Source of the DNA: Gemmatimonadota bacterium
GTDB taxonomy: Bacteria; Gemmatimonadota; Gemmatimonadetes; Longimicrobiales; Gaopeijiaceae
Assembly (NCBI GenBank): GCA_022822425.1
Contig: JAJEBS010000247.1
Coordinates: 16,209 to 80,208 of the forward strand
Direction of reading: 5' to 3'
Length of the DNA: 64,000 nt
A program made the translations under genes and the position numbers. Shown here in pieces: positions 1-64,000 of the stretch (its first letter is position 1; each line of letters opens with the position of its first letter). The notes below the pieces were generated by a model. The model was not told the origin of the DNA. It searched no databases and was given only the letters and a program-made list of their open reading frames with translations.

Positions 1-2634
1 GCCGAGGCGCAGCTCGTCGACCGGCTGGGCGCGGCGGGCGGAAACGTGCTGCTCCTGACGGGGAGCGCTGGTGGAGCGCTCGGTCACCTCTTCGATCGGT
101 TCGTGGAGGTGACCGGCGGTACGCGCGTCGAATACGAGGCACTGTCGGAGGCCCCGCTGCGGGCGGCTGCGCGCATCGCCTTCGGACGCGATGTGGTTCC
201 CGCCTACGACTTCGAAGCGGCCCGCTTCGTGCTTTCCTTCGGCGCCGATTTCCTTGAGACCTGGCTGTCGCCGACGGCGTACGGCCGAGGCTTCGCGCGC
301 ACCAGCGCCATCGACCAGATGGGCTCCAAGGGACGCTTCGTCTTCCTCGCGCCAAGGCTCTCGCTGACGGGCCAGAACGCCGACGAGTGGTTCCCCATCC
401 GTGCGGGATCCGAGGCGGCGATCGCGCTCGCCATGGCCGCGGTGATCGCGGGTGACGGGGCCGACGCAGGACCCTACGGGGAGCTGCTGGGCAGCTTCGA
501 CGTTGCCGCAGCGGCCGGTGCCGCCGGGCTCTCGGAGGAGGAAGTCGCGGACCTGGCACGGCGCTTCGTGGCCGAAGGGCCCGGACTCGCGCTGGGACCC
601 GGCGTGAGCGGACAGCATCGAGGCGCCACCGGCGCCAACCTGGCGGCGCTGGTGCTCAACCACGTCGCAGGCAACATCGGGCGCTCCGTGCACCTGGCTT
701 CGCCGGATCAGGCAGCCGCGTCCTCGCCCTACGCGTCGCTCGAGTCCGCCATGGGTTCGATGCGGGCGGGGGAGGTTGCGGTCGCGCTCGTGCACGGCGC
801 CAACCCGGCCTATTCGCTGCCGCCCGCCGCGGGCTTCGCGGACGCGTTCGGCGCGGTGCCCTTCAAGGTGTCCTTCGCCTCGGCGCTCGACGAGACCGCG
901 CACCTCGCCGACCTGATCCTCCCCGACACCCACCCGCTCGAGTCGTGGGGAGATTCGCACCCGCGCCCGGGCGTGCACGCCGTGCAGCAGCCGGTCATGA
1001 GACCGGTTCCCCTGTTCGACGCCCGCGCCACCGGAGACGTGCTGCTGTCCACGGCGAACGCCCTGGGCCTGGATCTTGGCGCCGGCGACTTCCAGGGGTA
1101 TGTGCGCGCGCGCTGGCAGGAGATGGGGCTCGCGGGAGGTGATGACTTCGACGGCTTCTGGCGCGAAGCCCTGCGCCGGGGCGTGGTCTTCTCCGCGACC
1201 GGCGAGCAAGAGGACGCAGCGGAGCTGCTTGCGCCGGACCCCGCCGTCGGGTTCGACGTACCCGCCCTGGACGGCGACCAGGACGGTCTGGCGCTGGTCG
1301 TGTACCCGTCTTCCCGCTTCGGGGACGGACGCCAGGCCAATCGCTCCTGGATGCAGGAACTCCCCGACCCGGTCAGCAAGATCACCTGGCATTCCTGGGT
1401 GGAGTTGCATCCGGCCACGGCGGAGCGACACGGGCTACGCGAGGGCGACATCGTGCGCGTAAGTTCGCCGCACGGCCAGGTGGATTTGCCCGTGTGGCCC
1501 TACGCGGGCGTGCGGGAGGACGTCGCCGCCATCGCCATGGGCGGCGGACACACGGGCTACGGCCGCTACGCCGACGGCAACGGGGTGAACCCCATGGCGC
1601 TGCTCCCGGCCGAGTCGGAGCAGCCCTCGGGCGGTCTGGTCCATCTCGCCACCCGCGTGACGGTCGAGCCCACCGGCGAGTGGCGCAAGCTCGCGAGCGT
1701 TCACGGCTCGGGACATACCCAGGAAGACCGCAACATCGCGCCCGCCGTCGCGCTCGCCGACATCGGCCACGCCGAAGAGGAGCACGCCGAGCACGACCTC
1801 TACGAATTGCAGGAGGTCGGCGGGTTCGTCCCCGTCCCCGCGGACGGGGAGCCCGGTGATTTCCCGCTCCCGGGAGCCCGGCACGGTGAGTACGATCCGG
1901 AAACGACTCCGCGCTGGGCCATGGCCATCGACCTGGACAAGTGTACCGGGTGCAGCGCCTGCGTGACCGCCTGCCAGGCCGAGAACAACGTGCCCGTCGT
2001 CCAGGAAGAGCAGCTCCTCATGGGCCGCGACATCCAGTGGATGCGCATCGAGAACTACCTGGAAACCGTTGACGCGTCTCACGCGGGCCCGGTCGACGTG
2101 CGCTTCACGCCCATGCTCTGCCAGCACTGCGGCAACGCGCCCTGCGAGCCGGTGTGCCCGGTGTTCGCGGCCTACCACACCCCGGACGGGCTGAACGCGC
2201 AGGTGTACAATCGCTGCGTCGGTACCCGCTACTGCGCCAACAACTGCCCCTACAAGGTGCGGGTGTTCAACTGGTACGAGTATTCGGACGTGCCCGAGCC
2301 CCTCAACTGGCAGTACAACCCGGACGTCACCGTGCGGGGCGAGGGGGTCATGGAGAAGTGCACGTTCTGCGTGCAGCGGATTCGCGAGGTCGAAAACCAG
2401 TCGGTACTGGAAGGACGGTCCATCGCGGACGGCGAGGTGGTGACGGCCTGCCAGCAGAGCTGCCCGGCCGAAGCCATCGTCTTCGGCAACATCCGGGATC
2501 CGAACTCGCGGGTGGCCCAGGTCACCGCGAACGAGCGTTCGTACCGGGTGCTCGACGATCTGATCAACACACAGCCGGCGGTCACCTATCAGCGGAAGGT
2601 GACGTTCCACGAGCCGGCGGCGGCGGGACACTAG
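1..2634 (+). CDS. actB: Alternative complex III iron-sulfur subunit ActB (molybdopterin-oxidoreductase-like plus 4Fe-4S ferredoxin domain), 5' truncated by window edge
   Basis: Frame is open to base 1 (AEAQLVDRLGAAGGN precedes the first track residue). Ferredoxin-type Cys clusters CTGCSACVTACQ, CQHCGNAPCEPVCP, YCANNCPYKVRVF and CTFCVQRI. Followed by NrfD-like and DUF3341 genes. Confidence 0.93.
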   Translation, partial: AEAQLVDRLGAAGGNVLLLTGSAGGALGHLFDRFVEVTGGTRVEYEALSEAPLRAAARIAFGRDVVPAYDFEAARFVLSFGADFLETWLSPTAYGRGFARTSAIDQMGSKGRFVFLAPRLSLTGQNADEWFPIRAGSEAAIALAMAAVIAGDGADAGPYGELLGSFDVAAAAGAAGLSEEEVADLARRFVAEGPGLALGPGVSGQHRGATGANLAALVLNHVAGNIGRSVHLASPDQAAASSPYASLESAMGSMRAGEVAVALVHGANPAYSLPPAAGFADAFGAVPFKVSFASALDETAHLADLILPDTHPLESWGDSHPRPGVHAVQQPVMRPVPLFDARATGDVLLSTANALGLDLGAGDFQGYVRARWQEMGLAGGDDFDGFWREALRRGVVFSATGEQEDAAELLAPDPAVGFDVPALDGDQDGLALVVYPSSRFGDGRQANRSWMQELPDPVSKITWHSWVELHPATAERHGLREGDIVRVSSPHGQVDLPVWPYAGVREDVAAIAMGGGHTGYGRYADGNGVNPMALLPAESEQPSGGLVHLATRVTVEPTGEWRKLASVHGSGHTQEDRNIAPAVALADIGHAEEEHAEHDLYELQEVGGFVPVPADGEPGDFPLPGARHGEYDPETTPRWAMAIDLDKCTGCSACVTACQAENNVPVVQEEQLLMGRDIQWMRIENYLETVDASHAGPVDVRFTPMLCQHCGNAPCEPVCPVFAAYHTPDGLNAQVYNRCVGTRYCANNCPYKVRVFNWYEYSDVPEPLNWQYNPDVTVRGEGVMEKCTFCVQRIREVENQSVLEGRSIADGEVVTACQQSCPAEAIVFGNIRDPNSRVAQVTANERSYRVLDDLINTQPAVTYQRKVTFHEPAAAGH

Positions 2635-2686
2635 AAGCAGGGCGCCCGCCGGCCCGCTGGCCGACGGAGACGCGCCCGGGAGAAGG

Positions 2687-4059
<1,373 letters not shown>

Positions 4060-4063
<4 letters not shown>

Positions 4064-4584
4064 GCGCGCAAGCCGGCCTGCTGGCCTCCTTCGACTACCT
4101 CGACGGCGCGGTGGACGCCGTGAAGGCGCTGCGCAAGTCGGGGTTCCGCAAGATCACCGCCTACTCCCCGCTTCCCGAGCATCATCTGGAGGAAGCCCTG
4201 GGGTACGACCAGAGCCCGGTGCGCGTCTTCGCGCTGGTGGGCGGCCTTACCGGCGCCGCGACCGGCTTCGCGTTCACCACCTGGACATCGATGGACTGGC
4301 CGCTGGTAACGGGCGGCAAGCCCATCGTGTCGATCCCGGCCTACTTCATCATCGCCTTCGAGATGGCGGTGCTGTTCGGAGCGCTCTCCACCGTCATCGG
4401 CGTCTTCATCAACGCAAGGCTCCCCCGCCTGCGCCCGCCCGTGGTCTACGATCCCGGGTTCAGCGGCGGACGCTTCGGGGTGCACGTGAGCGCCCCCGCG
4501 GACCGCATTGAAGAAGCCCGCCGGATCCTCAACGGAAGCGATCCGGCCGAACTCACGGAAGAACCGGCCCCGTCCCATGGCTGA
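4060..4584 (+). CDS. actD: Alternative complex III subunit ActD (DUF3341)
   Basis: ATG at 4060 overlaps the actC stop (ATGA); MSAQAGLLASFDYLDGAVDAVKALRKSGFRKITAYSPLPEHHLEEAL is typical of DUF3341. Confidence 0.9.
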
Positions 4585-5212
4585 CCGACCTCGCCCACGC
4601 ACCCCCGTCCGCTTCGTCGCGGTGGCCCTGCTGGCCGGGCTGGTGAGCGCCTGCTCGCCCTTCGACGACCTCATGGTGCAGATCTTCGGGCGCAGCATGC
4701 GCGACCAGCGTTCGTTCGACCCGTACGAGAACACGCTGCTGCCGCCGGAGGGTTCGGTGCCCTTCTCGGCCGGCAACTTCTCCGCCGGCCCGAACCAGGT
4801 CTCCCTGGGACAGCCGGACCCGTCGGCCGAGATGCCGCCGTTCTTCACGATGGCGGAGGTGGCCGGCGAGGCGCCGGTGGTGATGGAGATGGTGAACCCG
4901 GTGGAGGCCGACGCGGCATCGCTGGCGGAAGGCGAGAGGCTCTACAACCGCTTCTGCGCCCCGTGTCACGGCGTGGACGGTGTGGGCGCCAGTGCTGTCC
5001 TCGCCCCGGTGCATCCCGTGCTGCCGGTCTACAACCTCTCAAGCGCGGTCACGGCCGCGCGCCCGGACGGCTACATCTACGGGGTCATCCGGGTGGGCCG
5101 GGCACTGATGCCCGCCTACGGGCACCAGATTCCGCACTACGACCGCTGGCACATCGTCAACTACGTCCGGCAGCTGCAGGCGCAGGCGGGCAACCCGGCG
5201 CCGGGGGAGTAG
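4577..5212 (+). CDS. actE: Alternative complex III monoheme cytochrome c lipoprotein ActE
   Basis: Lipobox (LVSAC) and a CAPCH heme motif; overlaps the actD 3' end. Confidence 0.9.
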   Translation: MADRPRPRTPVRFVAVALLAGLVSACSPFDDLMVQIFGRSMRDQRSFDPYENTLLPPEGSVPFSAGNFSAGPNQVSLGQPDPSAEMPPFFTMAEVAGEAPVVMEMVNPVEADAASLAEGERLYNRFCAPCHGVDGVGASAVLAPVHPVLPVYNLSSAVTAARPDGYIYGVIRVGRALMPAYGHQIPHYDRWHIVNYVRQLQAQAGNPAPGE

Positions 5213-5216
5213 CGGT

Positions 5217-6515
5217 ATGGCCCACATCCACGTCCCGGCGGACATCCCGGTTCGCCACCTGGAGCGTTCGCGGGGCTTCTCGATGTTCTGCGGGGCCCTC
5301 TTCCTCGTCGGCGTGATCTCGCTCTTCGTGCTCCGCGCCGCCGATCCCGCGCGCGCCGAGCAGGCCTACTCGGCCAACTGGCTTTTCTTCTTCGCCGTTG
5401 CCGAGGGCGCGATGCTCCTGTGCGCGGTGACCACCATCGTAAAGGCGAAGTGGAACTGGTCGGTGCGCCGCGTCAGCCTCGCCTTCGCCGCCTACCTGCC
5501 GATCGCGTTCATCCTCTTTCTCCCCATGCTGGGGCTCCGGGAGTCGTACTTCCCCTGGATCGAGGCGATGGAGAGCGATGCCATCGTGCAGGCGAAGGCC
5601 GCGTACCTGAACATCCCCTTCCTGGTCGCCCGCAATGTCGCCGGCTTGCTGCTCCTCATCGGGCTGAGCCTCTACGGGGCCTACCTGGCCGTGCGTCCGG
5701 ACATGGGGCTGGTTGAAGGCGATGGCGATGCGGGGCGCAAGCGCTGGCGCGCCACCCTTACCGCGGGATGGATGGGGCAGGAAGCCGAGGAGACCGCCAG
5801 CGCGCGCAGGATGGGCCGTCTGGCTCCCGCCTTCATCCTGGTCTACGCCGCCGTGATGAGCATGGTGGCCTACGACTTCGCCATGTCGCTCGAACCCCAC
5901 TGGTTCTCGACCATCTTCGGGGCCTGGTACTTCATGGGCGGCTTCTGGGGAGGAATCGCGTCCACTGCGCTGATCGTCGTGCTGCTGAAACGCCGGCACG
6001 CGGATCTGAATGGCCTGATGGGCATCCAGCAGATGCACGACCTGGGGAAGCTGACCTTCGCCTTCTGCGTGTTCTGGACCTACATCGTCTTCGCCCAGTA
6101 CATCGTCATCTGGTACGGCAAGCTGCCGTGGGAGCAGGCGTGGATCGTACATCGGACCGGCGAGACCTGGGGAGGGTTTTCACTCGCCCTGGTGCTGATG
6201 TGCTTCGTGATTCCCTTCGCGGGACTCATCGGGCGCCGGCCCAAGATGAACCCGGTGATTCTCGGTAGCTTTGTCTGCGTCATCCTTGCGGGGCTCTGGC
6301 TCGAGCACCATCTGCTGATCGCGCCCTCGCTGCGCCTGGATGGACCGACGATCGGCGCATGGGAGGTGCTGGTGACGCTGGTCTTCCTGGGCCCGCTGCT
6401 GTGGAGCCTGCGCTGGTTCCTGAGCACGTTTCCGGTGGTTCAGGTCTGGCAGCCGCCGGAGCAGCTGGAGATGGTCGATCTGGAGGTGACGCGGGAGGAA
6501 GCCGGGGTCCGTTAG
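5217..6515 (+). CDS. actF: Alternative complex III quinone-binding membrane subunit ActF
   Basis: 432 aa multi-TM protein immediately after ActE; ActF-like features (GWMGQEAE..., SMVAYDFAMSLEPHWFSTIFGAWYFMGGF). Confidence 0.9.
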   Translation: MAHIHVPADIPVRHLERSRGFSMFCGALFLVGVISLFVLRAADPARAEQAYSANWLFFFAVAEGAMLLCAVTTIVKAKWNWSVRRVSLAFAAYLPIAFILFLPMLGLRESYFPWIEAMESDAIVQAKAAYLNIPFLVARNVAGLLLLIGLSLYGAYLAVRPDMGLVEGDGDAGRKRWRATLTAGWMGQEAEETASARRMGRLAPAFILVYAAVMSMVAYDFAMSLEPHWFSTIFGAWYFMGGFWGGIASTALIVVLLKRRHADLNGLMGIQQMHDLGKLTFAFCVFWTYIVFAQYIVIWYGKLPWEQAWIVHRTGETWGGFSLALVLMCFVIPFAGLIGRRPKMNPVILGSFVCVILAGLWLEHHLLIAPSLRLDGPTIGAWEVLVTLVFLGPLLWSLRWFLSTFPVVQVWQPPEQLEMVDLEVTREEAGVR

Positions 6516-6546
6516 CCGATCCGCCTCAGGAGGTGTTTTCGAGGCG

Positions 6547-7779
6547 ATGAAGTGCACTTCGTTTGGTCCGGACGGGCGTTGGCGCACCCTTCCACTCACG
6601 CCGCAAAGGCGCTTCGGCCTTGCTGCAGGGACGGAGATTGCGGTTGCGCTGGCGGTGGTGGCCGCAGCCTCGTGCGGGAGCGAGGAGCGGGACGGCGGCA
6701 CATCGGCCGTTTACGACTCCGCCGGCGTGACCATCATCGAGAACCCCGGGCTCGACCGGCCGCTGGGTGTCCAGGTCACGCCGCTGGCCGATCTCATACC
6801 TCCCGACAGCGCCCTCACGGTGGTTGCCCAGGGCGTCACGGTCGATGAGGCGACGGGGCGGGTTTTCGTGGCGGATCGACCCAATGACCGCGTCGTCGTG
6901 TTCGAACCCTCGGGAGTGTACGCGGGCACTCTGGGGCGCCCCGGGGACGGGCCGGGAGAGTTTCGCGACCCCGACGCGGTTTCCATGGATCCCTCCGGAT
7001 CGCTTGTTGTGTGGGACAGCCGTCGGCGTATCCTCAGTCGCTGGTCGAGCGGAGGCGATTTCCTGGGCGAAGAACGTCCGGATCTGGACTACGGGGGGCC
7101 CGGGTTCGCGGTGGGAGACGATTGGCTCGCAGTAGTGGCGGACATGGCGACGGGAATAGTCCCGGGGCGGCAACTGGGACTCGTTGTGCACGAGGAAGGA
7201 AGCACCACGACGTTGCACGAAGTCACGGAGGAGGTGGGCCTCCTGGAATTGGGTCGGGGGTCTATTCCAGCCTCGAAGCTGTTCTCCCCCATAATCGTCT
7301 GGACGAACCGGGGAGACTCCATCTTCTTCCTGAACGGGCCGGACTATCGCATCGACAAGAGCGTCGGTGGCGTGCTGGAGCTGAGTTTCAGGCGGTCGAT
7401 GGATCCCATCGAGGTGACGCGGGAGCTGGCCGTCGGGAAGATCAAGTCGGGTCCCGGACCGTATTCCGCCATCCTGCGCCGGTCCGGCCTGGAGGCGGAG
7501 GACATCGTGACCGCCCTCGGATACGAGGAGCGGATCCCGCCCGTCATGAGGGTGACTGCGGCCCCCGGAGGGCGGTTCTGGGTCACCCGCACCCTTGACG
7601 GGTTCACTCCCCACGCCGTTGATGTCTTCGACGCTTCCGGCAGGTACGAGGGCACGTTCGATGCGCCGGGGGTTCCGGTTGCGTTCGTGTCCGATTCCAC
7701 CTTCGTGGCGCTTCGGCTGGAGGAGTTCGGAGAGACAGTCCTGGCGCTCCACCGGTTACGCAGGAACGAAGGGAGCTGA
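6547..7779 (+). CDS. 6-bladed beta-propeller lipoprotein
   Basis: Lipobox-like AAASCGS, then YDSAGVTIIENPG and NHL-like GRPGDGPGEFRDP repeats; paralogous to the N-terminal half of 35143..37287. Confidence 0.85.
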   Translation: MKCTSFGPDGRWRTLPLTPQRRFGLAAGTEIAVALAVVAAASCGSEERDGGTSAVYDSAGVTIIENPGLDRPLGVQVTPLADLIPPDSALTVVAQGVTVDEATGRVFVADRPNDRVVVFEPSGVYAGTLGRPGDGPGEFRDPDAVSMDPSGSLVVWDSRRRILSRWSSGGDFLGEERPDLDYGGPGFAVGDDWLAVVADMATGIVPGRQLGLVVHEEGSTTTLHEVTEEVGLLELGRGSIPASKLFSPIIVWTNRGDSIFFLNGPDYRIDKSVGGVLELSFRRSMDPIEVTRELAVGKIKSGPGPYSAILRRSGLEAEDIVTALGYEERIPPVMRVTAAPGGRFWVTRTLDGFTPHAVDVFDASGRYEGTFDAPGVPVAFVSDSTFVALRLEEFGETVLALHRLRRNEGS

Positions 7780-7876
7780 AGAGACCGTCGGAGCGGCAGT
7801 CGGCGCCGGACCGGGCCGGCCTGACCAGCCAGTGCGCGAGGCGCCGGTGGTCCATGACCGAGCCCGGCACTGTGCT

Positions 7877-8683
7877 TCAGCGGGCCGGGTCGGCTCCCTG
7901 GGCCAGCAACTTCAGCACCCGCGGGTGGAGTGCGGGATTGCTGGAAACCCCCGAGCCGCCGTGGATCGTGGGCTCGCCCGACACGTCCGTGAAGCACCCG
8001 CCCGCCTCCGTGACGATGGTCAGCAGGGGCGCCGCATCCCAGGAGGCGAGCACCGGGTCCACCATGACCTGAGCCCGGCCCGTGGCGACCAGGACGTGGC
8101 CGTAGCAGTCGCCCCAGCTGCGGGTCATGCGTGCGGCGGCGGCCAGGGCCCGCCATCCCGCCTCGCCGGAGTGACCGTGAAAGGCCGCCTCGTCGGTGGT
8201 GAGCAGGAGGCTCCGGTCCAGCCGGCTCTCGCTGGAGACGGAGCAGGGCTCGCCGTTCCAGCGGGCTCCCAGGCCCCTGGCGGCCGTCACCGTCTCCCCG
8301 AGTGCCGGGAGGTGGACGACCCCGACCACCGGCTCGCCCTCCACTTCGATGCCGATGAGGACGCCCCACAGCGGCACCCCGTGAACAAACGACTTCGTGC
8401 CGTCGATGGGATCGAGAATCCAGCGCACCGAAGCTCCGGGAAGCACTTCTCCGTGCTCTTCGCCGACGATGCCGTGATCCGGGAAACGCCGCCGGATCTC
8501 CGCGCGCAACAGGCTCTCGGCTTCCCGGTCCGCGATGGTGACCGGGGTGTCGTCGGCCTTGGTTTCGACCCCGATCCGGGTGCCGAAATACCCGAGCGCG
8601 ACCTCTCCGGCGGCGCGCGCAAACCCTTCGGCCGTGCGCGCCAGGTCACCGAGTTCGATGGGGGTCGGATGGGTTGCGTTCAT
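7877..8683 (-). CDS. Inositol monophosphatase family protein (histidinol-phosphatase HisN-like)
   Basis: DPIDGTKSF, GEEHGE and SWDAAP motifs; start chosen at MNATHPTP within the longer ORF 7877..8872. Confidence 0.87.
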   Translation of the reverse strand: MNATHPTPIELGDLARTAEGFARAAGEVALGYFGTRIGVETKADDTPVTIADREAESLLRAEIRRRFPDHGIVGEEHGEVLPGASVRWILDPIDGTKSFVHGVPLWGVLIGIEVEGEPVVGVVHLPALGETVTAARGLGARWNGEPCSVSSESRLDRSLLLTTDEAAFHGHSGEAGWRALAAAARMTRSWGDCYGHVLVATGRAQVMVDPVLASWDAAPLLTIVTEAGGCFTDVSGEPTIHGGSGVSSNPALHPRVLKLLAQGADPAR

Positions 8684-9386
8684 GGTGGAGATCGGACGAG
8701 GTGCGGCGACGAGTCGGTGCTCCGCGGGGGGCGGGGAAGCCCGCGCACGCCGAGCACTTGCGCCCAAAGGTACCGAAAGCCCCGGTCCGCCGGGAGCGGA
8801 CGGCCGCGCGACGACGACGGAGATCCCGGTCCGCTGCCGCCAGGGCGTCCCGCCAGCGGCACAGGACGGCAAGACCGAAGCTGACCGTAACCCCGTGCGG
8901 CGAGAGCAATGGATGCCGTGCGACCGCCCGCGCGATGCCGTCCGCAGCCGCGCGAACCCGGCCGGCCCTCATATTCGCGAAGATGACGACGAACTCGTCG
9001 CCGCCCAGCCGCGCTGCAAATGGCGAACCGGGTATGGAACCGGAATGACCGGACGGACCGTGGTGCGACTCGGGCCGATCGGAGAACCCGCGCGATTCCA
9101 ATCGCCTCGAGGCGTTGGCCGAGGCTCTTGAGAACACATTGGCCACCGCGGCCAGCACCCGGTCGCCCTCAGGGTACCCGTGTCGGTCGTTGAAGCGCTT
9201 GAAGTCGTCCACGTCGAACAGAGCCAGCGAGAACGGGCACAGGCGAGAACCGGTCTGGCGGGCAGCCGCGGGGACACCGCGAGCCAGGACCCGATCCAGA
9301 TGGCGCTCCAGGTGGCGGCGATTCGGGAGACCGGTCAGCGGATCGGTCAGCGCCAGCCGCCGATTGGCTTCCGCGATCCGCTCCAT
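8646..9386 (-). CDS. GGDEF-domain diguanylate cyclase-like protein (start uncertain, may lie further upstream up to about 9650)
   Basis: LTDPLTGLPNRRHLERHL ... DVDDFKRFNDRHGYPEGDRVL ... RLGGDEFVVIF. Confidence 0.75.
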   Translation of the reverse strand: MERIAEANRRLALTDPLTGLPNRRHLERHLDRVLARGVPAAARQTGSRLCPFSLALFDVDDFKRFNDRHGYPEGDRVLAAVANVFSRASANASRRLESRGFSDRPESHHGPSGHSGSIPGSPFAARLGGDEFVVIFANMRAGRVRAAADGIARAVARHPLLSPHGVTVSFGLAVLCRWRDALAAADRDLRRRRAAVRSRRTGAFGTFGRKCSACAGFPAPRGAPTRRRTSSDLHHERNPSDPHRTR

Positions 9387-9658
9387 CCGGCGCAACCTCA
9401 GCTCCAGCTCCCGAACGTAGCGAGCGTCGAGAGGGCAGTGGGTGCCGGGGCTCGGCCTTCGCCCTCCGGCGGGGGACCCGGGCCGATTTCTGCTTGGAGC
9501 GTCCGTCTGAATACGCCTTGGGCCCGGAGGGATGTGCCAAGAGCGAGATCCCGCGCGGAGTGTGGACGGACGGGCGACCCATGAGGCTATCGCCAAGCCC
9601 CGTGCGCAGGAATGGTAGATCGGGACCGATCGAGTCCCGGCTTGCGCGCTGGCGCGCG

Positions 9659-10549
9659 TTAGTCGGCCCGCTCCGCCGGAGCCGAGGCGGCCGACCCGGT
9701 CTCGATGGAATCGGCCCCGTCGGCGGATTCGGCCTCGTCGGCGGGTTGAGCCCCATCGACGGATTCGGCCCCGTCGCGCCTGGCCGCCAACCCTTCCGCG
9801 CGCTCCGCGTAGCGCCTGATCTCGTAGCCGACGGCGCGCAGGATCCCAGCTTCCTGGGTGTCCGGCTCGGCGCGCGCGATGATCGTACGCAGGGTGCGCA
9901 TCACCCCTTCGGGCGCGCGGCGGGTGAAGAAGGCGATGCGGTCGAGTCCGCGTTCGAGCACCGCGTAGGTTTCCTCCAGTTCGGCACTGCTGGCGGGTTC
10001 GGTCGCGCGCCGCCCCCGGGGCAAATCCGCCGGGTCGTGCGCCGCCAGGAAGATCTCGTAGGCCAGGATGAGCACCGCCTGGGCCAGGTTGAGGCTCTTG
10101 TACTCGGGGAGCGTGGGAACGATTGCCACCCGGTTGCACAGGTCCAGCGCCTGATTGGAGAGCCCCCGGTCCTCGCGGCCGAAGAGCACCGCCACGGTGC
10201 CCCGCGTGGCGCGCTCGACCACCTGGGCCGCCAACTCGCGCGGCCGCCCGTAGTTGCGGTGGGCGGTGCGGGCGCGCGCCGTGGTGCCGAGCACGAAGGT
10301 GGTGTCGGCCAGCGCGTCGGCCAGGGTGTCGTGGATCTCGGCGCGCTCGACCACGTGGTCGCTGCGGTGGGCGATCCCGGTGATGCGCCAGGCGTCGAAT
10401 TCGGCGGGACGAACCAGGCGCAGCCGGTCGAGCCCCATGTTCATCATCGCCCGCACCGTACCCGCGATGTTGACCAGGTTCTGCGGCTCGTGCAGCACGA
10501 CCACGACGTTGGAGAGCGGAGAGGCCTCCGCCGGCACATCTCCCGGCAT
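9659..10549 (-). CDS. TrmH/SpoU-family RNA 2'-O-methyltransferase (TrmJ-like)
   Basis: VVVLHEPQNLVNIAGTVRAMMNMG, VAVLFGREDRGLSNQ and VPTLPEYKSLNLAQAV motifs; low-complexity C-terminal tail. Confidence 0.9.
   Translation of the reverse strand: MPGDVPAEASPLSNVVVVLHEPQNLVNIAGTVRAMMNMGLDRLRLVRPAEFDAWRITGIAHRSDHVVERAEIHDTLADALADTTFVLGTTARARTAHRNYGRPRELAAQVVERATRGTVAVLFGREDRGLSNQALDLCNRVAIVPTLPEYKSLNLAQAVLILAYEIFLAAHDPADLPRGRRATEPASSAELEETYAVLERGLDRIAFFTRRAPEGVMRTLRTIIARAEPDTQEAGILRAVGYEIRRYAERAEGLAARRDGAESVDGAQPADEAESADGADSIETGSAASAPAERAD
9708..9779. repeat. Four imperfect 18-bp tandem repeats inside the TrmJ-like C-terminal tail
   Basis: gaatcggccccgtcggcg / gattcggcctcgtcggcg / ggttgagccccatcgacg / gattcggccccgtcgcgc. 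Confidence 0.8.
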
Positions 10550-10623
10550 GGGGCGGGTCAGCGACGTGGTCGGGCGCGGATGCAGCGCCGCTCGAATGCC
10601 GGGCGCGGTGCGTCCACGGGCCG

Positions 10624-10857
10624 TCAGGACTCGCGGGCTACTTCTTCCTCGGGCGCCTCGGGGAGCTGGGGCAACTCATCCGCCTGCCCTTCCTTCAGGC
10701 CGCGCTTGAAGTTCTTGATGCCCGTGCCCACCCCGCGGGCGAACTCGGGAATCTTGCGGCCTCCGAAGAAGAGGACCAGGAGACCCAGCGCCAGAAGGAT
10801 CTCGTTGAATCCCAGCAGCAGGGGCAGCGCCACAAAGACCAGGTCTGGACCGAACAT
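10624..10857 (-). CDS. tatA: Twin-arginine translocase TatA/E-type subunit
   Basis: LGFNEILLALGLLVLFFGGRKIPEFARGVGTGIKNFKRGLKEG. Confidence 0.92.
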   Translation of the reverse strand: MFGPDLVFVALPLLLGFNEILLALGLLVLFFGGRKIPEFARGVGTGIKNFKRGLKEGQADELPQLPEAPEEEVARES

Positions 10858-10923
10858 GTTCTCGCCTCGATGTCGTGGGTCGACCTGTGGAAGGTAGCAG
10901 CCCGTGGATGAATTCGCCCGCTG

Positions 10924-12105
10924 TCAGTTTCCCGCCTCTCGCAACAACAGCTTCGCGATGGTCTGAAGCTGCATGTTGGTCGTCCCTTCGTAAATGGTGC
11001 CGATCTTCGCGTCGCGGTAGAGCTTCTCGACGGGGTACTCGCTGGTGAAGCCGTATCCGCCGTGCAGATCCACGCACTCCGACGCCACCCTCTGCGCCGT
11101 CTGCGATGCGAACAGCTTGGCCATCGCCGCCTGACGAATGTAGGGGAAGCCACCGTCGCGCAGGCGTGCCGCATTGTACACCAGCAGGCGCGCCGCCTCC
11201 ACGTCGGTGGCCATCTGCGCGAGCTGGAACTGAACCCCCTGAAACTCGGAGACCGAACGGCCGAACTGCTCCCGCTCGCGCGTGTAGCGGAGGGTGTGGC
11301 CGAGCGCTCCCTGCGCCAGCCCCACCATCTGTGCGCCGATTCCGATGCGTCCCTCGTTGAGGGTGGCGATCGCGATCCTGTACCCGAGGCCGACTTCGCC
11401 CAGCAGGTTTCCGCCGGGGACCCGGCAGCCGTCGAGCACCACCTCGGTCGTCGACGACGCGCGAATCCCCAGCTTCTGCTCCCTCCTGCCCACCGAGAGA
11501 CCCGGTGTTTCCCTCTCCACGAGAAACGCGGTGATGCCGCGGTATCCCGAGTCCGGATCGACGTTGGCGAAGACGATGTAGAGCCCGGCTTCGGCTCCGT
11601 TGGTGATCCAGAGCTTCTGGCCGTTCAGAATCCAGTCGTCGCCCGCGCGCACCGCGGTGCATCGGAGGGCGAAGGCGTCCGACCCGCTTCCGGCCTCCGA
11701 GAGCGCATAGGCGCCGACCGTATCGGAAGCCAGGCGCGGCAGATGGCGGCTCTGCTGCTCCTCGGTGCCGTAGCGGAGGAGCGCATTGATGACGAGGGTG
11801 TTCTGCACATCCACCAGCACGGCCACGGCGGGGTCCACGGCGGAGAGCTCCTCGACGACGAGCACGGCCGCGAAGAACGAGCTGCCCGCTCCCCCGAAGC
11901 GTTCGGGAATCTCCACCCCCATGAGCCCCAGCTCGAACAGCTTGCGGATCAGCGCCGGATCCATGGCGTGCGCAGCGTCCATCGCGGACACCCTGGGTGC
12001 GATCTCGCTGCGCGCGAAGTCCCGCACTGCCTGCTGAAAGAAGCGTTCCTCCTCGCCAAGGGAGGTCAGCGCGGCGCGCATTCCGTCCGCGAAGCCTGCC
12101 TGCAT
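10924..12105 (-). CDS. Acyl-CoA dehydrogenase
   Basis: YALSEAGSGSDAFAL, KLWITNGAEAGLYIVFA, YTREREQFGRSVSEFQGVQFQLAQMA and DLHGGYGFTSEYPVEKLYRDAKIGTIYEGTTNMQ; start at MQAGFADGM. Confidence 0.92.
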   Translation of the reverse strand: MQAGFADGMRAALTSLGEEERFFQQAVRDFARSEIAPRVSAMDAAHAMDPALIRKLFELGLMGVEIPERFGGAGSSFFAAVLVVEELSAVDPAVAVLVDVQNTLVINALLRYGTEEQQSRHLPRLASDTVGAYALSEAGSGSDAFALRCTAVRAGDDWILNGQKLWITNGAEAGLYIVFANVDPDSGYRGITAFLVERETPGLSVGRREQKLGIRASSTTEVVLDGCRVPGGNLLGEVGLGYRIAIATLNEGRIGIGAQMVGLAQGALGHTLRYTREREQFGRSVSEFQGVQFQLAQMATDVEAARLLVYNAARLRDGGFPYIRQAAMAKLFASQTAQRVASECVDLHGGYGFTSEYPVEKLYRDAKIGTIYEGTTNMQLQTIAKLLLREAGN

Positions 12106-12297
12106 GAAAAACTCCGTTCCTGCGCTGGAAGTGGAAGAAAGACCGGTCCATGAACCGCCTCCCGATCCGTGGGCGGTGCCCGGAGCACCATGCGCGCACG
12201 GCGCGCCGTACAACCCCTTGAGGCCAGCCGGCGTTCCCCCGAAGAACCCTGAGCCCCGGGCCGATCCGGCTTTGGCGCCGGGGTGCCGGCATCGGGG

Positions 12298-12327
12298 TTG
12301 ACGGGGCGGGAACGCGCTTTCTATAGT
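12298..12327 (+). promoter_or_regulatory. Sigma-70-like promoter for gcvH: TTGACG-N18-TATAGT
   Basis: Read directly from sequence; lies 46 nt upstream of the gcvH ATG. Confidence 0.6.
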
Positions 12328-12373
12328 CCCGAACCGAAATCCACCCCCGATCACTCCTGTGCCCGGAGCACCC

Positions 12374-12763
12374 ATGTCCGACATCCCCGAGCATCTCTAC
12401 TACACCGAGGAGCATGAGTATGTGGGGGAAACCGACGAGGAGAGCGTCTACGTCGTCGGGATCACCGACTACGCGCAGGGGGAGCTGGGCGACATCGTGT
12501 ACGTGGAACTGCCGAGAGTCGGCACGCACTTCGACCGCATGGAGGTGTTCGGCGTCATCGAGGCAGTGAAGGCGGTCAGCGATCTCTACTGCCCGATCGC
12601 GGGCGAGGTCGTCGAGATCAACGAGGCCATCGACCTCGATCCGGCGCTGGTGAACGGCGATCCCTACGGGGACGGCTGGATGATCAAGCTGCGCGCGGAG
12701 GACGACGACGCACTCGAGGGCCTGATGAGCCCCGAGGACTACGAGTCCCACATCGACGGGTGA
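12374..12763 (+). CDS. gcvH: Glycine cleavage system H protein
   Basis: Lipoylation motif [25 protein letters not shown]; followed by gcvP. Confidence 0.94.
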
Positions 12764-12800
12764 GGAGCAGAGCATCCGCGCTTCGCGGATCCCCCGACTG

Positions 12801-15674
12801 ATGCCCGACATCGCGCACGAGAACCGATTCCCCCGCCGACATCTCGGTCCCGGGCCCCGGGATGTGCGCGCGATGCTGGAGGAGCTGGGCTACGAGTCCC
12901 TCGACGGGCTGGTCGCGGACACGGTGCCCGAATCCATCCGCCTGCGGCGCGAACCGGATCTTCCCGAGGGGATCTCCGAGCACGAGCTGATCGGTCGGCT
13001 GCGGGAGATCGCCTCGCGCAACCAGGTGTTCCGCTCCTACCTGGGGATGGGCTACGCGGGCACCATCACCCCGCCGGTGATTCTCCGCAACATCCTGGAG
13101 AACCCGGGATGGTACACGCAGTACACCCCCTATCAGGCGGAAATCGCACAGGGCCGGCTGCAGGCGCTGCTGAACTTCCAGACCATGGTGGGAGATCTCA
13201 CGGGCTGCGCGGTCGCCAACGCATCGCTGCTGGACGAGGCCACCGCCGCTGCCGAGGCCATGACGCTCTGCCTGGCGTCCACCCGCGACCGCGGCCGCAA
13301 CCGCTTCCTGGTCGCCTCCGACTGCCACCCGCAGACCATCGAGGTGGTGCGTGCCCGAGCGGAGCCGCTCGGCATCGAGGTGGTGGTCGAACACCCGCGC
13401 GACTGGGCGCTCGACGACAACGTGTTCGGCACGCTGGTGCAGTACCCGGGCACCGACGGCAGCGTGCGCAACTACCGGGCGCTCTCGGACGCGGTTCACG
13501 CGGCGGGAGGGCTCGTGGTCATGGCAACCGACCTGCTCGCGCTCACCCTGCTCACCTCCCCGTGGGAGATGGGCGCCGACATCGCGGTGGGCAACAGCCA
13601 GCGCTTCGGCGTCCCCCTCGGCTACGGCGGCCCGCACGCCGCCTTCATCGCCGCGCGCGACAACATGCGCCGCCAGATGCCGGGCCGGATCATCGGCGTC
13701 TCCATCGACGCCCACGGCAATCCCGCGCTGCGCATGGCGCTGCAGACCCGGGAGCAGCACATCCGCCGCGAGCGGGCCACCTCCAACATCTGCACCGCCC
13801 AGGTGCTGCTGGCCGTCATGGCGGGCATGTACGCGGTCTACCACGGGCCGGACGGGCTGCGGCGCATCGCCACCCGGGTGCGCAACCTCACGGGCGTGCT
13901 GGCGGAGGGCGTGCGCAGACTGGGCCACCGGGTGGTGAACGAGGTCTTCTTCGACACCCTGACCATCGAGCCCGCGGGCGTGAGCGCGCGCCGGATCGTG
14001 GAGCGGGCGCGGGAGCGCGGAATCAACCTGCGCGAGGGCGCCGGGCACGTGAGCGTGTCGCTGGACGAAACAGTGGGACCGGAGGACCTGGACGATCTCT
14101 TCGCCGTCTTCTCGGGCGAGGGCGGGCCAGGGTTCGACGCCGCGGGTCTCGCCCGGGAGACCGACGTGCCGCCCCTGCCCGCGAAGCTCGCCCGGGAGAC
14201 GGTGTTCCTCGATCACCCCGTCTTCAACAGCTATCACTCCGAGACGGAGATGCTGCGCTACATCCGCCGTCTGGAGAGCCGCGACCTGTCGCTGACCACG
14301 AGCATGATCCCGCTCGGCTCGTGCACCATGAAGCTGAACGCCACCGCGCAGATGACGCCCGTCTCGTGGGCGGAGTTCGGCGCCATGCACCCCTTCGCGC
14401 CGCCGGAGCAGGCTGAGGGATACCGGCGAATCGTCGCGGACCTGGAGCGGTGGCTGGCCGAGATCACCGGGTTCGCCGCGACCTCGCTGCAGCCCAACTC
14501 GGGGGCCCAGGGGGAGTACGCCGGCCTGCTGGTCATACGCGCCTACCACCACGACCGCGGCGACACCCATCGCGACGTATGTCTCATCCCCTCCTCGGCG
14601 CACGGCACCAATCCGGCCAGCGCGGTCATGGTGGGGATGAAGGTGGTGGTGGTGAAGTGCGACGCGGACGGCAACATCGATGTCGATGACCTGCGCGCCA
14701 AGGCCGACCGGCACGCCGACCGCCTGAGCGCGCTCATGGTCACCTACCCGTCCACGCACGGGGTCTTCGAGGAGCGCATCCGCGAAGCCTGCGACATCGT
14801 GCACGAGCGCGGGGGGCAGGTCTACCTGGACGGCGCCAACCTGAACGCCCAGGTGGGGCTGGCGCGGCCCGGCGACTACGGCGCGGACGTGTGCCACATC
14901 AACCTGCACAAGACCTTCGCCATCCCGCACGGCGGCGGCGGACCCGGGATGGGCCCCATCTGCGCCGCCGAGCACCTGGCCCCCTTCCTTCCCGGCCATC
15001 CGCTGGTGAACACGGGAGGCGAAAAGGCGATCGGCGCCGTCTCCGCGGCTCCGTGGGGGAGCGCGAGCATCCTCCTCATCTCGTGGGCCTACATCGCCCT
15101 GCTGGGGCGCGAGGGGACGCGGAAGGCGACGGAGGTGGCCATCCTGAACGCCAACTACATGGCGAACCGGCTGGAGAAGCACTTCCCGGTCCTCTACAAG
15201 GGCGCGCGCGGCCGGGTGGCGCACGAGTTCATCCTCGACCTGCGGCCGCTCAAGCGGGCGACCGGGATCACCGACGAGGACGTGGCCAAACGCCTCATGG
15301 ACTACGGCTTTCATGCGCCCACCATGTCGTTCCCGGTGCTGGGCACGATCATGGTCGAGCCCACCGAGAGCGAGTCGAGGGAAGAGCTGGACCGCTTCTG
15401 CGACGCCCTGGTCTCGATCCGGGCGGAGATCCAGCAGATCGAGCTGGGGCTGGCCGACCGCAAGGACAATGCGCTCAAGAACGCCCCGCACACCGCGGCG
15501 GTGGTCGTGAGCAGCGAGTGGAATCACGCCTACAGCCGGGAGCAGGCCGCGTTTCCGGCTCCCTGGACGAAAGAGGCGAAGTTCTGGCCCTCGGTGGGCC
15601 GGGTCAACAACGCATTCGGGGACCGCAACCTGGTCTGCGTCTGTCCCCCCGTGGAGAGCTATTCGGAGGTCTGA
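12801..15674 (+). CDS. gcvP: Glycine dehydrogenase (decarboxylating), single-chain P protein
   Basis: 957 aa; [37 protein letters not shown] and [25 protein letters not shown] motifs. Confidence 0.96.
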
Positions 15675-15676
15675 CC

Positions 15677-16372
15677 ATGGCCAGCCTGACGTATCACGGA
15701 CACGCCACCTTCCTGCTCGAGCTGGGCGACGGCACGCGCATCTCGATCGACCCCTGGTACGAGGAGAGCCCCGCCAACGACCTGTCGCTCGCGGATCTGG
15801 GCGACGTCGACTACGTGTTCTGCTCGCACGGGCACTTCGATCACTTCGCGGACGCCATCCCGCTCGCGAACGCCACCGGCGCCACGCTGGTGTCGACCTT
15901 CGAGATCGTGGCTTTCGCCCAGACCCAGGGGGTCGAGAACGCGCACCCGATGCACATCGGCGGCGGCTTCAACTTCCCCTTCGGGCGCGTGAAGATGACC
16001 CCCGCGCTGCACGGCGGTCAGGTGCACGGCGACAACACGGGGGCGTACACGACGGTCCCGGGCGGGCTGCTCTTCCACGCCGACGGCACACGGGTATATC
16101 ACGCCGGCGACACCGCGCTGCTCACGGACATGAAGCTCCTGCGCGGCCAGGTGGACGTGGCCCTGCTGCCGATCGGCGACAACTTCACCATGGGCCCGGA
16201 GGACGCGGCCATCGCGGTAGACTTCATCCAGCCCTCGGTGGTGGTGCCGATCCACTACAACACCTTCCCGCCCATCGTGCAGGACCCGGAGGCGTTCCGC
16301 GCGCTGGTGGGGGACGCCGCGCGGGTCGAGGTGATGGCCAGCGGAGACGTGCTGGAGCTGGGCGGAGGCTGA
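15677..16372 (+). CDS. UPF0173-type metal-dependent hydrolase (metallo-beta-lactamase fold)
   Basis: MASLTYHGHATFLLELGDG, CSHGHFDHFADA, YHAGDTALLTDM and PIHYNTFPPI; start inside the longer ORF 14891..16372. Confidence 0.92.
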   Translation: MASLTYHGHATFLLELGDGTRISIDPWYEESPANDLSLADLGDVDYVFCSHGHFDHFADAIPLANATGATLVSTFEIVAFAQTQGVENAHPMHIGGGFNFPFGRVKMTPALHGGQVHGDNTGAYTTVPGGLLFHADGTRVYHAGDTALLTDMKLLRGQVDVALLPIGDNFTMGPEDAAIAVDFIQPSVVVPIHYNTFPPIVQDPEAFRALVGDAARVEVMASGDVLELGGG

Positions 16373-16452
16373 CCGGCCCCGGATCCCTGAGCGATCCCTC
16401 GGCCGCCCGGGATGCGGCCGGCGCAGCCGGGTGGCGCGAGACGGTCCGCCGA

Positions 16453-17232
16453 ATGGCTCGCCTCCGGTGGACGGTCGTCTTCGACCCGCCTCGTGACGGC
16501 CCGGCCAACATGGCCGTGGACCACGCCCTCGCCGAGGCCGTCGAGCCCGACGCGGCGTGGCTGCGGCTGTACCGCTGGGTCCGGCCCACCCTTTCGCTGG
16601 GCCGCAACGAGCCGGCCGCGGGCGCCTACGACTTCGGGCGCGCCGAGCGGCTGGGGGTCGACGTGGTGCGCCGTCCCACCGGCGGCCGGGGCGTGCTGCA
16701 CGACGCCGAGTTGACCTACGCGGTGGTCGCCCCGGTCGCCGCGGTCGGGCGGGTGCGGGCGGCCTACGGGGTGGTTCATGCGGGCCTGGCCGCCGGGCTG
16801 CGCTCCCTCGGGGCGGACGCCCGGTTGGCCGCGGGGGTGGCGCCGGGCCCGCCGCGGGCGGGAGCATGCTTCGACGCGACTGCCGGGGGGGAGGTGGTGG
16901 CGGGGGGGCGGAAGCTCGCCGGCAGCGCGCAGGCCCGCATCGCCCGGGCACTCCTGCAGCACGGGTCCGTGCTGATCGACGGCACCCAGGAACTGATCGG
17001 CGAACTGCGTCGACCGTCCCCGGACCCGGACACACCACCCGCCTCCACGACCCTCCGCGAACAACTCGGCCACGCACCAGCGTGGCGGGAGGTCGCGACG
17101 GCGGTCACGGAAGGGCTCGCCGCGGAGCTGGGAACGGAACCGTTCATCGGCGAACTGCCTCAGGCGGCGGAGCGGTTGATTCCGGCGCTGGAGCGGCGCT
17201 ATCGGTCGCATGAGTGGACTTTGCGCCGGTGA
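16453..17232 (+). CDS. Lipoate-protein ligase A / BPL-LplA family protein
   Basis: RRPTGGRGVLHDAELTYAVV and VVAGGRKLAGSAQARIARALLQHGSVLI motifs with the conserved KLAGSAQ. Confidence 0.88.
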   Translation: MARLRWTVVFDPPRDGPANMAVDHALAEAVEPDAAWLRLYRWVRPTLSLGRNEPAAGAYDFGRAERLGVDVVRRPTGGRGVLHDAELTYAVVAPVAAVGRVRAAYGVVHAGLAAGLRSLGADARLAAGVAPGPPRAGACFDATAGGEVVAGGRKLAGSAQARIARALLQHGSVLIDGTQELIGELRRPSPDPDTPPASTTLREQLGHAPAWREVATAVTEGLAAELGTEPFIGELPQAAERLIPALERRYRSHEWTLRR

Positions 17233-17299
17233 GTCAAAGATGATGCGTGGACCGGGCGGGTACGTTGACCTTCGGTAAGGAACCGCCAGATTTCGCGCT

Positions 17300-18601
17300 G
17301 TGCCAGCCTTGTGGCGAGTCACATGCGCCTCTTCTCCCGTGATCGATATGGTTCCGACCAGCCAACCGGTCGAGCACACCGGCAATCAGGTTTTCGTCTC
17401 CGGCAGCTTGAGCTTCGACTCGTTTCGCGGCCTGCTGGCAGCGATACACCAGGCCGCGATCGAGAAAGGTCACGCCGAAGTTACGCTCGACTTTTCCGCC
17501 ACGACCTGGGTGGACCCCGGCCCGATGGTCGCCGTACTCGCATTCTGCATCCAGCTCCGCGACGAATTCGATGTGGGTTTTTCCCTGGTTCGCCCAGGCG
17601 CGGGAAAGGTGTGGCGCCTCTTTTCGAACGCCAACTGGGCGCATCTGGTAGCACCGCAGAAATTCTCGAAGTCAACGTGGCACCCCCCCTCCGGGCTGCC
17701 CGCCAGCCGGTTCAGATCGCCGAAGGAGCAGGATGAAATCGTGAGCCGGATCGTCGATGCGGTGCTTACTTCTCCCGCGGGGCTCGCGCGTCCAGGTCTC
17801 GCGGCCTTCGAGTGGGCGGTGAACGAGATTACCGACAATGTGCTTCAACACGCCGACTCGGCGCAGGGCGGGTTGGTGCAGCTGAATCACCATCCCAACA
17901 GGAAGCAACTGGAGTTCACCGTAGCCGATGCCGGTCGAGGAATCCCCGATACCATGAGAACCACGAGGCCTTCGATTTCGGACCCGGATGCGTTGCAGCT
18001 CTCCATCCAGCGTGGAATCACTCGTGACAAGGAAGTAGGGCAGGGAAACGGCCTTTTCGGGACGCACCGGGCGTCCAAAGTGGGTACGGGTGATTTCGTA
18101 ATCCATTCTGGACATGCCAGCATCCGCTCCAACCTGAGGGCTCGCGAGGAAACGGTGCCCGTCGCCGGTACCCTGGTCGTCGTCACGCTCGACTATTCCG
18201 ACCCGGAGGCGCTGTGGCGAGCCCTCGACATCCACGACACCGGCGCCGACCCGGCCGGCGACTACATCGAGAACCGCTATGAGGATGATAGCGACGCTGT
18301 TCTGCACTTCGTGGTGCGAAGCGAGGCGAGTTCCGTCGGATCGAGATCGTCCGGCAGGCTGTCCCGCGCGAAGATCGAGAACCTCATGGCGATGTATCCG
18401 AACTACCCGGTCAACATCGACTTCGGCGACATATCGGTCGTCTCGAGCAGCTTCGCGGACGAGTTTCTCGGCAAGCTCTTCGTACGCACGGGAGCGCTCC
18501 GCTTCATGAACACCGTCCGGTTGCGAAACGTGTCCCCAACGGCTCGAGCCGTGCTCGACCGCGCGATCCTGCAACGGGCAGCGCAGGCATCGGAGGACTG
18601 A
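17300..18601 (+). CDS. STAS-like / HATPase (anti-sigma-kinase type) / STAS-like DUF4325 three-domain protein (start may be 17348)
   Basis: N-terminal EVTLDFSATTWVDPGPMVAVLAF; HATPase N-box EWAVNEITDNVLQHA, G1 VADAGRGIP, G2 GQGNGLFG; C-terminal VNIDFGDISVVSSSFADEFLGKLF. Confidence 0.78.
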   Translation: MPALWRVTCASSPVIDMVPTSQPVEHTGNQVFVSGSLSFDSFRGLLAAIHQAAIEKGHAEVTLDFSATTWVDPGPMVAVLAFCIQLRDEFDVGFSLVRPGAGKVWRLFSNANWAHLVAPQKFSKSTWHPPSGLPASRFRSPKEQDEIVSRIVDAVLTSPAGLARPGLAAFEWAVNEITDNVLQHADSAQGGLVQLNHHPNRKQLEFTVADAGRGIPDTMRTTRPSISDPDALQLSIQRGITRDKEVGQGNGLFGTHRASKVGTGDFVIHSGHASIRSNLRAREETVPVAGTLVVVTLDYSDPEALWRALDIHDTGADPAGDYIENRYEDDSDAVLHFVVRSEASSVGSRSSGRLSRAKIENLMAMYPNYPVNIDFGDISVVSSSFADEFLGKLFVRTGALRFMNTVRLRNVSPTARAVLDRAILQRAAQASED

Positions 18602-18772
18602 CGCCAGGCTCGGATCTGCCTTCCGCGGAGTGGCGGACGCCGGGCTCCATCGGAGGTATTCCCATGAACGGCATCGCCATCGATGGCACCGGCTGCGGTG
18701 CCGCCCCGGATGTGTCAGGCATTCCGCAGTTATGACTCGACCCCCTGCCCGGAGCGCGGTGCGCTGGCACCC

Positions 18773-18801
18773 TTGACACATCCCGGGACTACTTTCATCT
18801 T
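18773..18801 (+). promoter_or_regulatory. Sigma-70-like promoter: TTGACA-N17-CATCTT
   Basis: Read directly; upstream of the TolQ/ExbB-like gene. Confidence 0.5.
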
Positions 18802-18900
18802 GCCTGCTCCGATGCTAGGATAAGTTCCGGCAGACTCGGTGGGCTGTCCGCTGTGGGCAGTCATTCGTTTGCTTGCAACCCGCTCATGGAGGGCACTCCC

Positions 18901-19605
18901 TTGGCCGCACTTACTCCCCTTTACGTCGCGTTGATGCAGATCCCCGGGATGGAAGCGCCGGACCAGACTCTCGGCGAGCAGATGGGCTTCATCTGGGACC
19001 AGACGGGCTTCATGCGCTACCCGCTGGCCGCCTGCATCGTCGTCGGCATCATCGTCATCATCTGGAAGTTCTTCGACCTGATGGCCAAGAGCGGACGCAC
19101 CAAGAAGATCCTCTCCGAGGTTGACGCGCTGCTTGCCGACGCCCAGTTGCAGGAGGCGATCGAGGTCACCCGCGAGTCCAACTCGCCCGCCGCGAACATT
19201 CTCTACGCCGGCCTCGAGCGGCACGAGGAAGGCACCGACCGGGTCATGAAGGCCATCGAGAACCAGGGACTCATCGAGTTGAGCCGCCTCGAGCGCGGCC
19301 TGGTGGTCCTGGCGACCCTCACCAACATCGCCCCGCTCCTCGGCTTCCTGGGCACGGTGATCGGGATGATCATCGCGTTCCAGTCCATCGAGCTGGCCGG
19401 CGAGGTCGAGGCGACGCTGGTGGCGGGCGGCATCAAGGTGGCGCTCCTCACGACCGCGGCCGGTCTCACGATCGCGATCCCCGTAAGCATCGCCCACAAC
19501 TTCTTCGTCTCCCGCATCGACTCGCTCGTCATCGACATGGAGGAGTCGGCCCAGAAGATGATCGATGCGCTCCACGCGATGGAGACCGGGAGGGCGTCCA
19601 TATAG
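18901..19605 (+). CDS. MotA/TolQ/ExbB proton-channel family protein
   Basis: GLVVLATLTNIAPLLGFLGTVIGMIIAFQSIELAGEVEATLVAGGIKVALLTTAAGLTIAIPVSIAHNFF; TTG at 18901 preceded by GGAGGG; alternative upstream starts 18853/18886. Confidence 0.88.
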   Translation: MAALTPLYVALMQIPGMEAPDQTLGEQMGFIWDQTGFMRYPLAACIVVGIIVIIWKFFDLMAKSGRTKKILSEVDALLADAQLQEAIEVTRESNSPAANILYAGLERHEEGTDRVMKAIENQGLIELSRLERGLVVLATLTNIAPLLGFLGTVIGMIIAFQSIELAGEVEATLVAGGIKVALLTTAAGLTIAIPVSIAHNFFVSRIDSLVIDMEESAQKMIDALHAMETGRASI

Positions 19606-19627
19606 CCGGAACCCGAGGTTTCGCAGT

Positions 19628-19665
19628 CGAAAGGTCACCCCAAGGGGTGGCCTTTCGTCATTTTC
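19628..19665 (+). terminator. Rho-independent terminator-like hairpin
   Basis: CGAAAGGTCACCCC-AA-GGGGTGGCCTTTCG (one G-T wobble) followed by TCATTTT, just after the TolQ-like stop. Confidence 0.85.
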
Positions 19666-19681
19666 AGGCAGGCGTTTGAAG

Positions 19682-22009
19682 ATGAAACCATCGTCCGTGA
19701 ACGTACTGATTCTCGCCACCGCGGCGTCCCTGACCATCGCCAGCCCCGCCGCTGCCTCGCCCCTGTCCCTGTCGCGGCCCGGAGCGACTCCCCAGGCCGC
19801 GGCAACGGGGAGCCGTGACCGGATCGAACGGCCCTGGCAGACCGCGGTCGCGCTGAGGGAGGCACTCGCCGGAACCGATTCCCCGGAACCCGCCGCCATC
19901 CTGGAGCTGGCCCGCGCCGAGGCGGGCTGGCGGAACTGGACACAGGTGAACGAGCTGCTCGCGGGCGCGGAGTGGCTCGACGAGGTGAATTCCGGGGAAG
20001 GATGGTTCCTTCTCGGCCGGGCAGCCGAGGTGGAAGGCGACTGGGCAGCCGCCGAGCAAGCCTTCGGCGCCTACCTGGCCGGTGGAAACCGCGACGAGGA
20101 AGCTGTCCTGCGCCTGGTCCCGATTCGAGCCCGTCTGAACCGTTCCGGAGACGCGCTCGAGACGCTTGAGGCGATCGCCTCGGGTCGCACGGGCTTCTTC
20201 AGCAGCCGCATGCGGCTGGAGGTCGCGGACATTCTCGCCCCGCTGGGCGACACCGCCGGCGTGCGGCTGGCGAGCGCGGGCATCACCGACGACGAGATCC
20301 GGGAACGAACCTGGCTGCTCCGCTCCGACGCATACCTGACCGTGGCCGACAGCGCCGCCGCAGAGATCTTCCTCGACCAGACCGTCACCTCGATCTCGAA
20401 CGACGGACGACGGGCGCGCGGATGGGCGATGCTGGGCGAACTGCGACAGGCGCGCGGCGACCGGGAAGGCGCGCTCTCGGCCTTCCGGGCCGTGCTCGAC
20501 GCCGTCGACCGGGGAAGCGCCGCCACCCTTGCCGCCACCGCCCTGGCCGAATCGGGCACCGCCTCGACCGACGACCTCCCGGCCCTGGGGCGCGTCCTCC
20601 AGCGCGGAGGCGAGACCGGACTCGCGCTCGAGGTCTACGATCGCTACCTGGAGGAAACCTCCACCGCTCCCCCGGCCACCCTGCGCCTGGCGCGCGCGCG
20701 CCTGATGGCGGGCTCGGGGCGGCTTTCGGAAGCCAGGGACGAGTTCACCAGCCTCGCCGGAAGCGATGACCCGGAGGTGGGCGCACCGGCCCTCGACAAC
20801 CTGGCCCGGGTGCAGCGGCGGCTCGGTGCGGGAGGAGCAGCGGAGGCGGCGCAGGAGCAGATGGTGGAGCGCTTCCCGGGGAGCCGCGCGGCGGTCGACT
20901 TCATCTTCTTTCGCGCAGACGCGGACCACGACGCGGGCCGGCTCTCCCGGGCCATGGAGGGGTACGGGCAAACCGCATCGATGGCGCCCACCATGGATCG
21001 CGCCGGTCTGGCGCGCATGCGGCTCGGCCAGCTCCACATCGGCGCTGGCGATCACCGGCAGGCGGCCGAGGTCTTTGAAGACTACCTCGCCGACTTTCCC
21101 CGGGGGCGGCGCTGGCAGGAAGCCGCCTACTGGGCTGCGTGGACCCGCCTTCGGCTGGGCGAGCGCGAGCTCGCTACCGGGCATGTGGCGCTCGTCACCC
21201 GCGGCGATCCTCTTTCCTACTACGCCTTCCTCGGAGCGGAGCTGCTCGGCGAGGACTACGACCCCGAACTGGAGCCCGATCCCCCCTTCGACGAGTCCAC
21301 CGTCTTCTGGATGTATGAGCCGCTGCGCGAAGCCGCGCTCCTGAGGCGCGCGGGAATGAGCTCGGCCGCCGCGGACATCGCGGCACGATTGCTGGAGCGG
21401 GCCGAAGGGTCTCCGGGAGCGCTGCTCCGGCTGGCAGAAGGGCTGATCGCCGAAGGCATGTACATCGAGGGCATCCGCATCGGGGGACGGGCCCAGAGCG
21501 CCGGATATCCCCGCTCGCCGCGGCTCGTGCGCGCGGCCTATCCGCTCCCCTATCGGAACCTCATCTTCGACGAGGCGGCCCGGCACGAAGTGGACCCGTT
21601 CCTGATGGCCGCCCTGATGCGCCAGGAATCCGCCTTCGACGCGGAAATCGTCTCCAGCGCGGGAGCGATCGGGCTCATGCAGGTGATGCCCGCGACCGGA
21701 CGCGAGCTCGCGCGCCGGGGAGGACCGAACCCCTTTTCGGCCACGGCCCTGCGGGTCGCCGATGTCAACCTGCGCCTGGGTTCGCGCTACCTCGCGCAGA
21801 TGCTCGGCCGCTACGACGGCCGGCTGCCGCTGGTGCTGTCGGCCTACAACGCGGGTCCCTCCCGCGCCAACCGCTGGCGCCGCCTTCCGGAAGCCTCGGA
21901 CCTCCAGCGCTTCACCGAGCGGATCCCCTTCTTCGAGACGCGCAACTACGTGAAGAGCGTCGAGCGCAACCTGAGGATCTATCGCTGGCTGTACGGCGAC
22001 GACTCATGA
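19682..22009 (+). CDS. Soluble lytic transglycosylase with TPR-like N-terminal region
   Basis: MAALMRQESAFDAEIVSSAGAIGLMQVMPATGRELA ... LPLVLSAYNAGPSRANRWRRLP; signal peptide MKPSSVNVLILATAASLTIASPAAA. Confidence 0.9.
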   Translation: MKPSSVNVLILATAASLTIASPAAASPLSLSRPGATPQAAATGSRDRIERPWQTAVALREALAGTDSPEPAAILELARAEAGWRNWTQVNELLAGAEWLDEVNSGEGWFLLGRAAEVEGDWAAAEQAFGAYLAGGNRDEEAVLRLVPIRARLNRSGDALETLEAIASGRTGFFSSRMRLEVADILAPLGDTAGVRLASAGITDDEIRERTWLLRSDAYLTVADSAAAEIFLDQTVTSISNDGRRARGWAMLGELRQARGDREGALSAFRAVLDAVDRGSAATLAATALAESGTASTDDLPALGRVLQRGGETGLALEVYDRYLEETSTAPPATLRLARARLMAGSGRLSEARDEFTSLAGSDDPEVGAPALDNLARVQRRLGAGGAAEAAQEQMVERFPGSRAAVDFIFFRADADHDAGRLSRAMEGYGQTASMAPTMDRAGLARMRLGQLHIGAGDHRQAAEVFEDYLADFPRGRRWQEAAYWAAWTRLRLGERELATGHVALVTRGDPLSYYAFLGAELLGEDYDPELEPDPPFDESTVFWMYEPLREAALLRRAGMSSAAADIAARLLERAEGSPGALLRLAEGLIAEGMYIEGIRIGGRAQSAGYPRSPRLVRAAYPLPYRNLIFDEAARHEVDPFLMAALMRQESAFDAEIVSSAGAIGLMQVMPATGRELARRGGPNPFSATALRVADVNLRLGSRYLAQMLGRYDGRLPLVLSAYNAGPSRANRWRRLPEASDLQRFTERIPFFETRNYVKSVERNLRIYRWLYGDDS

Positions 22010-22025
22010 ACCGCGGCCACGGGCC

Positions 22026-24794
22026 ATGAACCGCCCTACCCTCTTCCTGATCGACGCCTACGCGCTCATCTATCAGTCGTTCTTCGCCTTCGCCAACCGG
22101 CCCCTCACCAACTCCCGGGGCGAAAACACGTCCGCTGAGTGGGGCTTCCTCAACTACCTGATCCGGATCCGGGAAGAGTTCGCGCCCGATTATCTCGCGG
22201 TGGTCTTCGACGCCGGATCGAGTCAGCGCAAGAAGCTCTATCCCGAGTACAAGGCGACGCGGGAGAAGATGCCCGAGGATCTGCGCGAGAGCCTGGGACG
22301 CATCCGGTCGGTGCTGGATGCCCTCCACCATCCCGTGGTCGAAGTCGAGGGATTCGAGGCGGACGACGTGATCGCTTCGCTGGCACGGCAGGCCCTCGCG
22401 CTCGAGGAGGACATCGAGGCCGTCATCGTTTCGGGAGACAAGGATTTCTACCAGCTCCTGCGCCCCGGCCTGCGGCTGTTCCGGCCCGCGCGCGGGGGAC
22501 GCGCCGGCACTTCGGCGGAGTGGGTCGACGAGTCGAATGCGAGCAGGCGGTTCGGGGTCCCTCCCGATCGCATCATCGATTACCTCGCGCTGATCGGAGA
22601 CTCCTCGGACAACGTGCCCGGAGCGCCGGGCATCGGGCCCAAGACCGCGGTCAAGCTCATCGAGCAGTATGGAGATCTGGACAGGATTCTCGCGCACGCG
22701 GAAGATGTGCGGGCCAAGCGTCCCCGAGAGTCGCTGCTCAACCACGCGGATCAGATCCGGCTTTCGAGGCAGCTGGTGACCATGCTCACCGACGTGGACG
22801 TGACCTTCGATCTCGATAGCGTGGCCGTGCGCGCTCCGGACCGCGAGCGGATGCGCGAACTGCTGCTGGAACTCGAGTTCCACACCCTCCTGGAGCGCTT
22901 CGCGAGTTCGCCGGGAGCCGGGGGGCCGGCATCCAGGGAGGAGGACGTCGATTACCAGCTGGTGCGGGACCGGGCCGGGGTCGACGAGGTGGTCCGGGAA
23001 GCGCGCGCGCAGGGTGAAGTCGCGGTCGCCGTACTCACGGCGTCCCCCGATCCCATGCGGGGACCCATCGCCGGAATCGCCCTCTCGAGCCGGCCGGGCG
23101 TGGGCCGCTACCTCCCTCTGGCCCACGAAGCCGCGCTCGATCTGGAGATGGGGGCTCTGGCGGAGTCCGCGGCGTCGGTGAACAATCTGCCCGGGCTCGA
23201 TTCCCCCGCCTTGGCCCCGCTTCGCGATCTGCTCGAGGACCCCGGGGTGGCCAAGACCGGGCACGATCTGAAACACGGCATCGTAGCGCTGGCAGAGGCC
23301 GGCATCGCGCTCGCCGGGGCCCGCTTCGATACCATGGTGGCTTCCTATCTCCTCGAACCGGAGCTTCGAGGCCACGAACTGGAGACCCTGACGGAAAACA
23401 GGCTCGGCCTTGAGACCACCCGGCTCAAGGAGCTTGTCGGCACGGGCAAGAAGGAGGTGCCGCTGACCCGGCTCGGGCCCGAGCCGGTCCTCCGTTACGC
23501 CTGCGAGCGTGCCGACTGCGCAGGACGGCTTCGGGAACACTTCCGGCCCAGACTCGAGGGACACGCTCTGGACGGACTGTTTCGCGACGTCGAGATGCGC
23601 CTGGTGCCGGTGCTGGCGTGCATGGAGCGAAACGGAGTCCGCATCGATCCGCTCTTCTTCAGCGAGATGAGCCGGGAGCTGGAGCACGAACTCGAGCGGG
23701 TGCGGAAGGAGATCTTCAGGGAGGCGGGATCCGAATTCAATCTCAACTCGACGCCCCAGCTGCGCACCGTGCTCTTCGAGGACCTGGGGCTCCCGGTCAT
23801 CCGCAAGACCAAGACCGGGCCCTCCACGGCCGCCTCGGTGCTGGAGGAACTCGAGGCGCTCGGCCATCCGGTGCCGCGGCTGCTGATGAAGTATCGCCGC
23901 ATGGAGAAGTTGCGCAGCACCTACATCGACGCCCTCCCCGGTCTCGTCCATCCGCGCACCGGGCGCATCCACACGCACTTCAACCAGACCGTGGCGGCGA
24001 CCGGCCGGCTGTCTTCCAGCAACCCCAACCTGCAGAACATCCCCATCCGCACCCGGATCGGGCGCGAGATCCGCAAGGGTTTCGTGGCCGCACCGGGACA
24101 CGTGCTGCTGACCGCGGACTACTCGCAGATCGAGTTGCGCATCCTGGCGCACTTCTCGGGCGATCCCGCATTCGTGACCGCGTTCCGCGAAGCCAGCGAC
24201 ATCCACCGCCAGACCGCCGCCGTGATCTTCGATGTGCCCGTGGACGAGGTGAGCCCGCGCATGCGCGACCAGGCCAAGACCATCAACTTCGCCACCCTGT
24301 ACGGGCAGGGAGCCTTCTCCCTTGGGCGGCAACTGGGCATTCCGCAGGACGAGGCGCGGCGCTTCATCGACCAGTACTTCGAGCGCTTCAGCGGCGTGCG
24401 CGCCTTCCTCGACGAGCAGGTCTCCCTGGCGAAGGAACGGGGCTACGTCGAGACGCTCGCGCGGCGGCGGCGCTACGTGCCCGAGCTGGCCTCGCGCAAC
24501 TGGAACATCCGTGCGCACGGGGAGCGGATCGCGCGCAACACGCCCATCCAGGGTACGGCCGCGGATGTCATCAAGAAGGCGATGATCGAGGTTCAGCAGG
24601 CTCTGGAGGAAGCTGGCTCGGGGGCGATGATGCTCCTCCAGGTGCACGACGAGCTGGTGCTCGAGACGCCCGCCGCAGAGCTGGAGACGGTGCGGGACAT
24701 GGTCGTGTCGCACATGGAGAACGCGGCCGCGCTCGAAGTGCCGCTGGTCGTGGATACCGGAGCTGGCGAAAGCTGGTTCGAGTGCAAGGGCTGA
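22026..24794 (+). CDS. polA: DNA polymerase I
   Basis: 922 aa; 5'-nuclease domain (MNRPTLFLIDAYALIYQSFFAF), polymerase motifs LTADYSQIELRILAHFSGD, RDQAKTINFATLYGQGAFSLGRQL and LLQVHDELVLETP. Confidence 0.97.
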   Translation: MNRPTLFLIDAYALIYQSFFAFANRPLTNSRGENTSAEWGFLNYLIRIREEFAPDYLAVVFDAGSSQRKKLYPEYKATREKMPEDLRESLGRIRSVLDALHHPVVEVEGFEADDVIASLARQALALEEDIEAVIVSGDKDFYQLLRPGLRLFRPARGGRAGTSAEWVDESNASRRFGVPPDRIIDYLALIGDSSDNVPGAPGIGPKTAVKLIEQYGDLDRILAHAEDVRAKRPRESLLNHADQIRLSRQLVTMLTDVDVTFDLDSVAVRAPDRERMRELLLELEFHTLLERFASSPGAGGPASREEDVDYQLVRDRAGVDEVVREARAQGEVAVAVLTASPDPMRGPIAGIALSSRPGVGRYLPLAHEAALDLEMGALAESAASVNNLPGLDSPALAPLRDLLEDPGVAKTGHDLKHGIVALAEAGIALAGARFDTMVASYLLEPELRGHELETLTENRLGLETTRLKELVGTGKKEVPLTRLGPEPVLRYACERADCAGRLREHFRPRLEGHALDGLFRDVEMRLVPVLACMERNGVRIDPLFFSEMSRELEHELERVRKEIFREAGSEFNLNSTPQLRTVLFEDLGLPVIRKTKTGPSTAASVLEELEALGHPVPRLLMKYRRMEKLRSTYIDALPGLVHPRTGRIHTHFNQTVAATGRLSSSNPNLQNIPIRTRIGREIRKGFVAAPGHVLLTADYSQIELRILAHFSGDPAFVTAFREASDIHRQTAAVIFDVPVDEVSPRMRDQAKTINFATLYGQGAFSLGRQLGIPQDEARRFIDQYFERFSGVRAFLDEQVSLAKERGYVETLARRRRYVPELASRNWNIRAHGERIARNTPIQGTAADVIKKAMIEVQQALEEAGSGAMMLLQVHDELVLETPAAELETVRDMVVSHMENAAALEVPLVVDTGAGESWFECKG

Positions 24795-24914
24795 CCCCTG
24801 CCGGACCGGGGCCTCGATCGGCTCATCCTGTCATTCCTTCGCCCGGATTTCCCCGCGAACATGAGAGTCGTCGGGAGGAATCCAGTTTCACGCGCAAAGG
24901 AAGGAGAGACGCCG

Positions 24915-25256
24915 ATGAGCCGGTCCGTCAACAAGGTAATCCTGATCGGGAACGTCGGGCGGGATCCGGACGTCCACGAGACCCAGGGACGCAAGAAGGT
25001 GGCGCACTTTTCGCTCGCCACCAACCAGCGGATCCGCCGCGGGCCGAACGACGTGGAGGAGCGAACGGACTGGCACCGCATCACGGTGTGGAACAGGACC
25101 GCCCAGTTCGTCGAGGACTACGTGCGGAAGGGAGACCGGGTGTATGTGGAGGGCCGGCTCGAGTACGACTCCTATGAGCGGGACGGCGTCACCATTCCCA
25201 CAGCCGACGTGAGCGCGCGCGAGTTGGTGCTGCTCTCGCAGCGGAGCGACGACTAG
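24915..25256 (+). CDS. ssb: Single-stranded DNA-binding protein (short form)
   Basis: MSRSVNKVILIGNVGRDPDVHETQGRKKVAHFSLATNQ ... WHRITVWNRTAQFVEDYVRKGDRVYVEGRLEYDSYERDG. Confidence 0.92.
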   Translation: MSRSVNKVILIGNVGRDPDVHETQGRKKVAHFSLATNQRIRRGPNDVEERTDWHRITVWNRTAQFVEDYVRKGDRVYVEGRLEYDSYERDGVTIPTADVSARELVLLSQRSDD

Positions 25257-25266
25257 CAGTCCTCAA

Positions 25267-25304
25267 GGCACCCGGTGAGTCCGGCGCCACGCCGCTCCGG
25301 TGCC
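25267..25304. terminator. Hairpin between convergent genes, possible bidirectional terminator
   Basis: GGCACCCGG ... CCGGTGCC (one bulge) between the ssb stop and the stop of the outer-membrane gene; no U-tract. Confidence 0.4.
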
Positions 25305-25327
25305 TGCGCGGATTCATCCCCGGAATC

Positions 25328-27343
25328 CTAGAAGAGGTCGCGGAAGCGCCGGTTGAGGTCGAGAACGATCTCCCAGGAACCGCCGTTCAGGCCGCGCACC
25401 ACATCGACCTGGACGAGATCCCAGCCGAGGGCGAGTCCCAGCCCGGCGGAGAAGCGGGTGATCCGGGACGGGTGGGCGTCCCACGCTTCCGGAACCTCGG
25501 CCGAGCCGAGCCGGGTGCGTCCGGCCGCGCCCACGCCGCGGAGCCGCAGCCATGGGCTGAGGAGTTGGCGGGAGCCTTCGACCCGGAGCAGCCAGAAGGC
25601 GTTGCCGGCCAGGGAGCGGTAGTCGTATCCGGGAAGGGTCTCGCGGCCTCCCAGGAGGTAGAGCGACTGCGACGGCGCGCCCCCGGACACGGCAGCGGCG
25701 TCCAGGGTCGAGCGGAGTGCCACGCCATGCTCGAGCCAGCGGCGGCCGGCGGCGAGACGCAGGGACGCCTCCCGGTAGGGGGCGCCGTCGAAGGCGGCCC
25801 AGGCGGCGCCTGCTTCCGCGAACAGGCGGTCGGGAGAGCCGAGCGACGCGGACAGCCGAACGGCGGTCAGGTCGCCTTCGTCGATGGCCCGCACCGGACG
25901 CCAGCCGCCTGGCTCCCCGCCGGAGACGACACCCGCGCCCTGATGTCGTTCGTAGCGCACGTCGGCGCGCGCCGAGACCGGGCCGAAGGAGCGGGTTGCG
26001 CGGGCACGGGCGCCCGTCGCGAAGTAGGGGTCCGTCCAGTCGGTCTGGCGGAGCAGCGAAGAGAGGGTGTTCATGATCCGGCTGGACCCGGGCACCGGCC
26101 CGATGTCGCGCGGCTCGCGCAGGAAGACGTCGAAACCGACGGTGCTCGGTCGCTCGCGGTCCGGGTCCTCGAACACGGCGCTCACGCGACCCAGGGGACG
26201 GTCTCCGGCATGGGCGTAGCCCAGCAGGGTTCCGACCTGCAGGCGGTTGGTCGCGCGAAGGTTGAAGCCGCCCTGGGTAACCCAGCCCTCGGCACGGTTG
26301 TAGCGTACCGTTTCGGAGAGGGGCGGCATCGCGAGACGCAGGCGGCCGAGCCCGCTCAGGTATCGGCCGCGCACCAGCCGGTTCGCCTCGGCCTCGATGT
26401 CGATCAGTTCGGCGGTGGGGGCGAGCCCCTCCTCATCGACCTGGGCGTAGAGATCGCGCTCGAAGGGGAAGGCCAGCATCGGATCGGGGTTGCGCACGAT
26501 CGGCGGCCCCATGAAGAACAGGTCGGGGAGATCGGCTTGGAATTCGTAGCCGGCGATTTCCCAGCGGCCCCGAATGACGCTGCCCACGGGAAGATCCAGG
26601 AACCGGAGTTTTCGCCGGATCTCGAGGCTCTGCCGGTGGGGGAGCCAGTACCGGCGATCCCAGAGGGCGTTCTCCAGCGACACACGGATGTAGTCGAGCT
26701 GCCGGTCGACGTAGGACGCGGGCGTGAACGTGAAGTTCATGCGCACGACCGCCGCCGTCTCCCGATCGAGAAAAAGGGTGCCCACGAAGCCGGGCTGGTC
26801 CGGATCGCGCGGCCGCACCTGCACCTCGTACACCCGGACGGGAGCGAGGCCGTCCCCGAAGGCCACCGTGATCGAGTCAGCCAGCAGGTACTCGTAGCGG
26901 GTGGCCGCGCCGGGAGCGAGGGGATGGATAACCGACGACACCTCGTCCCCGTCCCCGATCCTTATCACGTCGCCGAAGTTCTCCTGGATGATGACCAGGT
27001 GGTCGAGGTGGTAGCGGATGTTGGTGGGCATCCGCCGGTCGTCGCGGCGACCGAGAATGTGCTGCCTGGTCAGGCCGGGCGCCTTCCAGTACACCCGCAC
27101 CGCGAGCTGGTCGGTCTTGATCAGGTTGCGTTCCTCGCCGGCCTGACGGTCGAGGAAAAAATAGACGTAGCCGCGTGCGTCGGCCGTATACGCGCGAAGG
27201 CCGTCCATGGCGGCGGCCTGTCGGGTGGCGGTCCCCCGCTCGACGAGATCGAGCACCCGAAGATCGTCCCAGGAGGAAGCCTGCTGGGCCGAGGCGGGAA
27301 ACGCGCCGGTGGCGAGGGCGAGCGCCAGACCGACAGTGCGCAT
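25328..27343 (-). CDS. Outer-membrane beta-barrel protein with long periplasmic N-terminal region (DUF5686/BamA-like surface protein)
   Basis: Signal peptide MRTVGLALALATGAFPASAQ; C-terminal RGLNGGSWEIVLDLNRRFRDLF ends in Phe; barrel-like alternation; start chosen within 25328..28402. Confidence 0.7.
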   Translation of the reverse strand: MRTVGLALALATGAFPASAQQASSWDDLRVLDLVERGTATRQAAAMDGLRAYTADARGYVYFFLDRQAGEERNLIKTDQLAVRVYWKAPGLTRQHILGRRDDRRMPTNIRYHLDHLVIIQENFGDVIRIGDGDEVSSVIHPLAPGAATRYEYLLADSITVAFGDGLAPVRVYEVQVRPRDPDQPGFVGTLFLDRETAAVVRMNFTFTPASYVDRQLDYIRVSLENALWDRRYWLPHRQSLEIRRKLRFLDLPVGSVIRGRWEIAGYEFQADLPDLFFMGPPIVRNPDPMLAFPFERDLYAQVDEEGLAPTAELIDIEAEANRLVRGRYLSGLGRLRLAMPPLSETVRYNRAEGWVTQGGFNLRATNRLQVGTLLGYAHAGDRPLGRVSAVFEDPDRERPSTVGFDVFLREPRDIGPVPGSSRIMNTLSSLLRQTDWTDPYFATGARARATRSFGPVSARADVRYERHQGAGVVSGGEPGGWRPVRAIDEGDLTAVRLSASLGSPDRLFAEAGAAWAAFDGAPYREASLRLAAGRRWLEHGVALRSTLDAAAVSGGAPSQSLYLLGGRETLPGYDYRSLAGNAFWLLRVEGSRQLLSPWLRLRGVGAAGRTRLGSAEVPEAWDAHPSRITRFSAGLGLALGWDLVQVDVVRGLNGGSWEIVLDLNRRFRDLF

Positions 27344-27462
27344 GAGGAGGGGTATGTGCCTGCAGCCCTCGGAGGTGGGGTGCGGTCCGAGCCTGCGAGC
27401 GCGCCGGCGGCGGGATGCCGGAGGCGCAAACCAGCGAGGAATGTCCTGAACCGAAGACCGGG

Positions 27463-28323
27463 TCAGTTCGCGCTCCAGAAACCCGACAGCGAATCCCCGT
27501 GCGGGCTGTCGCGAAGCTTCTCGAATGCGCGGTTGCGAATCTGGCGAATCCGTTCGCGCGTGACCCCCAGAAGCACGCCGATCTCCTCGAGCGTGCGCTC
27601 CTCGCCGTCGTCCAGGCCGTAGTAGAGGTAGAGGATCTTGCGTTCGCGTTCCGTCAGGTACTTCTCGAACATGTCCTCCATGAAGGCCCGGCGGGCCAGC
27701 GCCTCCACGTCCAGCTCGATGTCCGCGGCCTCCACGCCGGCAAAGCGTTCGCCGAAGCTCGAGCTGTCCCGGTCCCGGCGGTCGATGGGAGCGTCCAGGC
27801 TGAGTTCGGTCGCGGCCACCCGGCGCAGCGCGCGGATGGTCTCGACGGGCTCCTGCATCTCCTTGGCGATCTCCTGATCGGTGGGAGAACGGCCCAACTC
27901 CTGGGTCAGCGCGGTGTCGGTGCGCGCCAGCTTGGCGAGGTTGGAGTTCTGGTTGAGCGGGATGCGCACCGAACGGGTCTGTTCGGCCAGCGCCTGCAGG
28001 ACGGTCTGCCGGATCCACCAGACCGCGTAGCTGATGAATTTGACCCCCTTGTCGGGGTCGAATTTCTTGACCGCCTTCAGCAGCCCCTCGTTGCCGATGC
28101 ACACCAGTTCGGCCAGGCCGAGACCACGGCCCTGGTACTTCTTGACGTAGGAAATGACGAAGCGAAGGTTCGCCGTCACCAGCCGTTCGGCCGCTTCTAT
28201 GTCCCCCGTCCGGGCACGCCGGGCCAGTTCGCGTTCTTCTTCGGGATCCCGGATCAAGGGGTACTTCTCTACGTCCTGAAGATATTGATCGAAGGAATCC
28301 AGACCACGGGAGGATGAGAACAT
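27463..28323 (-). CDS. RNA polymerase sigma-70 family factor (RpoD/RpoS-like)
   Basis: LRFVISYVKKYQGRGLGLAELVCIGNEGLLKAVKKFDPDKGVKFISYAVWWIRQ and TLEEIGVLLGVTRERIRQIRNRAFEKLR. Confidence 0.93.
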   Translation of the reverse strand: MFSSSRGLDSFDQYLQDVEKYPLIRDPEEERELARRARTGDIEAAERLVTANLRFVISYVKKYQGRGLGLAELVCIGNEGLLKAVKKFDPDKGVKFISYAVWWIRQTVLQALAEQTRSVRIPLNQNSNLAKLARTDTALTQELGRSPTDQEIAKEMQEPVETIRALRRVAATELSLDAPIDRRDRDSSSFGERFAGVEAADIELDVEALARRAFMEDMFEKYLTERERKILYLYYGLDDGEERTLEEIGVLLGVTRERIRQIRNRAFEKLRDSPHGDSLSGFWSAN

Positions 28324-28545
28324 CCAGTGCGCGCCTACCGGGGGTGGGGTCTACAAAACGGCGATGGCTGGCCCAGAAACAGCAAGTCAGGCAACATAAC
28401 ACCGCCGATCCTGACAGGTCTACCTCTTGATTCTCCGACAGGTCAGGACCCGGTTTTGTTGTGTCTCCGGACGCGGGGAGCCCGGATATGAGGTGATGGA
28501 ACGCGTCCCCGCTCCCGGTGCTCGCACGGATTTACCTGCGCGTCG

Positions 28546-31500
28546 CTAGTGGAAAAATCGTCCTCTGCCCACGAATGCGCCCCCCGGAATCGCTCCCGGT
28601 CTTCCGGCCAGGCCGTCCAGCCAGTCGTTGAGGGAGTCGATGCGGTCGGCGATCACATGGATCACTCCCTGTTCCTTCTCCAGCCGGCCGCGGCAGACCA
28701 TCAGCCGCGCGGTGAGCAGGGCGCGGCGGCAACGTTCCTGGACCGAGGGAAACACCACCAGGTTGGAGGATCCGGTCTCGTCTTCCAGGGTCACGAACAC
28801 GATCCTGCCCGCCGTACCCGGCCGCTGGCGGCACAGCACGATGCCGGCGACGGTGACGCGCGCCCCGGCGGGGACCTCCTCCAGGTGGCTGGCCGGGCAC
28901 ACCCCCCGGTCGGCCAGCCGCTCCCTCAGCAGGGCGGTGGGGTGCTGTTTGAGGGACAGCCCGGTGGAGCGATAATCGGCCACCACCTGCTCGCCGGCGG
29001 ACAGGACGGGCAGGGCGGGTTCAGGGCGGGGCGGCTCCGCCTCCCCGGGCGGATCGAAGAGCGGCAGCGGCTCCACCTGGTCCAGGGAACGGATCGACCA
29101 GGCGGCCTGGCGGCGGTCCAGCCCGGTTGAGGTGAAGGCATCCGCCCTGGCCAGACGCGTCAGAACGGCCGGACTGGTTCCCGCCCGCTGCCGCAGTTCG
29201 GCCGGGGAGCGATACCCTTCCTCCCGGGCCGTCACGATACGGGTGGCATCCTCTTCCCTCAGACCGCGGATCTGACGCAGCCCCAGCCGCAACGCCATGC
29301 GGGGTGGCAGGCGCGGCGGCTCCAGGGTGCAGTCCCACTCCGAGTGGTTGACATCCACCGGGCGCACTTCCACCCCGTGCCTGCGCGCATCGCCCACGAT
29401 CTGGGCAGGCGCGTAGAAGCCCATGGGCTGGCTGTTGAGGAGGGCGCAGGCGAAGACCTCCGGGTAGTGGTGCTTCAGCCACGAGGAGATGTAGACCAGG
29501 AGCGCGAAGCTGGCCGCGTGGCTCTCCGGGAAGCCGTAGTCGCCGAACCCCTCGATCTGCTTGAAGCAGCGCTCGGCGAACTCCAGCTCGTACCCTTTCC
29601 CCACCATCCCATCCACGAATTTGTCGCGGAAGCGATGGATGGTGCCGTAGTTGCGGAAGCTGGCCATGGCCCGGCGCAGCTGGTCGGCCTCGGCCGGGCT
29701 GAACCCGGCCCCGACGATGGCGATCTTCATCGCCTGTTCCTGAAAGAGCGGCACGCCCAGCGTCTTCCCCAGCACCTCGCGCAGATCCTCCGAAGGATAT
29801 TCCACCGGCTCGACGCCCCTGCGCCGGCGCAGGTAGGGGTGGACCATGTCCCCCTGGATAGGTCCCGGACGCACGATCGCCACCTCGATCACCAGATCGT
29901 AGAAGGTGGCCGGCTTCAGCCGGGGGAGCATCGCCATCTGCGCCCGGCTCTCGATCTGGAACACGCCGATCGTGTCCGCCCGCTGGATCATCCGGTAGAC
30001 TCCCGGGTCCTCCGCGGGCACGTCTCCCAGGGTGTGGCGGACGCCGTAGTGCGCTCGCAGCAACTCGAAGGAGCGCCGGATGCAGGAAAGCATGCCGAGC
30101 CCCAGCACATCCACCTTGATGAGCCCCAGCGCCTCGAGATCATCCTTGTTCCACTCGATCACCGTGCGATCCTCCATGGCGGCGTTCTCGATGGGGACGA
30201 TCTCGCACAGCGGCCCGCGGGAAATGACGAACCCGCCCGTGTGCTGGGACAGATGGCGGGGGAAGCCCTGGAGTTCGCGGGCCAGCTCCAGGGTCAGGCG
30301 CAGCCGCCGGTCCTTCGGGTCGAAACCTTCCTCCCGGGCGCGTTCCTCGTCTACCGGCTTCGACCAGACCGAAGCCATGGAGAGCAGCCGGTCGACCGTA
30401 TCCTTGCTCAGTCCCATGGCCTTGCCGGTGTCGCGCAACGCGCTGCGCACGCGGTAGGTCACCACCGTCGCGGCCAGCCCGGCCCGCTCCCGGCCGTACT
30501 TGCGGTAGATGTACTGGATGACCTCCTCGCGGCGCTCGTGCTCGAAGTCCACGTCGATGTCGGGTACTTCGCCCCGTTCTGCGGAGATGAAGCGCTCGAA
30601 CAGCAGGTCGATGCGGTCCGGGTCGACCGATGTGATCTCCAGGCAGTAGCACACCGCCGAGTTGGCGGCCGAGCCACGCCCCTGGCACAGGATGCCCATG
30701 CCGCGGGCGGTCCGGACGATGTCGGCCACGGTCAGGAAATAGGGGGCGAATTCCAGCTCTCCGATGAGCGCCAGCTCGTGTTCCAGCATCGCCCGCACCC
30801 TGGGAGGGATGCCCCCGGGATAGCGCCGGGCCGCGCCCTCCCATGTCAGAATCTCCAGCTCCCGCTGGGGCGTGCGGCCTTCGCCGACCACCTCCTCGGG
30901 GTATTCGTAGCGCAGCTCTCCGAGAGAGAAGCGGCAGCGTTCGGCGATCTCCACTGCATTGGCCAGGGCGCGGGGATGATCGCGGAAGAGCGCGGCCATT
31001 TCCGCGGGGGACTTGAGATGACGCTCGGCGTTGGCCGCCAGGCGCCAGCCGGCGGTGTCGATGGTGCAGCGTTCGCGGATGCAGGTGAGCAGGTCGTGGA
31101 GCCGACGCCGCTCAGGGATGTGCTGGTGCACGTCGCCGGTCGCGACCAGGGGCACGCGCTCCGTCTCCGAGAGGGATGCGAGAGCGGCCAGGCGGCGGAC
31201 GTCGTTGCCCCGGTGGTTGTAGGTGGCGGCCAGGTAGAGAGGTGTGTCCAGCCGCTCCCGGTACCATGCCAGCCGTTCGGCGAAACCGGGACCGGGCACC
31301 TCCGGCGGCAGGGCGACGAAGATCTGCTCTCCGGCCGCTTCCACGACATCCCCGCGCACGAGCCGGCACTCCCCCTTGGGGGCGCGTCTGCGCCCTCGGG
31401 TGATCAGGCGGGCCAGGCGGCCGTAGCCCTTCCTGGAGACGGGCAGGCAGAGCAGGGGTGGTCCGTCCTCGAAGTCGAGGCGGGCGCCGGGAATGAAGCG

Positions 31501-31752
31501 CAGTTCGGTCTGCCGGGCGGCGTGATGGGCGCGCACGACTCCCGCCAGGGTGTTGCGGTCGGTGAGCGCCAGAGCGCGGTAGCCCAGCGCATGCGCCCGC
31601 TCCACCAGTTCCTCGGGCTGGGAGGCGCCGCGCAGGAACGAGAAGTTGCTGGTGACCTGGAGTTCCGCGTAGCCGCCCTCCCGGGCCGCCGAGCTTCCCC
31701 CCACGCGACCGCCGGGGATGCGCGCCGCGGGATCGCCCCCGGCCGCGCTCAC
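28546..31752 (-). CDS. dnaE2: Error-prone DNA polymerase DnaE2 (ImuC)
   Basis: YAELQVTSNFSFLRGASQPEELVERAHALGYRALALTDRNTLAGVVRAH; DVDFEHERREEVIQYIYRKYGRERAGLAATVVTYR; follows imuAB. Confidence 0.95.
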   Translation of the reverse strand: MSAAGGDPAARIPGGRVGGSSAAREGGYAELQVTSNFSFLRGASQPEELVERAHALGYRALALTDRNTLAGVVRAHHAARQTELRFIPGARLDFEDGPPLLCLPVSRKGYGRLARLITRGRRRAPKGECRLVRGDVVEAAGEQIFVALPPEVPGPGFAERLAWYRERLDTPLYLAATYNHRGNDVRRLAALASLSETERVPLVATGDVHQHIPERRRLHDLLTCIRERCTIDTAGWRLAANAERHLKSPAEMAALFRDHPRALANAVEIAERCRFSLGELRYEYPEEVVGEGRTPQRELEILTWEGAARRYPGGIPPRVRAMLEHELALIGELEFAPYFLTVADIVRTARGMGILCQGRGSAANSAVCYCLEITSVDPDRIDLLFERFISAERGEVPDIDVDFEHERREEVIQYIYRKYGRERAGLAATVVTYRVRSALRDTGKAMGLSKDTVDRLLSMASVWSKPVDEERAREEGFDPKDRRLRLTLELARELQGFPRHLSQHTGGFVISRGPLCEIVPIENAAMEDRTVIEWNKDDLEALGLIKVDVLGLGMLSCIRRSFELLRAHYGVRHTLGDVPAEDPGVYRMIQRADTIGVFQIESRAQMAMLPRLKPATFYDLVIEVAIVRPGPIQGDMVHPYLRRRRGVEPVEYPSEDLREVLGKTLGVPLFQEQAMKIAIVGAGFSPAEADQLRRAMASFRNYGTIHRFRDKFVDGMVGKGYELEFAERCFKQIEGFGDYGFPESHAASFALLVYISSWLKHHYPEVFACALLNSQPMGFYAPAQIVGDARRHGVEVRPVDVNHSEWDCTLEPPRLPPRMALRLGLRQIRGLREEDATRIVTAREEGYRSPAELRQRAGTSPAVLTRLARADAFTSTGLDRRQAAWSIRSLDQVEPLPLFDPPGEAEPPRPEPALPVLSAGEQVVADYRSTGLSLKQHPTALLRERLADRGVCPASHLEEVPAGARVTVAGIVLCRQRPGTAGRIVFVTLEDETGSSNLVVFPSVQERCRRALLTARLMVCRGRLEKEQGVIHVIADRIDSLNDWLDGLAGRPGAIPGGAFVGRGRFFH

Positions 31753-33347
31753 GCGAAGAACCCGTGCAGGAACCAGCGCGGCGGAGAACCGGAGCCGTCG
31801 CCGGGGCGTTCACAATAGAGCCAGTAGCGCCGGCCTTCCTCATCTCCGGCCAGGTAGTAGTCGCGGGAAGGGGCGTCCCCCAGCCACCATTCGCACTCCA
31901 GCCGCTCGGGCCCCTCGGTCACGCGCAGCCGGTACCGCCGCCCGCGCCACCGGAAGAAGACCGGCGCGCCCGTTGGCGCCATCCCGCCGGATTCGCGGGC
32001 GACGGCCTCCACCCGTTCCGGGGGAGACAGCAGGCGCACCGGCCGATGCCGTCCTTCCGGCCAGCCCGGGACGGGAACCTGCGGCGCGGCCAGAGGTTCA
32101 CGCAGCTCGACCGCGCTCTCGGGCAGCCAGCTCTGGCGCGGGACCGGACAGGCGACGCTTTCGAACCCGAAGCGGTTCCCCAGCCGGTCGAGGAGGCCGG
32201 CCAGTTCTTCGCGGCCCGTCCCACCCTCTCCTCCGATCCATCCGCCGCAGCCCGCTGCTGCTGCTTCGGCCCGCGCGAACCAGTCCTCCTGCTCCTCCTC
32301 GACGACCTCGACCACTTCGGCGGACAACACCATCTCCTCGATGCCGAAACCCGGGTCGATCCGCTCCAGCTTCCCGGAGAGCAGGTTCATGAGGAGCCTT
32401 GAGCGGCGCAGGGGTCGGCTGGTACCCGCCACCAGAACCGAACGCGCTCCATCCCCTCGATGGCAGACGAGCCGCATGCGCCGCACGCCCTCGCCTGCCC
32501 GGCTCAGGTTCCGGCACAGATCCTCCAGCAGGGCTTCCACCGCCGCGTGGATGGCGTCCACTGTCGAGATCGGCTCCGCAAAGGCACGGCGGGCCTCGCG
32601 CGGAAGCGGAGGCGGAAGAGAGATGACCGGTTCCCGAGCGAAGCCGAGAGCCTGCTCCAGACGGCGGCGCGGGGCAGGGCCGAACCTCTTCGCCAGGGCT
32701 CCGGGGTCGAAGGGATAGAGGGCTCCGATCCTGTCCAGGCCGAAGGAAACCAGTGCCTCCACGACATCGGTATCGAGCCTGAGGGCGGCGACGGGAAGCC
32801 GGGACAGTGCCTCCCTCACCTCGTCCGGACCCGCGGACCGGGGCACGATGGCCGGAGACTCCTCGCCGTGGCGGGCCAGCGCCCAGGCCGCCCCGGGCGT
32901 GCCGGCGAGCGCCAGCCGAGAGGTGAGCCCAAGCCCCCCCAACCCCGCTCCCAGCGCCGCCAGCAGCTCCTCCTCGCCGCCATGGAGATGCGTGCACCCC
33001 CCGACATCGAGGAAGAGCCCGTCCGCGCCGGCCGGCATGACCCGGGGGGTGAAGCCGTCCGCCCACCGGGCCAGCCGCTTCAGCGCATGGGCGTCGGCGG
33101 CGGGATCGGCGGGGTGGGCGATCACGTCGGGCGCGATGGCCCGCCCGTCGGCCAGCGGCATGCCCGGCGCCAGCCCCGCCCCCGCCGCGAGCGGGTTGAC
33201 CGCCTCGATCATCAGCCGCCCCCGCTGCTCGCCGATGGTCACGAAGGGCCGGGTGCGCGCCTCGGGACAGCGCCAGGCCAGCCTCTCCACCGGCCACCAG
33301 GGGAACCAGGCGACAAGGATGCGGCGGGGGGTGAAAAGGACGCTCAT
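31749..33347 (-). CDS. imuB: Y-family polymerase-like protein ImuB
   Basis: 533 aa; LVAWFPWWPVERLAWRCPE, DVGGCTHLHGGEEELLAAL; ATGA overlap with dnaE2. Confidence 0.92.
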   Translation of the reverse strand: MSVLFTPRRILVAWFPWWPVERLAWRCPEARTRPFVTIGEQRGRLMIEAVNPLAAGAGLAPGMPLADGRAIAPDVIAHPADPAADAHALKRLARWADGFTPRVMPAGADGLFLDVGGCTHLHGGEEELLAALGAGLGGLGLTSRLALAGTPGAAWALARHGEESPAIVPRSAGPDEVREALSRLPVAALRLDTDVVEALVSFGLDRIGALYPFDPGALAKRFGPAPRRRLEQALGFAREPVISLPPPLPREARRAFAEPISTVDAIHAAVEALLEDLCRNLSRAGEGVRRMRLVCHRGDGARSVLVAGTSRPLRRSRLLMNLLSGKLERIDPGFGIEEMVLSAEVVEVVEEEQEDWFARAEAAAAGCGGWIGGEGGTGREELAGLLDRLGNRFGFESVACPVPRQSWLPESAVELREPLAAPQVPVPGWPEGRHRPVRLLSPPERVEAVARESGGMAPTGAPVFFRWRGRRYRLRVTEGPERLECEWWLGDAPSRDYYLAGDEEGRRYWLYCERPGDGSGSPPRWFLHGFFA

Positions 33348-33361
33348 GGGTTTCGGCCGGG

Positions 33362-34030
33362 TCAGCCGGCGCGGCGCGCAAGATCGCGGGCAGCCATCCC
33401 CACCACCCAACACCCCGGTCTTCCTCCCCGGCAGTGCACCACTTCCACGCGCCACCGGGTCAGCCCGGTCCCCGGAACGGTGGTGACCCGCCACCGGCTG
33501 TCGGCCGTGGGTACCCTGACCCGGCCCGCTCCTCCTGCCCCGGCTTCAGGCCACAGCACCAGCCCGGGCACGCCCGAGCCTTCGGCGGCCAGCATCAGGC
33601 GCCGGGAGGCCGCCCGGTCGAGAGTGTCCAACTCCGCCACGACCCCCCTCAGGGCCCGGCAGCGCAGCGCCTCCTCCATGGCCCACAGCATGTCGGCCCG
33701 CCGCCGCAGCCTCGAAGCGACCAGCAACCGCCCCGGTTCGATCCCGTATCGGACCAGCCCCGGCAGATAGAGGTCATTCCCGCGCGCCAGCCACAGGAGC
33801 GGCCCGCCGGCACGGGCCAGGAGGACGGCGCAGAAACCGGTCGCGGCTTCGTCCCCGCCGATCTCATGGACGCACCCCGCGCGCAGCCCGCCTCCGGGCA
33901 GGGCGCCATCGATTTCCGGGATGCCCAGCGGCAGGCACGCCGCCCCGGCTTCGCCCGGAATCTCGATCCGGCGGATCTCTTCGCGCAGCGCCTCCAGCGC
34001 TCGCCGCTTCGTCTTCGGCACGTGAGACAT
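33362..34030 (-). CDS. imuA: ImuA-like RecA-fold protein
   Basis: LPLGIPEIDGALPGGGLRAGCVHEIGGDEAATGFCAVLLARAGGPLLWLAR; first gene of the imuA-imuB-dnaE2 cassette. Confidence 0.88.
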   Translation of the reverse strand: MSHVPKTKRRALEALREEIRRIEIPGEAGAACLPLGIPEIDGALPGGGLRAGCVHEIGGDEAATGFCAVLLARAGGPLLWLARGNDLYLPGLVRYGIEPGRLLVASRLRRRADMLWAMEEALRCRALRGVVAELDTLDRAASRRLMLAAEGSGVPGLVLWPEAGAGGAGRVRVPTADSRWRVTTVPGTGLTRWRVEVVHCRGGRPGCWVVGMAARDLARRAG

Positions 34031-34038
34031 GGGCCGAC

Positions 34039-34068
34039 AAGATACCGAAGAAAAACCGTAAGTGTCAA
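34039..34068 (-). promoter_or_regulatory. Sigma-70-like promoter of the imu cassette: TTGACA-N18-TATCTT
   Basis: Reverse strand TTGACActtacggtttttcttcggTATCTTgtcggcccATG; the -10 ends 8 nt before the imuA ATG. Confidence 0.65.
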
Positions 34069-34267
34069 ATGGCGGTTCCTTGCTCTCGAGCGCTCCAAAA
34101 ACATGCAAATGGCGCGAAAAGCAGCATCAACACGACGGAAACGCGGGTCCGAACCATCCCATCCCGGAAAGGGTAGGATGACGTGTGGCAGGGTTCGTTC
34201 TCTTCTTCGCGTAATCGGACTACCGCGGAGGGAACGCCGCCAATCCCATTCTCAGGAGCTTCGGACA

Positions 34268-34945
34268 ATGTCCTCAAAGAAAAATCGTCAGCCGATATCC
34301 TTCGGACTCCTCCTCGTCCTGCTGCTCGTCCCGACCACCCTCGCGCTGACGGCCTGCGAAAGCTCTACAGAGCCGGACGGGGACCAGATGACCCAGAACG
34401 AAGCCAACGCCCTCGTGCAGGGGCTGTACGGTGGAAGCCTTCTGTCCTACGGAGGGCTGCTTCTCCAGGCCGATCCGGAAATGCTCACGCTCGTTCCGCC
34501 TGGAGCGCCTCTTCCCCTGGAGGGTGCCGCTCCCTGCACCGGAGGCGGCGAAGCCGGGTTCTCGGGAAGTGCGACGATCTCCATAAACGAGGCTCAGGGT
34601 TCCATAGAGCTGGCGCTGGCGGGGACCCTGACCCCCAGCGGCTGCACGTTCACCGGCGGTGGCGCCACCTTCGTCCTGGACAGCGATCCGGGTCTGGCAC
34701 AGACGGGCACCATCTTCATTTCACTGGAAGCCTTCAGCTTCTCGATCAACATCATGTCTACCGGTTCGTTCAGCTGGACGAGCGGGACCAGGTCGGGCAG
34801 CTGCGATCTCGACAACACCATCACCTCCGAAATATCGCTCATGGATGCCGCCCTCAGCGGCACCGTTCCGACCGCGATGATCACCGGCTCCGTATGCGGC
34901 CTCAGCGTCAACCGTGACATCGAACTGACTGCCATGACCTCCTGA
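34268..34945 (+). CDS. Uncharacterised secreted lipoprotein
   Basis: MSSKKNRQPISFGLLLVLLLVPTTLALTACESS lipobox; 226 aa; ATG at 34268. Confidence 0.75.
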   Translation: MSSKKNRQPISFGLLLVLLLVPTTLALTACESSTEPDGDQMTQNEANALVQGLYGGSLLSYGGLLLQADPEMLTLVPPGAPLPLEGAAPCTGGGEAGFSGSATISINEAQGSIELALAGTLTPSGCTFTGGGATFVLDSDPGLAQTGTIFISLEAFSFSINIMSTGSFSWTSGTRSGSCDLDNTITSEISLMDAALSGTVPTAMITGSVCGLSVNRDIELTAMTS

Positions 34946-34952
34946 CGCGGAC

Positions 34953-34989
34953 AAACCGCCGGGGACATCCCGACGGCTCGGCGGGTTTT
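34953..34989 (+). terminator. Rho-independent terminator-like structure
   Basis: AAACCGCCG...CGGCGGGTTTT with inner CGGG/CCCG helix, 8 nt after the lipoprotein stop. Confidence 0.7.
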
Positions 34990-35065
34990 CACGTTTCCGC
35001 ATCTGCAGGACGGGCCGACAGGCACCGTCGAGTCCCTTCCGGAGAAGTTCACTCGGGCCTTGCGA

Positions 35066-35125
35066 TGATATATCGGTAATCGATATAATGTTGTCTGATA
35101 TGACGGTGGCCGATATGTTGTCCCC
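35066..35125 (+). promoter_or_regulatory. Array of four 15-bp direct repeats (YGATAT boxes) overlapping a TATATCG-N5-CGATATA dyad
   Basis: GATAT begins at 35067, 35082, 35097 and 35112 (exact 15-bp period); dyad 35069..35087; ends 18 bp before the ATG at 35143. Confidence 0.75.
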
Positions 35126-35142
35126 GGGAGGAGGTTTCGGAA

Positions 35143-37287
35143 ATGCGCAAGCGTTCGCGTTTCATCCGGCCACGCGGCGTCATGCAGCGTCGCTCATCGC
35201 AAGCAGGCATTCCATGGATCGCCGCCTTGCTGACGCTGACTACCAGTTCGTGCGACCCGGCGGGCCGCGATGCCCAACCTGCGCCTGCGCGCGATTCCGC
35301 GGGCGTGACCATCATCGACAACGACGGCCCCGACGAAATGCTTGACATCCGAGCCGTGCGAACGGTCGATCTCGTACCCCCCGACAGCGCGCTTACGGCG
35401 GTTCCGTGGGGTGTGGCCGCGGATCCGATGACAGGCCGGATCTACCTGGCGGACTGGACAGGGGAGAGAGTCGTGGCCTTCGACGCTTCAGGAGCCTATG
35501 CAGGCAGCTACGGACGCTCGGGGGACGGACCCGGAGAGTTTCGCAATCCCGCCGCCGTATCCATGGACCCGTACGGAGCTCTCACGGTGTGGGACACCGG
35601 CCGGCAGATCCTGAATCGCTGGTCGAGCGAGGGCGATCTCCTGAACGAGCAGCGCCCGGAGCTGGCCTACTGGGGTCCGGGATTCGCGATCGGAAGCGAC
35701 TGGCTCGCCACGGTGACGAGCGCCACGTCGTCATCGGGAATGGTCACGGAGCAGCGACTCGTCGTCGAGAGAGGACAAACGACGACGACGCTGCACGAGG
35801 TCCCGATGGAACTGGCGGTCATGGAGTTCGGCGGCGGATCCTTTCCGGGGCCCAGGGTGCTTGCTCCCTCGGTCATCTGGACGCACCGGGGAGACTCCAT
35901 CTTTTTCCTGAACGGGCCGGGCTATCGCATCGACAAGCATGCCGGCGGCTCGGTGGTGTCGAGCATCAGACGGTCCGTGGATCCGATCGACGTTACACGG
36001 GAGATGGCCGTAAGAGGTGCGGAGTTCGGCCCCGGTCCCTATGGAATGTTCATGCGGCGCTTCGGGCTGGAGGCGGAGGATATCGTGGCCGCGGTCGGAT
36101 ACGAGGAGCAGGTCTCGCCGGTGCTGAGTATGGTCGCAGCTCCCGGAGGCCGGCTGTGGGTGACGCGCAGCACCGACGGAATGACGCCCCGCATCGTCGA
36201 CATCCTCGATTCCTCCGGAGGGTACGCGGGCTCGTTCGAGCTGCCCGGGGTTCCCGTTGCGTTCATCTCCGACTCGATCTTCGCGGGTCTCCGCCTGGAG
36301 GAAACCGGAGAGACGATCGTATCGCTCTACCGTCTGGCCGATGCGGACTCCAGTCGGGAGCCGGCGGACTCCGGTCGGGAGCTGGCGACGGAGAGCGGTG
36401 CGGCCGTGAACCCGCCGGTTCCGACATCGGCCGGATTTCACGAGTTCCGCGACTGCCCGGAATGCCCCCTGATGGTCGAACTGCCTCCAGGCGAGTTCGT
36501 GATGGGACGAGGCGCGCACGAGCAGCCGGATCCCGGAAACCCGCCGCCACCCGAGTGGCTGGTGGAGGCGCAGAACCCGCCCACCGAGGTGCGGATCGCT
36601 TACTCCTTCGCCATCGGCAAGTACGAGGTGACGTTCGGGGAATGGGACCTCTGCGTCGACGCCGGAGGGTGCACGTATGTGCCCGGCGACAACGGCTGGG
36701 GACGCGGCGACCGGCCGGTGATCAACCTCGCCCGTCCCGATGTCGACCAGTACGTCACATGGATCGGCGAGCGCACGGGCCGGGCCTACCGCCTGCCCAG
36801 CGAGGCGGAGTGGGAATACGCCGCGCGAGGCGGCACGACGACAACCCGCTACTGGGGGGACGGGCCCGGCGCCGGCATGCTCACCTGTGAAGGCTGCCCG
36901 GGCCGCCGATGGGAACTCAGGAACACAACTCCCGCAGGGTCGTTCCCGGCCAACCCGTTCGGACTCCACGACACAATCGGGAACGTGACGGAATGGGTTG
37001 CCGATTGCTGGAATGCCACTCACGCCGGTAATCCCGGCGACGGCTCCGCGAGGATAGAAGAATCTCCATGGTGGCAGGACGGCGGTTGCATACGGCCTGT
37101 CAAGCGAGGCAGCAGCTGGTCATCCTACTCGTGGTCGGTAACGGCCGCCTACCGCCGCTACCATTGGCCGGGCCCGTGGAACGACCGGGAAACCATGACC
37201 GGCTTCCGACTGGTTCGACCCATCGCATCGGACCCGGCGGACGGTCCAGCACTCGACGCGCACTCACGGAGGCAAGATCAGCCATGA
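35143..37287 (+). CDS. 6-bladed beta-propeller fused to a SUMF1/formylglycine-generating-enzyme-fold domain
   Basis: N-half RDSAGVTIIDNDG...GRSGDGPGEFRNPAAVSMDP; C-half FVMGRGAHEQP...YSFAIGKYEVTFGEWDLC...RLPSEAEWEYAARGG...NPFGLHDTIGNVTEWVADCW...RGSSWSSYSWS...TGFRLVR. Confidence 0.88.
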   Translation: MRKRSRFIRPRGVMQRRSSQAGIPWIAALLTLTTSSCDPAGRDAQPAPARDSAGVTIIDNDGPDEMLDIRAVRTVDLVPPDSALTAVPWGVAADPMTGRIYLADWTGERVVAFDASGAYAGSYGRSGDGPGEFRNPAAVSMDPYGALTVWDTGRQILNRWSSEGDLLNEQRPELAYWGPGFAIGSDWLATVTSATSSSGMVTEQRLVVERGQTTTTLHEVPMELAVMEFGGGSFPGPRVLAPSVIWTHRGDSIFFLNGPGYRIDKHAGGSVVSSIRRSVDPIDVTREMAVRGAEFGPGPYGMFMRRFGLEAEDIVAAVGYEEQVSPVLSMVAAPGGRLWVTRSTDGMTPRIVDILDSSGGYAGSFELPGVPVAFISDSIFAGLRLEETGETIVSLYRLADADSSREPADSGRELATESGAAVNPPVPTSAGFHEFRDCPECPLMVELPPGEFVMGRGAHEQPDPGNPPPPEWLVEAQNPPTEVRIAYSFAIGKYEVTFGEWDLCVDAGGCTYVPGDNGWGRGDRPVINLARPDVDQYVTWIGERTGRAYRLPSEAEWEYAARGGTTTTRYWGDGPGAGMLTCEGCPGRRWELRNTTPAGSFPANPFGLHDTIGNVTEWVADCWNATHAGNPGDGSARIEESPWWQDGGCIRPVKRGSSWSSYSWSVTAAYRRYHWPGPWNDRETMTGFRLVRPIASDPADGPALDAHSRRQDQP

Positions 37288-37655
37288 GCGAAACACACCC
37301 CACCGGCGACCAGGAATTCGACGCGCAGGGCTTCGCCCGGGGAATCCACGAGCTGCTGGTCCTCGCCGCGCTGCGGGAGAGCCCCAGGCACGGCTACCAG
37401 ATCGCCCTGGACGTGGAGGCGCACAGCAACGGGGTCTTCCGGTTCCGGCACGGCACCCTGTATCCGATCCTGCACCGGATGGAGGGGAACGGGCTCATCC
37501 AGGGCCGCTGGTCGAGCGGGGGCGGGCGGAGGAGGAAGGTATATTCGCTCACCGACATCGGCCGCAGGCACCTCAGCGGAGAAACGGACCGGGTTCAGGA
37601 GATCCTGTCCGGGCTCATGCGGATGCTTCGCCGCGCGCGGGAGCTCCCGGCGTGA
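37284..37655 (+). CDS. PadR-family transcriptional regulator
   Basis: LLVLAALRESPRHGYQIALDVEAHSNGVFRFRHGTLYPILHRMEGNGLIQGRW...RRRKVYSLTDIGRRHL; ATGA overlap with the preceding gene. Confidence 0.93.
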   Translation: MSETHPTGDQEFDAQGFARGIHELLVLAALRESPRHGYQIALDVEAHSNGVFRFRHGTLYPILHRMEGNGLIQGRWSSGGGRRRKVYSLTDIGRRHLSGETDRVQEILSGLMRMLRRARELPA

Positions 37656-38467
37656 GTGCGTTCCAGCCGACGCTTCGCAGGTTGGACCGCGATCTGACGG
37701 TTCCCATTCCGGACCGCCTCAGGATCCTGCGCGAGCTCGAGTACGACCTCGAGGCGCTCTCCGGCGAACTCGAAGCCCGGGGTACGCCCCAGGACGAAGC
37801 CCGCGCCCGTGCGCTGGACGCCCTCGTACCGGATGGGGCGACGCTCCGCGAACTCGACCGCCTCCACGCCTCCCACTACCGCCGGCTCACCCGCCACTTC
37901 AGCCCCGGCCGCCTGCGAACCATCGAGCGGTCGGCGCTGGCCCTAGCCACCGCGGTTGTGCTCTTCGCGGAGACCTTCCTGCTCCTGCGGGCCGACTGGC
38001 TCCGCCATGCATCGCCCTTCCTGTGGCCGGTTCTCGGGCTGGGCACACTCCTTTTCGCAGCCATCGCCACGCTTTCGTTCAGGCTGTGGGTCAAGCGCGA
38101 CCACCAGGATCCGGCCGCGAACCTCCGCGTCATCCTGTTCCTGTCCGGCCTGACGCTCGCCACCGGCATCTTCGGCGCCCTTGCCGACCTCCTGCGGCTC
38201 GCGGGGGTTCTGGAGGCCGAGCCCGGACTGGCCGGATCGCTCCTGCTCGAATGGCTGCCCGCGAGCAGCGTCCTGCTCTCGTTCTCACTGCTCCTGGCCC
38301 TCGCCGGAGGGCTGGCCTGGTTCATTCCGGCACACTGGCTCGCACTTGTTTCCGGCGCGCACGCCGAGCTGCTGGGCCATCCCATGCCGGACGCTCGCCC
38401 CGGGGCGCCGCGGTCACTCGACCCTGCGCGTCCACACCAACCCGCATCCCTGGGAGAATCATCATGA
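37652..38467 (+). CDS. Membrane protein with N-terminal permease-prefix-like region
   Basis: N-terminal helical LRRLDRDLTVPIPDRLRILRELEYDLEALSGELEARGTPQDEARARALDALVP, then several TM segments; overlaps the padR stop. Confidence 0.7.
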   Translation: MSAFQPTLRRLDRDLTVPIPDRLRILRELEYDLEALSGELEARGTPQDEARARALDALVPDGATLRELDRLHASHYRRLTRHFSPGRLRTIERSALALATAVVLFAETFLLLRADWLRHASPFLWPVLGLGTLLFAAIATLSFRLWVKRDHQDPAANLRVILFLSGLTLATGIFGALADLLRLAGVLEAEPGLAGSLLLEWLPASSVLLSFSLLLALAGGLAWFIPAHWLALVSGAHAELLGHPMPDARPGAPRSLDPARPHQPASLGESS

Positions 38468-38865
38468 CCGCGATGGAAGCCTTCGAAGCCCTCGGCGTCA
38501 TCCGCTGGCCACTCACCTTCTCGCTGCTGGTGGTCGTCGCCCTGGCGCTGTGGTCGCTCGCGCTGGTGTGGCACAGTGCCATGCCGGGCCGGCACGCCAA
38601 GGCCTGGATCGACGCCATCCTGTTCTGGGGAGGGTTCGCGGCCATCAGCGGCGTGCTGGGCACACTGGTCGGCATCATCATCACCTTCCAGTTCATCGAG
38701 TTGGCCGGCGAGGTCGTGGCGACGCTGGTGGCGGGAGGCATCAAGGTCGCGCTCCTCAGTTCGGCGCTCGGCACCCTGATCCTGGCCGTCGCTTCCCTGC
38801 TCTGGTTTGGACTGCAACTGCGCTGGCGCTTCCTGGTCGCGGAACACGCGGGCGGTCCGGCGTAG
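38464..38865 (+). CDS. Minimal MotA/TolQ/ExbB-like membrane protein (134 aa)
   Basis: GVLGTLVGIIITFQFIELAGEVVATLVAGGIKVALLSSALGTLILAVASLLW matches the core of the 18901..19605 protein; ATGA overlap at 38464. Confidence 0.8.
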   Translation: MTAMEAFEALGVIRWPLTFSLLVVVALALWSLALVWHSAMPGRHAKAWIDAILFWGGFAAISGVLGTLVGIIITFQFIELAGEVVATLVAGGIKVALLSSALGTLILAVASLLWFGLQLRWRFLVAEHAGGPA

Positions 38866-41190
38866 TTACCGCGAGAACAGGTACGTGACCTTGACGATCA
38901 GCTGGCGCTCGCGGAAGGACGCGAACTCGTTGTACCTGCCGAACTCGTCGTATGCGTTCCGGCGCAGCTCGTCGTAGACGATGTAGATGTCGCTCCCCGG
39001 ACGGTAGATGTAGTTGAAGCGCGCCGCGGTGCTCCACTGGTCGGTGAGCGAGTTGTACTGCGTGACGGTGCGCAGCGTCATCGCCGGGGAGAGCGCGTAG
39101 TCGACGCGGAACGAGGCGATGTCGGCGCTGAAGTCACCCCCGGGCAGGCGGACGTCGTTGCGCGTGAACGCCCCCTCGGCCGCCAGCTGGCTGGTCAGCC
39201 TGAAGCCCGCGCTGGCGCTGTAGTCGGTGCGGTCGCCGTCGAAGAAGGTCTGTGGAGAGTAGTAGACGGTCCCGTAGAGCCTGCGCGACGGGTCGCTGTT
39301 GAACGAGAAGCGCCAGTCGCCGAAGCGGTAGGTCCCCGGCGCCACGACGATGTCGGGCCGCACGCGGAAGGGATCGTCCAGCACCTCCAGGTTGGCGTTG
39401 TACCAGACGTTGATGTAGGCCCCGTTCTGGAGCCTCGTCCCCAGCATGTGGTGGATGCGGCGCGTCACCAGCCGGTTGTTCTGGTCGGTGGTGTACGTGA
39501 TGTTGACCATCGGGTCGAAGACGCGCACCCCGAAGCGGCCCGGCCTGGGATTGCGCTCCAGGTGGAGCTTGCTGATGCGGATCCCGTTGCGCGGCAGGAA
39601 GCCCACCTCCGGGTTGAAGTTCTCCTGGAAGTCCGAGTACTCGCCGTAGACGTTCCAGTCCTCGTCCAGCCATCCGAGACGGATGTAGCCGGCCAACTGA
39701 CCGTCGGTGACCCCCGTGGTCGAGGTCTTGGCGATGAAGCTGTTGACCAGGAAGGCCGGGTGCGGGGCCAGCGTCATGTCCGCGGCGAAGGTGCGGTTGA
39801 TGTAGTGGCCGTCGCCCACATGCTTGTTGATGATCAGCGCGCCCACCTTTGAGCGCGCCATGATGTCGCGGCTGTAGCGGGCCACGAAGAAGTTCTCGCC
39901 GTCGCGGCCGGGCATTCCCCCGGCAACGTCGCCGGGCAGGCCGTCCGTCTGGATGTCCATGATGGCGATGTTGTTGCGGCCCACCTTTCCGGTCAGCCGC
40001 GCGCCCCCCAGGATCGGGATGGGATCACCCGTCTCGGACAGGCCGATGCGCCGGCTGAAGAACAGGTCCGCCACGCGCATGAAGGCGCTGTTGGTGCCGA
40101 CGTTGAACTGGCCCGAGTTCTCCAGGAAGAACTCCCGCTTCTCGGGATAGAAGAGGGCGAAGCGGGTGAGGTTGACCTGCTCGTCGTCGACTTCGGCCTG
40201 GGCGAAATCGGTCCTGTAGGTGATATCCAGGTTCAGCCCGGCCGAGACCCCGTACTTGACGTCGAAGCCGATATCCCGTTGCCCGTCGTTCTCTACCACG
40301 CCCCCGGTCGCCACCCGCGTCCCGCCCCCGGTGACGAAAGGCTTGACGCGCAGGTCCATGCCCCGGTTGAGCGACTCCAGGCCGGTGAGGTTGCCGGCCA
40401 GGCTGACGCGCGTGAGGGTGTAGGGCTTCGGGATGCCCGCCCAGAACGCCTGCTCGTTCTTGCGGCGGATGTTGCGCATGAAGTTGATGCCCCACTCCTG
40501 GCGCTCCTGGTCGGGGAAGCGCAGGGTGACCATCGGAATGGCGATCTCCGCGGCCCAGCCGTCGTCGGTTCTGCGCGCGCCGACGTGCCAGACCCCGTCC
40601 CAGTCCTTGTTGATGTTGGTCGCCACGCCAAAGCCGCGCCGGCTCCCTCCCTCCCCCTCCTCGAAAACCTGCTGCTCCAGCTTCGCCCCCAGAGGAGTGG
40701 TGACGAACATGTAGGCGGAGCGGTAGTCCTTGAAGGAGTCGAGGATGATCTGGAAGTTGTCCTCCTCCAGGATTCGGTCGGAATCGCGGCGCATCTCGGT
40801 GGCGATGACGCCGTCCGGCTCCGAGTCGAATGCCCGCACCCCGATGTAGAGGTTCTCCCCGTCGTAGAGGATCCGCGCCTCGGTGCGCTCCGACGCAGGA
40901 GCTCCCTCGTCGGGCTCCTGCTGCACAAAGGCGTCGATGGCTTCGGCCGCGCTCCAGAACGGCTCGTCGAGGACTCCGTCCAGGACCGGCGCCACGTCCA
41001 CGCGGGAGGCGGCGACGCTGTGGCCGTTCTGACCGTTCTGGCCGTTCTGGGCGGAGAGCGGCGCAGTGGCCACGATGGCCACAAGAGCCGCGACCGCCAG
41101 GGCGTGTATGCTGTGGTACATTCGGTGAGCACGGAAACGATCACGCGCCAGGGGCCGGATCGCTGCCAGGAACACGGTGGTTGCTCGCAC
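38866..41190 (-). CDS. DUF5916 outer-membrane protein with CBM9-like N-terminal domain (start may be about 41120)
   Basis: PVLDGVLDEPFWSAAEAIDAFVQQEPDEGAPASERTEARILYDGENLYIGVRAFD; C-terminal ITYRPGSD-type barrel ending in VKVTYLFSR. Confidence 0.85.
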   Translation of the reverse strand: MRATTVFLAAIRPLARDRFRAHRMYHSIHALAVAALVAIVATAPLSAQNGQNGQNGHSVAASRVDVAPVLDGVLDEPFWSAAEAIDAFVQQEPDEGAPASERTEARILYDGENLYIGVRAFDSEPDGVIATEMRRDSDRILEEDNFQIILDSFKDYRSAYMFVTTPLGAKLEQQVFEEGEGGSRRGFGVATNINKDWDGVWHVGARRTDDGWAAEIAIPMVTLRFPDQERQEWGINFMRNIRRKNEQAFWAGIPKPYTLTRVSLAGNLTGLESLNRGMDLRVKPFVTGGGTRVATGGVVENDGQRDIGFDVKYGVSAGLNLDITYRTDFAQAEVDDEQVNLTRFALFYPEKREFFLENSGQFNVGTNSAFMRVADLFFSRRIGLSETGDPIPILGGARLTGKVGRNNIAIMDIQTDGLPGDVAGGMPGRDGENFFVARYSRDIMARSKVGALIINKHVGDGHYINRTFAADMTLAPHPAFLVNSFIAKTSTTGVTDGQLAGYIRLGWLDEDWNVYGEYSDFQENFNPEVGFLPRNGIRISKLHLERNPRPGRFGVRVFDPMVNITYTTDQNNRLVTRRIHHMLGTRLQNGAYINVWYNANLEVLDDPFRVRPDIVVAPGTYRFGDWRFSFNSDPSRRLYGTVYYSPQTFFDGDRTDYSASAGFRLTSQLAAEGAFTRNDVRLPGGDFSADIASFRVDYALSPAMTLRTVTQYNSLTDQWSTAARFNYIYRPGSDIYIVYDELRRNAYDEFGRYNEFASFRERQLIVKVTYLFSR
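41022..41048. repeat. Three 9-bp tandem repeats encoding NGQ in the DUF5916 N-terminus
   Basis: ggccgttct gaccgttct ggccgttct; protein AQNGQNGQNGH. Confidence 0.8.
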
Positions 41191-41215
41191 GGGGAATCCT
41201 GTCCGGGTTGAAAGG

Positions 41216-41252
41216 AAAGAGCGCCGGGAGAAGGTATCTCCCGGCGCTCTTT
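41216..41252 (-). terminator. Strong intrinsic terminator hairpin (16-bp perfect stem)
   Basis: AAAGAGCGCCGGGAGA-aggta-TCTCCCGGCGCTCTTT; lies just after the stop of the minus-strand gene 41283..42482. Confidence 0.9.
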
Positions 41253-41282
41253 CGGCGCCAGCCCGACCGGTTCCCGGCTCCG

Positions 41283-42482
41283 CTAGCTGCCACCTCCCCG
41301 CCTGCGCGCGGTGCGGCCGGTCGAACTCCGCGACCCACCGCCTCCGCCGGACGAGACGCCGGCCGAAGAGCCTCTGCCATCACGTCCCGCGGTGGCGACG
41401 CCGCGGGGCAGGCTGCCACCGCTGCGCGTATATCCCTGACCCCGGACCAGCCTTCCCCGGGAGGATTCCACGCGCGGTTCGACCGACACCACGACCGGAC
41501 GATAGCCGACGCCGTAGAGGCTGTTGTATCCCAGCCCGTAGCCGCCGTACCCGTAGCCGTAGGGCGAATAGCCGTACCTGTACGGGGAATACCCGTACCC
41601 GTAGTACCCGAAGCCGAAAGGCGAGTAGTATCGCGGCCAGCCGAAGCTGCTGCGCTCACGGACCCGCCCACGCTGCGCAATGGCGGTTCCCGTCTGGTCT
41701 TCCTCCTGCAGCCGGAAACGCCGGGGGTGGGACACCGCGACCACGACATCGATCACATCCGAGGCAACCCCGGCGTCCGCCATGCGGATCAGCTGTTCCG
41801 CATTCACGTTCATGTCGGGCGCGCTTTCCACCAGCCAGGCCTGGACGGTTTCGGCATGCAGCACCTGGCTGGCCTCGACGATCGAGGTGACGGTAGGCGC
41901 CGTGGTCGAATACATGCGGGCCGCGCGGACCGCCATCTCCTGTCCGGTGGCCAGGTCGCCGTACCCGGCAGCCTCCGCGGCCTCGGGGGTCGCCATGCGA
42001 TAGTGCTGAACCCAGGGCGTAACCTGACCTTCCACCTCCACCGAACTGACATCCATCCACTCGGTGGGGTTCACCATCACCATCATCCCCGACCCCTTCC
42101 GGTTCACCGCGTTGTCGCAGACGTGTTCGGAGCGGTGGTAGACGCGGTGCCCGTCAGCGGAGAAGCGCCAAGTGGTGGTGCCCTCGCACCCTTCCTGGGT
42201 GGCGTCAACCGGTCGCCCATCGGCGCGCGCCACCTCGCGCGAGACGACCTCGCTGCCGCGCACGGTCACGAACTCCGCCGATACCCGGTCGTCGCCGGGG
42301 ATCACGCACAGCGTGGACGCGTCCTCGACATCCTGGCCGATGGGTGCCCAGCACCCCTGGAAAGCCAGCCAGCTGCCGACAGGGGACTGTCCTTCAATGG
42401 GGACGGTGCCGACCAATAGCAGCAGCGCGACGGCCGAACACCGCCGGATCACAGCCGCCGAGACTTCCTGACGTGCTCTCAT
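41283..42482 (-). CDS. Secreted protein with Tyr/Gly-rich low-complexity C-terminal region
   Basis: Signal-like AVALLLLVGTVPIEGQ; YYGYGYSPYRYGYSPYGYGYGGYGLGYNSLYGVGY; start at MRARQEV. Confidence 0.65.
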   Translation of the reverse strand: MRARQEVSAAVIRRCSAVALLLLVGTVPIEGQSPVGSWLAFQGCWAPIGQDVEDASTLCVIPGDDRVSAEFVTVRGSEVVSREVARADGRPVDATQEGCEGTTTWRFSADGHRVYHRSEHVCDNAVNRKGSGMMVMVNPTEWMDVSSVEVEGQVTPWVQHYRMATPEAAEAAGYGDLATGQEMAVRAARMYSTTAPTVTSIVEASQVLHAETVQAWLVESAPDMNVNAEQLIRMADAGVASDVIDVVVAVSHPRRFRLQEEDQTGTAIAQRGRVRERSSFGWPRYYSPFGFGYYGYGYSPYRYGYSPYGYGYGGYGLGYNSLYGVGYRPVVVSVEPRVESSRGRLVRGQGYTRSGGSLPRGVATAGRDGRGSSAGVSSGGGGGSRSSTGRTARRRGGGS

Positions 42483-42529
42483 GCTCCTTCCCTCCGCTGA
42501 CGCCTTCCGTACCTTCAGGGGCGCCGTGG

Positions 42530-43285
42530 TCAACCGCCCATGCGGATTCCAAAGCCCGCGAGGACCTGGAATCCGGACAGGTCGATGTTGTCAAAACCCT
42601 CGAACGCGCGATCCATGGGGCCGCTGGACCAAGAATAACGCCCTTCCGCCGTCAGCACGAATCGCGGCCCCATTGCGAACTCCACGCCGCTGAAGACGTG
42701 TACGAAGGGGGTCGTGCCGTCCGACAGCAACTGGTCATGGAAAATGTCCAGCGTCTCGACATCGACGAAATCCCCGTCCTGCTCGAACCTGTAGTAGTTG
42801 CCGCCGCCGCCCGCCCCGACGTAGGGCACGAAGCCGGACGGTACCCACGCAAAACGGCCCAGGCTGCGGCCGCGGTCCCGCAGGTAGTAGCGCACGCTCA
42901 GCGTGAACGGGAGCTTCGAGTGCGTGGTCACCTGCTCGATGGGCTGGCCATCGGTGTCTTCCCAGTCGCGGAACTCGGAGGGGGTCTCGCTCTTCGCGTA
43001 GCCCACGCCCGCCACCAGGTCGAGCCTGTCGCTCAGCCGCACACCGAGATCCACCCCGAAGACCGGGGCGGCGAAGCTGCTCTTTTCCAGCGTGAGCAAT
43101 TCGCTCGTATAACTGAAGATGTCGCTCCCCGCGCGCGGGATGTCGTACCCGGTGCGGATGGACAAGGTGGCCCCGGGGCGACCGAAGAGAAAACCGTCTC
43201 CGTCCTGCGCCCGAGCCATCGAAGGCAGCGCCGCCGCGCCCGCTGCCGCCGCAACCAGAAACGACACAATGGCCTGTCGATTCAT
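42530..43285 (-). CDS. Outer-membrane beta-barrel protein
   Basis: Signal peptide MNRQAIVSFLVAAAAGAAALPSMARAQ; small-barrel pattern ...GFGIRMGG. Confidence 0.65.
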   Translation of the reverse strand: MNRQAIVSFLVAAAAGAAALPSMARAQDGDGFLFGRPGATLSIRTGYDIPRAGSDIFSYTSELLTLEKSSFAAPVFGVDLGVRLSDRLDLVAGVGYAKSETPSEFRDWEDTDGQPIEQVTTHSKLPFTLSVRYYLRDRGRSLGRFAWVPSGFVPYVGAGGGGNYYRFEQDGDFVDVETLDIFHDQLLSDGTTPFVHVFSGVEFAMGPRFVLTAEGRYSWSSGPMDRAFEGFDNIDLSGFQVLAGFGIRMGG

Positions 43286-43451
43286 GGAGCACTCCCGATA
43301 TAATTGGATGCCGGTCCCGCACCTCAGCCGCTTGCGCATCCGGAACCACGTTCTACACGATTTCCGGTTACGCGTTCGCCGCTCCGGCTCATCATGGTTC
43401 TCCGCTGGGTGGAGAACCACGCTGCAATCATCGTGCCGAAGGAGTCACGCC

Positions 43452-44645
43452 ATGAACCGCCCACGCACCTTTTCCTACGCGCTGACCTGCGTCGCCGCCG
43501 CCGGTATCATGGTACTCTCCTCCTGTACCATCGAGTCGGCGAGCCAGACGCCCGACATGTCGGGCGAGGCGCCCATCTTCGAGGTGGATCCGCTCTGGCC
43601 CAAACCGCTGCCCAACCACTGGATCCTGGGCTCGACCATCGGCGTGGGGGTCGACTCGCGCGACCACGTCTTCATCATCCACCGCCAGACCACCTTCAGC
43701 GAGGTAAACGAGATCGGCGCGACCCTCGACCCGCCCACCAGCGAGTGCTGCGTGCCCGCGCCCAACGTGCTCGAGTTCGATCCCGAGGGGAACCTGGTCA
43801 ACTCCTGGGGCGGCCCCGGGGAGGGCTACGACTGGCCCACCTCCAACCACGGCCTCAGCGTGGACCACCACGACAACATCTGGATCGGGGGCAACGGCGG
43901 CCCGGACGGCCAACTGCTCAAGTTCACCCGCGACGGCGAGTTCCTGATGCAGGTGGGGGTGGCCGACGCGCAGCCCAACAGCAGCTCCACGGAGCACTTC
44001 TCGCGGGTGGCCAAGATCTCCTTCGACGGCACCACCGACGAGGCCTTCGTCGCCGACGGCTACGGAAACCGCCGGGTGGTGGTGCTCGATTCCAACACCG
44101 GGGAATTCAAGCGCTACTGGGGCGCCTACGGCAACGAGCCCAGCGACGACCTGGTGCCCTCGCACACGCCCGACGGCCCGCCGCAGCAGCAGTTCCGCAC
44201 CCCGGTGCACTGCGCCGACCCCTCGGCGGACGGGCTCGTCTACGTCTGCGACCGCGCCGGCAACCGGATCCAGGTCTTCCAGACCGACGGCACCTTCGTG
44301 CGCGAGGCCATCATCGCCAACCAGACCCTCGGCGGGGGATCGGTGTGGGACATCACCTTCTCGCGCGATGCCGGCCAGCGCTTCCTGTACGTGGCCGACG
44401 GCATGAACAAGGTGGTCCACGTGCTGGACCGCGAGAGCCTCGAGGTGCTCACCAGCTTCGGCGGCGGGGGCCGCCAGCCGGGCCAGTTCTACGGGGTGCA
44501 CAGCGTCGCCACTGATTCGCAGGGCAACCTCTACACCACCGAGACCTACGAGGGCAAGCGGCTGCAGAAGTTCGTCTTCATGGGAACCGGGCCGGTGACC
44601 GCGGAGCACCAGGGGGCTCTGTGGCCGCGGAGCGGGGGTGAGTAG
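43452..44645 (+). CDS. NHL-repeat beta-propeller lipoprotein (peptidyl-alpha-hydroxyglycine lyase-like fold)
   Basis: LSSCTIES lipobox; NHGLSVDHHDNIWIGGNGG, TDEAFVADGYGNRRVVVLD and YVCDRAGNRIQVFQTDG repeats. Confidence 0.82.
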   Translation: MNRPRTFSYALTCVAAAGIMVLSSCTIESASQTPDMSGEAPIFEVDPLWPKPLPNHWILGSTIGVGVDSRDHVFIIHRQTTFSEVNEIGATLDPPTSECCVPAPNVLEFDPEGNLVNSWGGPGEGYDWPTSNHGLSVDHHDNIWIGGNGGPDGQLLKFTRDGEFLMQVGVADAQPNSSSTEHFSRVAKISFDGTTDEAFVADGYGNRRVVVLDSNTGEFKRYWGAYGNEPSDDLVPSHTPDGPPQQQFRTPVHCADPSADGLVYVCDRAGNRIQVFQTDGTFVREAIIANQTLGGGSVWDITFSRDAGQRFLYVADGMNKVVHVLDRESLEVLTSFGGGGRQPGQFYGVHSVATDSQGNLYTTETYEGKRLQKFVFMGTGPVTAEHQGALWPRSGGE

Positions 44646-44655
44646 ACGCGTCGGG

Positions 44656-44684
44656 CCGGTGATCCTGAACGGCGAGATCACCGG
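44656..44684 (+). terminator. Stem-loop after the NHL gene, possible weak terminator or attenuator
   Basis: CCGGTGATC-N11-GATCACCGG perfect 9-bp stem; no U-tract. Confidence 0.4.
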
Positions 44685-44744
44685 AGAGAAGCCCGGACGC
44701 TGGATCCGGGGCCCGGTGCATGAGCCGCGGGAGGGTTTGGGCGA

Positions 44745-47072
44745 ATGAATTCGCGCGGGCCCGGGGTGAATTCCCGGGCCGCTTCTCCCCTGGACATGGC
44801 TGGAGCAGGGCTTCGAGCCACGGCGCTGCTGTTGGAGATGTTGCCGGCAGGTGCGGTCCCCCTGCTGGCTTGTCTGCTGGCCACCCTGCTGGCGCCCGTC
44901 CCCATCGCCGCCCAGGAAAACGGTCCCGAGGCGCGCGCCACCGCCACCCCCGTCCCTCGTCCGCCCACCATCGACGGGGTGCTCGACGAGCCCTTCTGGG
45001 CGATGATCGAGCCGGTCACCGACTTCCGCCAGCGCGACCCGGTGGACGGCGCGCCCGGCAGCGAGCCCACCGAGGTGCGCATCGGCTACGACGCCAACGC
45101 CCTCTACTTCGGCTTCGTCTTCCACGACTCCGAGCCCGGGCTCATCCGGCGGAGCATCCTGCACCGGGGCGGGCGCATCGACAAGGACGACCGGGTCATC
45201 GTCGCGCTGGACACGTATCACGACCGCCGCAACGCCTACATCTTCGAGGTCGGCGCGCTGGGGACGCAGGACGACGCCCTCATCTCCGACGAGAGCATGA
45301 CCCTGGACGACTGGAACTGGGACGGGGTCTTCACCAGCGAGACGCGCGTGACCGAGGACGGCTGGGTGCTGGAGCTCGAGATTCCCTTCACCACCATCCG
45401 CTTCCCGGACACCGACGAGCCCACCATGGGCATCGCCTTCATGCGCTCGATCCGGCGCAAGAACGAAAGCGTGGTCTGGCCGCACATCGGGCAGGAGTAC
45501 CGCTCGGGGATCTCGCAGGTGTCACGCTACGCAACCCTGGACGGACTCAGCGGGCTCCGGCGCGGCCGCTATGCGGAGGTGAAGCCGTTCGCGATCGCGG
45601 GAACACAGCGCATGGCGGGGGACGACGCCTTCGAGGGGCAGACCGACCTGGGCGTCGACGTCAAGTATTCCCTGACCTCGAACCTCACCTTCGACCTCAC
45701 CTGGAACACCGACTTCGCGCAGGTGGAGTCCGACAACGTCCAGATCAACCTCACCCGCTTCGACCTCTTCTATCCCGAGAAGCGGGAGTTCTTCCTGGAG
45801 CGCGCCGGGCTCTTCCAGTTCGGGACCCCGCGCCAGACCGAGGTCTTCTTCAGCCGGCGGGTCGGTCTCCAGGGCGACATCGCGGGGGGCGGGCGGCTGA
45901 CGGGTCAGGCGGGACCGTTGTCGATCGGGGCACTGGCTTTGCGCACGCGCGGGTATTCGGACGATGCGGTCGCGCTGCCGGCGGCGTGGAACTCGGTGGT
46001 GCGGCTCAAGACCGACCTGCGGCCGCGCACCACGCTGGGCGGGATCATCACCAGCCTCGACCACGAGAGCGGCTGGGACCGGAGCGCCGGAGCTGACTTC
46101 TCCAGCCGCTTCTGGAGCAGCAGCTCGTTCAACCTGTGGGCGGCGCGGGTGTGGAATCCGGATTTCATGCGGCCGGCGATGGATGGCTCGGGATCCCCCG
46201 CAGACGACGCGGGATCCGCGGTTCCGCGGGAAGCCGCCAGCGCCAACGCCGCCTCCGCCGAGCTGCTGCTTCAGAACGACCTGTACTCGGTGGGCGTCTC
46301 GCGCCTGATCGTCGACGACGGCTTTCAGCCGGCCCTCGGCTTCGTTCCCCGCACCGACCAGGACCGGTGGCAGGGCGGCGTCGGGGTCACCCCCCGCTTC
46401 GAGTCCAGCACGTGGGCGCGCCAGCTGCTGCTGGACGTGAGCGGCCACCACATCCGGGGCCGGGACGGCGCCAAGCAGACGCATCAGCTGCGGGCGGGCG
46501 CCGGCCTCAACTTCCAGACCGGGGAGTTCGCCAACATCGCCTTCAGCGAGCGCTTCGAGAGGCTGGAGTTCCCGGCGCGCATCAGCGGACGCCGTCTCGC
46601 GGCGGGCGACTATCGTTTCCGGCGCTTCACCGCCAGCATGCGCACCAACGACAGCCGCACCTTCTCGGGGGCGCTGCAGGGATCCGTCGGCGACTTCTGG
46701 TCCGGGACGCGCACCGAGATCGGGGGCGGCGCCACCTGGATCACCGGCCCGCACCTCACCATCGGCGGGAGGTATGCGTGGAACGGCGTCTCGCTGCCGG
46801 TGGAGGACGGGGACTTCTCGACCCACCTGGTGAGCGCGAACATCCAGGGCGCGGTCAGCCGCAAGCTCTTCGCCAACGCGCTCGTACAATGGGACAACCA
46901 CTCCCGGGAACTGCAGGCCAACATCCGCATCGACTGGATCCACACCCCCGGCAGCGACCTCTTCGTGGTGATCGACACCGGTTACCTGACCGGCGACCTC
47001 CTCGACCCGCGCGAGCCGCGCTGGCAGCGGCGCACGGGGGTGGTGAAGCTGACGTATCTGAAGGCGTTCTGA
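44745..47072 (+). CDS. DUF5916 outer-membrane protein, second copy (start may be 44796)
   Basis: PTIDGVLDEPFWAMIEPVTDFRQRDPVDGAPGSEPTEVRIGYDANALYFGFVFHDSEPG; INLTRFDLFYPEKREFFLERAGLF; parallels 38866..41190. Confidence 0.86.
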   Translation: MNSRGPGVNSRAASPLDMAGAGLRATALLLEMLPAGAVPLLACLLATLLAPVPIAAQENGPEARATATPVPRPPTIDGVLDEPFWAMIEPVTDFRQRDPVDGAPGSEPTEVRIGYDANALYFGFVFHDSEPGLIRRSILHRGGRIDKDDRVIVALDTYHDRRNAYIFEVGALGTQDDALISDESMTLDDWNWDGVFTSETRVTEDGWVLELEIPFTTIRFPDTDEPTMGIAFMRSIRRKNESVVWPHIGQEYRSGISQVSRYATLDGLSGLRRGRYAEVKPFAIAGTQRMAGDDAFEGQTDLGVDVKYSLTSNLTFDLTWNTDFAQVESDNVQINLTRFDLFYPEKREFFLERAGLFQFGTPRQTEVFFSRRVGLQGDIAGGGRLTGQAGPLSIGALALRTRGYSDDAVALPAAWNSVVRLKTDLRPRTTLGGIITSLDHESGWDRSAGADFSSRFWSSSSFNLWAARVWNPDFMRPAMDGSGSPADDAGSAVPREAASANAASAELLLQNDLYSVGVSRLIVDDGFQPALGFVPRTDQDRWQGGVGVTPRFESSTWARQLLLDVSGHHIRGRDGAKQTHQLRAGAGLNFQTGEFANIAFSERFERLEFPARISGRRLAAGDYRFRRFTASMRTNDSRTFSGALQGSVGDFWSGTRTEIGGGATWITGPHLTIGGRYAWNGVSLPVEDGDFSTHLVSANIQGAVSRKLFANALVQWDNHSRELQANIRIDWIHTPGSDLFVVIDTGYLTGDLLDPREPRWQRRTGVVKLTYLKAF

Positions 47073-47143
47073 GGGGCGCTGCGGACCGGGCGTCACCTTC
47101 GACCCGTTCAAGCCAGGCCGCGTGTTGGCGGGCGGGCGCGACT

Positions 47144-48409
47144 TCAGCGGATCTGCTCCGGCAATCGCCTGATCGTGATGACCGGGACGTCAAACTCATC
47201 CGTTTCGAGGAAGGCGGCAAGACCATCGGGGCCGAACGCGTCCGGCATTGCGAGTTGCCCCACGGCGAACGTGCCCACGTATCGACCGTCCGGTGTGAGC
47301 ACGTCGATCGGACCCGGCTCACTCGTGCCCGGCTCCGAACTGCGCTCCACCCACAGGCTTCCCTCCCAGGTGACCTGCACCGCCGCAACCACCGGCACTT
47401 CGGGGTAGAACCGCATGTTCTCGAGCGCCGCCCGCTGAGTCGCTCGGACACGGTTGATCATCTCCCGGACCCCCGCGGGCGGTTCGCCCCCCCGTTGGGT
47501 AAATTGCCGGTTCGCCTCGCGCTCGAGGCGGCGCTCGCGCTCCGCGCGCCTCATCCGCTCCGTCACAGGCAGCGGCCGAATGGCTCGACGCAGGACACGC
47601 GAGATCGCGCCGGATGCGTCGGTGACCTTGATCGCGTAGGCCGACGAGTCAGAGAATGCGACTCCGCCCGCTGGTAGTGCGTCGAACAGAACTTCCGGTT
47701 CAAATCCCCATTCTTCGCCCATCCTGTCCAGCATGTCCTCGAAGTCTGCGACGGCGGGGAACTCGGTGGGCGCTCGTGGAGCCCAGGCCTCCGCCAGCAC
47801 TCGGTCCTCAGCCTCCGCCGAAGACATGCCAATGCGGAGGATCGAGCGCTCGTCACGGACCACAACCGTCTGCGATCCCGTCCGCTCCGGTCGCAGACCT
47901 GAACGGGTTCCGATTGCAATCCCAATCCCCGGGCCCGCTTCCCGCACGGTGCGCTCGAATTGACCGCTCGGATCGAAGACATGGTATCCCCTCATCCTGT
48001 CGCGAACGAGGGTGCGTCCGTCGCCCCACACGATGAGTTCCGTCGCCATCTGGAACTCCCCCGGGCCGCCGCCGGGACGCCCGAAGTCCCGCACATGGCG
48101 TCCGGCAGCGTCCACGACGACAACTCGCCTGCCGCCATCCGTGCCCGCACCGTCCAGCAGGTACAGGTTCCCGGCACCATCGAAGCCGACGCCCAGGATG
48201 GTAAAGAACTCCTCCCATTCGGCCTCCGCCTCCGTTGATCCGATACGGTACACCAACTCGAAGTCCGGTGACAGCGGCAGATCCTCCCTGGGCAGATCGA
48301 CAACTTCCTGGGCGCGGAGACCGATGGCCCCTGCGACCGTAGCGAGCGTTGTGGCGATCCACATTCGCCCGGTGGCCGGTAATTCCGGATTCCATTTCAT
48401 TGCGGTCAC
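47144..48409 (-). CDS. 6-bladed beta-propeller secreted protein
   Basis: [62 protein letters not shown]. Confidence 0.78.
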
Positions 48410-48663
48410 TTCTCCAGTTGGTCAGGTGGCTCTCACACCAAATACGATAATCGTCGTAGACACGGATACGCAAACCCCTCGGCGGCGTGACTGGTGCCGT
48501 TCAGTGCGTCGCCCACGCCCCTCGTTTGACAAGCCGGTGCGGAGGAGCGCAACCTGCGCCAATCCCGGCAGTCCGCGGATGCACTCCACCGGGACTCGAA
48601 CTCGCCGCGGATTCATCCACGGCCTGCCGGCGACTCATGGAAGCCGTCACCGAAGGAGGACCC

Positions 48664-48870
48664 ATGCAGACTCCGTACACGGATGAAGCCGCGCTCGAGC
48701 ACGCACGCCGACTCGCCGAAGTCGTCGGGCTCAACGAGAACCAGTTGCCCACCACCGTCTTCGCCGACGTGCTGAACGGGCTCGCCGAGTGCGAGGCGAT
48801 CCTGGCCGGGATGCCGCAGCAGGAAACGCCTCCCCCGGTCACGAAGCACGTGCCGGAGTGGCTGCCATGA
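48664..48870 (+). CDS. Small AtzG/GatC-like protein coupled to an amidase
   Basis: 69-codon ORF; YTDEAALEHARRLAEVVGLNENQLPTTVFADVLNGLAECEAILAGMP; stop overlaps the amidase ATG (ATGA). Confidence 0.6.
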   Translation: MQTPYTDEAALEHARRLAEVVGLNENQLPTTVFADVLNGLAECEAILAGMPQQETPPPVTKHVPEWLP

Positions 48871-50402
48871 ACGCCGCCGGGGGAACGGCACTCACGCGCC
48901 GAAGCTTCGTGAAGGCCGCGGGCGCGGCCGCCGCCGCGCCGTGGGTGCCCATGTCGCGGCAGCCGCGTTGGACCATCCCGCCGGTCGAACCGCAGGAGGT
49001 CCCGCTCTACGACCTGGAGGTTTGGCAGGCGGCCGATCTGATCCGCCGGCGAATCGTATCTCCCCTCGAGTTGGCCGAGGTGACCCTCGAACGCATCGCG
49101 GAAACCGAGCCGCGGATCGGGACCTTCGTCAATCAGTACCCGGCCGACGAGATCATGGCCCAGGCGGAAGCCGCCGAGGACGAGATCGCTGCGGGGCGTT
49201 ACCTCGGACCTCTGCACGGAATCACCGTGGGACTGAAGGATATCTACCTTACGGAGGGCAAGGTCACCGAGGGGAACTCCGGTCTCTACAGGGGCTTCAC
49301 CCCCTCTTTCGACGCGACCTCCGTGGCAAGGCTCAAGGCCGCGGGAGCCGTCATCTTGGGCAAGGTGGGCACCAGCGAACTGGCCACCGCGGACCAGTGG
49401 CCCGCGAAGAACCCCTGGGACTTCGATCGAGTTGCCGGCGGATCCAGCACGGGCTCGGCGACGGGTGTCGCGGCGTCCCAGTTCATGGTGGGAATGGGCA
49501 CCTGCACCGGCGGTTCAATCCGTGGTCCGGCCGCCAACTGCGGCATCACGGGGCTCAAGCCCACCTACGGAGCCATCAGCCTGCACGGGGTCCTCCCCCT
49601 CGCGTGGTCCATGGACCACCCCGGCCCGATGGTGCACAGCGCCCGGGACGCGGCGCTGGTGCTGGACGCGGTGGGTGGTGAAGATCCACTGGACCCGCAC
49701 TCCCGCAAGGTGACCCGCTACCGGACCGCCGAGGCGCTCTTCCGGGAGCCCCGGCCCAACCCCCTCGAACGGGTGGTGGTGGGCGTCCCCGCCGAAGACG
49801 ACTTCCTCATGGGCGTGCCCAACGACGAGCAACTGGGTGCCTTCGGGGAGGCGGTGGAGGTCATGAGATCATTGGGGGCTACGGTCCGCACCGTGCGCAC
49901 CAACGTGCTCTTCCCCGGACTCACGAGCCTGAGTTCGTTCTACCTGGTCATCCGAAGCGCGGAGGTGGGAGCGTATCAGCGGCACAACCTGCTGACCCGG
50001 CCCGACAACATGTCCGAGGCCTACCGTTCGCGGGTCGCTTCGGGTGTGCTGATGCCGGGGCATGCCTACGTACAGGCTCAGCGGGTGCGCCGGCACTGGC
50101 GCGACCGGTTCCTCACCGTCTTCGATGAATGCGACGTGCTGATTCACCCGGCGGACGACATTGCCGGACTGGTCGAGGGTGAGGATCCCCCGCGTCCCCG
50201 GGAGTCGACCGGGAGCAAGACCAATCTGTGGAACCTGTCGGGGGCACCGGCCGTCGCCATCCCCACCGGGTTCTCCGAGGTGGAGGGAATGCCGCTGTCG
50301 ATGCAGGTGGCGGCCGCTCCCGGCCGCGATGAGATTGCGCTCATCGTCGCGGACGCCTTCCAGCAGGTGACCGGGCACCACAGGGCGCGGCCGGCGTTGT
50401 AG
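48867..50402 (+). CDS. Tat-exported amidase (amidase signature family)
   Basis: TRRSFVKAAGAAAAA twin-arginine signal; GLKDIY, GGSSTGSATGVAA and TGGSIRGPAANCGITGLKPTYG (Ser-Ser-Lys triad context). Confidence 0.92.
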   Translation: MNAAGGTALTRRSFVKAAGAAAAAPWVPMSRQPRWTIPPVEPQEVPLYDLEVWQAADLIRRRIVSPLELAEVTLERIAETEPRIGTFVNQYPADEIMAQAEAAEDEIAAGRYLGPLHGITVGLKDIYLTEGKVTEGNSGLYRGFTPSFDATSVARLKAAGAVILGKVGTSELATADQWPAKNPWDFDRVAGGSSTGSATGVAASQFMVGMGTCTGGSIRGPAANCGITGLKPTYGAISLHGVLPLAWSMDHPGPMVHSARDAALVLDAVGGEDPLDPHSRKVTRYRTAEALFREPRPNPLERVVVGVPAEDDFLMGVPNDEQLGAFGEAVEVMRSLGATVRTVRTNVLFPGLTSLSSFYLVIRSAEVGAYQRHNLLTRPDNMSEAYRSRVASGVLMPGHAYVQAQRVRRHWRDRFLTVFDECDVLIHPADDIAGLVEGEDPPRPRESTGSKTNLWNLSGAPAVAIPTGFSEVEGMPLSMQVAAAPGRDEIALIVADAFQQVTGHHRARPAL

Positions 50403-50485
50403 GGAGGTCCTTGCCGGCAGGGCACGCGGGCCCCGGGAGCGGGGTCGGCGTCGTACAGCTTCCGCGGCGGCTCGGGGCCGCTGCC

Positions 50486-51070
50486 TCAGCCTGGTCTGCC
50501 CCACGGCCGCACAAACGTCTCCGGCTCCACTCCCAGCCCGTCCGCAACCCGCGTGATGTAGTTGAAATACCCGATCACCTGGGTCGCGTCGTGGATCGCG
50601 CGGTCGTCGAAGCCATGGCTGCGAAGCACTTCCAGATCACCCGCCCCCACTTCCGCCTGCCGCAGCGTGAGCTTCTCCGCATAGTCGCACAGCGCCCGGT
50701 CCGCCGCGGACAGCCCCGCCTCGCGCCAGTCGCGCACGATGGCGTGCACGAAGGCGTCGCGCTCGTGGTCGGTCTCGAACAGCTCCTCGATCTCTTCCCG
50801 GAGATCATGCGCGTGCGCCTGCTCTCAGTAGAAGCAGCCGTTCACCTTCGAGGTGACCACGGCGAGCATCTCACGACGCCAGCGGTTCAGCGGGGAAGCC
50901 CCGAACATCAGTGTGCGGTAGAACTGCATGGTGGTCTGCATGACCCGCGGGTTCAAGCTCATCACCCGCACGATGTTCCAGATCCGGCCGGCCCGATCCC
51001 GCGCCTCGCCGTACAGCCTGCGCAGGAGGCCGGTTGCCTCGGCTTCGGATACCTCTCTGATGTGGGACAT
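50486..51070 (-). CDS. CMD/AhpD-like peroxidase-related protein with one in-frame TGA (50825..50827), candidate selenoprotein (CxxU)
   Basis: ORFs 50825..51070 and 50486..50749 share a frame; read-through gives ...REMLAVVTSKVNGCFY-U-EQAHAHDLREEIEELFETDHERDAFVHAIVRDWREAGLSAADRALCDYAEKLT... Confidence 0.75.
50777..50824 (-). promoter_or_regulatory. SECIS-like stem-loop immediately 3' of the in-frame UGA
   Basis: RNA: UGA-GAGCAG-gcgcacgcgcau-GAUCUC-CGGGAA-GAGAUC-gaggag-CUGUUC; upper stem 6 bp perfect, lower stem 6 bp with one G-U, loop starts 25 nt after UGA with G in position 2. Confidence 0.6.
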
Positions 51071-51074
51071 GGAG

Positions 51075-53015
51075 CTACCTCGAAACCCCTTCGAAGTTGG
51101 TGTTCACGCCCGAGCGCCGGCTGCGGACCATCTGCGCGTCGGCGAATCCGCGCACCAGGCCGATGAAGTCGCCGGTACTCGCGCGGAACATGGGCCCGCG
51201 CCCCGAGTCCGCGCCAACCGGCCAGGCCAGGTCGATGCGCGTGACGCGGCTCGAGCCCGCCGGGAATGCGAGACGCAACCCGGCGCCGACCGCCGTCTTC
51301 CAGCCGGTGTCCATGCCGAACGGCACATCGCCCGCCCAGGCCCGTCCGGCATCGGCGAAGAAGGTCATCCCCAGGTCGATCGAGGACGGGGCCGGCCACC
51401 GCAGATCCACGCGATTCTCGAGGGAAGCCACCATCCGGCGGCCCGCCGGAAAGTCCTCCTCCTTGTACCCGCGCACCACGTCCCGGCCTCCCAGGGTCAG
51501 CTGGAAGGGCGAGATGGTGTTCCAGCCGCCGGCCGCGGAGACACGCGCGACCAGCGTCCTGGCGAAGCCCACGCCGGTCTGCCAGTAGGCAAGCAGGTCG
51601 GCCTCCGAAAAGATGTCCCGCCAGCGCCCATCCGTCTCGTCCTCGAACCGCACCCGCCGGGCTTCCGTGTCGGCATTCACCAGCAGCAGCGCCGATGCCG
51701 ATCCCACGCCCCCGAAGAACGAGACCCGGCCCATGAAGTCGCTCGCGAGCGCGGCCGGCGACGCCCGCGATGACTCGTCCTCCCCCGACAGCCACCCTCC
51801 CACCGACAGACGCGGCCCGAGCGTCAGCGAAAGATCGAGGCCCTGCGGCACGCTCTGCTCCCCGCTCACCGCGTCCAGCCCGCTCCGGGTCTCGAAACGC
51901 ACCTTTCGCCTGGCGAGGAGCAGATTGAAACGGGTGAGATCGTGCCCGCGCGTCTGGCCCGCGAGACGGGAGCCGAGACCCGGTTCGTCGTCGAGCAAAT
52001 TGCCGAAATCGAGGCCCCGAACGAGCGACACGGAGTCCGGGTATTCGTCGAAGCGCAGTGTTTCGTGCGTGATGCCGAAACCGAGCAGGGTCAGATTCCC
52101 CGGCTCACCGAAGCGATACGCCTGCGTGGCTTCGATGCGCTCCGCGAGCTCCGGAAGGAGGGCGTAGCTGTATTCCAGCGAGGGGTCGAGCACGTACGGA
52201 AAGAGCGACTCGCGACGATGGAAGCGCAGCCGCCCCGCGAAGCGCCCCACTTCTCCCACGAAAGGGTACACCAGCATCGCGTCCGTGAAGCTGCCCGAGC
52301 GCGTGCGGCCCGCGTTGAAGCGCCCGTCCAGCCGCGTACCGGCGAGGCGCGTGGAGTGCAGGGTGAGCCCGTAGTCCTGCCGCTGCTTGCGCTCCTGATA
52401 GAAGGCGCCGATCAGGTTGCCCGAGCCCAGGAAGTTCTCCTCCACCACGCTCGCGCCCTCGAACTGCAGCCCGTCATCGACCGTCACGTCGATCTGGATC
52501 TTGGTGGTCCACTCGTCGCGCGTCGTCACCCGCACGTGGCGGGTGCCGTCCGGCTGGGGCTCCGCGACGATGTCCGCGGTAGCGATGAAGCCGAGCTCGC
52601 GCAGGATCCGTTCGGACTCCTCGAAGAGAAACGGGTCCGGGCAGTCCCCCTCGCCGAACAGCAGCTCGCCGGCGATGAATCCCTCCCGCGTATCGACGTG
52701 CATGAAGTTGGCGAGCCCGCGGGTCCAGCGCAGGATGCGCGGCTGGGACGGGGGTCCCGGATCGAAGATGGGCTGGCTTTCGATGATGATGCGCGAGACC
52801 GGTCCCTCCTCGCAGGCCACGTCGGCACCGGGCGCCTGGGCACGCGCCGGAGCCACCGCCAGGAGCCCGAACAGCAGGCTGGTGTAGAGGAACCCGAGCA
52901 GGGCGCGCGCGGCGAAGCGGCACCTCGCGCGGCTCAAAGCCGGAAGGCAGCCAGACGGGGGGACGCAAACGGAAGCCGCGCCCGCAGGCGGAGCCTGAAC
53001 TGCGAGATGAAGCAA
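51075..53015 (-). CDS. BamA/Omp85-like surface antigen with POTRA-like N-terminal region (start uncertain)
   Basis: PVSRIIIESQPIFD..., RVTTRDEWTTKIQIDVTVDDGLQFEGASVVEENFLGSGNLIGAFYQERK, LTLGGRDVVRGYKEEDFPAGRRMVASLENRVDLRW. Confidence 0.82.
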   Translation of the reverse strand: MLHLAVQAPPAGAASVCVPPSGCLPALSRARCRFAARALLGFLYTSLLFGLLAVAPARAQAPGADVACEEGPVSRIIIESQPIFDPGPPSQPRILRWTRGLANFMHVDTREGFIAGELLFGEGDCPDPFLFEESERILRELGFIATADIVAEPQPDGTRHVRVTTRDEWTTKIQIDVTVDDGLQFEGASVVEENFLGSGNLIGAFYQERKQRQDYGLTLHSTRLAGTRLDGRFNAGRTRSGSFTDAMLVYPFVGEVGRFAGRLRFHRRESLFPYVLDPSLEYSYALLPELAERIEATQAYRFGEPGNLTLLGFGITHETLRFDEYPDSVSLVRGLDFGNLLDDEPGLGSRLAGQTRGHDLTRFNLLLARRKVRFETRSGLDAVSGEQSVPQGLDLSLTLGPRLSVGGWLSGEDESSRASPAALASDFMGRVSFFGGVGSASALLLVNADTEARRVRFEDETDGRWRDIFSEADLLAYWQTGVGFARTLVARVSAAGGWNTISPFQLTLGGRDVVRGYKEEDFPAGRRMVASLENRVDLRWPAPSSIDLGMTFFADAGRAWAGDVPFGMDTGWKTAVGAGLRLAFPAGSSRVTRIDLAWPVGADSGRGPMFRASTGDFIGLVRGFADAQMVRSRRSGVNTNFEGVSR

Positions 53016-53156
53016 GGGCGCCGTGGGATTTTGCCCGAAGGCAAGTTGACTCGGAACTGGCGGGAAGCGGACCCTAAAAACCGGTAATCTGCCCGAAGTC
53101 GGCCTTCCATGTTATGGCACCCGCGGGTCCGATGTTCCCGGGCGGTTGCGCCCCCG

Positions 53157-53186
53157 TTGACCCTCGCCCGTTCTCGCGAATAAGAT
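53157..53186 (+). promoter_or_regulatory. Sigma-70-like promoter for pckA: TTGACC-N18-TAAGAT
   Basis: Read directly; about 107 nt upstream of the pckA ATG. Confidence 0.5.
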
Positions 53187-53292
53187 TGGAGCCGTTGACT
53201 CCTCCGCGCGGCATAGTGATTCGAGAGGCCCGCGGAGGATCGTGTTTTGGGCCGCCGGCCTCTTCCATCCAGCCCGGAGTTCCCCGGATCTC

Positions 53293-54909
53293 ATGACCCT
53301 GCCAGCCCTCGACATGTCTCCAGCCCCCTCACGCACCGCCGTCGAACTCGACGCCCACGGTCTGACCCCCTCGGGGAACATCCACTGGAATCTCTCGCCC
53401 GCACGGCTCTGCGAGGCCGCCCTTGCCCGGGGCGAGGGCCATCTGGTGAACATGGGTCCCTTCGCCGCGGTCACCGTCCCGCACACGGGCCGCTCCCCGA
53501 ACGACCGCTTCACCGTCAAGGAACCCTCCACGGCCGACCAGATCGACTGGGGGACGATCAACCGCCCCATGAGCGAAGCGCATTACCGGGCGCTCAGGGC
53601 CGACATCATCGAATACCTGAACCCGCGCGAACTCTTCGTGCGCGATGCCCACTGCGGAGCCGATCCGGCGCACCGGATCTCGGTGCGCGTGGTCAGCCCG
53701 AGCGCCTGGCACACGCTCTTCGTGTACAACATGTTCCTGCGCCCGTCCGCCGGCGAACTGGCCGCCATCCGCCCCGACTTCGTCGTGCTGCACGCGCCTC
53801 TTCTCCAGGCCGACCCGGCGCGCCACGGCACCCGCAGCGGCACCGCGGTGGTCGTCAATCTGGCCGAGCGGACCGTGCTCGTGGCCGGCACGCGCTACGC
53901 AGGCGAGATCAAGAAGTCCATCTTCTCGTCGATGAACTTCTTCCTGCCCGGCAAGGGCGCGCTCCCCATGCACTGCTCGGCGAACATCGGCGAAGAAGGG
54001 GACACCGCGCTCTTCTTCGGGCTCTCGGGAACCGGCAAGACCACGCTTTCGGCGGATCACGCGCGCCGCCTGATCGGCGATGACGAGCACGGCTGGAGCG
54101 ACGACGGCATCTTCAACTTCGAGGGCGGATGCTACGCGAAGGTGATTCGGCTCTCCCCGGTGAACGAACCCGAGATCTACCGCACCACGAGGATGTTCGG
54201 GACCATCCTCGAGAACGTGATCTTCGACCAGGGCACGCGCGAGCTGGACCTCGACGACGACACCCTCACGGAGAACACGCGCGCATCCTATCCCATCCAC
54301 TACATCCCCGGGGCGGTGCCGGATGGCCGGGGCGGCCACCCGAACAACATCTTCTTCCTCACCGCCGACGCCTTCGGCGTGCTGCCGCCCATCGCGCGCC
54401 TGACTCCCGAGCAGGCGATGTACCACTTCCTGTCCGGGTACACCGCGAAGGTGGCGGGCACGGAGCGGGGTGTGACCGACCCGCGCGCGACCTTCAGCGC
54501 CTGCTTCGGCGCGCCCTTCCTGCCGATGCACCCGAGCGTCTACGCGCGCATCCTGGGCGAGAAGCTGCGCCGCCACGGCTCGCAGGTGTGGCTGGTGAAC
54601 ACCGGCTGGACGGGAGGCGGGTTCGGCACCGGCAGGCGCATGGACCTTCCGCACACGCGCGCGATGATCCGCGCGGCGCTCGACGGGTCGCTGGACGGGG
54701 TGCCGACGCGCACCGATCCGGTCTTCGGACTGGCGGTGCCGCGAGCGGTCGAAGGCGTGCCCGCACGTGTTCTGACCCCGCGCTCCACGTGGGCCGACCC
54801 GGAGGCCTACGACCGCGCGGCGGGCCGGCTGGCGTCCATGTTCCGGGACAACTTCTCAAGCTTCGCCGACGCCGCCCCGAAGGAGGTGCGCGCGGCGGGA
54901 CCAGGATAG
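53293..54909 (+). CDS. pckA: Phosphoenolpyruvate carboxykinase (ATP)
   Basis: FFGLSGTGKTTLSADHARRLIGDDEHGWSDDGIFNFEGGCYAKVI; GRSPNDRF; LVNTGWTGGGFGTGRRM. Confidence 0.96.
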   Translation: MTLPALDMSPAPSRTAVELDAHGLTPSGNIHWNLSPARLCEAALARGEGHLVNMGPFAAVTVPHTGRSPNDRFTVKEPSTADQIDWGTINRPMSEAHYRALRADIIEYLNPRELFVRDAHCGADPAHRISVRVVSPSAWHTLFVYNMFLRPSAGELAAIRPDFVVLHAPLLQADPARHGTRSGTAVVVNLAERTVLVAGTRYAGEIKKSIFSSMNFFLPGKGALPMHCSANIGEEGDTALFFGLSGTGKTTLSADHARRLIGDDEHGWSDDGIFNFEGGCYAKVIRLSPVNEPEIYRTTRMFGTILENVIFDQGTRELDLDDDTLTENTRASYPIHYIPGAVPDGRGGHPNNIFFLTADAFGVLPPIARLTPEQAMYHFLSGYTAKVAGTERGVTDPRATFSACFGAPFLPMHPSVYARILGEKLRRHGSQVWLVNTGWTGGGFGTGRRMDLPHTRAMIRAALDGSLDGVPTRTDPVFGLAVPRAVEGVPARVLTPRSTWADPEAYDRAAGRLASMFRDNFSSFADAAPKEVRAAGPG

Positions 54910-54986
54910 CGTCGAGGCAACGCGGGCCGAGCCCGCGCCGAAATCCGAGAAACCGGCCTGGGGCAGCGCCGGGACAGGGAGCCCAG

Positions 54987-55451
54987 ATGGCGAAGAAATA
55001 CTGGCTGATGAAGACGGAACCGGGCGTCTACTCGATCGACGACCTGGAGCGGGACGGCTACACCTGGTGGGAAGGCGTCCGCAATTACGGGGCACGCAAC
55101 AACATGCAGGCGATGAGCGTGGGCGACGAGGTGCTCTTCTACCACAGCATGGCCAGGCCGCCCGGCGTCGCGGGGCTGGCGCGCGTGTGCAAGGAAGCCT
55201 ATCCGGATCACTTCGCCTTCGACCCCGACGAACACTACTACGACCCGAAGTCCGACCCCGCGAAGCCCCGCTGGTACATGGTCGACGTGGAGTTCGTGGA
55301 GAAGTTCTCCGAGGTGGTGTCGCTGAAGGACATTCGCCTGGTGGCGGCGCTGAGCGAGATGGTGCTGGTGAAGAACTCGCGCCTTTCGGTCCAGCCGGTG
55401 CGCCGGGAGGAGTTCGAGACCATCCGCGGGATGGGCCGCGGCGAGGGCTGA
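54987..55451 (+). CDS. EVE domain-containing protein
   Basis: MAKKYWLMKTEPGVYSIDDLERDGYTWWEGVRNYGARNNMQAMSVGDEVLFYHS. Confidence 0.93.
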   Translation: MAKKYWLMKTEPGVYSIDDLERDGYTWWEGVRNYGARNNMQAMSVGDEVLFYHSMARPPGVAGLARVCKEAYPDHFAFDPDEHYYDPKSDPAKPRWYMVDVEFVEKFSEVVSLKDIRLVAALSEMVLVKNSRLSVQPVRREEFETIRGMGRGEG

Positions 55452-55472
55452 CCGCGCCGGCCGACTCCCCGC

Positions 55473-56813
55473 ATGTCCTCCCGGAGCGCGCCCACCCTGA
55501 TTCGCGACCCGATCTGGGGTTCCATCCGGCTGGACGCAACCGCCACCCGCATCACGGACGCCCCCGCCTTCCAGCGGCTGCGCTACATCCGCCAGCTCGG
55601 TCTGGCCCACCTGGTCTACCCGGGCGCCACCCACACCCGTTTCACCCACGTGCTCGGCGTTTATCACCTGGTGAGCACCGCCCTGCGGAGCCTGAGGAAG
55701 CGGGAATCCCTCCCCGACCACGTGTGGGCGGGAGCCGAGCTGGTGCCGTACGCGGGACTCCTGCACGACATCGGCCACTACCCCTTCTCGCACGCGCTCG
55801 ACGACCTGCGCGGCGACGATCATCCGGGTGACCACGAGGCGGTCGCGGCACACTTTCTGGAGTCGCCCGAAGTGCGGGATGCGCTGGCCGGGCTGGGACC
55901 GGGGGCCGCCGCGGAAATCGGCGCGCTCATCCGCGGCGAGAGCACCGCCCCGCTGCGCGGCCTGGTGCACGGCAGCCTCGACATGGACAAGATGGACTAC
56001 CTCAAGCGCGACGCGCGCTCCTGCGGGGTCCCCTACGGCGAGGTCGATGTCGAGCGCCTCCTGCAGGGCCTGGTCATTCTCCAGGACCCGGACAGCGGCG
56101 CGTTCGAGGTGGGGGTGGACGAGAAGGCGGTTACCGCGCTGGAATCCCTGCTGTTCGCCAAGTACCAGATGTTCCGCAACGTGTACTGGCACCACGCGGT
56201 GCGCGCGGGCACGGTGCTCTGCGCGCGCATCGTCAACGACGCGGTGGCCGCGGGGCTGGTCGGGGGGCGTGAGCTGGCGGGCCCGACCGACGACGAACTC
56301 CTGCACCTGATCGGTCGCCGCGCGCGGAATCGCGGCGGGGCCGTCGCCGACCGCATCCGCCGCCGCTGGCTCCCGGCCCTCAGGGCCCGGCGTCTCCCGA
56401 AGCGCGCCGCCGAGCTCACCGCCGCCGACCTGGGCGACCGAAGCCTCCCCCCCTGGATCGAGGCCCCGGGTCCCGAACGCCGCCGGCTTGAGGACCAGCT
56501 CGCCGAGGCGCTCTCCCTGGAGCCCGGCGAGGTCGTGATCGACTTCCCCTGCAAGCCCGCCATGTTCCAGCTCGACCTCCTGGTGCGCCGCCGCAGCGGG
56601 CGTGCCGAGAGGCTGGGCAAGACCGGCATACCCGGCGTCATCGACCTCCCCAGGGTGGCCCGCGAACTCTACCGCACCTCCCGGGTGCTCCGCGTCTTCA
56701 CCCTCGAAAAGAGGTCGCTCGCGCCCGACGAGGTCATCGCTCTGGTCACGGAGACGCACGGGCATCCACCCGGGGAGCGCGCGCCGTCCGCGGCGACGGC
56801 ATCCGGCCCGTAG
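55473..56813 (+). CDS. HD-domain phosphohydrolase (dGTPase-like)
   Basis: RDPIWGSIRLDATATRITDAPAFQRLRYIRQLGLAHLVYPGATHTRFTHVLGVYHL ... LLHDIGHYPFSHALDDL. Confidence 0.93.
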   Translation: MSSRSAPTLIRDPIWGSIRLDATATRITDAPAFQRLRYIRQLGLAHLVYPGATHTRFTHVLGVYHLVSTALRSLRKRESLPDHVWAGAELVPYAGLLHDIGHYPFSHALDDLRGDDHPGDHEAVAAHFLESPEVRDALAGLGPGAAAEIGALIRGESTAPLRGLVHGSLDMDKMDYLKRDARSCGVPYGEVDVERLLQGLVILQDPDSGAFEVGVDEKAVTALESLLFAKYQMFRNVYWHHAVRAGTVLCARIVNDAVAAGLVGGRELAGPTDDELLHLIGRRARNRGGAVADRIRRRWLPALRARRLPKRAAELTAADLGDRSLPPWIEAPGPERRRLEDQLAEALSLEPGEVVIDFPCKPAMFQLDLLVRRRSGRAERLGKTGIPGVIDLPRVARELYRTSRVLRVFTLEKRSLAPDEVIALVTETHGHPPGERAPSAATASGP

Positions 56814-57100
56814 GGCATCTCCCGGCCCCCGGATCCGGCCGGCCGCGCAGGAGGCGCCGGCGGCCGCCCGCCCGCCCGGGAATCGGACCGATGCGCCGGC
56901 GGAATGCCGTTTGGGCTCATGTGTCGCCCGACCTCTCGAGCGCAAGGAACCCCGGTGGCAGTGGGGTTTAGGATGCGTGGCACCTGAATCCGGTGTTCTG
57001 GACAATTCCGGATATCTGATTATTATTCAGGGCTGCGGATCCTACGCTTCGCGCGTGGGTATGCGGGGCCGACACGAATGCCAAGGAGACCGTCTTCAGA

Positions 57101-58030
57101 ATGCCCGCTACGCTGCGAAAGAAAGTGGTTCGTCGAAAGAAGGTGGTTCGTCGACGGAAGAAGCGCTCGACCAGCCTGCTCGTCGGTTTTGACACCGGGG
57201 TGGAGGAGCAGAGTGCGCTCGACCAGTACCTGCGCGACGTCAGCCGCCACGAGCTGATCACCCCGGAGCAGGAGAAGGTGCTGGGGGCGCGGGCTCAGAA
57301 GGGCGACGAGGACGCGGTGCAGGAACTGGCGCGCGCCAACCTGCGGTTCGTCATCAGCGTAGCCAAGAAGTACCAGAATCGCGGGGTTTCCCTCACGGAC
57401 CTGATCCAGGAGGGCAACGTCGGGCTGGTCACGGCGGCCCGGAAGTTCGATCCCGAGCAGGGCGTCAAGTTCATCAGCTACGCGGTGTGGTGGATTCGTC
57501 AGGCCATCCTGGCGTCCCTCGCCAACCAGGGCCGATCGGTGCGCGTTCCCCTGAATCGCGCCTCCGACCTCGCGCGCATCTTCCGCGAGAAGGAGCGGCT
57601 GCGGCAGGAGCGTGGACGTGAGCCCTCTCCAGAGGAGCTGTCCAAGGCCACCCGGCTTACGCCCGAGCTGATCGAGTCGCTCCAGACCCTGAACGCGGCG
57701 GAAATCCGCCTCGACGCCCCTATCGGCGACAGCGAGGACTCGCAACTCGTGGAGCGGTTCCTGACGGAGGAGGCAACCGAGCCGGAGCTGGGGGTGGAAG
57801 CGCGGCTGCTGGCCGAGTCGGTCAACGTGGCGCTCACCACGCTCGAGGCCCGCGACGCCAAGGTCCTGCGCCTCTATTTCGGGCTGCAGGGCGAGCGTGA
57901 GCACACGCTGGAGGAGATCGGCAACATGCTGGGGGTCACGCGCGAGCGCATCCGCCAGTTGCGCGACCGGGCGCTGCGCCGCCTGCGGGACGGCGAGAAG
58001 GGATCCGCGCTGGAATCCTTCGCCGCGTGA
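57101..58030 (+). CDS. RNA polymerase sigma-70 family factor with basic N-terminal extension
   Basis: LRFVISVAKKYQNRGVSLTDLIQEGNVGLVTAARKFDPEQGVKFISYAVWWIRQ; TLEEIGNMLGVTRERIRQLRDRALRRLR. Confidence 0.94.
   Translation: MPATLRKKVVRRKKVVRRRKKRSTSLLVGFDTGVEEQSALDQYLRDVSRHELITPEQEKVLGARAQKGDEDAVQELARANLRFVISVAKKYQNRGVSLTDLIQEGNVGLVTAARKFDPEQGVKFISYAVWWIRQAILASLANQGRSVRVPLNRASDLARIFREKERLRQERGREPSPEELSKATRLTPELIESLQTLNAAEIRLDAPIGDSEDSQLVERFLTEEATEPELGVEARLLAESVNVALTTLEARDAKVLRLYFGLQGEREHTLEEIGNMLGVTRERIRQLRDRALRRLRDGEKGSALESFAA
57116..57151 (+). repeat. Two 18-bp tandem repeats encoding RKKVVR in the sigma factor N-terminus
   Basis: CGAAAGAAAGTGGTTCGT / CGAAAGAAGGTGGTTCGT followed by a partial third unit CGACGGAAGAAG. 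Confidence 0.85.
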
Positions 58031-58123
58031 CGTAGGGGTGCGGCGCCGCCTCGCACCCTTCTTCCCCCGCCGGGGGTCCCCATCCCCCGCGTCACCCGTC
58101 CGGGCTCACCGTATCGCCGGCCT

Positions 58124-59023
58124 GTGATCTCGGTCGGGCGGGTTCATGAAGTCGTCGGAGGCGTCTACCGCGTCCAGCTCGACGACGGCGGTTCGGTCGA
58201 CTCCTCGCTCCGCGGACGCCTCAAGGCCAGGCCCTGGAAGGGAGGCCGCGTGGTCATCGGCGATCGCGTCAGGGTGGCGCTCGAGGGCGACGACGCCACC
58301 GTCGAGGAGGTGCTCCCGCGCACGACCGCCTTCCTGCGCCGGGGGGCGCACGGGCGGACGGCGAAGGTGATGGCGGCCAATCTCGAGCGGGTCGTCGTGG
58401 TGATGTCGGCACGCGACCCGGATCTCAGTCTGGGATATCTGGACCGCATCCTCGCCGTGTGCGCGGCCAACGCGCTTCCCTGCACGCTGGTGATCAACAA
58501 GCAGGACCTTCCGGGAGCGCCCGCGGCCTCGGAGCCGGTGCGCGACCTCTATCGCGGGATCGGCTACGAGGTCGTCCTTGCCAGCGCCGAATCGGGTCTC
58601 GGCCTCGAGCGGCTGCGCTCGGTCGCCGTGCGCGGCATCTGCGCTCTGATCGGCCCCTCCGGGGCGGGCAAGTCAAGCCTCCTGAACCGGCTGGACCCGT
58701 CCCTGGGCCTGCGCATCGGCGACCTCAGCCGCAAGACCGGCACGGGCCGCCACACCACGGTGACCAGCCGCCTGCTTCGGCTCTCCGACGGTACCCTGGT
58801 GGCGGACACCCCGGGTTTCGGAGACGTCGGCCTCTGGGGTGTTCCGGCGAGGCGACTTGACCGATGTTTCCCCGAGATCGAAACGCTCGCGGACGAATGC
58901 CGGTTCCGCGGATGCAGCCATGTGCATGAACCCGACTGCGCGGTTCACGAGAGTGTCCGTTCGGGCGAGGTCGCGAGGAGCCGCTACACGCACTACCAGG
59001 CGCTTCTGGAGGAGGCCGATTGA
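58124..59023 (+). CDS. rsgA: Ribosome small-subunit-dependent GTPase RsgA
   Basis: Circularly permuted GTPase: VINKQDLPG, LIGPSGAGKSSLLNRL, DTPGFGD, zinc motif CRFRGCSHVHEPDCAV; GTG start. Confidence 0.94.
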   Translation: MISVGRVHEVVGGVYRVQLDDGGSVDSSLRGRLKARPWKGGRVVIGDRVRVALEGDDATVEEVLPRTTAFLRRGAHGRTAKVMAANLERVVVVMSARDPDLSLGYLDRILAVCAANALPCTLVINKQDLPGAPAASEPVRDLYRGIGYEVVLASAESGLGLERLRSVAVRGICALIGPSGAGKSSLLNRLDPSLGLRIGDLSRKTGTGRHTTVTSRLLRLSDGTLVADTPGFGDVGLWGVPARRLDRCFPEIETLADECRFRGCSHVHEPDCAVHESVRSGEVARSRYTHYQALLEEAD

Positions 59024-59571
59024 ATGCGCCGGAGCACGGAGTGTTGGCAATCGCAGCCGGATCCGAGGCGCCGCGGACGGCGGCGATCGCCTCCGGGGTG
59101 GACGCGATGGTAGACGAGAGCCGGTTTCGGGACGTGATGAGCCGCCTTGTGACCGGAGTCGCGCTGGTCACCAGCCGGCTCGACGGTTCCGTGCACGGGC
59201 TGACGGTCAACGCAGTCAGCTCGGTCTCGCTGAACCCGCCTCTGGTGCTCGTGTGTCTCGACCGCAGCGGCAACTCGCACGATCCCGTCATCGCCTCGGG
59301 CGCGTTCGCGGTCAGCGTGCTGGCGAGCGACCAGGTGGAGATGGCGCATCGCTTCGCGCGCGGAACCCGCCGCGAGCGATTCGCCGGCGTCGAGTTTCGC
59401 GACGGCGCGTCCGGAAGCCCGGTCCTGCCGGACGCGCTCGCCTGGCTGGACTGCGCGATCCGGGCCGTGCATCCGGCGGGCGACCACTCCATCGTGGTGG
59501 GTGAAGTGCTGGGGTGCGGGGCCGGGGAAGGCGACCCGCTGGTGTTCTTCCGAAGCGAGTACGGGCGATGA
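59020..59571 (+). CDS. Flavin reductase-like (FMN-binding) protein
   Basis: FRDVMSRLVTGVALVTSRLDGSVHGLTVNAVSSVSLNPPLVLVCLDRSGNSHDPVIASGAFAVSVLASDQ; TTG overlaps the rsgA stop. Confidence 0.88.
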   Translation: MNAPEHGVLAIAAGSEAPRTAAIASGVDAMVDESRFRDVMSRLVTGVALVTSRLDGSVHGLTVNAVSSVSLNPPLVLVCLDRSGNSHDPVIASGAFAVSVLASDQVEMAHRFARGTRRERFAGVEFRDGASGSPVLPDALAWLDCAIRAVHPAGDHSIVVGEVLGCGAGEGDPLVFFRSEYGR

Positions 59572-60290
59572 CGGGCACGGGTACGACGATCCGCCGGACG
59601 CATCTGGCGGCGTTTCTCATCGGCGGGGTCATGGGGGTCATGGGCGAGATGGCCGCCGGGCTGATCCTGTACGAGGGGTCCGGGCTGCTGCGGGCGACCA
59701 CCGTCGTCCTCACCACCGAGGCCGCCGCCGCGGGGGCGGGGCTGCTCTTCGCCACCCGCGTGCCCACGAATGAAATCTCCCGACACCTGCGGCGGCACCT
59801 GCACCTCACGCTGGTGTCGCTGGGGCTGGCGGGCATCCTCACCTCGCTGTGGGGCTACTTCGGCGGCCTGTCGGAGGTGTGGAACGGAGGCGGACAGGCG
59901 ACCGCGCTCGCGCTGCTGGCGGCACTCCCGCTGTACATGGCGGGATCGGTGCTCGGGCTGGTGTGCCGGGCGGGCAGCCGTGATGCGGAGGGGGGAACCG
60001 TGGCCGGGGGAGGGCCCGCGCTGCTGGGCGCCGCGACCGGATTCCTCATCTACGGGCTCTTCCTGGTTCCCCGTCTCGCACCCCCGGTACTGGTGCTGTT
60101 GTGCATGGCCGCGGTGTCGGGCGCCGCCCTGCTGGTCGGGTCCGCCGTGACGCGCGCCGCGGATCTGGCCCACCGGGAGAAAGAGGGAGTGGATCCTGAC
60201 GCGGCGGGCGGGGAAGAAGATGCGGCGAGCGCGGCTATATTGGAGGATCGATCTCAACCACTCGAACCAGCGGGAAACCCGGAGTCATGA
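59568..60290 (+). CDS. Uncharacterised multi-TM membrane protein
   Basis: Several hydrophobic segments; ATGA overlap with the flavin reductase-like gene. Confidence 0.7.
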   Translation: MTGTGTTIRRTHLAAFLIGGVMGVMGEMAAGLILYEGSGLLRATTVVLTTEAAAAGAGLLFATRVPTNEISRHLRRHLHLTLVSLGLAGILTSLWGYFGGLSEVWNGGGQATALALLAALPLYMAGSVLGLVCRAGSRDAEGGTVAGGGPALLGAATGFLIYGLFLVPRLAPPVLVLLCMAAVSGAALLVGSAVTRAADLAHREKEGVDPDAAGGEEDAASAAILEDRSQPLEPAGNPES

Positions 60291-61027
60291 CAGAGACAAG
60301 GGACGACAGACACGGAAGATACACCGGCAACACGCGTATGTCGGCCGTCGCCATTCTTGCGGCGATCGGTCTGGCGGCATGCGCCCCCCAGGGCGGCGGC
60401 GGGCGCCTGAACGTGCGCACGCTGGAGGTTCGCGCCACCAGCGCGGACAGCATGGTCTTCGAGGGCGCGGCCATCGACTCCACCTGGACCATCCCCGGGG
60501 AGGACGCCCGGCAACTGACCCGTTCGCTGGTGCTCGAGCCGGGCGACGGATCGGAGATCCCGAACCCGCTCGTGGACGTCGCCCTGCGCGCACTGGTCAC
60601 GGGCTACCAGTTTCTCCCGCCGGGCGAACTTCCGGACGACACCGGGAGTACCGAGGAAACCGCCAACGGGCTCCTGGAGATATCCCTGCAGCAGGGAATC
60701 AATTTCCGGGCGATCGTGATCACCAACTACAACCGGGGCGAAGACCTCGCGTGGCGCGGCCAAGCCAGCTTCGGGGACCGCATGGTGTGGATCGACAGCC
60801 GGGTTCTGCCCGCGGACACCGTCCGGCTCGCTCTGGATGGAGACTACGAGGATATGCGCGATGGTGCGGGCGGGCAGCAGGCCGTCCTGCGCGCGCAGGG
60901 CACCCTCTCCGTAGCCACGGCCGGCGAATACACGGTCGAGCTGACGGAACGCGTCGAGGTCATGGAAGTGCCGGCCGAGGGCGTGGCGCGGATGATGGGC
61001 GGCGTGAGGGTGGAGTCGGAGCCGTAG
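60287..61027 (+). CDS. Uncharacterised lipoprotein
   Basis: MSAVAILAAIGLAACAPQ lipobox; ATGA overlap with the preceding gene. Confidence 0.7.
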   Translation: MTETRDDRHGRYTGNTRMSAVAILAAIGLAACAPQGGGGRLNVRTLEVRATSADSMVFEGAAIDSTWTIPGEDARQLTRSLVLEPGDGSEIPNPLVDVALRALVTGYQFLPPGELPDDTGSTEETANGLLEISLQQGINFRAIVITNYNRGEDLAWRGQASFGDRMVWIDSRVLPADTVRLALDGDYEDMRDGAGGQQAVLRAQGTLSVATAGEYTVELTERVEVMEVPAEGVARMMGGVRVESEP

Positions 61028-61351
61028 GAGATCCAGGACTCCGTGGCCGAATCCGCGCGCGCACCGGGAGCGGCGAGGCGCCGGGCCGGCAGGTTGTAGG
61101 TGGTGATAATCACGGCAGGAAATCACGTAAGTTCAACTCGGACTGCACGATCTGCCTTTCTTGCCGTTGGACTGGATATTGCTGGATCGTGCCCCGAAAG
61201 CGGGAAAACCGGGTTGGATGGCGGGAAAGAAACGCCTCTCGTCCACATGGTCACTCGCAGACCACTATGCCAGCCAAACGCCGCTCCGCAGCCCTGCACG
61301 GCCGGGGGGCCAAGATGCCACCCTTCGGCAATGGTCAATCCCCACTGGCCC

Positions 61352-64000
61352 TCAGTGCCGGGCATGCAATGTGGGCTCCAGAGCCAGCTTGCGGGTGATG
61401 TCGGCCACGATCTCGGGATCGGTGCCGAGCACCTCGCGGCAGAGGCGCTCGTTGATCTCGCGCCGGACGGGATCGTCGGCTAGCGCGCTGAAGCCCTGAA
61501 GCTCGCAGTGCTTGAGGTCGGCGTAGACAGCGGTGGCGGCAGACAACTGATCGGAGGACAGGCGGTCCACGTCGAGCACCGGCATGGTGCGGGCGAGTTC
61601 GTGGGGCACGCGTGAGCGGCCCAAGTAGGGCCGGTTACCATGCATGACCCGGAGAAGCAGCCCGAACGTTGAGTTTAGCCACAGACACAGGGCTTCGTTC
61701 TTGCCGGTTCCGGGAGTCCGGGGGATTACCGAAATCCACGAACTGACCCCGAGCATCGGGGTGTCGGTCAATACCGCTGCCACTCGCTGGGGCGCCATGC
61801 CGAGGTCTGCCGCCAAGTGCAGGCAGCCACTCCTCGCAAGCATGCGGTCTTGGTCGGATCGGCTTCGGTCTGCCCGGCGTTCCAAGAGCGCGTCGGCTGA
61901 TGCGGCCAAGCAGGTATTCCTTACGGCCTTGTGATGCCACAGCGCTGGCACACCTACGCGGAGCTTCCATTCCGCTGCTCCGGCCGTCTGCGGTTTTTCC
62001 CGAACAGTGAACAATCCGTACTTGGGATTCTTGACCTGCATGTGGTAGGGCCCCAAGTCCGCAAACGCCCCGAGAGCTTGGATCGGGACCGAACCGAGCC
62101 CGCGATGCTTGCCCGATGCGATGCGCCCCGCGACCAATGCAAGCCCCGGCTGAACGAACGTCGAGAGCGACCACGGACCGCCGTTCAACGGCAGGTCCAC
62201 TTGCGAAACCGAGACGGCATTCCCCCACACCGTTTCCCCTATGTCGATCGCTGCCGGCTCAAGGGGCGCGAGGCCATCGCGCAGAGCCAGAAGCTTCCGG
62301 GTCAGCCCCAGCGCCTCGATTGGCTCGTCCGGATTCCGCAATAGATTCACGAAGCACGCCCTGCTGCTCTTGCGGTCAGGATGCTGCCGCCGGGTCGCAA
62401 CGATCAGCACTTCGGCGATGCGCGTGGACTCGGAGAATGACACCAGCCGCCGCCCGGGCAGCCCCTTCTTCGCGCTCCGGTTCCGCAGGTCGTGACTCAC
62501 GACCACCCATTCCACCGCGTACTTCGACAGCAGAAGACTCCGGATCGGTGCCCAGCGGCTACCGGTAAGCATCGTCGCTGGCAACACGAACGCCAAGCGT
62601 CCCCCGATGTCCAGCGCCTCGTCGGCGAGCACCACGAAGGCCGAGCCCAGCCCCGCATAGAGACTCGCCGCGGTGCCGTTCAGCGCCTTCCGCAGGGCCT
62701 TCTTCATCTTCTCCGCATCCCGTTTGTCCAAGAGCGATCCGAAGATCGGATTCCACACCGTGTTCTTCTCGTCTCCGGGTCCGCCCGCGCGGGTGTACGG
62801 CGGATTGGCGATCACGAGGTGACAATTAGATGGCATGCCTACGCGGCTGTCCTCCACCTCGCCGGTGCCGGTCACGCGGCGGATCGACGGCTTCTCGTCG
62901 TCGAAGAGGCCGAGCCGAGCCGCGTTTCCCTGGCTGGGCGACGTGGCGAGGAAGTCCAGGCTTCCAAGGCGTGCGACGCCGTCGGCCATGTCGTGCCGCA
63001 CGCGCCAGAGGTTCATGTCCTTGACGACCTGACGCGCCTCGGCCATGCAGAGCGTCGAGGCGGCCAAGTGGATTGCGGCGGGGACCACATCGAAGCCGTA
63101 GAGCGCCTCTTCGAGAATCGTCCGCACGATGGTCGGGGCCTGTTCGGCGGGTGCTCCGGCACGGCGGGCACGCTTGAGAACTTCCTGCGCGGCGGCCATG
63201 AGCAGGGTGCCGCTGCCGCAGGCTGGATCCACGATCCGAAGCCCGGCGACGGACTCCGCCGAAGCGAAATCTATCTCGGACCAGCGCGGGCCGCGCTCGT
63301 CGAAAGCGAGGCCCGCAAGCATGATCGCTGCCGGGATCGTCGTGTAGTTGGTCGCAAGAAACTTGCGCGAGTCCAGCAACCGGTGAAACACCCGTCCGGC
63401 GACATCGTGGCGGCGGATCATCCCCGATTCGACGATCTCGCGGGCGGTGCGGATCAGCACGGCCAAGGCCAAACGGGACGCCTGCGAACCCGGCGTTGCC
63501 CGTAGAGTCTCACGGGCGACATGGAAGATGGGCCACCAGTTGATGGCCAAGATCTCTTCCCACTGCCTCTGAAGGTCCGCGGTGGACCCGGCCGGGTCGG
63601 GACGGCTTATCGTCTTCCGCCGGTGCTCGGGGGGCAGGAGTGACATGTCCAGATGCCTCGCCAACAGCTCTTGGAAGACCAGCGCGTTTAGCCATATGAG
63701 CGCCTTGGTGCCGGGAGATTCCGGCGCGCGGCCCCGGTTCCGGTCCAGTCGGGCCAGCACCTCGGCGACCTGGTCGATTGCGGTCGCGGCTTTCTGAACG
63801 ATCTCCTCGATGCGAGCCCCGTTGTCGCTCTGCACCCAGTAGTTACGCAGTTGCTCCGCCAAGAGCGCCACCGTGCCGACCGTGTCCGCACCCCACTCAT
63901 CTCCGTAGTAGCGATAGGAGAGTCTCAGGTCCTTGGCGGCCGCCAAGTTGGCATCGGTTTCGCTCTCAGGCATGTCGGCCAGCCGCTCGGGGTATCCCAC
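61352..64000 (-). CDS. N-6 adenine DNA methyltransferase (restriction-modification or defence-type), likely 5' truncated by window edge
   Basis: SAM motif VDPACGSGTLLMAAAQEVL and catalytic LVIANPPYTRAGG; frame is open to the last base. Confidence 0.88.
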   Translation of the reverse strand: MGYPERLADMPESETDANLAAAKDLRLSYRYYGDEWGADTVGTVALLAEQLRNYWVQSDNGARIEEIVQKAATAIDQVAEVLARLDRNRGRAPESPGTKALIWLNALVFQELLARHLDMSLLPPEHRRKTISRPDPAGSTADLQRQWEEILAINWWPIFHVARETLRATPGSQASRLALAVLIRTAREIVESGMIRRHDVAGRVFHRLLDSRKFLATNYTTIPAAIMLAGLAFDERGPRWSEIDFASAESVAGLRIVDPACGSGTLLMAAAQEVLKRARRAGAPAEQAPTIVRTILEEALYGFDVVPAAIHLAASTLCMAEARQVVKDMNLWRVRHDMADGVARLGSLDFLATSPSQGNAARLGLFDDEKPSIRRVTGTGEVEDSRVGMPSNCHLVIANPPYTRAGGPGDEKNTVWNPIFGSLLDKRDAEKMKKALRKALNGTAASLYAGLGSAFVVLADEALDIGGRLAFVLPATMLTGSRWAPIRSLLLSKYAVEWVVVSHDLRNRSAKKGLPGRRLVSFSESTRIAEVLIVATRRQHPDRKSSRACFVNLLRNPDEPIEALGLTRKLLALRDGLAPLEPAAIDIGETVWGNAVSVSQVDLPLNGGPWSLSTFVQPGLALVAGRIASGKHRGLGSVPIQALGAFADLGPYHMQVKNPKYGLFTVREKPQTAGAAEWKLRVGVPALWHHKAVRNTCLAASADALLERRADRSRSDQDRMLARSGCLHLAADLGMAPQRVAAVLTDTPMLGVSSWISVIPRTPGTGKNEALCLWLNSTFGLLLRVMHGNRPYLGRSRVPHELARTMPVLDVDRLSSDQLSAATAVYADLKHCELQGFSALADDPVRREINERLCREVLGTDPEIVADITRKLALEPTLHARH

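Follow-up and report, generated by a model that had tools for sequence, protein, structure and literature searches.

PadR-family regulators have a published operator of the form ATGT-N8-10-ACAT (PMC3506622; PMC5428041), and their operators have also been described as degenerate (PMC3506622). Autorepression is known in this family, for example in LmrR, where several dimers per promoter have been reported for lmrR (PMC4534193). Furthermore, HAAS-PadR pairs have been proposed to serve as membrane-signal switches (PMC11237479).

The 64,000-nucleotide stretch of Gemmatimonadota DNA analysed here (the window) carries an array of AT-rich boxes ahead of an operon that encodes a PadR regulator. As in LmrR (Lactococcus lactis; PMC4534193, PMC5428041) and bcPadR1 (Bacillus cereus; PMC3506622), the half-sites are AT-rich and inverted with a spacer of about 8-10 bp, here ATAT-N9-ATAT inside TATATCG-N5-CGATATA, and the site falls within the promoter region of the operon that encodes the regulator, as it does in relatives. 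However, the half-site is CGATAT in place of the classical ATGT/ACAT, up to four near-palindromic boxes follow one another at an exact 15-bp period, and adjacent dyads have a box in common. Autoregulatory operators as such are known for PadR, and the multi-box 15-bp array with a CGATAT half-site is a clade-specific variant; no prior description of such an array was found in the literature, and searches on PadR in Gemmatimonadetes or on PadR direct-repeat operators returned nothing relevant. With a probability of roughly 0.88, we take the array to be the operator at which the operon's PadR regulates itself; PadR bound there would block the promoter and exert negative feedback.

The operon lies on the plus strand and opens with an ORF at 35143, 17 nt beyond position 35125. 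The first-pass annotation had placed the array before a PadR operon, which is correct, with the amendment that PadR is the second gene there and the first ORF encodes a propeller/FGE protein. This first gene (35143..37287) specifies 714 amino acids, secreted or lipoprotein-like, with a 6-bladed beta-propeller (its DUF5128 match is weak) and an FGE-sulfatase domain. The PadR gene (37284..37655), joined to it by an ATGA overlap, encodes 123 amino acids that score 89.8 bits for PF03551 (Pfam gathering cut-off 27), which places the protein in the PadR family, and the recognition-helix region reads RHGTLYPILHR. The best NCBIfam match of this regulator is TIGR03433 padR_acidobact (4.6e-25, 87.7 bits), although the score is below the family cut-off of 101.8 bits and the protein comes from Gemmatimonadota. 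A 271-aa membrane protein (37652..38467) with a weakly HAAS/permease-prefix-like N-terminus and a MotA/TolQ/ExbB-like membrane protein (38416..38865, start codon uncertain) follow. The PadR and membrane-protein genes overlap by 4 nt in this genome and in most relatives examined, and the trio of PadR, HAAS/permease-prefix-like membrane protein and ExbB-like protein (membrane genes at 37652-38865) has been kept together in many genera of the family.

This arrangement resembles HAAS-PadR systems (PMC11237479) in that a standalone PadR stands beside a transmembrane protein with a HAAS/permease-prefix-like helical N-terminus. It differs from them in that this N-terminal domain passes neither the HAAS nor the permease-prefix cut-off, and in that the pair is preceded by a propeller/FGE gene and followed by an ExbB-like one. 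The 271-aa protein itself gives no HAAS match and a weak one to perm_prefix_1 (0.073); for the membrane proteins of relatives the matches go up to 1e-5 (perm_prefix_1) and 0.036 (HAAS PF22564), none of them passing the cut-off. PspC, Toastrack and LiaF domains were not found in the proteins scanned. In another genome, G002 (L041 610-3603), a 997-aa ORF stands in first place where the operon described here has 714 aa, and a repeated FGE-like stretch seems likely. Elsewhere in the window, three adjacent minus-strand ORFs at 28546-34108 resemble, from their translations, an error-prone polymerase cassette of DnaE2-type polymerase, Y-family ImuB-like and ImuA-like proteins.

Four boxes in a 15-bp frame

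The four boxes at exact 15-bp spacing described in the first-pass annotation are present on the plus strand, with YGATAT starts at 35066, 35081, 35096 and 35111, and their AT-rich character in GC-rich DNA is borne out by a GC content of 38% over 35066-35120 against 68% for the window. The period stands as proposed, whereas the conserved unit is longer than YGATAT: alignment of 11 genus arrays on box 1 gave a 10-mer that is nearly palindromic, YGATATRWYG (about CGATATATCG), followed by a spacer of 5 bp. The boxes read TGATATATCG (35066..35075), CGATATAATG (35081..35090), TGATATGACG (35096..35105) and CGATATGTTG (35111..35120). Since CGATATATCG is palindromic and repeats every 15 bp, TATATCG-N5-CGATATA dyads arise between successive boxes. 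The dyad already noticed in the first two boxes, TATATCG-GTAAT-CGATATA at 35069..35087 (strandless), is the only perfect one and the best candidate site for one PadR dimer; the dyads of boxes 2-3 and 3-4 are imperfect. The palindromic character of the boxes and their overlap with a promoter, discussed below, are additions to the earlier description.

Lone YGATAT boxes occur at chance level (14 in the window versus 13.9 expected), so it is the phasing that constitutes the signal. The pair YGATAT-N9-YGATAT occurs three times in the window, always inside the array, versus 0.00 expected from shuffles. The whole-genome motif scan that had been suggested was run as a pattern search of the 4.4-Mb assembly and found no such pair outside the array, and the reversed control pattern gave 0 matches in the same genome.

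Conservation within the genus follows the boxes. Across 8 close genus copies the box columns are 97-100% conserved, compared with 70-95% for the spacers, about 61% for upstream DNA and 69% for downstream DNA. A diverged copy (G004/G010) keeps the four-box 15-bp frame with altered letters, such as CAATATATCG and CGAAATATCG in the G004 operon. The genome also holds a paralogous propeller/FGE-PadR-membrane operon (G000:C98:13550-17600, L045) with an 87% identical PadR, and there too four boxes stand in a 15-bp frame in degenerate form (CATACTATCG, CGCTATATTG and so on), with CGnTAT where the array has CGATAT. A coding role of the array was rejected, as the distance from array to ATG differs by a base among relatives.

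Linkage to one type of recognition helix

Boxes with the same spacing are found upstream of PadR relatives (about 50-70% identity) from other genera of the phylum, usually with PadR leading its operon, and the period recurs there with different spacer sequences. For example, one genome (G057) reads CGATATAAAG-ACTGT-CGATATTTAG-AGTGG-CGATAC, and g63, a genus further removed, has its second box inverted yet still at 15 bp (CGATATAAAG-ATGAT-CTTTATATCA). Of 34 regions ahead of related PadR genes or operons, 19 hold half-site boxes 15 bp apart, while 300 shuffles of these regions averaged 0.15 and never exceeded 2; for other box distances the counts were 0 at 14 or 16 bp, 9 at 30 bp and 7 at 45 bp. 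The strict pair is missing from 15 of the 34 clade relatives, several of which show degenerate versions by eye. The footprinting check proposed earlier returned same-period arrays upstream of the orthologous genus operon and of related PadR genes elsewhere, and the lack of conservation that the first-pass annotation had named as a refutation was not observed.

The pair is absent upstream of PadR genes with a different recognition helix (0/21; Fisher p = 7e-6), a comparison set of 20 genes from related genomes lacking HGTLYPILHR and the third PadR of the genome itself, one of the 21 having only 87 bases of upstream sequence. The helices of the 20 are mostly DGMLYPVLHR or GSLYPALHR. Loci of one genus are related and not independent; collapsed by hand to genera, the pair is found in 13/17 versus 0/16 with another helix (Fisher p = 4e-6), with motif words and dyad degeneracy picked after some of the same sequences had been viewed.

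In 150 genomes the two-box pattern alone gave many apparent chance matches outside the PadR clade, and the dyad is therefore the more specific form. A looser search for three YGATA boxes at 15 bp was discarded, as most of its matches outside the genus had no nearby PadR and it gained only G057 and G073. The degenerate dyad TATATMG-N5-CKATATA has 24 exact sites in the 150 genomes, 19 of them upstream of a PadR gene or PadR operon, and its reversed control has 0. G036 has the operator ahead of a propeller-type gene, with PadR following that gene, and a further box pair ahead of another propeller-like ORF (both propellers judged by eye). Of the dyads outside the 19, one sits immediately 3' of a PadR gene and faces the gene that follows (G040 C4), and one is next to a propeller gene on a short contig end (G013); one in G125 (C83), identical in sequence to that on C82, was left out of the neighbourhood inspection. 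Dyads of identical sequence in G126 and G135 precede higB-like genes, the call for G126 being based on site identity and on there being no PadR. Dyads resembling the PadR operator were seen before higB-like toxin-antitoxin pairs at L153 (1500-1520) and at L172 and L173 (near 1501). A dyad with 2 mismatches before a higB-like gene in the genome studied here (C78:6711) was judged unrelated.

Pattern searches of this genome found no further array and no further exact dyad, so the local operon, perhaps together with the C98 paralogue, appears to be the main target of its PadR.

Promoter overlap and alternative readings

A consensus scan found a sigma-70-like promoter, TTGCGA-N18-TATAAT (35060-35089), overlapping boxes 1-2 (1 found versus 0.1 expected). 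The putative -35 element TTGCGA (35060..35065, plus strand) is identical in 8/8 close genus loci, and the putative -10 element TATAAT (35084..35089, plus strand) lies within box 2. Several PadR relatives from other genera similarly have, by eye, a TATATA/TATAAA -10-like word in a box, 17-18 bp after TTGCGG. A ribosome-binding-site-like GGGAGGAGG follows on the plus strand at 35126..35134, and other genus loci have one too. Upstream, a hairpin followed by TTTT at 34953-34990, after the preceding gene, looks terminator-like by eye; the terminator scan was negative and the hairpin folds no better than shuffles (z = -1).

This overlap raises the alternative that the boxes are mere promoter elements (-35, -10, AT-rich flanks, perhaps a duplicated promoter), kept for the sake of RNA polymerase with no role for PadR, and a second weak match, TTGTCT-N17-TATGTT, can indeed be read over boxes 3-4 (35091-35119) in addition to TTGCGA-N18-TATAAT over boxes 1-2. 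We regard this as improbable: the pattern is unique in the genome and hence not that of a general promoter, neither the 15-bp period nor the boxes' CG flanks belong to promoter architecture, and the dyads are linked to PadR genes while the period is absent before PadR genes with another helix. Marginally less probable again is that a different regulator happens to control the operon through the array, an idea that draws on the similar dyads ahead of two higB-like genes (L172, L173) and on the fact that we infer binding by PadR itself. However, the association tracks the recognition-helix clade of PadR over many genera, also in relatives that have PadR as first gene and another gene before it, and the exceptions are few. 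A functionless neutral duplication of about 28-30 bp, suggested by the resemblance of boxes 1-2 to boxes 3-4 (TGATATnnCGGT...CGATAT(aa)(t)GTTGTC), is contradicted by box conservation far above that of flanks and spacers and by the recurrence of the period in other genera with different spacer sequences, and can be set aside with near certainty. The operator reading of the first-pass annotation is supported by the footprinting, by the linkage of dyads to PadR and by their absence before PadR genes with another helix, and it very probably describes the array correctly.

Proposed autoregulation

Under the PadR operator reading, PadR dimers would bind the TATATCG-N5-CGATATA dyads that arise where one near-palindromic box follows another at the 15-bp period. 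Because the -10 region and the DNA around it lie under the array, bound PadR would block RNA polymerase, resulting in negative feedback on the operon of propeller/FGE protein, PadR, HAAS-like membrane protein and ExbB-like protein. We infer that PadR dimers cover the promoter from the fit of the operator spacing, from known PadR autorepression and from the multi-dimer promoter of LmrR, and repression, cooperativity and the inducing signal are proposed at the same level. Four boxes would provide up to three overlapping dyads, which may allow cooperative binding of several dimers; from one dyad centre to the next is a step of 15 bp (about 1.4 turns), which would put neighbouring dimers on different faces of the helix. 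The 271-aa membrane protein is a likely partner for lifting repression on an envelope signal and the best inducer-arm candidate, because HAAS-PadR pairs have been proposed as membrane-signal switches (PMC11237479). A more tentative extension, which we consider possible though rather doubtful, is that a cooperative PadR lattice on shared boxes, released by the HAAS-like/ExbB-like complex, forms a clade-wide envelope-sensing switch, with a sharpness that depends on how many boxes there are. If so, this would be a Gemmatimonadota switch with neighbouring dimers on different helix faces.

To summarize, the array provides a concrete operator motif for a PadR clade in an uncultured branch of the Gemmatimonadota. 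The motif is tied to one type of recognition helix, predicts the operons of the regulon, and links PadR to a conserved membrane module.
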